Shown here: positions 1 to 34,821 of the stretch, one piece after another
Layout of the letters: the number at the start of each line of letters is the position of its first letter
Position numbering within the stretch: the first letter of the stretch is position 1
Translations under genes and position numbers: made by a program
The notes under the pieces: generated by a model
Databases searched by the model: none
What the model was told of the DNA's origin: nothing
Seen by the model: only the letters and a program-made list of their open reading frames with translations
From: Pseudomonadota bacterium
GTDB taxonomy: Bacteria > Pseudomonadota > Gammaproteobacteria > Steroidobacterales > Steroidobacteraceae
Length of the DNA stretch: 34,821 nucleotides
Reading direction: 5' to 3'
Assembly: GCA_021809525.1 (NCBI GenBank)
Contig: JAKAYU010000011.1
Coordinates: 1 to 34,821, forward strand

Positions 1-669
1 CTGGGCGATGTGCCCGGCCTGCTTCGGCTCGCCGATCTGCTCGACGTACCAACCCACCGTGCCGCCGCCAAAGAGCGCCGCCTCGTCGAAATAGCGCCAG
101 CGGAAGAACATCACCTGCTCGCGCAGCTTCATGCGATCGTGGAACACACCGACGATGTCGAACGTCCAGGTGTACGAGCCGCCCTTGCGCGGGTAGATCA
201 TGGCCTTGATCGGGATCTGATCGCCGACCTTCCAGTGAAATCGTCTGGCGAGCGCCGCCCCGACGATCGCGCCCGTCTGCGTCGTGGCGAACGCCCGGCG
301 CGCACCCGCGGACAGTCTCATGCTGGTGTTGAGATCCCAGAAATCCCGCCCCACGGCGAGCACGTTGATGAAGTTGCTCGGTTTCTGGTAGGTGCCGCCG
401 AAGAACGTCTCGCTGGTCACGCGCTGCACCCCCGGCACGGTGCGGATCTGGCTCTCCAGACTCAACGGCAGCAGGCTCATCAGCCCGGTCTTCGAGATGG
501 TGACCAGCCGGTGCGCCGCGCCGATGCTCTGGCCCACCGAGGTGAACGCGCTGCCCACCGACTCCAGCAGCCCGAACAGCAGGAAGGCTGCCATCACCGA
601 CAGCAGCGTGAAGGCGGTACGCGCCTTGCGGCGCGTCAGTGCCGCCCAGACCAGGTGCAGGAATTTCAT
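1..669 (-). CDS. ABC transporter permease, MacB/FtsX type (partial, 3' end beyond the window)
   Basis: Reading frame open from an ATG at 667-669 to the left edge (223 codons, no stop), so only the N-terminal part is present. The start MKFLHLVWAALTRRKARTAF leads into one hydrophobic segment at about residues 18-37, followed by a long soluble region with a MacB_PCD-like periplasmic character; this is the FtsX/MacB permease plan. The ATG overlaps the stop of the upstream ATPase gene in an ATGA, which implies translational coupling. With the ATPase and the HlyD-type adaptor it should form an inner-membrane exporter whose adaptor crosses the periplasm. Substrate (peptide, macrolide, lipid or other) cannot be read from sequence. 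The C-terminal three membrane helices are expected outside the window. Confidence 0.85.
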   Translation of the reverse strand, partial: MKFLHLVWAALTRRKARTAFTLLSVMAAFLLFGLLESVGSAFTSVGQSIGAAHRLVTISKTGLMSLLPLSLESQIRTVPGVQRVTSETFFGGTYQKPSNFINVLAVGRDFWDLNTSMRLSAGARRAFATTQTGAIVGAALARRFHWKVGDQIPIKAMIYPRKGGSYTWTFDIVGVFHDRMKLREQVMFFRWRYFDEAALFGGGTVGWYVEQIGEPKQAGHIAQ

Positions 670-1358
670 GCGACCGCCTGCTCGCTCTCGACCAGCGTGC
701 CCTTGTCGAGGTGCAGGATCCGGCCGGCGTGCTCGGCGGCCTTCGGATCGTGGGTGACCATGACGATGGTCTTGCCGTGCGCGCGATTGAGCTGCTGCAG
801 CAGCGAGAGCACCTCCTCGGCCGACTGGCGGTCGAGGTCGCCGGTCGGCTCATCGCACACCAGCAACGTCGGATCGGACACGATCGCCCGCGCGATCGCC
901 ACGCGCTGCTGCTGGCCTCCGGAGAGCTCGCCGGGCTTGTGTGCGGAGCGGTCGGCGAGCCCGACCAGCTGCAGCGCGACGCTCGCGTTGCGGCGGCGCT
1001 CGCGGCCCTTGAGCTTAGTCAGCAGCAGCGGGAGCTCCACGTTGCGCTGCGCCGAGAGCATCGGCAGCAGGTTGTAGAACTGGAAGACGAACCCGACGTG
1101 CGCGGCACGCCAGCGCGCGAGCGCCCCCTGCCCGAGCTGATCGATGCGCTCGCCGGCGACCGAGAGAGTGCCCTCGGTGGGCGTGTCGAGTCCCCCGATG
1201 AGGTTCAGCAGCGTCGTCTTGCCCGAGCCCGAGGGGCCCATCAGCGCCACGAACTCCCCCGGCGCGACATCGAGGTTGATGTGATGCAGCACTTCGATGC
1301 GCTGGCGGCCGCGCTGATACACCTTGCTCAGGGAGCGGATCTCGACCAATGCGCTCAT
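666..1358 (-). CDS. ABC transporter ATP-binding protein, MacB/LolD type
   Basis: 230-residue nucleotide-binding subunit starting MSALVEIRSLSKVYQRGRQR. Walker A is GPSGSGKTT (about residue 42), the signature is LSGGQQQR, Walker B is LLVCDEPTGDLD and the H-loop is in MVTHD. The DEPTGDLD form is typical of the MacB/LolD/FtsE exporter class. The ATG at 1356-1358 is chosen because homology begins there, a GGAGTG lies just upstream, and it follows the adaptor stop by five bases. An in-frame extension to 1574 overlaps the adaptor gene and has no family-like sequence. The protein powers the permease encoded next; the substrate is not inferable. Confidence 0.93.
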   Translation of the reverse strand: MSALVEIRSLSKVYQRGRQRIEVLHHINLDVAPGEFVALMGPSGSGKTTLLNLIGGLDTPTEGTLSVAGERIDQLGQGALARWRAAHVGFVFQFYNLLPMLSAQRNVELPLLLTKLKGRERRRNASVALQLVGLADRSAHKPGELSGGQQQRVAIARAIVSDPTLLVCDEPTGDLDRQSAEEVLSLLQQLNRAHGKTIVMVTHDPKAAEHAGRILHLDKGTLVESEQAVA

Positions 1359-1363
1359 ACGCC

Positions 1364-2611
1364 TCACTCCTTCCTGATGCTCACGCGCTCGCCGTCGGCG
1401 AGATCCGCCGGCGGCGCACGCACAACGGCGCTGCCGGCGGCGATTCCGCCCACGGCCCGCAGATCCGAGCGCAGCGGACCTAAGGTCACGGTCCGCGCCT
1501 CGGCCCGTCCGCGCTTGACCGCGAACACCACGGCGTGGCCGGCGCGATGCACCACGCTCGAGGCCGGCACCCACACCATGCCCGCCGGCACGATCGAGCG
1601 CGCCGGCGCACCGGCGCGCGTGCGCTGCAGGAACGATACGCGCACTCCCATCTGCGGCAGGATGCGCGGGTCCTTGCTCTGTAGCGCCACGCGCACCCGC
1701 ACCGTCGCCTTGCTCTTGTCGGCCGTCGGCACGATGGCAATGACGTGCGCCGGTATGCGCCAGTTCGGATACGCATCCAGCACCGCCACTGCCGGCTGGC
1801 CCGCGTGCACGCGATCGATGTACGCCTCGTTGACGTCCACATCGACCTCGAGGGAATTCATGTCGACGATGGTCGCGATGCCGGTCTGCGTGAAGCCTCC
1901 GCCGCCGAAGAACGGCGAGATCATCTCGCCCATCTGCGCAGCCTTGTCGACGACCACACCGCTGAAGGGCGCCCGCACCACCGTATAGTCCTCCTGCACC
2001 GCGGCGGCCTGCACCGCCGCGCGCGCCACCGCGACCTGGCGGCGCTGGGAGAGCACCTGCGCGCCGAGCGATGCGGCCTGCGTCTGTGCCTGCTGCAGCG
2101 CCTGCACGGACACCAGGTGTTGGCCGATGAGCGCCTCATCACGCGCCAGGTCGCGCCGCGCCTCGGCCCACTGCACCCGGTACTGCTGCAGCAGCGCCTG
2201 AGCAGCCTGCTGCTGCGCCTGCGCCTGATGCAGGGAGGCCAGAGTGGCGCTGTCGTCCAGGCGCGCCAGTATCTGCCCCCGGTGCACATACTCGCCTTCC
2301 TGGAAGTACACGTGGGTCAGCATGCCGGCGATCTGCGCGGACACCGTGGCCTCGCGCTCGGCCGTGACGTAGCCGCTCGCCTGCAGCACCGCCTCAGGCG
2401 CCGACAGGGCGGATGGGGCAATAGCGGTCGCGGTCTTGACGGTGATCACCCGGTCCCGCGCCAACAAGAAATACGCTCCCGCCGCCAGCGCCGCGAGCAC
2501 CACCAGGACCGATGCCACGATCCACGCCGTACTCGGCGCGTGCACCGCCTCGCGCTGCCCGCGATCGATCTTCAGCTGGGCCAGCAGTTCGTTGTTATTG
2601 TGCGAGTCCAC
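1364..2611 (-). CDS. HlyD/MacA-family periplasmic adaptor (membrane fusion protein)
   Basis: About 415 residues. An N-terminal membrane anchor (STAWIVASVLVVLAALAAGA) is followed by a lipoyl-like half motif around SGYVTAEREATVSAQIAGML, an alanine/glutamine-rich alpha-hairpin with coiled-coil character, the second lipoyl half (VRAPFSGVVVDKAAQMGEMI) and beta-barrel domains. This is the membrane-fusion-protein order, linking an inner-membrane transporter to an outer-membrane channel. It is first in a three-gene operon (adaptor, ATPase, permease). The start is uncertain: the GTG at 2609-2611 fits the anchor position; GTGs at 2639-2641 and 2672-2674 are alternatives, and none has a clear ribosome site. 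No outer-membrane factor gene is in the window. Confidence 0.87.
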   Translation of the reverse strand: MDSHNNNELLAQLKIDRGQREAVHAPSTAWIVASVLVVLAALAAGAYFLLARDRVITVKTATAIAPSALSAPEAVLQASGYVTAEREATVSAQIAGMLTHVYFQEGEYVHRGQILARLDDSATLASLHQAQAQQQAAQALLQQYRVQWAEARRDLARDEALIGQHLVSVQALQQAQTQAASLGAQVLSQRRQVAVARAAVQAAAVQEDYTVVRAPFSGVVVDKAAQMGEMISPFFGGGGFTQTGIATIVDMNSLEVDVDVNEAYIDRVHAGQPAVAVLDAYPNWRIPAHVIAIVPTADKSKATVRVRVALQSKDPRILPQMGVRVSFLQRTRAGAPARSIVPAGMVWVPASSVVHRAGHAVVFAVKRGRAEARTVTLGPLRSDLRAVGGIAAGSAVVRAPPADLADGERVSIRKE

Positions 2612-2645
2612 GCTGACCGGCCACACCCACTGTAGTTTCACTCCC

Positions 2646-2657
2646 CCGACCGGTCGG
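2646..2657. promoter_or_regulatory. Perfect 12-bp palindrome upstream of the exporter operon
   Basis: CCGACCGGTCGG reads identically on both strands and lies about 35 bp before the chosen adaptor start. CCGACCGGTCGG-like cores are common in TetR-family operators, which often sit in front of efflux operons. That it is an operator here is inference; no TetR gene is in the window. Confidence 0.4.
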
Positions 2658-2702
2658 AACCCAACGCGCAGCACAACGGCAAGGGCGTTCTACGACAGCG
2701 TC

Positions 2703-2734
2703 CGGTCCGGGTAAATTCGGCCCTCGCCGGACCG
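2703..2734. repeat. Inverted repeat CGGTCCGG/CCGGACCG
   Basis: Eight-base arms at 2703-2710 and 2727-2734 are separated by 16 bases in the gap between nagZ and the exporter operon. It could be a hairpin or part of a regulatory region. There is no T-run, so it does not look like an intrinsic terminator. Confidence 0.35.
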
Positions 2735-2816
2735 CGCCCGCTGCGGCGGAGCCCGTGGGCCGGACGCATCATCGGTTCGGCCGTTGCGATCGCCCAGTGC
2801 AATGCGTCACCGGCCC

Positions 2817-2836
2817 CGGGTGACACTTGTCACCCG
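2817..2836. promoter_or_regulatory. 20-bp dyad (9-bp arms, 2-bp centre) between nagZ and the exporter operon
   Basis: CGGGTGACA and TGTCACCCG flank a CT centre, giving perfect 9-bp arms. It lies 31-50 bp beyond the nagZ stop and about 206 bp before the adaptor start. A TGACA-N2-TGTCA core is the shape of a dimeric-repressor site. No U-tract follows on either strand, so a terminator is less likely. Confidence 0.4.
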
Positions 2837-2866
2837 CAGTCCTCGGCGCACGAGGCCGTCCGCAAA

Positions 2867-3916
2867 CTAGTCGTTGCCGGCGTCGAGATCGAGCCTGGGC
2901 ACTGCCGCGCACTGCGCCAGCAGCGCCTGCGCATCGCGCCAGCGCGCCGAGGCGCGCAGCGCCTGCGGCCCCTGCCGCTGCCGCCCGTGCAGCCGCGCCA
3001 GGCGCACTCCCGAGGCCGGCGCCGGCGTGACTTTCAGGTGATCGAGCAACGCTTCCACCGCAGCACGGTCGTTGCACACCGGCAGCATGTCGCAGCCGGC
3101 CGCGAGCGCCCGCTCGGCGCGGGTGACGATCTCGCCGTACGCCGCCGCACCGCCCATCGACAGGTCATCGGCGAACACCGCGCCCGGAAAGCCGAGCTCC
3201 CCGCGCAGCACCTGTCCGATCCAACGGTGGGAAAAGCTCGCCGGCGCCGCATCGACCGCGGGAAACAGCAGGTGACCGACCATCACCGCCGGCAGCCCGT
3301 TGGCGATCAGCCGCCGGTACGGCATCAGATCGGCCTCGAGGTCGGCGAACTCACGCCGGTCGACGGGCAGCGCCGCGTGCGAGTCGGCCGTCACCGCGCC
3401 GTGTCCGGGAAAGTGCTTGGCGGTGGCGGCCATGCCCGCCTCGCGCATGCCCTGCGCGTAGGCCGCGGCGAGCTGGCTGACCGCCTGCGGGCGGCTGTGA
3501 AACGCCCGATCGGTGATGAAGCTGACACCGTAATCGATGTCGACGCAGGGCGCGAACGACAGATCCACCCCGCAGGCGAGCAGCTCCGCGGCCATCAGCC
3601 AGCCCATCTCGCGCGCGAGCGCAAGCCCGCGCCGCGCCTCAAGATCGAACTGCCGGCCGAGGCTGCGCGCCGCGGGCAGCGCGGAGAAGCCCTCCCGGAA
3701 GCGCTGCACGCGCCCGCCCTCGTGATCGACCGCGACCAGCAGCGGCGGGCTGCGCGCCGCGTGGATGGCCGCGCTGAGCGCGGCGAGCTGCGCCGGCTCG
3801 GCATAGTTGCGGGAGAAGAGAATCACCCCACCCACCAGCGGATGGACGAGCAGCGCGCGCTCCTCGCCCGTGAGCGCCGTGCCCGTCAGGTCGATCATCA
3901 GCGGACCGAGCGTCAT
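2867..3916 (-). CDS. nagZ: Beta-N-acetylhexosaminidase NagZ (peptidoglycan recycling)
   Basis: 349-residue glycoside hydrolase family 3 enzyme that removes GlcNAc from GlcNAc-anhydroMurNAc-peptides in the cytosol during wall recycling. The family marks are present: the KHFPGHG motif (about residue 168), the TADSHAALP loop carrying the Asp-His pair, and the nucleophile region VFADDLSMGGA. The ATG at 3914-3916 gives MTLGPLMIDLTGTALTGEER, matching the usual NagZ N-terminus. Upstream in-frame codons lie inside rlmD and are discarded. It follows rlmD by 13 bases and ends the housekeeping run. Length is close to the Escherichia coli protein (341), with a slightly long arginine/alanine-rich C-terminal tail. 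Confidence 0.95.
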   Translation of the reverse strand: MTLGPLMIDLTGTALTGEERALLVHPLVGGVILFSRNYAEPAQLAALSAAIHAARSPPLLVAVDHEGGRVQRFREGFSALPAARSLGRQFDLEARRGLALAREMGWLMAAELLACGVDLSFAPCVDIDYGVSFITDRAFHSRPQAVSQLAAAYAQGMREAGMAATAKHFPGHGAVTADSHAALPVDRREFADLEADLMPYRRLIANGLPAVMVGHLLFPAVDAAPASFSHRWIGQVLRGELGFPGAVFADDLSMGGAAAYGEIVTRAERALAAGCDMLPVCNDRAAVEALLDHLKVTPAPASGVRLARLHGRQRQGPQALRASARWRDAQALLAQCAAVPRLDLDAGND

Positions 3917-3929
3917 GCGCGTGTGTGCC

Positions 3930-5267
3930 TCAGCGCCCGGTGAGCAACGCCATCGACTCGACGTGCCCGGTGTGCGGGAACATGTCGATGACTCCCGCGG
4001 CCTCGAGCGTGAAGCCATGCTCGTGCACCAGCACGCCGAGGTCGCGCGCGAGACTGCCTGGATGGCATGAGATGTACAGCACACGGCGCGGGCGCAGAGC
4101 GGCGATGGTGGCGAGCATCTCGCGCGCGCCGACCCGCGGCGGATCGAGCAGCACGTGGCTGAAGGGGCCGCGCAGCCAGGGCGTGCGCGCGTCCGGCGGC
4201 CGCGACAGGTCCGCGACGTGGAACTCGACGTTCGCGATGCCGTTGCGCGCGGCGTTGCCCCGCGCGCGCTCGATCAGCTGCGACTCGCCCTCAACTCCGA
4301 CGACTCGCGCGCCCGAGCGCGCGAGCGGCAGCGTGAAGTTGCCAAGACCGCAGTACAGATCGAGCACCGCATCGCCCGGCCCCGGCGCGAACAGCTGCAC
4401 CGCTCGGCGGACCAGCTCGCGGTTCACCACGCCGTTGATCTGCACAAAATCGCTCGGCCGAAATTCGAGTTTCAGCTCGAAGTCCGCGAGCGTGTAGTAG
4501 AGCGGCTCGAGCGCTTCGCCCGGCTCGAGCGGCTCGATGCTCTCCAGGCCGCCCGGCTGCAGATACAGGCGCGCCCCGTAACGGGTCGCAAACGCGCGCA
4601 GCCGCTGCCGGTCGGCCGCCGACGGCGCCGCCAGCACCCGCAGCACCAGCGCGGTGGCGTTGTCCGCCACGGCCACCTCGATCTGCGGCAGCCGCGCGCG
4701 GATCTCGAGCGAGCCGATGAGCTCCCCGAGCGGCGCGATCCACTCGCCGACCGGCGGACTCAACACATCGCAGTGCTGCAGGTCGGCGACATACGGCGCG
4801 TTGCGCTCGCGAAACCCGACCACCACCTTGCCCTTCTTGGCCACGTATTTCGCGCCGAGCCGCGCGCGGCGCCGATACCCCCACGCCGGACCGGCAAGGG
4901 GCTCAAGCCAGTGAGGACACGCCACGCGCGCCAGACGCTCGAGGTTGTCGGCGAGCTCGGTCTGCTTCAGCGCGAGCTGCGCCTCGCTCGAGAGGTGCTG
5001 CAGCGCGCACCCGCCGCATACTCCGAAATGCGCACAGCGCGGCGTCACGCGCGCGGCGGCCGGCGCGAGGATCTCGAGCAGCCGGCCTTCATCGTGCTGG
5101 CGGTGCCGGCGGGTGCGCACGAAGCGCACGGTCTCCCCGGGCAGCGCGCCCGGGATGAACACCGTCTTGCCCCCGCGCACGATGCCCTCGCCCTCGTGCG
5201 TCAGGCCCGCGACGCGGGCGCACTCCTCGAGCGCGGTCTGCGCCCGCAGCGCGGCCGGTCTGCTCAT
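3930..5267 (-). CDS. rlmD: 23S rRNA (uracil-1939-C5)-methyltransferase RlmD
   Basis: 445 residues. An N-terminal TRAM-like domain is followed by a four-cysteine iron-sulfur site (CAHFGVCGGC, later DLQHC), the SAM-binding motif DLYCGLGNFTLPLA, LDPPR, and the catalytic cysteine in YISCHPGSLARDL. This set defines the RumA/RlmD family, which methylates U1939 of 23S rRNA. The related TrmA lacks the cluster, and RlmC is shorter. The ATG at 5265-5267 overlaps the exonuclease stop as ATGA, so it is preferred over the in-frame codon 15 bases upstream. Confidence 0.94.
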   Translation of the reverse strand: MSRPAALRAQTALEECARVAGLTHEGEGIVRGGKTVFIPGALPGETVRFVRTRRHRQHDEGRLLEILAPAAARVTPRCAHFGVCGGCALQHLSSEAQLALKQTELADNLERLARVACPHWLEPLAGPAWGYRRRARLGAKYVAKKGKVVVGFRERNAPYVADLQHCDVLSPPVGEWIAPLGELIGSLEIRARLPQIEVAVADNATALVLRVLAAPSAADRQRLRAFATRYGARLYLQPGGLESIEPLEPGEALEPLYYTLADFELKLEFRPSDFVQINGVVNRELVRRAVQLFAPGPGDAVLDLYCGLGNFTLPLARSGARVVGVEGESQLIERARGNAARNGIANVEFHVADLSRPPDARTPWLRGPFSHVLLDPPRVGAREMLATIAALRPRRVLYISCHPGSLARDLGVLVHEHGFTLEAAGVIDMFPHTGHVESMALLTGR

Positions 5268-6040
5268 CGGGCCCCTTCCCACGCCTGCAGAAACTGCGCG
5301 AAGTGCGGCTCCTCGCCCGCGCGCAGCAGCGCGCGCACCCGCTCGAGCTCGCTCTCGTGCGCGGCGCGGGTCAGCCGCCCGCGCAGCAGCTCAAAGCGCA
5401 GATACACCAGATAGGTGTTGAGCACGTCGGTCTCGCAGTAGCGGCGGATGCCGGTGATGTTGCCGGCCTGATAGGCGTCCCAGACCTGCGCGCCGGAGAA
5501 GCCGAGCTTGCCCGGAAAGCCGAGCAGCTGCGCGATGTTCTCGAGCGAGACCCGTCCGCGCCCCTGAAAACCCGACAGCACGTCCATCAGGTCCAGATGC
5601 CGCCAGTGGAAGCGGCTGAGGTAGTTGTTGTAGCGGAACGCCGGATCGGACTCCCCGGTCTCCCAGTAGCGGCCCGCCTGCACCCCGGCGGCGAGCGCCC
5701 GATAGGTGAGCACCGGCAGGTCGAACCCCGAGCCGTTCCACGACACCAGCTCCGGGGAGAACCGCTCGATGCCGTCGAAGAAGCGCTCGATGAGCTCGTG
5801 CTCGGGAGCCTGCTCATCCCCGAGGCTCCACACCTTGAGCGTATCGGCGCGGCGCAGCACGCAGGAGATCGCCACCACCCGGTGCTGCTCGTGGGAGAGA
5901 AACTCCCCGCCGGAGTCCTGGCGGCGCAGCGCGAACATGGCTTTGGCGACCGCCTCATCGCTGAGGCCCTCGAGGCCGTAGAGCCGCCGTCCGAGCGCCA
6001 CGTCCGGGACGGTTTCGATGTCAAACACCAGACAGTTCAT
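5264..6040 (-). CDS. DEDD-family 3'-5' exonuclease (PolB-exo2 type)
   Basis: 258 residues beginning MNCLVFDIETVPD, where the Asp and Glu of exonuclease motif I are visible. Motif II is in SWNGSGFDLPVL and the last acidic motif is RYCETDVLNTYLVYL. The layout matches the stand-alone family related to the proofreading domain of family-B polymerases (Pfam DNA_pol_B_exo2). It should trim 3' ends of DNA or RNA; the physiological substrate is not known to me. It lies between acpS (34-bp gap) and rlmD (ATGA overlap) in the same transcription unit. Confidence 0.85.
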   Translation of the reverse strand: MNCLVFDIETVPDVALGRRLYGLEGLSDEAVAKAMFALRRQDSGGEFLSHEQHRVVAISCVLRRADTLKVWSLGDEQAPEHELIERFFDGIERFSPELVSWNGSGFDLPVLTYRALAAGVQAGRYWETGESDPAFRYNNYLSRFHWRHLDLMDVLSGFQGRGRVSLENIAQLLGFPGKLGFSGAQVWDAYQAGNITGIRRYCETDVLNTYLVYLRFELLRGRLTRAAHESELERVRALLRAGEEPHFAQFLQAWEGAR

Positions 6041-6074
6041 ATGAATCGAGTCACCCGTTTGGCTGCCGCGGGGA

Positions 6075-6458
6075 TCATTCTGCCCTGAGCAGCACCGCCA
6101 CCGCCACGACCAGACCGGCCTCGTCGGTGAGGGTCACGTGGCCCTCGCCGATGCCGAGCGCGCGCCGCACCTGCTCCCCGCGCTCGGAATAGACGACTTC
6201 CGGCTTGCCGAGGCGGTTGTGCACCACTCCGACGTCGCGGATCCACACCCCGTTGGCGAACCCCGTGCCCATCGCCTTGACGATGGCCTCCTTGGCCGCA
6301 AAGCGCATGGCGAGAAAGCGCTTCGGCCGCTGCGTGCGCGCGAGCTGCGCGCGCTCCTCGGGCATCAGCAGCCGCTCGATGAACCGCTCGCCGCGGCGCG
6401 CGAGCACCCCGTCGATCCGCTCAGCCTTGAGCACATCGATGCCGATGCCGAAGATCAT
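6075..6458 (-). CDS. acpS: Holo-[acyl-carrier-protein] synthase AcpS
   Basis: 127 residues starting [15 protein letters not shown]. The metal-binding Asp in GIGID and the Glu in [15 protein letters not shown] are the two family signatures. AcpS transfers 4'-phosphopantetheine from CoA to apo-ACP for fatty acid synthesis. The start ATG (6456-6458) overlaps the pdxJ stop as ATGA. The pdxJ-acpS pair is the standard proteobacterial arrangement. Confidence 0.95.
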
Positions 6459-7189
6459 GCGCGCGCAGCAGACATCAACGCGCGCATCTGCCGCACGGCC
6501 GCCGGCAGCCCGTGAAAGACCGCGCGCGCGATGATGGCATGTCCGATGTTCAGTTCGACGATCTCGGCGATGGCGGCCACCGGCTGCACGTTGTGATAGT
6601 CGAGGCCATGCCCCGCGTGCACTTGCAGGCCGAGCCGCGCGGCCAGGCGCGCGCCGCTCGCGAGCCGATCGAGCTCCCGAGCGCGCTCGGTGCCGCTCGC
6701 TTCGGCGTAGGCGCCGGTGTGCAGCTCGATCGCCGGCGCCCCGACACGCGCGCTCGCTTCGATCTGCGCCGGGTCCGGATCGATGAACAGTGATGCCTGC
6801 ACGCCGTGGGCGCCGAGGCGCTCGAGCGCCGCGCCCACCCGCGCGCTCTGGCCGGCCACATCGAGCCCGCCCTCGGTGGTGAGCTCCTGACGCTTCTCCG
6901 GCACCAGGCAACAGTGCGCCGGGCGCACCTCGCTGGCGATGTCCAGCATCTCGGCCGTGACCGCCATCTCGAGGTTCATCGGGGTCTTCAACAGCGTACG
7001 CAGCGTGCGCACGTCGGCATCCTGGATGTGCCGGCGGTCCTCGCGCAGATGCAGCGTGATGCCGTCGGCCCCGGCCATCTCGGCCTCGAGCGCCGCGTGC
7101 ACGGGATCCGGATCACGGCCGCGACGGGCCTGACGCAGCGTCGCGATATGGTCGATGTTCACGCCGAGGGCGATAGGGGGATGGGACAC
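6455..7189 (-). CDS. pdxJ: Pyridoxine 5'-phosphate synthase PdxJ
   Basis: 244 residues. The N-terminal [15 protein letters not shown] motif and [11 protein letters not shown] carry catalytic residues of the TIM-barrel enzyme that condenses 3-amino-2-oxopropyl phosphate with 1-deoxyxylulose 5-phosphate, the last ring-closing step of vitamin B6 synthesis. Initiation is at a GTG (7187-7189); a GGAGG eight or so bases upstream supports it. It lies in the lepA-to-nagZ run, after recO (37-bp gap) and before acpS. Confidence 0.95.
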
Positions 7190-7226
7190 AGGGGCCTCCG
7201 CGCACAGTGGCGCCCCGAGTGGGGGC

Positions 7227-7979
7227 TCAGTCGGTCATTTTCCCGTAGGGGCGCGCCGGATGCGACCCCCGCTGCACCGCCCGCGCCACGCGCCGTGTGG
7301 TGAGCTCGCGGCCCTCGAGACACTCCGCGAGCGCCGCGGCGAGCAGGATGCGCGCATCGGCACGCGTGCGGGCGGCGGCGAGATCGCCCTGCTCGAGCGC
7401 GCGCAGCGAGTGGCCCGAGAGCGCCCCGGGCTCATCAGCGGCCACGCGGACGAGGCCCTGTGCGGGTCGGAAGCGATAGAAGCCCTCCGGCTCGATCGGC
7501 CGCCCGCCCGCCTGCGCGGCGAGGTCAAGTCCGTAGCCGACGCCGCTCAGCAGCTCGAGCTCGAACCGCCGCAGCGCCGCCTCGATGTCCCCGCCCTCGC
7601 GCAGCCGGCCGAGCGCCGCGCCGTAGGCGTCGAACAGCTCCGGGGCCGCATCGTGACGCAGGGTGAGCTTCAGCAGCAGCTCATTGAGGTAAAAGGCGCT
7701 CATCACGCTCGCGGCCGGCAGCGCGGCGGGCACCTCGGCGCACTCCGCGCCGGTGAGCTGGCCCGCCTCGCGCCCCAGGGTGAAGGACAGCAGCAGCCGC
7801 TGAAACGGCTGCAGCACGGAGGCGAGACGGGATTTCGGTCCGCGCACCCCGCGGGCGAACAGCGTCAGGCGCCCCTGCTCGCGCACCAACACCTCGAGGA
7901 TCCGGCCGGTCTCGCGGTACGGCCGGTGGTGCAGCAGATAGCCCGGCGCCAGCTGGACGCGGCGCGCGTGCGCGCTCAT
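7227..7979 (-). CDS. recO: DNA repair protein RecO
   Basis: 250 residues. The N-terminal OB-fold is recognisable ([18 protein letters not shown], then [16 protein letters not shown]), followed by a helical C-terminal part. RecO works with RecR and SSB to load RecA in recombinational repair. Only two cysteines are seen, so the zinc ribbon found in some Gram-positive RecO proteins is absent. The ATG at 7977-7979 overlaps the era stop as ATGA, which fixes the start. Confidence 0.92.
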
Positions 7980-8890
7980 GGCTCCAGGCCCAGATCCTGC
8001 AGCGCGCGGGCGCTGTCCGCCCAGTTCTCGCGCACCTTGACCCACAGCCGAAGGTGCAGCCGCCGGCCGAGCAGCGCATTGAGCGTGCGCCGCGCGGAGG
8101 TGCCGACACGCTTCAGCCGCTCCCCCTGGGCGCCGATCACGATCGGCTTCTGGCCCTCGCGGTCGACCCAGATGGCCGCATCCACGAGCAGCTGCCCGTC
8201 CTCTTCGGCCATCCGCTCGATGTCCACGGCGATGCCGTAGGGCACCTCCTGGTTCAGCTCGAGGGTGAGCTTCTCGCGCACCGTCTCGGCAATGCGGAAC
8301 GCGATGCCCCGGTCCGTGAGCGCATCGCGCTCGAACAGCGGCGGGGACAGCGGCAGCTCGGCGGTGATGGCCGCGAGCAGCGGCTCGAGGCCGTCGGACT
8401 TCAGCGCCGAGACCGGCACCAGGGCGAGGAACGGGTGGCGCGCGCCGAGCTCGGCCAGATACGGCAGGAGCCGATCGCGCGGGCGAACCTGATCGACCTT
8501 GTTGACCGCTGCGACCGCCGGCCGCCCGGCGCGCGCGATGCGCTCGAGCGCGAGCTCATCCTCGCTGGTCCACTTCAGCGCCTCGACCACCAGCACCACC
8601 ACATCGGCGTCGGCGAGCGCGGCCGCGGCGGTGCGGTTCATCGCCTTGTTCAGCGCACGCCGCGCATGGCGATGCAGCCCCGGCGTGTCGAGGAAGGCGA
8701 TCTGCGCATCCTCGCGCTGCACCAGCCCCAGGATGCGGTGCCGCGTCGTCTGCGGGCGCGGGGTGACGATGCTGAGCTTGGTGCCGACCAGGGCATTGAG
8801 CAGCGTCGATTTGCCCACGTTCGGCCGCCCGAGGAGCGCGGCGAACCCGCAGCGCAGCATCGGCGGGGAGGAGTCAGCTGTGGCGCTCAT
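7976..8890 (-). CDS. era: GTPase Era
   Basis: 304 residues. G-domain motifs are GRPNVGKST (G1), DTPGLH (G3), NKVD (G4) and SALKSD (G5). A C-terminal KH domain is present (GAQGERLKRVGTSARRTLNA). Era binds the 3' end of 16S rRNA and assists 30S maturation. The ATG at 8888-8890, preceded by GAGGG, is preferred; an in-frame GTG lies two codons upstream. The start overlaps the end of rnc by 17 bases, the usual rnc-era-recO order. Confidence 0.96.
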   Translation of the reverse strand: MSATADSSPPMLRCGFAALLGRPNVGKSTLLNALVGTKLSIVTPRPQTTRHRILGLVQREDAQIAFLDTPGLHRHARRALNKAMNRTAAAALADADVVVLVVEALKWTSEDELALERIARAGRPAVAAVNKVDQVRPRDRLLPYLAELGARHPFLALVPVSALKSDGLEPLLAAITAELPLSPPLFERDALTDRGIAFRIAETVREKLTLELNQEVPYGIAVDIERMAEEDGQLLVDAAIWVDREGQKPIVIGAQGERLKRVGTSARRTLNALLGRRLHLRLWVKVRENWADSARALQDLGLEP

Positions 8891-9578
8891 CGGCACCCTC
8901 TTCGATCATCTCCAGGATACGCTCGGCAGCTTCCTGCTCGGCGCGGCGGCGGCTCGAGCCACGCCCGCGCGAACTGAGCGCCAGGGCCTCGACCGCACAG
9001 CTCACCTCGAAAGTCTGCGCGTGCGGTTCGCCCTCGACGTGCTCGACAGTGTAGAGCGGAAGGGCGAGCGCGCGCGATTGCAGGTGCTCCTGCAGGCGGG
9101 TCTTGGGATCCTTCAGCGCCTCCGGCGGCGGCAGGGCCGCCACGCGCGGGGCGAGCAGGCGCAGGATCAGCGCCTCGGCGGCCTGGAGCCCGGCATCGAG
9201 GAACATCGCCCCGCAGAGCGCCTCGAAGGCATCGGCCAGAATCGACTGGCGGCGAAAGCCGCCGCTCTTGAGCTCCCCGGAGCCGAGCTGCAGCACCTCC
9301 CCGAGACCGAGCTGCCCGGCCACTTCGGCGAGCGGCTCGGCGCTGACCACCCGGGCGCGCAGCCGGCTCAAGTCCCCCTCGGTCGCCTCGGGAAAGCGCT
9401 CGAACAGGTGGTGCGCCACCGCGAGGTTGACCACCGCGTCACCGAGGAACTCGAGCCGCTCGTTGTTCGGCCCGGCGGCGCTGCGGTGCGTCAGGGCCGC
9501 GCGGAACAGCGCCGGCTCGCGCGGCGCATAGCCGAGCCGCGCGAGCAGCCAGCGCTGCGGCCACTGCCCGTTATCCAC
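8874..9578 (-). CDS. rnc: Ribonuclease III
   Basis: 234 residues. The RNase III signature NERLEFLGDAVV carries the catalytic Glu/Asp, and DAFEALCGAMFLDAG carries the second acidic pair. A C-terminal double-stranded-RNA-binding domain follows, ending in a basic/serine helix (SSRRRAEQEAAERIL). It cleaves double-stranded RNA in rRNA processing and mRNA control. It initiates at GTG (9576-9578), overlapping the DUF4845 stop by eight bases; no ATG option preserves the N-terminal helix. Confidence 0.95.
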   Translation of the reverse strand: MDNGQWPQRWLLARLGYAPREPALFRAALTHRSAAGPNNERLEFLGDAVVNLAVAHHLFERFPEATEGDLSRLRARVVSAEPLAEVAGQLGLGEVLQLGSGELKSGGFRRQSILADAFEALCGAMFLDAGLQAAEALILRLLAPRVAALPPPEALKDPKTRLQEHLQSRALALPLYTVEHVEGEPHAQTFEVSCAVEALALSSRGRGSSRRRAEQEAAERILEMIEEGADERHS

Positions 9579-9939
9579 TGCCGCTCACGGACACCGTCTT
9601 GTCGAAGGCCACCCGCAACGTGATATCGCCAAAGAGCGGCGCGTAGTCGTAGTAGGCCGCCTGCACCTTCCAGCCGGTCCCGGTGCGCCGGATGATCACG
9701 TCCTGCACCGAGGGGTAATTGACGCTGTCGATCTCGAAGTGGCGCGAGATGGCGGTCTGGATGTTGAACACGCTCGCCCCGCCGCCCCGGAACTGCCGCT
9801 GCACCTCATCGAGCGTGTGCGACACCTTCATGTAGTTCAGGTACACCGGCGCTAAGCGCATCCCGGCGTACAGGCACACGGCGAATGGTGTGAGCAGCAC
9901 CAGCCAGCCGATCAGAGTGATCCCGCGTTCTCGCCGCAT
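9571..9939 (-). CDS. DUF4845-family membrane-anchored protein
   Basis: 122 residues with a type-IV-pilin-like N-terminus (MRRERGITLIGWLVLL) giving one hydrophobic anchor at about residues 9-28, followed by a small soluble domain rich in beta-prone segments. The size and position between lepB and rnc match the DUF4845 family of gammaproteobacteria, whose function is unknown to me. The ATG at 9937-9939 is chosen because GGAGG sits eight bases ahead; a GTG two codons earlier is too close to it. The gap from lepB is 14 bases. Confidence 0.8.
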   Translation of the reverse strand: MRRERGITLIGWLVLLTPFAVCLYAGMRLAPVYLNYMKVSHTLDEVQRQFRGGGASVFNIQTAISRHFEIDSVNYPSVQDVIIRRTGTGWKVQAAYYDYAPLFGDITLRVAFDKTVSVSGSG

Positions 9940-9953
9940 CGCCACGCCCTCCG

Positions 9954-11048
9954 CTACTTGATCTTCATGCCGATCCGGCTCCAGATCGGCCCCCCTTTAC
10001 GGTGAATGTCCCAATTGAACCAGATGTAGGTCGCCTTGCCGACCAGGTTGCGCTCGGGCACGAAGCCCCACACCCGGCTGTCGTCGCTATTGTCCCGATT
10101 GTCGCCAATCATGACATAGTTTCGCGGCGGCACGTTCATCTCGACGACTTTCTGCTCGTAGAGCGGCTCGGCATCCGGCGGCGGCGTGCCGCCGCAGATG
10201 TACCCGCGCGCGTCCGAGCGCGGACAGGTCGGCAGCGGATCGTTGGTGACCTCGAGCGGCACCGGGCACAGCAGCACCTGGTGCACGTGGTTGTCCAGGT
10301 CCTCGGTGGCGATCTGCATGTTGCGGTAGCAGCCGTCGTTGTACAGGCCCGTGACCTTCAGCGGTATCTTCCTGCCGTTGATGATCAGCCGATCGTCGCG
10401 CACCAGCACATGGTCCCCCGGCAGGCCCACCACGCGTTTGATGTAGTCCTCGCGCGGATTGAGCGGATAGCGGAACACCGCCACGTCCCCGCGGTGCGGC
10501 TCGCCGGTGGCGAGGATCTTGGTGTGCGTGATCGGCAGGCGCAGCCCGTAGGCGAACTTCTCCACCACGATGAAGTCTCCGTCGAGCAGCGTCGGCATCA
10601 TCGAGTCCGACGGGATGCGGAACGGCTCGAACAGGAACGAGCGCACCAGCAGCACCGCGAGGGCCACCGGGAAGAAGCTGCGCGCGTAATCGACGGTGGT
10701 CGGCTCGGGCCGGGTGGCCGGGTCGTGCCCGGCGGCGCGCGCGGCAGCGGCGCGCCGGCGCGCGAGCAGCGCCGCATCGATCAGCCAGACGATTCCCGTG
10801 ACCACGCAGATGATGAGCAGCACCGCGCTGAAGTTCAGCGCCTCGGCCGCGAAGATGCGCAGCACCACCGCCACCAGCAGCACCGGCAGCGCCCGGTAGC
10901 ACCAGGCGGCGAGTGCCGGGTCCGGCGTGGGCGCAGCGCCGAGCGCACGGCGCGGCTTGAACAGCCAGTCATCGATCACGCAGATCAATCCCACCGGGAT
11001 CGCCAGCCAGGACAGGACGATGATCAGCTGCATCAGGATAGACGGCAT
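9954..11048 (-). CDS. lepB: Signal peptidase I
   Basis: 364 residues. Two N-terminal membrane segments precede the periplasmic catalytic domain. The nucleophile Ser is in RIPSDSMMPTLLDGDFI, the general-base Lys in DYIKRVVGLPGD, and box E in GDNRDNSDDSRVWGFV. The enzyme cleaves signal peptides of secreted proteins at the outer face of the inner membrane. It is longer than the E. coli enzyme (324), with extra sequence in the N-terminal cytoplasmic loop and in a cysteine-containing beta insertion. It follows lepA by 108 bp, as in many proteobacteria. Confidence 0.95.
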   Translation of the reverse strand: MPSILMQLIIVLSWLAIPVGLICVIDDWLFKPRRALGAAPTPDPALAAWCYRALPVLLVAVVLRIFAAEALNFSAVLLIICVVTGIVWLIDAALLARRRAAAARAAGHDPATRPEPTTVDYARSFFPVALAVLLVRSFLFEPFRIPSDSMMPTLLDGDFIVVEKFAYGLRLPITHTKILATGEPHRGDVAVFRYPLNPREDYIKRVVGLPGDHVLVRDDRLIINGRKIPLKVTGLYNDGCYRNMQIATEDLDNHVHQVLLCPVPLEVTNDPLPTCPRSDARGYICGGTPPPDAEPLYEQKVVEMNVPPRNYVMIGDNRDNSDDSRVWGFVPERNLVGKATYIWFNWDIHRKGGPIWSRIGMKIK

Positions 11049-11156
11049 GGCAACTCCATTGACGAGTTTGGGTACGACTCGGCAGCATCTGAGGGCGTGC
11101 GCCGGTGCATTGCCCGCAAGCGAGGGAACATTGGCAGAGGACTCCCGGCCGCCACG

Positions 11157-12950
11157 CTACTTGCGGCCGACCTTCAGCACGGCGAGGAACGCCTCCTGGG
11201 GAATCTCGACCCGACCGACCTGTTTCATGCGTTTTTTGCCTTCTTTTTGCTTCTCGAGGAGCTTGCGCTTGCGGCTGACGTCACCGCCGTAGCACTTGGC
11301 AAGCACGTTCTTGCGCAGCGCCTTGACCGTGGCGCGCGCGATGACCGCACTGCCGATCGCCGCCTGGACAGCCACTTCGAACATCTGTCGCGGAATGAGC
11401 TCCTGCATCTTGTCCACGAGCTCGCGGCCGCGCTGATAGGCGCTGTCGCGATGCACGATGATCGAGAGCGCATCGACCCGCTCGCCGTTGATTAGGATGT
11501 CGAGCTTCACGAGCGGGGCGGGCTGGAAGTGCGAGAACTCGTAATCGAAGGAGGCGTAGCCGCGGCTGACCGACTTCAGCCGGTCGAAGAAATCCAGCAC
11601 CACCTCGGCGAGCGGCAGCTCGTACTGCAGGGAGACCTGCGTGCCGAGGTACTGCATCTTCTTCTGCGCGCCACGCTTGTCCGTGCACAGCTTCAGCACC
11701 GCCCCGACGTGATCGGGCGGCACGAGGATGTTGGCGATGATGATCGGCTCGCGGATCTGCTCGATCTGGTTCAAGGGCGGCAGCTTCGAGGGGTTGTCGA
11801 TGTACTCGACCTGCCCATCGGTGCGCGCCACCTCGTAGACCACCGTCGGGGCGCTGGTGACGAGGTCCAGGTGGTATTCGCGCTCGAGCCGCTCCTGCAC
11901 GATGTCCATGTGCAGCAGGCCGAGAAAGCCGCAGCGGAAGCCGAAGCCGAGCGCACCGGAGACCTCCGGCTCGTAGTGCAGCGCCGAGTCATTCAGCCGC
12001 AGCTTCGCCAGGGCGTCGCGGAAGCTCTCGTAGTCCTCGGAATTGACCGGAAAGAGTCCGGCGAACACCCGCGGCTTGATCTGGCGGAACCCAGGCAGCG
12101 CCGTGGCGGCGGGCCGGTTCTCGAGCGTGATGGTATCGCCCACCGGCGCCCCATCGATCTCCTTGATGCCGGCGACGATGAAGCCCACATCCCCGGCCGA
12201 GAGCCGCTGCTCGACGATGGGCTTGGGTGTGAAGCGCCCCAGCCGATCGACGGTGTGCGCGCGCCCGGTGGACACCACGCGGATCTTCTCTCCGCTCGCC
12301 ACACTGCCGTTGACGACGCGTACCAGCGAGACGACCCCGACGTAATTGTCGAACCAGGAGTCGATGATCAGCGCCTGCAGGGGCGCCTCGGGAGCCCCGC
12401 GCGGGGCCGGAATGCGCCGGATCAGCGCCTCGAGCAGCGCCTCGACGCCCTCGCCGGTCTTGGCGCTCACGCGCAGCGCATCGTGCGCTTCGATGCCGAT
12501 GATCTCCTCGATCTCGCGCATCACGCGCTCGGGATCCGCCGACGGCAGGTCGATCTTGTTGATGACCGGCACGACCTCCAGGCCCTGCTCGATCGCCGTG
12601 TAGCAGTTCGCGACGCTCTGCGCCTCGACGCCCTGGGAGGCATCGACCACCAGCAGCGCCCCGTCGCAGGCGGCGAGCGAGCGGGACACCTCGTAGGAGA
12701 AATCGACGTGCCCGGGGGTATCGATCATGTTCAGCTGGTAACGCTGCCCGTCATGGGCGTCGTAATAGAGCGTGACGCTCTGCGCCTTGATGGTGATGCC
12801 CCGTTCGCGCTCGAGGTCCATCGAATCGAGCACCTGAGAGTGCATCTCGCGCTCTTCGAGCCCGCGGCAGAGCTGAATGAACCGATCGGCCAGCGTGGAC
12901 TTGCCGTGATCGACGTGAGCGATGATGCAAAAATTACGTATGAGCCGCAT
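11157..12950 (-). CDS. lepA: Elongation factor 4 (LepA)
   Basis: 597 residues, the usual LepA length. GTP-binding motifs are [17 protein letters not shown] and NKIDLP, followed by EF-G-like domains and the LepA-specific C-terminus ending [20 protein letters not shown]. LepA acts on ribosomes and affects translation and 30S assembly. It starts [27 protein letters not shown]-like -10 lies about 50 bp upstream, so lepA-lepB probably has its own promoter in addition to read-through from the rpoE cluster. Confidence 0.97.
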
Positions 12951-12998
12951 GAATCCGGGCCGCGTTTTCTGCCGCGCCAGATTGTCAGCGGCGGGCGG

Positions 12999-13004
12999 AT
13001 TATA
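12999..13004 (-). promoter_or_regulatory. Candidate -10 box for lepA-lepB
   Basis: On the minus strand a perfect TATAAT occurs about 50 bp before the lepA start, within the 130-bp gap after the glutaredoxin-like gene. No good -35 hexamer is seen at 16-18 bp spacing, so this is only a plausible sigma-70-type site. Confidence 0.4.
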
Positions 13005-13080
13005 CCTGCTGATTCGCGCTGATTACGCTCTACTTGCGCCCGTTCGCGCCGCCCGGGCGTGCCCCGGGGCGCACCACCGC

Positions 13081-13329
13081 TCAGGCGCCCGCGAGTCGCT
13101 TGTGCAGCGCGGCGCCATCGAAGCGGAACCGGCACACCATCGCCCCATCGAGCAGCAGCACCGGCACCTGCAGCCCATAGCGGCGCTGCAGCTCGGCATC
13201 GCTGTCGACGTCGAGCTGCTCTAGCGGCGGCAGGCTGGCCTGCTCGCCGAACGCGCGCAGCGCCGCGAGCATCTCGTCGCAGAGCAGGCAGTCGCGGCGG
13301 TAGATCAGCGTCAGGGTAGCCCCACTCAT
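13081..13329 (-). CDS. Glutaredoxin-like protein (DUF836 family)
   Basis: 82 residues: a beta strand (ATLTLIYRRDC), the CLLC redox motif, then DVDSDAELQRRYGLQVPVLL with the cis-proline, as in small thioredoxin-fold proteins of the DUF836/Glrx-like family. It probably performs thiol-disulfide chemistry in the cytosol; partners are unknown. The ATG overlaps the rseB stop as ATGA, tying its expression to the rpoE operon. Confidence 0.85.
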   Translation of the reverse strand: MSGATLTLIYRRDCLLCDEMLAALRAFGEQASLPPLEQLDVDSDAELQRRYGLQVPVLLLDGAMVCRFRFDGAALHKRLAGA

Positions 13330-14369
13330 GGTGGCGGCATCGCATGGGCGAACGGACCGCCCGGCGGCGCCGAGTACGAGCCGGGCCGGGCCCGCACTGA
13401 CACGGCAATGGAGCGCACGGTGCGCGCCGGCGCCTCGCCCACCGCGGTGACGCGGTGGCCGTCAACGAACGTCGAGAACACGTAGGAGGCGCCCATGTGC
13501 GCCCATTCTACCGCCGGAGGATGGGTGTGCGTGTGCGCGTGCGCCGGGCGCGCCACGAACACCGACACCGACGCGAGGCCGTCGGTATACACGAGGTGCT
13601 CGACCGGCCCGAGGGCCCCCGGCATGCTCTGCGCCACGTGCGTGGCCATGTGGAAGCCCGGCGGCAGCCACAGCGCGTGCCACACCAGACCGCTGTTTTT
13701 CTGCGGCGGCGGGCTCTGGGTGCGCAGCCAGCGGTAGCCGGCCGTCGAGAGGTGCGGCTGGAAGGCCGAATCGGGGATGTTCCGGTCGATCTTGAGGGTG
13801 GCGAAGACGATCTGTTCGATCACTCGCCCGCCGTGACGCGCGTCCCACAGCTGGATCTTCAGCGGCATCCCGGCCCGATCGATCCACAGCCGGTATCCAT
13901 AGCGGTAATGATCGCGCGGCATGACGGTGATCAGGCGCGTGAGGTGCTGATCGATGCGCTCCTGCGCCCCTTCGTGCAGCGCGTAGAAGCGCTGGGTCTG
14001 CTTGTTGAGGATCGGGATGGTGCCGATGAGCGAGCGCTTGGAGGGGATGTGCTCGACCAGCACCTCGCGTTTGTCGGGCAGGTAGCACGTCAGATCCGAG
14101 CCGGTACGGATGAACTCCCGGCCGGAGCCGTCGAGGGACACGAGCCGTTCGGAGACCACCCCGTTCTTCAGGCGATGGATGATCCGCAGCATCTGCACCC
14201 GTCCGCCCACCCAATGGGCGAAGGTGCCTTCGTAATCCAGGGTGGTGAGCGCGTGGTTCATGCGCTCGAGCCACTGCGCCGGCTGTCCGGCGAGCGCGAC
14301 GGCGCCGCCGAACACCCACAGCACCGCCCAGGCGCCGAGCCGCTCGCTAGTGCGGATGCCGCGTCGCAT
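13326..14369 (-). CDS. rseB: Sigma-E factor regulatory protein RseB/MucB
   Basis: 347 residues with a signal peptide (MRRGIRTSERLGAWAVLWVF, cleavage near ALAGQ). The lipoprotein-like fold is visible as WLERMNHALTTLDYEGTF and the MLRIIHR...ERLVSLDG stretch typical of RseB. RseB binds the periplasmic part of RseA and shields it from DegS until mislocalised lipids or porins relieve it. The ATG at 14367-14369 overlaps the rseA 3' end; a GTG six codons upstream is an alternative. A histidine run (HAHTHTHPP, about residue 287) is unusual for the family and is encoded by a GTGTGC-type repeat. Confidence 0.92.
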   Translation of the reverse strand: MRRGIRTSERLGAWAVLWVFGGAVALAGQPAQWLERMNHALTTLDYEGTFAHWVGGRVQMLRIIHRLKNGVVSERLVSLDGSGREFIRTGSDLTCYLPDKREVLVEHIPSKRSLIGTIPILNKQTQRFYALHEGAQERIDQHLTRLITVMPRDHYRYGYRLWIDRAGMPLKIQLWDARHGGRVIEQIVFATLKIDRNIPDSAFQPHLSTAGYRWLRTQSPPPQKNSGLVWHALWLPPGFHMATHVAQSMPGALGPVEHLVYTDGLASVSVFVARPAHAHTHTHPPAVEWAHMGASYVFSTFVDGHRVTAVGEAPARTVRSIAVSVRARPGSYSAPPGGPFAHAMPPP

Positions 14370-14988
14370 GGCTATGCCCGGCGGCACGCCGATGGGACGG
14401 GAGGGGCGCGCTCAGGGAGCCCGCCTCACTGACCATCAGCGAGGACAACAGACTCCCGCCGCTGATCGGCCAGGAGTAGGCGCTGTGCGCCACGACATAA
14501 TCGGCCAGCTGGGTCGGCGGCATCGGCGTCACGGGCTGCGCCGATACCGGCGGCACGACATAACTATCGCTCGCACCGCCCTGCGTCCCAGCCGCAGGCG
14601 CGCTCACGCTGGCAACGCTCATCACCGCAGTACCCGACGGGGCCAGGGCGTGCGCGCGCAGCCACAGGATCGAGAGGGCCGCGACTCCCGCCGCCACCCC
14701 CGCCCCGGAAACCATGCGCACCCACGGGGAGGCCGACCACCGCGCCGCACCGCTTCTCGAGGCGAGCAGCGGCTCGTGGGTCAGGGCGGCATTGACGCGT
14801 CCGGCGAGCGAACTCTGCAGCACCACGCCGCGTTCGGCGCGGATCACCGCGCCGATGAGCGCGTAGCGGCCCCAGCGCGCCTTGAGCCCCTCGTCGCGCG
14901 AGAGGCGCCGGGCGAACAGCTCGCATTCGGCGGCCGGCAGCTCGTCATCGAACATGGCGGAGAGCTGACTGTCGAGTTCCTCGTTCAT
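14347..14988 (-). CDS. rseA: Anti-sigma-E factor RseA
   Basis: 213 residues. The N-terminal cytosolic anti-sigma domain starts MNEELDSQLSAMFDDELPAA and contains LSRDEGLKARWGRYALIG, conserved in RseA/MucA. A single membrane segment lies near residues 94-111 (MVSGAGVAAGVAALSILWL) and about 100 residues face the periplasm. It holds RpoE inactive until DegS and RseP cleave it. The start overlaps the rpoE stop as ATGA. The C-terminus ends in a histidine-rich tail (HRRAAGHSHATRHPH), not typical of characterised RseA proteins as I know them. Confidence 0.9.
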   Translation of the reverse strand: MNEELDSQLSAMFDDELPAAECELFARRLSRDEGLKARWGRYALIGAVIRAERGVVLQSSLAGRVNAALTHEPLLASRSGAARWSASPWVRMVSGAGVAAGVAALSILWLRAHALAPSGTAVMSVASVSAPAAGTQGGASDSYVVPPVSAQPVTPMPPTQLADYVVAHSAYSWPISGGSLLSSLMVSEAGSLSAPLPSHRRAAGHSHATRHPH

Positions 14989-15593
14989 CCGAGTTCCTCC
15001 GTACGGCCGAGGCCCCCTTCGAACACCTCGCGCAGCTGGCGGTCGATCGCCTCGCGCGCCCGAAAAATGCGCGACCGGACGGTGCCGACCGGGCAGCCCA
15101 TGGTGGCCGCGATCTGCTCGTAGGACAGCCCCTCGAGCTCGCGCAGCACGATCGCGGTGCGCAGATCCTCCGGCAACTGCTCGATCGCGCCGTTGACGGT
15201 CTGGCGGATCTCGTCGGTGAGCACCAGCCCCTCGGGGGTCTCGGAATCCTTCAGTCGGCCTTGCATATCGTAGGACTCATCGATGCTGTCACGGTCGAAG
15301 TCGTAGTCGACGGGACTACGGTCACGGGAAACCACCGCGTTCTTGGCGGTATTGATGGCGATGCGGTACAGCCAGGTGTAAAAGGCGCTCTCGCCGCGAA
15401 ACTGCGGCAGTGCGCGGTAGGCCTTGATGAAGGCCTCCTGGGCGATATCCTCGGCCTCGGCCGGGTTACGGACATAGCGCGTCACCAGCTTGACCAACTT
15501 GTGCTGGTACTTCAGCACCAGCACGTCGAAAGCGCCCTTATCGCCTCGCTGTACCCGGCGAACCAGGCTCAAATCGCTGACATCGGCGCTCAT
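14985..15593 (-). CDS. rpoE: RNA polymerase sigma factor RpoE (sigma-E/AlgU type)
   Basis: 202 residues, ECF sigma factor. Region 2 includes KYQHKLVKLVTRYV and the promoter-melting DIAQEAFIKAYRALPQFRGE. Region 4 is EQLPEDLRTAIVLRELEGLS with the helix-turn-helix PVGTVRSRIFRAREAI. It directs transcription of envelope-stress genes. It is followed by rseA and rseB in an overlapping operon and preceded by a sequence matching its own promoter consensus, which implies autoregulation. Confidence 0.97.
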   Translation of the reverse strand: MSADVSDLSLVRRVQRGDKGAFDVLVLKYQHKLVKLVTRYVRNPAEAEDIAQEAFIKAYRALPQFRGESAFYTWLYRIAINTAKNAVVSRDRSPVDYDFDRDSIDESYDMQGRLKDSETPEGLVLTDEIRQTVNGAIEQLPEDLRTAIVLRELEGLSYEQIAATMGCPVGTVRSRIFRAREAIDRQLREVFEGGLGRTEELG

Positions 15594-15642
15594 TGCGCGC
15601 CCTCTGCTCCTGAATAAGGAAGGCCGCTCGCGCCGCGACCTG

Positions 15643-15671
15643 AATAGACACTGAATCTTTGGATAAGTTCA
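15643..15671 (-). promoter_or_regulatory. Sigma-E-type promoter of rpoE-rseA-rseB
   Basis: On the minus strand a -35 element TGAACTT (GAACTT at 15665-15670) is separated by 16 bases from TCTAT (15644-15648) within GTCTATT. The sigma-E consensus, as known from enteric and pseudomonad sigma-E/AlgU, is GAACTT-16/17-TCTGA/TCTAA. The -10 lies about 50 bp before the rpoE start. Autoregulation of rpoE from such a promoter is known elsewhere; here it is inferred. Confidence 0.75.
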
Positions 15672-15686
15672 GATGTCCTCACTTTC

Positions 15687-15708
15687 TTCCCGCATCCTGG
15701 TCCGGGAA
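15687..15708. repeat. Small hairpin between sdhE and rpoE
   Basis: TTCCCG (15687-15692) pairs with CGGGAA (15703-15708) over a ten-base loop. It lies after the sdhE stop and just upstream of the rpoE promoter. No T-run follows on the minus strand, so at most it is a weak or factor-assisted terminator. Confidence 0.3.
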
Positions 15709-15719
15709 TCTGACCTCGA

Positions 15720-15995
15720 TCATGCCCGAGGGGGCACCGCGGCGCCACCGGTGCTGCGGATGCGCCCGGCGAGCGCCGCCAGCTGCGGGTCGGCGGGCAC
15801 CGCCCCCGCGAGCAGGTAGCCGGCGAGCTGCGGGTCGGGCAGCTCGAGCAGGCGGGCGAGAACGGCCCGCTCGGCGGGGCTCGCATCGGGCAGCGCGGCC
15901 GCCGCATAGCGCTCGAGCAGCACGTCGAGCTCCTTCAGACCGCGCCGGCAGCGCCACAACAGCCGCCGTCCCTCGGCATCGAGCACCGCCGCCAC
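15720..15995 (-). CDS. sdhE: FAD assembly factor SdhE
   Basis: About 91 residues. The RGxxE motif of SdhE/SDHAF2 is seen in RLLWRCRRGLKELDVLLERY, followed by the short helical bundle (LARLLELPDPQLAGYLLAG). SdhE promotes covalent FAD attachment to SdhA. It follows sdhB by five bases. The GTG at 15993-15995 is the first possible start after the sdhB stop; a second GTG is three codons later. The same frame is open upstream inside sdhB, but that part is not SdhE-like. Confidence 0.88.
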   Translation of the reverse strand: MAAVLDAEGRRLLWRCRRGLKELDVLLERYAAAALPDASPAERAVLARLLELPDPQLAGYLLAGAVPADPQLAALAGRIRSTGGAAVPPRA

Positions 15996-16000
15996 CGGCG

Positions 16001-16783
16001 TCAGCTTTGCCGCTGCACGAGCATCTTCTTGATCTCGGCAATGGCTTTGGCGGGGTTGAGGTCCTTCGGACACACGTCCGTGCAGTTCATGATGGTGTGG
16101 CAGCGATACAGCTTGAACGGATCCTCGAGCGCATCGAGACGCTCCCCGGTCGCCTCGTCGCGGCTGTCGATGATCCAGCGGTAGGCGGCGAGCAGCGCCG
16201 CGGGCCCGAGGTACCGCTCGCTGTTCCACCAGTAGCTCGGGCAGGCCGTCGAGCAGCACGCGCACAGGATGCACGCGGCCGGCCGGTCGATCTTCTCCTG
16301 CTCCTCCTTCGACTGCAGCCGCTCGCCGTCGGGCGGCGCCGGCGTGTCCGTCATGAGCCACGGCTTGACCGAGGCGTACTGGGCGTAGAACTGGGTGAGG
16401 TCCGGCACCAGATCCTTCACCACCGGCATGTGCGGCAGCGGGTAGATGCGGATCTCGCGCCCGAGATCCTGCAGGGAGGTCGTGCAGGCGAGGCGATTGA
16501 CCCCGTCGATGTTCATCGCGCACGAGCCGCAGATGCCCTCGCGGCAGGAGCGGCGGAAGGTGAGCGACGCATCGACGCTGTCTTTGATGCGGATCAGCGC
16601 ATCGAGCACCATCGGGCCGCACTCGGCGAGGTCGAGCTCGAAGGTGTCCACGCGCGGGTTCTCGCCCGAGGACGGCTCGAAGCGGTAGATGCGCAACGTG
16701 CGCACCTCGCGCGCCCCGTCCGGCGCCTTGTGGGTGATCCCGGTGCGGATGCGCGAGTTGGGAGGCAGTCGGAACTCAGCCAT
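16001..16783 (-). CDS. sdhB: Succinate dehydrogenase iron-sulfur subunit
   Basis: 260 residues. The 2Fe-2S site is [16 protein letters not shown] with a later Cys (RLACTT), the 4Fe-4S site is [12 protein letters not shown], and the 3Fe-4S site is [12 protein letters not shown]. It carries electrons from the FAD of SdhA to the membrane quinone site. Starts [12 protein letters not shown]. It lies 13 bases after sdhA and ends five bases before sdhE. Length is a little greater than the E. coli subunit (238), like alphaproteobacterial and mitochondrial SdhB, with an acidic/lysine insertion between the first two clusters. Confidence 0.96.
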
Positions 16784-16796
16784 CGGAAACCCTTGC

Positions 16797-18581
16797 TCAG
16801 TAAGTCCGCGCCTTCGGCGGGATGCTCTCGACCTCGTCGGTGAGCGTGTTCAGGTGCACGGGCCGGTACTCGAAGCGCACCCGGCCCGGCCCCTCGACCG
16901 TCACCAGCGTGTGCTTCATCCAGTTCGCATCGTCGCGGTTGGGGTAGTCCTCGCGCGCATGCGCGCCGCGGCTCTCGGTGCGATTGCCCGCCGAGTGAAT
17001 GGTCGCGGTGGCCTGCATGAGCAGGTTCTCCAGCTCCATCGTCTCGATCAGGTCCGTGTTCCACACCAGCGAGCGGTCCGTGACGTGCACGTCGGCGAAG
17101 GACTCGTAGGTCTGCGCAAGCTTGCGCGCGCCCTCGGCGAGGGACTCCCCGGTGCGAAACACCGCCGCATCGATCTGCATGGTCTTTTGCATCTCCAGGC
17201 GGATCTCGGCCGTCGGCCGCGAGCCGTGCGCGTTGCGCAGGCGGTCGAGGCGCGAGAGCGCCAGCTCCGCGGAGTCCTTCGGCAGCGGCGCGTGGCGTGT
17301 CCCGGGCTTGACCAGCTCGGCGCAGCGCCGCGCGGCCTGGCGCCCAAACACCACGAGGTCGAGCAGCGAGTTCGATCCGAGGCGGTTCGCCCCGTGCACC
17401 GACACACACGCCGCCTCGCCCACGGCCATCAGCCCCGGCACCACGCTGTCGGGATTGCCATCGCGCGGCCGGACGACCTCGCCATGGTAGTTGCAGGGGA
17501 TGCCGCCCATGTTGTAATGCACCGTCGGCTGCACCGGAATCGGCTGGCGCGTCACGTCGACGCCAGCGAAGATGCGCGAGGTCTCGGCAATGCCCGGCAG
17601 GCGCTCGTGGATCACCTCGGGCCCGAGGTGCTCGAGGTGCAGGTGAATGTGGTCGTGCTCGGGCCCAACGCCGCGGCCCTCGCGGATCTCGATCGTCATC
17701 GCGCGACTGACCACATCGCGCGAGGCGAGATCCTTGGCGTTCGGCGCGTAGCGCTCCATGAAGCGCTCGCCCTTGGCGTTGGTGAGATAGCCGCCCTCCC
17801 CGCGCACCCCCTCGGTGATCAGGCAGCCGGCGCGGTAAATGCCGGTCGGGTGGAACTGCACGAACTCCATGTCCTGCAGCGGCAGCCCGGCGCGCAGCAC
17901 CATGGCGTTGCCGTCCCCGGTGCACGAGTGCGCCGAGGTGCACGAGAAGTACGCCCGCCCGTACCCGCCGGTGGCGAGGATGGTCATGTGCGCGCGGAAG
18001 CGGTGCAGCTTCCCCTCGGTCATATCGAGCGCGATGACTCCGCGGCACTGCCCGTTGTCCATGATCAGGTCGATGGCGAAGAACTCCACGAAGAACGTCG
18101 CGGAGCGGCGGATCGACTGCTGGTAGAGCGTGTGCAGCAGCGCGTGCCCGGTGCGGTCGGCGGCCGCGCAGGTGCGCTGCGCGATGCCCTTGCCGAAGTG
18201 CGTGGTCATCCCGCCGAAGGGCCGCTGATAGATCCGCCCCGCATCGGTGCGCGAGAACGGCACGCCGTAGTGCTCGAGTTCGATCACCGCCGCGGGCGCC
18301 TCCTTGCACATCAGCTCGATGGCATCCTGATCGCCGAGCCAGTCCGAACCCTTCACGGTGTCGTACATGTGCCAGCGCCAGTCGTCCTCGCCCATATTGC
18401 CGAGCGCGGCGCTGATGCCGCCCTGGGCCGCCACGGTGTGGCTGCGCGTCGGGAACAGCTTGCTGATGCAGGCCGTCGAGAGGCCCGCCTCGGCGAGCCC
18501 GAGCGTGGCCCGCAGCCCCGAGCCGCCCGCCCCGACGACGATGACGTCGTAGGTATGGTCGATGAATTCGTACGCGCTCAT
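16797..18581 (-). CDS. sdhA: Succinate dehydrogenase flavoprotein subunit
   Basis: 594 residues. The dinucleotide-binding motif is [20 protein letters not shown]. The FAD-linking histidine is in [18 protein letters not shown], with the active-site region [13 protein letters not shown] and substrate residues in the HPTGIY and [20 protein letters not shown] segments. It oxidises succinate to fumarate in the TCA cycle and complex II. The start ATG overlaps the sdhD stop as ATGA. Confidence 0.97.
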
Positions 18582-18964
18582 GCGGCGCCTCCCAACGCCA
18601 CTTTAAGGACCGCGAACACGCCGGCGGCGGCGGCGAGCACGTGCAGATAGGTCACGAGCGCGAGCAGCACGGTGCGCAGGCCGCGGCTGCCCACGTAGTC
18701 CTCGATCACCACCCGCACGCCGAGCTGCGAATGCCAGGCGGCGGTGAGCACGGAGAGGATCAGCAGCACCGCCGTCCAGTCCTGGCGCAGCCAAGCGCTC
18801 ACCGTCGCGTAATCGAGCGCGGGCAGCGACAGCAGCGACACCACGAGCCAGATCGCCAGCGGCACCAGCGCCACGGCCGTCATGCGCTGCATCAGCCAGT
18901 GATGCACGCCGTCCTTGGCCGCACCGCGGCCGAGCGCCTGCCCGAGCGGACTGCGCAGGCTCAT
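18578..18964 (-). CDS. sdhD: Succinate dehydrogenase membrane anchor subunit SdhD
   Basis: 128 residues with three predicted membrane helices ([56 protein letters not shown]). The [16 protein letters not shown] segment carries the expected heme-ligand His and the Asp-Tyr of the quinone site. It begins [20 protein letters not shown], the classic SdhD start. The ATG overlaps the sdhC stop as ATGA. It anchors SdhAB to the inner membrane together with SdhC. Confidence 0.93.
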
Positions 18965-19353
18965 GATGCGTGCCTCCGGCCGAGCAGCCAGAGCGCGAGC
19001 CCGATGAACAGCACGGCGCTCGCGCCGAGCACTAGGTAGGCGCTGGCGCGCGAGTGCGCGCGCTCCATGGCCCGTCCGGTATCCCACACCAGATGGCGCA
19101 GGCCTGCGCACAGATGGTATGAGAACACCGCAAGCAGCGCCAGCCAGAGAATCTTGAACACGCCGAGCCCGAGCAGCGCCGCGGCGTGCGCGTACGCGAC
19201 GGGCCCGGCCGCGAGAGCCATCAGCCAGTACACCAGCACGATCAGCCCGAGCGAGAGCACCAGCCCGCTGATGCGGTGCAGGCCTGAGGTGAGCAGCGTG
19301 TAGCGGTGTACCCGGTACACGGACAGATGAGGCGAAGTGGGACGTGCAGCCAT
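18961..19353 (-). CDS. sdhC: Succinate dehydrogenase cytochrome b556 subunit SdhC
   Basis: 130 residues. The N-terminus ARPTSPHLSVYRVHRYTLLT contains the family motif RPxSPHLxxYR, followed by three membrane helices; SYHLCAGLRHLVWDTG carries the heme-binding His. The ATG at 19351-19353 is supported by this motif. Longer in-frame starts run through the gene upstream and are rejected. It binds heme b and ubiquinone with SdhD. Confidence 0.94.
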   Translation of the reverse strand: MAARPTSPHLSVYRVHRYTLLTSGLHRISGLVLSLGLIVLVYWLMALAAGPVAYAHAAALLGLGVFKILWLALLAVFSYHLCAGLRHLVWDTGRAMERAHSRASAYLVLGASAVLFIGLALWLLGRRHAS

Positions 19354-19366
19354 AAGTGCTCGGGGG

Positions 19367-19552
19367 TCAAAAATCGATACAGCGGCCGTTGCGCTCCCAA
19401 TCGCCGTAGCGCGTCGGCTCCAGCCCTGCGGGGCCACCGAGTTCGCGCGGGACGCTCTGGGGGGGTTCCGGGGCGGTGCTCGCCTGCCTGCCGGAGCTCG
19501 CGTCAGCTGGGGTTGCGGGCGGCGGTTGGGCGTTCTTCGAGTCGTCCTGCAT
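19367..19552 (-). CDS. SDHAF4-like succinate dehydrogenase assembly factor (DUF1674)
   Basis: 61-residue protein: a proline/alanine/serine-rich, probably disordered N-terminal half, then the conserved tail RELGGPAGLEPTRYGDWERN ending GRCIDF. That tail is the signature of DUF1674, the family of mitochondrial SDHAF4, a chaperone for flavinated SdhA before it joins SdhB. The ATG is at 19550-19552 (a TTG lies two codons upstream). The gene ends 13 bases before sdhC, so it heads the sdh operon. Enteric bacteria lack it. Identification rests on the C-terminal motif and location. Confidence 0.82.
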   Translation of the reverse strand: MQDDSKNAQPPPATPADASSGRQASTAPEPPQSVPRELGGPAGLEPTRYGDWERNGRCIDF

Positions 19553-19632
19553 GCGCAAGAATTTTGCCAGAATCGCGCTGTTCCCGCCATGGCACAGCCT
19601 ACCTCAAGATCAGTCCGCTAAGATATCGTCAT

Positions 19633-20553
19633 ATGAATGACGAACTGCACCGTACCGCGCTCGAGGATCTGGGCGTGCTGCGCATCGCCGGAGCGGATGC
19701 GCGGCGCTTCCTACAGGGACAGCTGTCGAACGACATGACGCGGCTCGGCCCCGAGCGCGCGCTGCTCGCCGGCTTGCACACTCCCCAGGGACGCACCGTC
19801 GCGCTGCTGCGCCTGCTGCTGCGCTCGGACAACGAGCTGCTCGCGCTGCTGCCGCGCGAGCTCACCGCGCCCGTCAGCCAACGGCTCGCGAAATACATCC
19901 TGCGCGCCAAGGTCAGCCTCGCGGATCTCTCCGCCGAGTGGCGCGTCAGCGCGCTCGCCGCGCGCGCCGAGCTCGAGCAGGGCGAGCCCGCGGGCGTCCT
20001 GCCGCATGAGCTGCCGCCGCCGCGCACCGGCGCACAGCGCCGGCTCGGCGAGCGGCTCTACCTCACCGTCAGCGAGCAACCGGTCCGCTGGCTCGAGATC
20101 GCCGCGCGCGCAGGCGAGCCGCACGCCGCTCACGCTGCGGCGCGCGAGGCCTGGCGGCTGCTCGATGTTCGCGCCGCACTGCCGCAGATCTACGCGGCCA
20201 CCTCCGAGCAGTTCGTCGCCCAGATGTTGAATCTCGATGTCCTCGGGGCCATCGCCTTCGACAAGGGCTGCTACACCGGTCAGGAAGTCATCGCGCGGGC
20301 GCACTACCGCGGCCGCGTCAAACGCCGCGCGCAGCGCTTCCTCACCCGCGCTGCGCTCGCACTGGCGCCCGGTGAGAGCGGCGTGTTGCCCGATGGGCGA
20401 GTCTTCACCGTAGTGGAGGCGGCGCGCCGGGCCGACGGCCGCTGCGAATTCCTCGCGGTCGCGCCGCTCGCGGCAGATGAGCGCGGCGCTGCGGGCGATG
20501 CGCCCTTGGTGCAGGCCGAGCCGCTCGCGATGCCCTACGCGCTGCCGGAGTAA
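19633..20553 (+). CDS. ygfZ: Folate-binding protein YgfZ (iron-sulfur enzyme maintenance)
   Basis: 306 residues. The key KGCYTGQEVIARAHYRG motif (family K-G-C-Y-x-G-Q-E, cysteine essential) is near residue 215. The N-terminal part resembles the GcvT fold (LGVLRIAGADARRFLQGQLS). YgfZ uses tetrahydrofolate and helps maintain or repair Fe-S enzymes. The ATG at 19633 gives MNDELHRTALEDLG; longer frames upstream cross the divergent promoter region. It is divergent from the sdh operon, 80 bp away, and convergent with murI across a 13-bp gap. Confidence 0.92.
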   Translation: MNDELHRTALEDLGVLRIAGADARRFLQGQLSNDMTRLGPERALLAGLHTPQGRTVALLRLLLRSDNELLALLPRELTAPVSQRLAKYILRAKVSLADLSAEWRVSALAARAELEQGEPAGVLPHELPPPRTGAQRRLGERLYLTVSEQPVRWLEIAARAGEPHAAHAAAREAWRLLDVRAALPQIYAATSEQFVAQMLNLDVLGAIAFDKGCYTGQEVIARAHYRGRVKRRAQRFLTRAALALAPGESGVLPDGRVFTVVEAARRADGRCEFLAVAPLAADERGAAGDAPLVQAEPLAMPYALPE

Positions 20554-20566
20554 GGCCGCCTCGCCC

Positions 20567-21373
20567 CTACAGGTCGATCAGCTCGACCTCCTCGGTGCGG
20601 ATCGGCCGCTCGAGAAAGCGCGTGCCGATGCGGGCGAAGCGCTCGGGCGCATCGGTCGCGAGCAGCCGCAGGCCGCCCTGTCCGCCGAGGCACGCCAGCC
20701 CCGCCTGCGCGAGTGTCACGCGCACGTGCCGCGCGGTGGTTTCGGCCGAATCCACGATGCGCACCTCGGGGCCGACCGTGGCGCGGATGGCTTGCTCGAG
20801 CATCGGGAAGTGCGTGCAGCCCAATACCAGCGTGTCCGCAGCGGGCGCCCCGCCGGCCGGCGTGAACAGCGCATCGAGATAGTGGTGCGCGAGTGCCTCG
20901 GCGATGGGCCCGCCGGTCAGCCCCTCCTCGGCCAGCGCGACGAACAGCGGCGCCGGCAGCGCGCGCACCTCGGCCGCGGGCCGGCGCTGCAGGATCGCCT
21001 GCTGATAGGCCCCGCCGCGCACCGTCCCCTCGGTGGCGATCACCGCGATGCGCCCCGAGGGCGAGGCGGCGCAGGCAGCCTCGGCGCCCGGCTCGATCAC
21101 TCCGATCACCGGCACCGGAGCCAAGTGTGCGCGCACCGCCGGCAGGCTCACCGCCGAGGCGGTGTTGCAGGCGACCACCAGGCACTTGATGCCGCGCGCA
21201 CTCAGCGCCTCGGCAGCCTGCAGCGCGTAACGCGCGACGGTGGCGGGACTCTTCGTGCCGTACGGCAGCCGGGCCGTATCGCCGAGGTACACGAACTGCT
21301 CGGCCGGCAGCTCGCGCATCAGCGCCTTGAGCACCGTCAGGCCCCCGACTCCGGAATCGAACACCCCGATCAT
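20567..21373 (-). CDS. murI: Glutamate racemase MurI
   Basis: 268 residues. DSGVGG and GDTARLPYG near the N-terminus, catalytic cysteines in VVACNTAS and LGCTHFP. It makes D-glutamate for peptidoglycan. Starts MIGVFDSGVGGLTVLKAL. It lies 79 bp downstream of lysS on the same strand. Confidence 0.96.
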   Translation of the reverse strand: MIGVFDSGVGGLTVLKALMRELPAEQFVYLGDTARLPYGTKSPATVARYALQAAEALSARGIKCLVVACNTASAVSLPAVRAHLAPVPVIGVIEPGAEAACAASPSGRIAVIATEGTVRGGAYQQAILQRRPAAEVRALPAPLFVALAEEGLTGGPIAEALAHHYLDALFTPAGGAPAADTLVLGCTHFPMLEQAIRATVGPEVRIVDSAETTARHVRVTLAQAGLACLGGQGGLRLLATDAPERFARIGTRFLERPIRTEEVELIDL

Positions 21374-21452
21374 GCGCGGTGCACGGGATCGACCGCGGTC
21401 CGCCGCGGCACGCCCTCGCGAGACGGCCGCGCCGGGGCGCCGGGCGGCACGG

Positions 21453-22973
21453 TCACACGCTCTCCGGACGCAGATGCGGGAAGAGGATGACGTCGCGGAT
21501 CGAAGGGGAATCGGTGAAGAACATCACCAGCCGATCGATGCCGACGCCGAGCCCCGCTGTCGGCGGCATGCCGTACTCCAGGGCACGTACATAGTCGGCG
21601 TCGTAGAACATCGCCTCCTCGTCGCCGCGGTCCTTGCGCGCGACCTGGGCGCGAAAGCGCGCGGCCTGGTCCTCCGGGTCGTTGAGCTCGGAGAACCCGT
21701 TGGCGAGCTCGCGGCCGGCGATGAACAGCTCGAACCGGTCGGTGAGGAACGGATCGTGCTCGTTGGCGCGCGAGAGCGGGGAGACCTCCGCCGGATACGC
21801 GCACACGAAGGTCGGATCGAACAGGGTGTGCTCGGCGGTCTTCTCGAAGATCTCGATCTGCAGCTTGCCCGGCCCGTCGTGCGGCTGCACCGGGATGCCG
21901 AGCTGCTCGCACACGCGGCGCAGATAGCCCGGCTCGCGCAGCGAGGACCGCTCGAGCTGCGGGTTGTGCTCGAGGATCGCCTCCTCGACCGTCACGCGCC
22001 GGAAGGGCTTGGCGAGCTCGTAGCGGCGCCCCTGATAGGTCAGCTGCTCGCTGCCGTGCAGGCTCTGCGCCAGCCCCCGGATCGCCTTTTCGATCCAGTC
22101 CATGAGGTCGCGGTAGTCGGCGTAGGCCAGATACAGCTCCAGCATGGTGAACTCGGGGTTGTGCTGGGTCGAGAGCCCCTCGTTGCGGAAATTGCGGTTG
22201 ATCTCGTAGACGCGCTCCAGCCCGCCGACCACCAGGCGCTTCAGGTACAGCTCCGGGGCGATGCGCAGGTACATGTCCATGTCGAGCGCGTTGTGGTGCG
22301 TGACGAACGGCCGGGCGCTCGCCCCGCCGGGGATCGGCTGCATCATCGGCGTCTCGACCTCGATGAAATCGAGCGCATCGAGAAAGTCGCGCAGGTAGCG
22401 CACGATGCGCGCGCGCGTGCGAAACACGTTGCGGCTGGTCTCGTTGACGATCAGATCGACGTAGCGCTGCCGGTAGCGCGTCTCGACGTCGGCGAGCCCA
22501 TGCCACTTGTCGGGCAGCGGCCGCAGCGATTTCACCAGCAGCCGCAGCCGCTCGACGCGCACGGAGAGCTCCCCGGTCTTGGTGCGGAACAGCACCCCGC
22601 TCGCCCCGACGATATCCCCGACGTCCCAGCCCTTGAAGGCCTCGTAGAGCTCCTCGCCGAGCGCTCCTTTCTGCAGGAACAGCTGGATCTGCCCGGTGCG
22701 GTCGGCGATGTTGGCGAAGCTCGCCTTGCCCATCACCCGCTTCAGCAGCATCCGCCCGCCGACGGTCACGTGCGTCGGGTTGGCCTCGAGCCACTCGCCG
22801 CTGCGCTCCCCGAAGGCGTCCTGCAGCTGCCCGGCGAGCGCATCGCGGCGGAAATCGTTCGGGTAAGCCGCCCCGCGCGCGCGCAGCTCGGCGAGCTTGG
22901 CGCGCCGCTCGGCGATCAGCTTGTTCTCATCGATGCGCTCGGCGCCGCCGTGTTCCGCATGAGTGTCTGTCAT
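21453..22973 (-). CDS. lysS: Lysyl-tRNA synthetase, class II
   Basis: 506 residues. An N-terminal OB-fold anticodon domain ([20 protein letters not shown]) precedes the class II core with motif 2 in [18 protein letters not shown] and motif 3 in [16 protein letters not shown]. It charges tRNA-Lys. It follows prfB by seven bases, the usual prfB-lysS operon, and may be regulated through it. Confidence 0.97.
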
Positions 22974-22980
22974 AACCTGC

Positions 22981-24076
22981 CTACAGCCCCGCCTTGAGCG
23001 AGGCTTCCAAGAACTGATCGAGATCCCCGTCGAGCACCGCGGTGGTATTGCCCACCTCCACGCCCGTGCGCAGATCCTTGATGCGCGACTGATCGAGCAC
23101 GTAGGAGCGGATCTGATTGCCCCAGCTGACGTCGGACTTGGAGTCCTCGAGCACCTTGGCGGCGGCGTTGCGCTTGTTCACCTCGAGCTCGTACAGCTTC
23201 GCCTTCAGCATCTTCATCGCGGTCGAGCGGTTCTTGTGCTGACTGCGCTCGTTCTGGCAGGCGACCACGATGCCGGTGGGGATGTGCGTGATGCGCACCG
23301 CCGATTCGGTCTTGTTGACGTGCTGGCCGCCCGCGCCCGAGGAGCGGTACACGTCGGTCTTCAGGTCCGCCGGGTTGATGTCGATCGCGATGTCCTCATC
23401 GACTTCCGGGGACACGAACACCGAGGCGAACGAGGTGTGGCGGCGGTTGCCCGAGTCGAACGGCGACTTGCGCACCAGGCGGTGCACGCCGGTCTCGGTG
23501 CGCAGCCACCCATAGGCGAACTCGCCCTTCACCTCGATGGTGGCGCTCTTCAGGCCCGCGACCTCCCCCGGGTTCGAATCGATCACCTCGCAGGCGAAGC
23601 CGCGCGCGGCGCCCCAGCGCAGGTACATCCTGAGCAGCATTTGCGCCCAGTCCTGCGCCTCGGTCCCGCCCGCGCCGGCCTGAATATCCAGGTACGCGCT
23701 GTGCGAGTCCATCTCGCCGCGAAACATGCGCTGTAACTCGAGCCGGCGCACCGCCGCCTCGAGCTGCCCGGCGTCCCGGCCGATCTGCCCCGCCATGGCC
23801 GCGTCGTTCTCGCTCTCGGCGAGCGCCAGCAGCTCCGTCGCGTCGCGGATGCCGGCGTCGACCCGCTCGATCGCCTGCAGATCCCCGCTCAGGCGGGCGC
23901 GTTCACGGCCGAGCTGCTGCGCCCGTTCCGGCTGCGACCAGACGCCCGGATCCTGCAGCTCGCGCGCGACTTCCTCCAAGCGCTCTTTCTTGCGATCGTA
24001 CTCAAAGAAACCCCCGTAGGGAGCTCATGCGCTCCTCGAGGTCTTTGAGCTGGCGCTTGAGGGGATTGAGTTCCAT
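22981..24076 (-). CDS. prfB: Peptide chain release factor 2 with programmed +1 frameshift
   Basis: A 24-codon opening frame ([20 protein letters not shown] then RGFL) starts at 24074-24076 and ends at an in-frame TGA (24002-24004). The ribosome must slip +1 at CTT-TGA so that decoding resumes at GAG (24001-24003). The two parts give 364 residues, against 365 in E. coli. The main frame has the stop-recognition tripeptide SPF ([12 protein letters not shown]) and the catalytic GGQ in [14 protein letters not shown], with Ser at the position where E. coli K-12 has Thr246. RF2 terminates at UGA and UAA, and the frameshift provides autoregulation. Confidence 0.95.
24001..24016 (-). promoter_or_regulatory. 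prfB programmed frameshift site
   Basis: The minus strand reads CGGGGGTTTCTTTGAG. It has a G-rich internal Shine-Dalgarno-like run three bases before the CTT P-site codon, followed by TGA and a slippery CTTT. This is the conserved RF2 frameshift layout. Confidence 0.92.
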
Positions 24077-24095
24077 CGTGCGGTGCCGTCCGGGT

Positions 24096-24124
24096 GAAAT
24101 ACGCGACTGAGCGGATCATGCTAA
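24096..24124 (-). promoter_or_regulatory. Possible prfB promoter
   Basis: TTAGCA (24119-24124) and TATTTC (24096-24101), minus strand, are 17 bases apart and about 20 bp ahead of the prfB start. Matches to the sigma-70 hexamers are only partial (4/6 and 3/6). Confidence 0.25.
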
Positions 24125-24170
24125 CGACCCGCAGGGGGAATTTCCAGCCTCAAAGCGCCCCCGGCGCGCC

Positions 24171-25154
24171 TCAGCCATCGGCGGATGCGTGCGCGAGCAG
24201 CCGCACCAGCTGCGCTCTGCTGTTGATGCCGAGCTTGCGGTAGGACAGGCGCACGATGTTGCGCACCGTGCCCGGTGCGAGCGCGCAGCGGCGCGCGATG
24301 GTCCGCCAGTCGCTGCCCGCGGCGTGCAGCTCGATCACCTGGTACTCGCGCCGCGTGAGCCGCTCGCGCACCGGCACGCTGTGGATGCTGAGCACGAGCG
24401 AATCGGAGAACCGGCGCGCGCGCAGCATCTCGCCGCGGCCTGCGAGCGGCACCGCCTCCTCGCGCAGCACCCGCCAGAGCAGCGGCGGCGGCAGGCGCAG
24501 CCCGCTCCAGTGCGGCCAGGTGGCGCCGATCGCCTCGCTCACCAGCCGCCCGCAGTGCAGCACCGTGCCGTCCGGCAGGGTGAGCGCGCGATGCGCACTG
24601 GGGGCGATCAGCGGCTCGCTCGAGGCGCGGCGCAGGCACAGCGCCCGGTTCACCGCGCGGGACTCCGCCAGGTGCGGCATCAGCAGCCGCAGCGCCGCGC
24701 GGTCGCCCTCGGCGAAGGGCGCATCGCTCTGCGGGCGGTGCAGCGAGAGCCACTGCCCGCCGGGCAGGCCGCACACGGCCGTGGCGATGAGCAGCTGCCG
24801 CTCGATGCGCCATTGGCGCACCTGCGCGAGCGCCGCCTGGCCGGCCGGCCGCCCGTAGAGCTCCGCGGCCTCGAACACGTGCGCGCAGCCGGGGGCCGCT
24901 GCGGTCACTTCGAGCGCATCCGGGTGTTGCCGCAGCAGAGCGATGAGCGCCTCGCGCGCCGCGAACGGCATGCGGTAGGCGTGCAAGCGGTGCACCTGCA
25001 GCTGCCCGCCGCGCAGCGCACCGGCGAGCCACAGCGCCGCCTCGAAGCGCAGATGCTCCCCGAGCGCCGCGAGCGCCAGGTCCTGGAAACGCTCGGTCTC
25101 GGCCTGCTGCGCAATGCGGTAGAGCTGCTGCGCGAAATCCAGAATGGCTTGCAT
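24171..25154 (-). CDS. LuxR-family transcriptional regulator
   Basis: 327 residues. The last 60 form a LuxR-type helix-turn-helix: LTRREYQVIELHAAGSDWRT then IARRCALAPGTVRNIVRLSY and KLGINSRAQLVRLL. The preceding 250 residues show no domain I recognise; no receiver-domain Asp, Walker motif or clear acyl-homoserine-lactone pocket is visible, though a GAF-like sensor is possible. ATG at 25152-25154 is chosen because a G-rich ribosome site sits at proper distance; a GTG three codons upstream is too close to it. It is transcribed toward prfB and away from a 332-bp region with a strong hairpin. Confidence 0.88.
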   Translation of the reverse strand: MQAILDFAQQLYRIAQQAETERFQDLALAALGEHLRFEAALWLAGALRGGQLQVHRLHAYRMPFAAREALIALLRQHPDALEVTAAAPGCAHVFEAAELYGRPAGQAALAQVRQWRIERQLLIATAVCGLPGGQWLSLHRPQSDAPFAEGDRAALRLLMPHLAESRAVNRALCLRRASSEPLIAPSAHRALTLPDGTVLHCGRLVSEAIGATWPHWSGLRLPPPLLWRVLREEAVPLAGRGEMLRARRFSDSLVLSIHSVPVRERLTRREYQVIELHAAGSDWRTIARRCALAPGTVRNIVRLSYRKLGINSRAQLVRLLAHASADG

Positions 25155-25486
25155 GTTCGACACACCCCCGCTTAAGCGCAGGCCACACCGGCCCGCCCCG
25201 CGCCCGAGCGGGGGCGATGCCGGCTGCCCGCGTGTTATTTCAGTGATGAGGCCATCGCCGCGCCGGATCAGACCCGGATCTGGCGCGGCACCGCAGCAGG
25301 ATTGAGCCGGATCCTAACGCTCCGTGCCGCACGCCGCGACGGTGTTGCAGTTATGAGCTCATGCACGCGCGGAATCAGAGCCCTTCTGCCGCGCATCCCG
25401 CGCGGGGCGCACGGCGGACACGCCCGCCTGTGCCACCGCGCGCACTCCATGACAATTGACGCAGCAGGGGCTGGGGAGGGAACCGC
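25155..25486. other. 332-bp gene-free region between recJ and the LuxR regulator
   Basis: No coding sequence is supported here. It holds the start region of the LuxR gene, an 11-bp-stem hairpin (25259-25287) and the palindrome ATGAGCTCAT (25353-25362). No intrinsic terminator with a T-run is visible after recJ. Confidence 0.6.
25259..25287. repeat. Hairpin with 11-bp stem upstream of the LuxR gene
   Basis: CGCGCCGGATC (25259-25269) pairs with GATCTGGCGCG (25277-25287) around a seven-base loop, with one G-T wobble. It lies about 105 bp before the regulator start. It could be an operator or a terminator-like structure of recJ; there is no T-run. Confidence 0.55.
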
Positions 25487-27205
25487 TCAGGGGGGCAGGA
25501 GGTGATCGACCAGCAGCTGCAGGCGCCGCTCGCCCTGATACTCGTTGATGTCCAGGCGGTACACCAGGCGCTGCTCGCCCTGCGGCAGCGGCACATCGGC
25601 GTGCGGATCCCGCAAGTTGAACGCAATGGCGTCAAAGGCGCGGTTGCGCGGGCCCTGCACCCACATCTTCACGTGCCGCTCCCCGACCACGCGGGCGTTG
25701 CGCACCGTGAACACTCCATCGAAGCTCGGCTCGGGAAACCCCTGGCCCCAGGGCCCGCCCGAGCGCAGCGCCTCGGCCGTCTCGAGCGCGATCTGCTGCA
25801 CCTCGAGCTCCCCGTCGGTCTCGATCGCATCGGCGAGCGCGCCGCCGTGCGGCCAGCGGGCCACCTGCGCATCGAACAGCGCGGCGAACTCATCGAGCCG
25901 CGCGCGCGGCAGCGACAGGCCGGCGGCCATCGCATGCCCGCCGAAGCGGCCGATCAGTCCCGGATGGCTCGCATCGAGCTCAGCCAGCACGTCTCGGATG
26001 TGAACGCCGGGGACCGAGCGGGCCGAGCCGCGCAGCTCCCCGTCGCTCGCCACCGCGAAGGCGATCACGGGCCGGCGCACGCGCTCCTTCACCCGGCTCG
26101 CCACCAGCCCGACCACGCCCTGATGCCAGCCCTCGTCGAACAGACACACGGCGCTGCGCTCCCGCGCGCGCGTGCGCGCCTCATCGAGCCCCCGCACCGC
26201 CGCGAGCGCCTCGGTCTGCATGCGCGATTCGATCTCGCGCCGCTCGCGGTTGAGCGCATCGAGCCGCGCGGCAAGGCCCGCCGCGGCATCCGCCTCGGCG
26301 AGCAGGCACCGGATGCCGATCGACATGTCATCGAGCCGTCCGGCGGCGTTCAGCCGCGGCGCGACCGCGAACGCCAGGTCGGCGCTGGTCAGAGGCGCGC
26401 TCGGGCGCGAGGCGGCCGCGAGCAGCGCGCGGATCCCCGGGACGCAGCGTCCGGCGCGGATGCGCTTCAAGCCCTGCTCGACGAGCACCCGGTTGTTCCG
26501 ATCGAGTGGCACCAGATCGGCCACCGTGCCGAGGGCGACCAGATCGAGCCACTCGGCCACCCCGGGCCGCTGTGCGCCGCCGAGACCGGCCGCCTCGAGC
26601 CGCCGGCGCAGCGCCGCCAGCACGTAGAAGGCCACCCCGACCCCGGCGAGCGAACGGCTCGCGAAGCGGCTGCCCGGCAGGTTGGGATTGACGATGACGC
26701 GCGCGGCGGGCAGCTCGCTGCCGGGCAGGTGATGGTCGGTGACCAGCACCTCGATGCCGAGCGCGCGCGCCTCGGCGACGCCGGCGAGACTGGCGATGCC
26801 GTTGTCCACCGTGACGATCAGGCTCGGGGCGCGCTCGGCAGCGACGCGCACGATCTCCGGGGTCAGGCCGTAGCCGAACGCGAAGCGGTTCGGCACCAGA
26901 AAATCCGCCTCGAAGCCCCAGGCGCGCAGCGCGCGCAGCATCAGCGCGGTGCTGGTCGCCCCGTCGGCATCGAAGTCCCCGACCACCAGAATGCGCCCGC
27001 CCTCGCGCTGGGCGAGCAGCAGATCGGCCGCCGCCTCCACCGACTCGAGCGTGCCGACGGGCGTGAGGTGCTCGAGCGAGGTGTCCAGCTCCTCGGCGCT
27101 GCGCACCCCGCGCGCGCGGTACACGCGCTCGAGTACCGGATGCAATCCGGCCCCGAGCGGGCCCCCATCGCTCGGGCTCGAGCGACGCACCACACGCAGC
27201 ATCAT
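25487..27205 (-). CDS. recJ: Single-stranded-DNA-specific exonuclease RecJ
   Basis: 572 residues (E. coli 577). The DHH-family motifs are ILVVGDFDADGATST, VTVDNG, VTDHHLPG and the DHHA1 glycine motif RFGGHAMAAGLSL. The C-terminal OB part is present (VKMWVQGPRNRAFDAIAFNL). RecJ degrades single-stranded DNA 5' to 3' in recombination and mismatch repair. The ATG at 27203-27205 (MMLRVVRRSS) overlaps the stop of the upstream gene as ATGA; the open frame further upstream is antisense to other coding sequence and not RecJ-like. Confidence 0.95.
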   Translation of the reverse strand: MMLRVVRRSSPSDGGPLGAGLHPVLERVYRARGVRSAEELDTSLEHLTPVGTLESVEAAADLLLAQREGGRILVVGDFDADGATSTALMLRALRAWGFEADFLVPNRFAFGYGLTPEIVRVAAERAPSLIVTVDNGIASLAGVAEARALGIEVLVTDHHLPGSELPAARVIVNPNLPGSRFASRSLAGVGVAFYVLAALRRRLEAAGLGGAQRPGVAEWLDLVALGTVADLVPLDRNNRVLVEQGLKRIRAGRCVPGIRALLAAASRPSAPLTSADLAFAVAPRLNAAGRLDDMSIGIRCLLAEADAAAGLAARLDALNRERREIESRMQTEALAAVRGLDEARTRARERSAVCLFDEGWHQGVVGLVASRVKERVRRPVIAFAVASDGELRGSARSVPGVHIRDVLAELDASHPGLIGRFGGHAMAAGLSLPRARLDEFAALFDAQVARWPHGGALADAIETDGELEVQQIALETAEALRSGGPWGQGFPEPSFDGVFTVRNARVVGERHVKMWVQGPRNRAFDAIAFNLRDPHADVPLPQGEQRLVYRLDINEYQGERRLQLLVDHLLPP

Positions 27206-28224
27206 GCCAGCGCCTCCAGCCCCGCGCGGCCGCGCCGCCAGCGCCGCCAGCGATCGCGCGGCCGAAGGCGCCACGCCCGGTCGTTGGCGAGCAGCCAGAG
27301 CTGATCGAGGCGCCCCGCGCCGAGGGCGGCCACGGCCGGCGCAATCCAGCGCCGGTCGAGGTCCGCCACCGCCGCGAGCAGATCGAAGCGGGGCTCGCGC
27401 CGCAGCGCCTCGCTCACTTCGAGCACCTGCAGCGCGCGCCCGATCGGCGCGCCGGGCGCGTACGGCCACTCCGGCGGCGCCTCCCGGCACTCGCTCCCCG
27501 CCAGCCGCGCCAGGCCCGTCAGATACCCCTCCGCACCGTGGATGGCGCCGCGCGCCGCAGCGCGGGGCAGGGGCGTGGCCGGTGGTGCCCCGCCGCCCCA
27601 GATCCACAGCGTCGAGACCGGCGGCTCGCCGCGGACAGCCCGTTCGGCATTGAGCGGGTGATCGTGCAGCCACATTTCGAGCTCCGCGCCGAGGCGCCGC
27701 AGGGCGGGGGCGCCGGGGCCGCTCGGCAGGCACTGTGCGAGCGTGCGCGCCGGCAGACGCGCCGGCTCGCAGGTGTCGACCCGCTCCGCCCCGGGTGCCC
27801 CGAGCACGAACCCGCCGCACTGAAGCGCCGCGAGGCTCCATCCGGAGCCGGCGTAGAGCGCATTGAACTGCTCGGCGAGGCGCTCGCGCTCGGCCCGAGC
27901 GAGGCGCAGCCGCCCGCGCCGCTCCAGGTGCACCCGCCCGACCCCCTCGGTCAGGTGCAGCGGCTCGGCGAGCCACACACTCTGCGCGGCGGGCGGGGCG
28001 GGCAGCGCGGCGGCCGCCACGCTCGCCGGCGGCACGGCGGCATAACGCTCGAGCCCGAGCCAGCGCGCCGCCCATTCGCGCCAGGAGCGCTCGAGCGGCT
28101 CGCGGCGCGCAAAGCGCGTCAGCGGCCCGATGCCCTCGAGCGCGAGGTCGCCCGGCAACGGCGCCGCCGCGTCCGCTTCGGGGTCCAGATACAGATCCGC
28201 AATGACGATGACGAGTTCGCTCAC
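27202..28224 (-). CDS. RpfE-like / phosphoglycerate-mutase-related conserved protein
   Basis: 340 residues starting at GTG: (M)SELVIVIADLYLDPEADAAA. It contains LHDHPLNAERAVRGEPPVST, LWIWGGGAPP and a C-terminal LDQLWLLANDRAWRLRPRDR. It resembles the COG4255 family annotated as RpfE-type regulatory protein or independent-phosphoglycerate-mutase-like protein, which sits next to recJ in Xanthomonas. The family is recalled from memory, not searched, and its biochemical function is not established to my knowledge. It is translationally coupled to recJ. Its start is only 18 bp from the divergent Mth938-domain gene. Confidence 0.6.
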   Translation of the reverse strand: MSELVIVIADLYLDPEADAAAPLPGDLALEGIGPLTRFARREPLERSWREWAARWLGLERYAAVPPASVAAAALPAPPAAQSVWLAEPLHLTEGVGRVHLERRGRLRLARAERERLAEQFNALYAGSGWSLAALQCGGFVLGAPGAERVDTCEPARLPARTLAQCLPSGPGAPALRRLGAELEMWLHDHPLNAERAVRGEPPVSTLWIWGGGAPPATPLPRAAARGAIHGAEGYLTGLARLAGSECREAPPEWPYAPGAPIGRALQVLEVSEALRREPRFDLLAAVADLDRRWIAPAVAALGAGRLDQLWLLANDRAWRLRPRDRWRRWRRGRAGLEALA

Positions 28225-28242
28225 GGGCGCTATCGTACCGTC

Positions 28243-28614
28243 ATGCGATTCACCTTAGAGAGCACAACGCAGGTCAATACGGTCCGGGCCTACTCGCCGC
28301 AGGAGCTGCGCATCGGGCAGACGGTGGTGCGCGCAAGCTGCATCGTCACCGCCGAGCGGCTGATCACCGAGTGGACGCCGGTGTGCTTCGAGGCGCTCGA
28401 GGAGGCGCATCTGGAGGATATTTTCGCGCTCGAGCCGCAGATCGTGCTGCTCGGCACCGGCGCGCGCCAGCGCTTTGCGCCCGCGCCGATCCGCGCCGCC
28501 TTCAGCGCGCGCGCCATCGGACTGGAAATGATGGATCTCGGGGCCGCCTGCCGCACCTTCAACATCCTGGTGCACGAGGACCGGCGAGTCGCCGCGGCGT
28601 TGTTCTTCGCTTAA
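28243..28614 (+). CDS. Mth938-domain protein (DUF498)
   Basis: 123 residues. The segments VNTVRAYSPQELRIGQTVVR, LEPQIVLLGTGARQRFAP and the C-terminal MMDLGAACRTFNILVHEDRR are typical of the Mth938-like family, whose human member NDUFAF3 is a complex I assembly factor. The bacterial role is unclear. It is divergent from the RpfE-like gene. Its 3' side borders the degraded insertion sequence. Confidence 0.85.
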   Translation: MRFTLESTTQVNTVRAYSPQELRIGQTVVRASCIVTAERLITEWTPVCFEALEEAHLEDIFALEPQIVLLGTGARQRFAPAPIRAAFSARAIGLEMMDLGAACRTFNILVHEDRRVAAALFFA

Positions 28615-28657
28615 GCCCGGGCGCTGCGGGTCGCTCGGGGTTGAGCTCCTCTGCGGC

Positions 28658-28891
28658 CTAAAGAGCGCAGATTCCTGCGGCGCGACGGCGAGGCCCCGCC
28701 GCGCCGATGAGCTGGGCGCAGTTCACGTCGCGCTCATCGACCGCAGCGCACCGCGGACAGACCCATTCTCCTTAATTCCGGGACCCGCGATACCTTGCGG
28801 GCCGCAGCGTGCGCTGCACGCTGGACAGGTCTGGGTGGTTCGAGCTGCATCGATCTGCAGAAACACCGCGCTTGGCAGCTGGCACTTCTCG
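28658..28891 (-). pseudogene. tnpB pseudogene, C-terminal fragment (IS200/IS605 type)
   Basis: On the minus strand the fragment reads EKCQLPSAVFLQIDAARTTQ, then TCPACSARCGPQGIAGPGIK, followed by a two-base insertion (28766-28767) and then WVCPRCAAVDERDVNCAQLI ending AAGICAL-stop at 28658. This is the TnpB zinc ribbon (CxxC...CxxC) and the last RuvC motif (DRDVN in intact proteins, DERDVN here). The frameshift and the split from its N-terminal half at 30886 make it non-functional. It lies directly after the Mth938-domain gene. Confidence 0.75.
28887..28891. repeat. Target-site duplication, left copy (TCTCG)
   Basis: Five bases next to the TGT end of the inserted element match GCTCG at 30886-30890 in four of five positions. 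Joining the flanks with one copy restores the tnpB reading frame (L-R-E-K-C). Confidence 0.6.
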
Positions 28892-28939
28892 TGTTGGCGG
28901 GGACCCGGAACCGCGTGATTTTGGGGGCGAGATGCGGAA
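28892..28939 (+). repeat. Terminal inverted repeat, left end
   Basis: It begins TGTTGGCGGGGA and contains TGATTTTGGGGGCGAGA followed by GCGGAA. Ungapped comparison with the right end matches 35 of 48 positions, and 22 of the inner 24. A further GGTGCGGAAT near 28985 echoes the GATGCGGAAT of the repeat. Confidence 0.75.
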
Positions 28940-29426
28940 TTGGCACAAGAGTTCGGGTCGTAGGCAGCACGAGCGGGGTATCGAGGTGCGGAATACACTA
29001 GATTCGGGAGCACTGTGGTGTTCTCTCGATCGATCTCCACCGCAGTTCGTCAGGAAGTTCAGCCCCGATGCGTCACCTCGGGAACGCGGCACCCGTCACC
29101 CGGACAGCGGTGCACATCGGGCGCACCAAGAAGCCCAAGAACGCAGCTATCCACAAAGGTCAACAGCGTCTCGCCACCGCGCTGTGTACAACGCTTGACC
29201 ATCGTCTCAGGATGGCGCATCCAATGGCGCTCCAGGACGCGGCTGCGGGCTATCGGATGTGCGCTCACATAGGCTCGAGCGCAGCTACTCACGCCTCACA
29301 TGCCACTCGGCTGGGGCAGCCGGCAACTCCCGACCCGACGCGTTCGGCAGAACGGCCGCAATGCGGTGGGCGTGATGTCGTCGCAAGCCGTCTGCGGAGT
29401 GGAAAGTGCGCCCGCGACACCGCCCA
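28940..29426. other. Gene-free part of the inserted element, downstream of the passenger gene
   Basis: About 490 bp between the left repeat and the passenger gene's stop. Several short frames exist on both strands, but none has a family-like sequence or a good ribosome site. It holds a hairpin (GGTCAA at 29158-29163 with TTGACC at 29195-29200, extended by GCG/CGC past a two-base bulge). I see no transposase remnant. Confidence 0.5.
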
Positions 29427-30593
29427 TCATTGCGCGTAGCCATCACCCGCTTCAATCGACTTGATACCGCTCGTTCGCGAATGCATGGATAATACAGCCA
29501 GCGGAACCAACCGGCGGCTGCGGGCGCGCGGGGCTCGATACACGACCAGCAGCGAGCCGTCATTACGGTTGCGCCCGACTTTAACGAAATAGTCCTGCGC
29601 GGCCGGCACAATCCAGCGTAATAGACTCTGACTGGAGATGATCGAGGTGGCAGAGGCAACATACAATTTGCCGTCAAGATGCAACGGAAAGAACGCCACG
29701 TCTGCGGAAAACACATCAGGAGACAAGTGAGTGTCACCTCTGCGCTCAGCTGCGGTCACCCTGGACATCCCGATGTGGCGCGCACGCGCTACGAGCGCAC
29801 GGCCCCGTGCGGTCGGCGTGTTCTGGAATCGAAACCCTCGCATCGAGAATCTTCCGATTTCGTTAAAATATACAGTCTGTTCCGTTGAATATCTTCGGTA
29901 GCGACGTTCAACGGCAGGTGCAACCTTACGCGCCGCGGCGCAGACCGCGCGATCGGGGCCGCAGTACTGCTGTCTCACGGGGTACCTGTGCAGCCACTGA
30001 ATTGACACATGACACGCCTGTCCCCAGTACGTAGCCTTCCAGGGAATGATGTTTAAACGCGTGCCGATAGTGTCGGGATTGTCCGATCCGGACACGATGA
30101 ACGCGGGATTCCCCATTACGGTCGCAAGACTGCCCGACGTCCCCGCGAGACTGCACAGATCGGACTCGACTGGCGGAGAGCCGAGTAAGCGCACCGCACC
30201 TCCCCGCTTCCGTTCAAAGAATTGATATTGCAGGCAGTCTCCAGACCCAGCATACGCGCTGATCATCGCAAGCGCAGTCCCAGGCAGGGATTCGATGGTC
30301 GGAAACGAGGCCCCTCGGCCTCCCATCATGCGCCAGATTGGCGGAAGGTGGCGGTACGCCGGGTCCCCTTGCGCGGGCTGGGACGCCGCGTTGACGATCC
30401 ATGGCGGTAGCATCGTATGCTTTACGAACAGATCGTGAAGCACTGTTGCACGGGAAGCACGCAGCTGCGCGACCAACCGTGAACATAAGGAGGCAGTGGC
30501 GGGAGACTTTGCTTGGGCGCTGGGCGCGCCTATGCCGATTCCGGCAAGACCGTACAGGCTTAAGATGATGGCAAACCGTTTCTTTCGGTTCAT
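29427..30593 (-). CDS. Secreted protein of unknown family, passenger of the inserted element
   Basis: 388 residues starting MNRKKRFAIILSLYGLAGIG, a clear Sec signal peptide with likely cleavage after SAQA (about residue 28). The mature part has paired cysteines (SLCSRL, GDCLQYQ, DLCSLAG, GQACHVS, QYCGPDRAVCAAA), consistent with disulfides in the periplasm or outside. The C-terminal third is arginine-rich. I recognise no catalytic motif or domain. The unbroken length, signal peptide and cysteine pattern argue that it is a real, maintained gene. It is the only intact gene between the element's repeats and is less GC-rich than its neighbours. Confidence 0.75.
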   Translation of the reverse strand: MNRKKRFAIILSLYGLAGIGIGAPSAQAKSPATASLCSRLVAQLRASRATVLHDLFVKHTMLPPWIVNAASQPAQGDPAYRHLPPIWRMMGGRGASFPTIESLPGTALAMISAYAGSGDCLQYQFFERKRGGAVRLLGSPPVESDLCSLAGTSGSLATVMGNPAFIVSGSDNPDTIGTRLNIIPWKATYWGQACHVSIQWLHRYPVRQQYCGPDRAVCAAARKVAPAVERRYRRYSTEQTVYFNEIGRFSMRGFRFQNTPTARGRALVARARHIGMSRVTAAERRGDTHLSPDVFSADVAFFPLHLDGKLYVASATSIISSQSLLRWIVPAAQDYFVKVGRNRNDGSLLVVYRAPRARSRRLVPLAVLSMHSRTSGIKSIEAGDGYAQ

Positions 30594-30837
30594 GAGTGTT
30601 CGCCCTACGCTGCAAGATTTACCCAGAGTAGTCGGCGGATTTGCACCATTTGCCAGACGTCCGCTCCGGAAATTCTATCCCACTGCTCCACAGACCGTTG
30701 GGTCGAGGCATGTCCCCCACGGCCAGGAGTGGGTTCTGGGTCGGCTGGAATCATCTGAGGACCTGCGACGCAGATGTGAGCTGAGTACCATGTAACTCCG
30801 TCGACAAGTGCACTTGAGCGTGTGGACCGATCCAGAT
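30594..30837. other. Leader region of the passenger gene
   Basis: 244 bp between the right repeat and the passenger gene start. A short minus-strand frame that begins in the repeat crosses it but looks accidental. TAGAAT (minus strand, about 75 bp before the start) is a possible -10 with no convincing -35. Confidence 0.4.
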
Positions 30838-30885
30838 TTCCGCGTCTCGCCCTCAAAATCAGGCGCCTTTCAATCCCCATCTACA
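30838..30885 (-). repeat. Terminal inverted repeat, right end
   Basis: Read on the minus strand from 30885 it begins TGTAGATGGGGA and contains TGATTTTGAGGGCGAGA followed by GCGGAA. It is the partner of the left repeat in inverse orientation, of equal length with no gaps needed. Confidence 0.75.
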
Positions 30886-30890
30886 GCTCG
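30886..30890. repeat. Target-site duplication, right copy (GCTCG)
   Basis: Partner of TCTCG at 28887-28891, with one mismatch. The tnpB reading frame breaks exactly here. Confidence 0.6.
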
Positions 30891-31440
30891 CGCAGCGGTG
30901 CTCTGAATGCGCTCCAGCCAGCTTCAGGAACCGCCTTCGCGGGCGGGGTCTGCGCGACAGCGGAAGCATTCACGTTGCCGATGAAGATTGCGCCGTAGCG
31001 TTGCACCAGGAGGCCGTCCGATGTCGCAAGGAGGTCCCTCAGGCCGACGCGAAGGTATGGCCCACGAATCGCACGACGCCACGAGATCTGCACTGGATCG
31101 CGACTGCCTTCAATGGGATCTACCCGAGGCGGTGGCGCGCGTGGCGCCGGTCGGACACGTGCCAGCGCAGCTTGCGCTGCTTGAACGGGATGCGCCCCTT
31201 GCGGTACTCCGCATTCACCGGCTGGACGGGCTTGGGCGTGCAGCGCCAGAGCGGCCTTCATGGCACCGGAGGTGAATATGTGCAGATCCGCAGACGAGAG
31301 AAACCGCCCCTGCCGATCGAGAACCTTGCGGCAGCTCTCCCGGTCGTAGTTTCAGAGGACGTTCACAGCGGGCGCCCGAGCTCGCAACCATGGGACGTGT
31401 TTATCCTGCACCCGCAAGGTGCGCTCGCACTCGTCCTCTG
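30886..31440 (-). pseudogene. tnpB pseudogene, N-terminal and middle fragment (IS200/IS605 type)
   Basis: Minus-strand pieces in different frames follow the TnpB order: TLRVQDKHVPWLRARAPAVN, a TGA in place of Trp (31352-31354), NYDRESCRKVLDRQGRFLSS, a frameshift near 31220, EYRKGRIPFKQRKLRWHVSD, a TAG in place of Trp (31120-31122), and IPLKAVAIQC through VRFVGHTFA. A deletion around 31035-31060 removes the first RuvC region. Then comes YGAIFIGNVNASAVAQT and AKAVPEAGWSAFRAPLRE, where the second element interrupts it. It cannot make an active nuclease. Confidence 0.75.
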
Positions 31441-31955
31441 GACATGAATTGCGTTGCTTGCGCGCCGTGGTGTTGGTCTACCGGCACTGCAACGCGCGTT
31501 CAGAAGAAAACTCCGACGGAGCCTCGGAAATGCGCACGCCTTATACCTGCGGCCTGAACATTGGCGTGTTACGGCGTGTGGGGATAAAGAAGGCACAGAG
31601 GGAGAGGCACTCAACCCGCCGACCCGGCGCGCCGAACGCTGCTGTGGCGCGCTGGCGTATTATTGCTTTTGAGGGTCGCGATCGATTTGTTGCTTTTGTG
31701 CCAGCTCCCCTCCTCCCTGTGCCCTCTCCTTCCGCCTCTGCGCCAACTCGCGTGTCGCCGTGCAGAGACGGGCGTATGTTAACCACGCGCGTTTTGCCCT
31801 GGCAAGCGTTTTCCGCGCGCGACGAGGCCGGCTCACCGCTGCGCGAGGGCGCTCGGCCCCTTGCGCTGTCCCCGATCGAATAGATTCCTGATTTCAATCA
31901 GTTATCTCGATGAGCTCACGCCAAGCGGCACGTGGGAGTTCGCCGCCGCGCGCGC
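31441..31955. other. 515-bp region without a supported gene, upstream of the tnpB remnant
   Basis: Frames on both strands here have no family-like sequence. It should contain the missing outer end of the tnpB element. Small structures are CTCCGACGGAG (31511-31521), which on the minus strand is followed by TTTTCTT; two copies of TTGCTTTTG near 31665 and 31694; and the palindrome CTGATTTCAATCAG (31888-31901) just beyond the pcm stop. No tRNA or origin is visible. Confidence 0.5.
31888..31901. repeat. 14-bp palindrome beyond pcm
   Basis: CTGATT and AATCAG arms with a TC centre, about 55 bp downstream of the pcm stop. It could be a short hairpin ending the surE-pcm transcript, but no T-run follows on the minus strand. 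Confidence 0.3.
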
Positions 31956-32618
31956 TCAGCCTTTGCCGCCAAGCAGTGGCACGAACGCCACACGGCCGAG
32001 CGGCTCGCGGGTCACGCCCTGCTCGCGGCGCGTGAAGCGCATCAGCTCCTGCTTGCCGTCCTCGCCCACCGGCACGATGAGGCGCCCGCCCGGGGCGAGC
32101 TGGCGCAACAGCGCCTGCGGCACCACGAGCGGCGCGGCCGCCACCAGGATGCCCTCGAACGGCGCCTGGGACTTCCAGCCCTGCGTGCCGTCGCCGTGGT
32201 GGAATTTGACGTTGCGGATGTCGAGCTCTTTGAGGCGCTCCTTGGCGCGATCGAGCAGGCCGGCGATGCGCTCGATGGTGAACAGCCGCTCCACGAGCGG
32301 CGCCAGGACAGCGGTCTGGTAGCCGCAGCCGGTGCCCACTTCGAGCACATTGCCGAGCGGACCGCCCTCGAGCAGCGCCTCGCTCATGCGCGCCACGATG
32401 TAGGGCTGGGAGATGGTCTGGCCGAAGCCGATCGGCAGCGCGGTGTCCTCGTAGGCGCGGCTGCCGAGGGCCTCATCGACGAAGATGTGCCGCGGCACGT
32501 TGCGGATCCGATCGAGCACGGCGAGGTTGCTGATGCCCTGCTCGCGCAGGCGCTGCACCAACCGGTCGCGCGTGCGCAGGGAGGTCATCCCGATGCCCGC
32601 GAAGCGCAGGTCAGCCAT
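31956..32618 (-). CDS. pcm: Protein-L-isoaspartate O-methyltransferase
   Basis: 220 residues. The SAM-binding motif is [20 protein letters not shown], with the PCMT-specific [20 protein letters not shown] ahead of it. It methylates isoaspartyl residues to start repair of aged proteins. The ATG at 32616-32618 overlaps the surE stop by eight bases, the standard surE-pcm order. The nlpD-rpoS genes that often follow pcm are not here; the accessory region begins instead. Confidence 0.95.
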
Positions 32619-33369
32619 CGATCCTCTCCAGCCAGCCCTGCAGGGACGGGAGCGCCGCGTGGCGGGTCAGATCGATCTGCAGCGGTGTCACCGAGACGTA
32701 GCCCGCGTCGATGGCGTGAAAGTCGGTGCCGGGGCCGGCGTCCTGCTGCGCACCGGCCGGCCCGACCCAGTACACCGGACGGCCGCGCGGGTCGCGCGCC
32801 GGGATGATCGGCTCAGAGCGGTGCCGGTAGCCGAGGCGGGTGCCGCGGAAACCGCGCAGGGCCTCGAGCGGCACGTCCGGCACGTTCACGTTGAGAATGA
32901 GCGAGGCATCGAGCGGCCGAGCGAGCATCTCGGCGATGAGCCGGTGCGCCACCGCGGCGCCGGTCTCGAAGTGCCCGCCGCTGCCCGGGCGGGTGCACAG
33001 TGAGACCGCCAGCGTCGGCAGGCCGAGGAAGCGCCCTTCGATCGCCGCAGCAACGGTGCCCGAATAAAGCACATCGTCGCCGAGGTTGGCTCCGTCGTTG
33101 ACGCCCGAGACCACCATGTCGTGCTCGAAATCAAAGAATCCGGTGATCGCCAGGTGCACGCAGTCGGTCGGCGTACCCTGCACGCAGTAAAGCCCCGGCT
33201 CGATCTCGAGCACCCGCAGCGGCACATCGAGCGTGAGCGAATTGCTCGCGCCGCTGCGGTTGCGGTCGGGGGCGACGACGGTGACCTCGGCCAGATCGCT
33301 GAGCCTGCGGCGCAGGACGCGGATGCCCTGGGCCATGTAGCCGTCGTCGTTGCTGAGCAGTATTTTCAC
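32611..33369 (-). CDS. surE: 5'/3'-nucleotidase SurE
   Basis: 252 residues. It starts at GTG with [16 protein letters not shown], where NDDG is the metal-binding signature; [15 protein letters not shown] and [20 protein letters not shown] follow as in all SurE proteins. It removes phosphate from nucleoside monophosphates and exopolyphosphate in stationary-phase survival. No Shine-Dalgarno is obvious. It is divergent from the Smr gene across 77 bp. Confidence 0.96.
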
Positions 33370-33416
33370 GTGCGGAACAAAGTCTCGGCGAGGACGCTCC
33401 CCGGGAAGGCCGCGAC

Positions 33417-33422
33417 TATACT
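33417..33422 (+). promoter_or_regulatory. Candidate -10 box for the Smr gene
   Basis: TATACT lies 25 bp ahead of the Smr start in the 77-bp divergent gap. No good -35 is seen at normal spacing, so support is modest. Confidence 0.35.
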
Positions 33423-33446
33423 GGAAGCAAAATCCGCGGAGGTAGC

Positions 33447-33980
33447 GTGTGCGCTTCGGACCCCGAAGATGAGCGACGGCTCTTCCGGCAAGCCGTGCGC
33501 GACGTCAAGCCGCTCGAGCGCCCCGCCGCGCCGAGCGAGCGGCCCAAGCCGGCGCCGGCGGCGCGCTTCACGCGGGCCGACCGGCTGGCCGTGCTCGCCG
33601 AGAGCCTCAGCGAGGACCCGCTCGATCCGGCGCTCGCCGCCGGGGACGAGCTCGTCTTCCGGCGCGAGGGGGTGCAGCTTGGGGTGCTGCGGCGGCTGCG
33701 CCGCGGGGAATACCGTGTGCAGGCCGAGCTCGACCTGCACGGCCTGACCGTGCCGCAGGCCAAGCAGGCCCTGCGCGAGTTCATGGCCGAGGCGCTGCGA
33801 CGGCGCTGGCGCTGCGTGCGGGTGATCCACGGCAAGGGGCTGCGCTCCGGTCACCGCGGGCCGGTCCTCAAGGGCATGGTCGCCTCGGCGCTGCGCCGGT
33901 TCGCACCGGTGCTCGCCTTCGTCTCGGCGCGGGCAGTCGATGGCGGTACGGGAGCCATCTACGTGCTGCTCTCCTCGTAG
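33447..33980 (+). CDS. Smr-domain protein (SmrA-like putative nuclease)
   Basis: 177 residues. An N-terminal basic/proline-rich region is followed by a C-terminal Smr domain with the conserved [31 protein letters not shown] and [16 protein letters not shown] segments. Smr domains are found in MutS2 and in small stand-alone proteins with nicking or RNA-cleaving activity; the role of this one is not defined. The GTG start at 33447-33449 is fixed by GGAGG five bases upstream. Its 3' end overlaps the convergent truD end by 22 bases. Confidence 0.87.
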
Positions 33981-34821
33981 TCCGCAAGCGCGAACAGCTC
34001 GCGCAGCACTGCCGTGGCGAACGCTCCGCGCGCGAGACGGAACTGAAGGACCACCGAGTCCGGCTCGATGTGCGCGCTCAACTCACGCACCGCGAGGCGC
34101 AGACTGCGCCGCTCCTGGCGCATGCCGGCAGCCTCGAGCAGGGCGCACCACTGCGGATACTGCCCCGCCACACGCGCCTCGAGCGCGCGCACGGCGCCCT
34201 GGCAGTCCGGCTCCCCGCGCCCCCAGAGCGGCCCGCTCGGATGGATCTGCAGCCGCTCGGCCCGCTCGCGCAGCGCCGCATCGAGTTCCTCGACGGCGAA
34301 ATGACTGCCGCGTCCATCGAGCATGGCGCGATCGCCGTTTTCAAGCTGCGCCCAGCGACCCGTGCGCACCCGTTCGGCCAACACCGCGTTGAACACCAGG
34401 CTGCGCGCGGCCGAGAGCACGAAACCGCGCTGCGCGGGGCGCAGGCGGCGCACATCGAGGGGAGAGCGCTCGAGATTCGCACCGCCGCGCCCGAAGCGCT
34501 GCGGCCCGAAGTAGTTCGGCACACCGTGCGCAGCGATGAGCGCGATGCGCGCCTCGAGCAGCTCCCGCGGCGGCGGCGCCCCGCGCGCGCAGATGCGGAA
34601 TCGGTTGCTCTCGAGCGCCCCGCGCGGCAGCTTGCGTGCGTGCTCATGGGCCGCGAGCACCTCGAAGCCCTCCCCGCTCACGCCCGGCCACTGCCCGCTC
34701 GGGCGCGCCCCGCGCGGCACGGAGAACCACTGCACCGCCACCGCGCGCCGGTCCTTCAGCCCGGCGTAGCCGACCTCCTCCGGCCGGCACCCGGCGAGCT
34801 TGGCGAGCTCTCGGGCCACCC
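33959..34821 (-). CDS. truD: tRNA pseudouridine(13) synthase TruD (partial, N-terminus beyond the window)
   Basis: About 287 codons of the C-terminal part. The catalytic Asp is in VGYAGLKDRRAVAVQWFSVP (family GxKD), with GVPNYFGPQRFGRGGANLER and the TRUD insertion domain following. Comparison with E. coli TruD suggests about 55-60 N-terminal residues lie past the right edge; the GTG at 34817-34819 is internal, not the real start. It makes pseudouridine at position 13 of tRNA-Glu. In many gammaproteobacteria truD precedes surE directly; here the Smr gene lies between, on the opposite strand. Confidence 0.94.
   Translation of the reverse strand, partial: VARELAKLAGCRPEEVGYAGLKDRRAVAVQWFSVPRGARPSGQWPGVSGEGFEVLAAHEHARKLPRGALESNRFRICARGAPPPRELLEARIALIAAHGVPNYFGPQRFGRGGANLERSPLDVRRLRPAQRGFVLSAARSLVFNAVLAERVRTGRWAQLENGDRAMLDGRGSHFAVEELDAALRERAERLQIHPSGPLWGRGEPDCQGAVRALEARVAGQYPQWCALLEAAGMRQERRSLRLAVRELSAHIEPDSVVLQFRLARGAFATAVLRELFALADYEESST

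Follow-up and report, generated by a model that had tools for sequence, protein, structure and literature searches.

The segment at positions 28892–30885 of the window (the whole 34,821-nucleotide stretch analysed here) interrupts a decayed tnpB gene, and raises the question of what kind of element it is and what could have moved it. The sequence-only reading had described a mobile insertion cassette (MIC), that is, cargo mobilised in trans by a related autonomous element. This structure is supported by related copies with varied cargo, by IS21-type relatives, by an intact tnpB in a sister genome and by an empty chromosomal site in relatives. The segment is probably an MIC whose ~50-bp ends would be recognised in trans by IstA (with IstB) of an IS21-family element of the same genus.

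The extent first read for the element holds with exact coordinates, as do its inverted ends. Over 48 ungapped inverted positions, 35 are identical, and the best 24-bp block matches at 22/24; neither value was reached when the two 400-bp end regions were resampled 300 times under a first-order Markov model, the maxima being 30/48 and 19/24. The match of 35/48 alone would be weak, because unrelated 48-mers reach 33–34 over the whole 10-kb GC-rich stretch; the ends are counted as real because of where they lie, because of the 22/24 block and because further copies exist, as described below. The ends are ~50 bp long, start with TGT and are related to an IS21 end. Coordinates of the cassette, its target and its relatives are collected in Table 1.

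Table 1. Features of the cassette, its insertion site and related elements; positions lacking a locus prefix are those of the window.
Feature	Location	Strand	Length	Description and evidence
Mobile insertion cassette, whole	28892..30885	.	1,994 bp	Inverted ends, tnpB junction, copies elsewhere
Left (L) end module	28892..29083	+	~192 bp	First ~52 bp resemble IS21-element end; profile HMM E 3.9e-56 (built from 6 sequences, this cassette among them)
Right (R) end module	30702..30885	-	~184 bp	Profile HMM E 3.2e-49 (built from 11 sequences, this cassette among them)
Passenger gene	29427..30593	-	388 aa	Probably secreted; intact ORF, no Pfam/NCBIfam match
Segment homologous to other genomes	29332..30697	.		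G029: element positions 441-1792, 81%; G026: 459-1806, 76%
Target-site copy TCTCG	28887..28891	.	5 bp	4/5 match to other copy; agrees with L204 at differing base
Target-site copy GCTCG	30886..30890	.	5 bp	First base apparently mutated
Decayed tnpB target, 3' part (IS200/IS605-type)	28641..28891	-		Alignment to L204; weak PF07282 match below its cut-off
Decayed tnpB target, 5' part	30886..31580	-		Alignment to L204
Cassette, G055 C198	L023:3245-5280		2,036 bp	Cargo 399-aa homologue, 32% over 242 aa to 388-aa protein
Cassette, G020 C366	L025:125-1543		1,419 bp	Cargo GrpB (E 4e-48); no exact duplication
Cassette, G042 C64	L028		~1.77 kb	Cut at contig start; cargo Lcl_C/PEP-CTERM protein
IS21-family element, G014 C2	L088:2405-5952		3,548 bp	IstA + IstB between related ends; duplication CGCCT
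IS21-family element, G007 C125	L098:23-3565		3,543 bp	IstA + IstB between related ends; no duplication

The target gene fixes the same junction. An uninterrupted tnpB, a 414-aa open frame, is present in a sister genome (L204, G014 C70), the only one of 30 fetched PF07282 loci to span the junction. When the cassette and one 5-bp copy are removed, the host tnpB aligns to L204 with no gap at the junction (joined positions 21–357 against L204 1456–1790, 73%), and a continuous translation through the rejoined halves reads LRE-KCQ in a single frame, in agreement with the sequence-only reading. The flanking pentamers are likewise as first read; at the one base that distinguishes them L204 has T, suggesting a mutation in the right copy. 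The host tnpB is itself a relic: compared with L204, it lacks ~300 bp in its middle part and has further indels.

The site without the insert was found in relatives. Judged by the neighbouring PCMT protein, the nearest relative is G041 (98% identical); there, positions 27526–28640 are joined directly to 31580–33500, so that the tnpB relic and the cassette are both absent. Among the loci of 29 relatives that were compared, the insert is missing in all 14 that retain both flanks; in the remaining 15, one flank has no match. The spacing between the flanks in the 14 is 3 to 201 bp, and at most 25 bp in seven (L155–L160 and L171). The IS200/IS605-type element is likely to have inserted first, followed by the cassette into that element.

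Within the cassette, no transposase is recognisable: none of the seven internal ORFs of at least 80 aa matches Pfam at E 0.1, and the three scanned against NCBIfam have no match, in keeping with the original description of a single intact gene and no transposase. As IstA and IstB are absent from 28892–30885, the cassette is not itself an IS21 insertion sequence. It combines several features of an MIC: inverted repeats, no transposase, an unrelated passenger gene and ends akin to those of an autonomous IS. A reading of the end modules as structured RNA finds no support, since the net covariation term is unfavourable for both (+1.07 and +1.17) and Rfam has no match anywhere in 28000–32000; at least one two-sided change is present in 4/27 and 7/48 of the predicted base pairs, respectively. 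Where the R module ends on its inner side (alignment A2, columns 172–195), a short hairpin is predicted that shows a few two-sided changes; it could be terminator-like or a binding-site palindrome.

The cassette belongs to a family with a common architecture, in which an L module and an R module enclose exchangeable cargo. Complete or near-complete cassettes are found in the window and in three other genomes (Table 1), and the cargo runs from R to L in two of the four and from L to R in the other two. The G055 cassette sits between two parts of an IS1595/ISXO2-type transposase gene, flanked by an exact 6-bp duplication, CAATGG. Homologues of the L module are found at L023, L025, L028, L030 and L032, and in part at L127; homologues of the R module are found at L023, L025, L028, L029, L031, L033, L034, L036, L041 and L042. 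Seven R modules (L029, L031, L033, L034, L036, L041 and L042) and two L modules (L030 and L032) are solo, with no partner within the stretch read. The genes adjoining four of the solo R modules encode GFA, PIN, PemK/MazF-like and PIN proteins; their status as cargo is only inferred, because the partner end was not found. The partial L module at L127 lies beside a different IS21 element; it was read as disrupted by another IS and was not counted.

The family is restricted in its distribution. In the search of 196 genomes, matches to the element at E 0.001 were found in 22, and matches to its end regions in 18, the host genome and 17 others, all of the same genus; an order-wide search of 296 genomes confined the R module to that genus (copy numbers here are lower bounds and absences limited, because two candidates were scored in most genomes of both searches). 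Four matches outside the genus fall in the middle of the element and were not counted as ends, and short R-module matches (25–28 bp) in G284, G053 and G230 were attributed to chance. An 88-bp query of the IS-type end matched 13 of the 58 genomes of the genus. In a contig collection, a degenerate R-end pattern matched six loci in five MAGs, five of them already in the family set (G055, G042, G020, G014 and G029). The sixth locus, L148, adds an R end that lies at the edge of a contig. Plasmid records contained no match to the cassette, and viral contigs contained none to the R-end pattern. The host genome itself, a 3.57-Mb MAG that is 94% complete, contains neither a second copy of the element nor its inner end block at up to three mismatches.

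Copies with no cargo are also present. Three kinds of element, namely the cassettes, miniature elements (MITEs) and IS21-family elements, have the first ~50 bp in common. The MITEs are ~245 bp long with related ends, and nine were found, in G003, G011, G012, G026, G035 and G048. Exact duplications of 5–7 bp flank 9 of the 15 elements tested and are absent from six. By kind, they flank 7/9 MITEs, 1/2 IS elements and 1/4 of the others, among which only the G055 cassette has one; the cassette of the window, the G020 cassette and the L024 element do not.

Two arrangements of the miniatures are unusual. The 314-bp L024 element (L024:2849-3162, G048 C43) resembles a ~245-bp MITE to which a second, IS-type end has been added; it has three end matches and no target duplication. 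On L094 (G011 C75), three MITE copies lie within 5.6 kb (29–274, 3796–4041 and 5360–5604), a clustering that suggests local bursts.

An autonomous element with related ends, as the trans-mobilisation proposal calls for, was found in two sister genomes. The IS21-family elements of G014 and G007 encode IstA of 527–529 aa and IstB of 280–291 aa, and partial IS21 copies with related ends are present in G026 and G035. The G007 proteins have Pfam matches to IstB_IS21 (E 4e-56) and to Mu-transpos_C_2 (E 1e-25); a match to rve falls below its cut-off. At 3.5 kb, the elements at L088 and L098 exceed the 2.0–2.6 kb given in the accessible portion of the published IS21 entries. Both also hold an extra ORF for a 180-aa Cys-rich protein, which in L098 has no Pfam family.

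The link between these elements and the cassettes lies in the ends, which were compared, without gaps, across their outermost 48 bp. Against the istB-side IS21 end, the L ends of the cassettes score a mean of 36.2/48 (maximum 41; 5 × 4 comparisons); they match type 1 MITE ends at 35.9/48 and one another at 34.5/48. The R ends match one another at a mean of 34.3/48, the L ends at 27.1/48 and the two IS21 ends at 28.8 and 26.0 of 48. The resemblance to IS21-type elements, already noted in the sequence-only reading, holds at the left end and is less pronounced at the right. Past ~54 bp, the modules have little in common with the IS21 element. Internal direct repeats of the kind reported in IS21 ends are not significant in any of the seven ends analysed, 80 to 438 of 500 shuffles reaching the observed value. 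In the available part of one study, IS5376 of the IS21 family is reported to have been assayed with ends of 55 bp that comprise two repeats, to have terminal CA, 5-bp direct repeats and no clear target specificity, and to be able to use two like ends (PMC10122671). The end sizes and duplications described here fit these data, as far as that part of the study reports them.

The strongest competing explanation is that an unseen transposase, from another or more distant IS21 lineage or from another family, moved the cassettes, the G007/G014 element being only a cousin. This is unlikely. The R end bears a modest likeness to known IS21 ends, leaving room for an undetected, closer autonomous parent, and the four MAGs with cassettes yielded no helper; against this, the L end matches the G007/G014 element as well as the L ends of the cassettes match each other. 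Furthermore, among 46 loci with IstB-similar proteins, such ends lie within 280 bp of istB in four, which are exactly the subgroup of at least 90% identity (the end profile was iterated over loci that included these four IS ends, which were first seen next to IstB by BLAST). The other 42 loci have no such end beside istB, and other IS21 lineages were rejected as the mover. In 34 of these loci both sides extend beyond 600 bp, and in the other 12 one side is 600 bp or shorter; the loci L026 and L135 overlap. One IstB locus, L087, has only a MITE, 3.4 kb away.

The helper itself is sparsely distributed. Among the 58 genomes of the genus, near-identical IstA was found at E 1e-40 only in G007, G014 and G012 (residues 1–267), with weaker relatives in G023 (a 77% fragment) and G028 (60%). 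At the same threshold, the cognate IstA was not found in G000 (the host genome), G055, G020 or G042, the best match in the host being 32% identical. All four genomes are draft MAGs, a type of assembly that often loses repeats; either the helper was lost from the draft assemblies or the cassettes are stranded. The G007 element also matches 41 plasmid records at 60–80% identity; in the 15 listed, the match is confined to the istA–istB stretch and excludes the ends.

A second alternative is that the segment is an internally deleted IS21 or a composite relic, now immobile, and its gene an incidental neighbour. The decayed tnpB target, the imperfect duplication and the helper missing from the genome would all suit such a relic. 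It is nevertheless very improbable, since the four elements with both end modules hold different genes in both orientations, and since the passenger gene is intact, with dN/dS of 0.40 and 0.34 against its intact homologues in G029 and G026 (75% and 71% identical at the protein level), values which indicate that it has been kept as a protein. The 388-aa product is probably secreted, judging from its N-terminus as read by eye; an AlphaFold model of it was unusable (mean pLDDT 36.9).

The G029 and G026 homologues have no cassette end in the stretches read around them. The G029 locus (L026, C54) contains three direct copies of a 211-nt sequence (662–872, 1854–2064 and 4888–5098; 65% and 79% relative to the reference copy), spaced along a stretch that includes the cargo homologue as well as a PIN gene and one of winged-helix/nucleotidyltransferase-like type; a possible explanation is an array of integrated units. 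At L027, the cargo homologue is flanked by a PIN gene and tRNA-Gly.

Tn3-family transposons are known for 5-bp duplications, long inverted repeats and toxin–antitoxin passengers. The idea that the modules are Tn3-family ends and the cassettes Tn3-derived MICs is the least probable of all: Tn3-type TnpA sequence (PF01526, E 4e-100) does lie next to modules of both types, an R module at L041 (G018) and an L module at L030 (G003), and PIN and PemK are among the genes beside solo R modules, but the L041 unit, delimited at 1158–4374 by comparison with L251 and L243, has its own 39-bp inverted repeat and leaves the R module (884–1067) outside, 11 of 13 TnpA loci (several of them fragments at contig ends) carry no module or end of either type at E 0.5, and IS21 elements have related ends around istA/istB. 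Tn3 transposase was accordingly rejected as the mover at L041, which together with L145, a longer stretch of L030, accounts for all module-carrying TnpA loci among the 13.

Two TnpA loci deserve separate mention. At L145:15362-16773 (G003 C27, the same place as L030), a decayed Tn3 TnpA fragment abuts the inner edge of the L module. The host genome has a Tn3-family TnpA of its own (L251, G000:C79:15618-17813), which is 96% identical to that of G018, contains one in-frame stop and adjoins an unrelated IS21 istB; L243 is a comparison copy from G012.

In the preferred reading, of an MIC moved by an IS21-family element, the pathway would run as follows. IstA would bring the L and R ends into synapsis and cut at the terminal TGT...ACA. 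Strand transfer assisted by IstB, an AAA+ helper, would then place the cassette in a loosely chosen target, in this case a tnpB relic, and duplicate 5 bp of it. Between the ends would lie exchangeable cargo, here a single gene under purifying selection for what is probably a secreted protein. Mobilisation in trans by IstA and IstB of a G007/G014-type element is the best supported of the presumed steps, and the acquisition of cargo between the ends is inferred as well. Recent structural studies have addressed both end recognition and AAA+ control in the IstA/IstB system (PMC10122671, PMC11208146).

It is conceivable, and offered tentatively, that the cassettes form part of a genus-wide gene-shuttling system driven by IS21, in which the ~190-bp modules provide a portable frame for swapped, unrelated single genes. 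The cargo of such a system would comprise secreted proteins, GrpB and probably PIN/PemK toxin-family and GFA proteins, and would be moved by a two-component, AAA+-regulated transposase. The coexistence of an autonomous IS, miniatures and cassettes with end variants makes the tolerance of IS21 end divergence directly testable, and the same natural set makes the entry of cargo between ends testable. Through such cassettes, accessory genes may spread among uncultured bacteria in a way that escapes gene-based annotation.

Relative to the IS21 family, the cassette has a terminal TGT...ACA, ~50-bp ends of related sequence and, in the wider family, 5-bp duplications, whereas it lacks istA/istB, carries cargo and has a diverged right end. 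In literature on IS21 together with cassettes or non-autonomous elements, no IS21-driven cassette was recognised, within a body of papers from which most subscription journals are absent. Tn3-type MICs exist in Xanthomonas, and MIC231/IS231 cassettes of Bacillus cereus were reportedly described by Chen in 1999 and De Palmenaer in 2004; IS231 is an IS4-family element. In IS231 MICs, according to the available part of PMC3913671, a passenger gene replaces the transposase, and mobilisation in trans depends on the IS transposase. The likeness, to the extent covered there, lies in a passenger gene between IS ends and in variable cargo; here, in contrast, the ends are of IS21 type, the likely helper is the two-protein IstA/IstB and the ~190-bp end modules are conserved. 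Tn3-derived MICs and TIMEs, as presented in the accessible section of PMC4133298, are similarly non-autonomous, cargo-bearing or miniature transposon derivatives, whereas in the present case the Tn3 unit is bounded by repeats of its own, with the module lying outside it. The qnrS2/qnrD mic elements resemble the cassette in having a single gene, imperfect inverted repeats and no transposase, and for the qnrD mic the portions available describe 24-bp repeats and no mobilisation gene found (PMC3913671, PMC4444841); here, unlike there, an IS with related ends is present in sister genomes. The gene-shuttling system, if real, would be a transposon-based counterpart of the integron cassette, and the cargo orientations in both directions and the target duplications speak against membership of the integron gene cassette class. 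As an MIC, the cassette is characterised by IS21-type ends, conserved end modules and, across the family, varied cargo.
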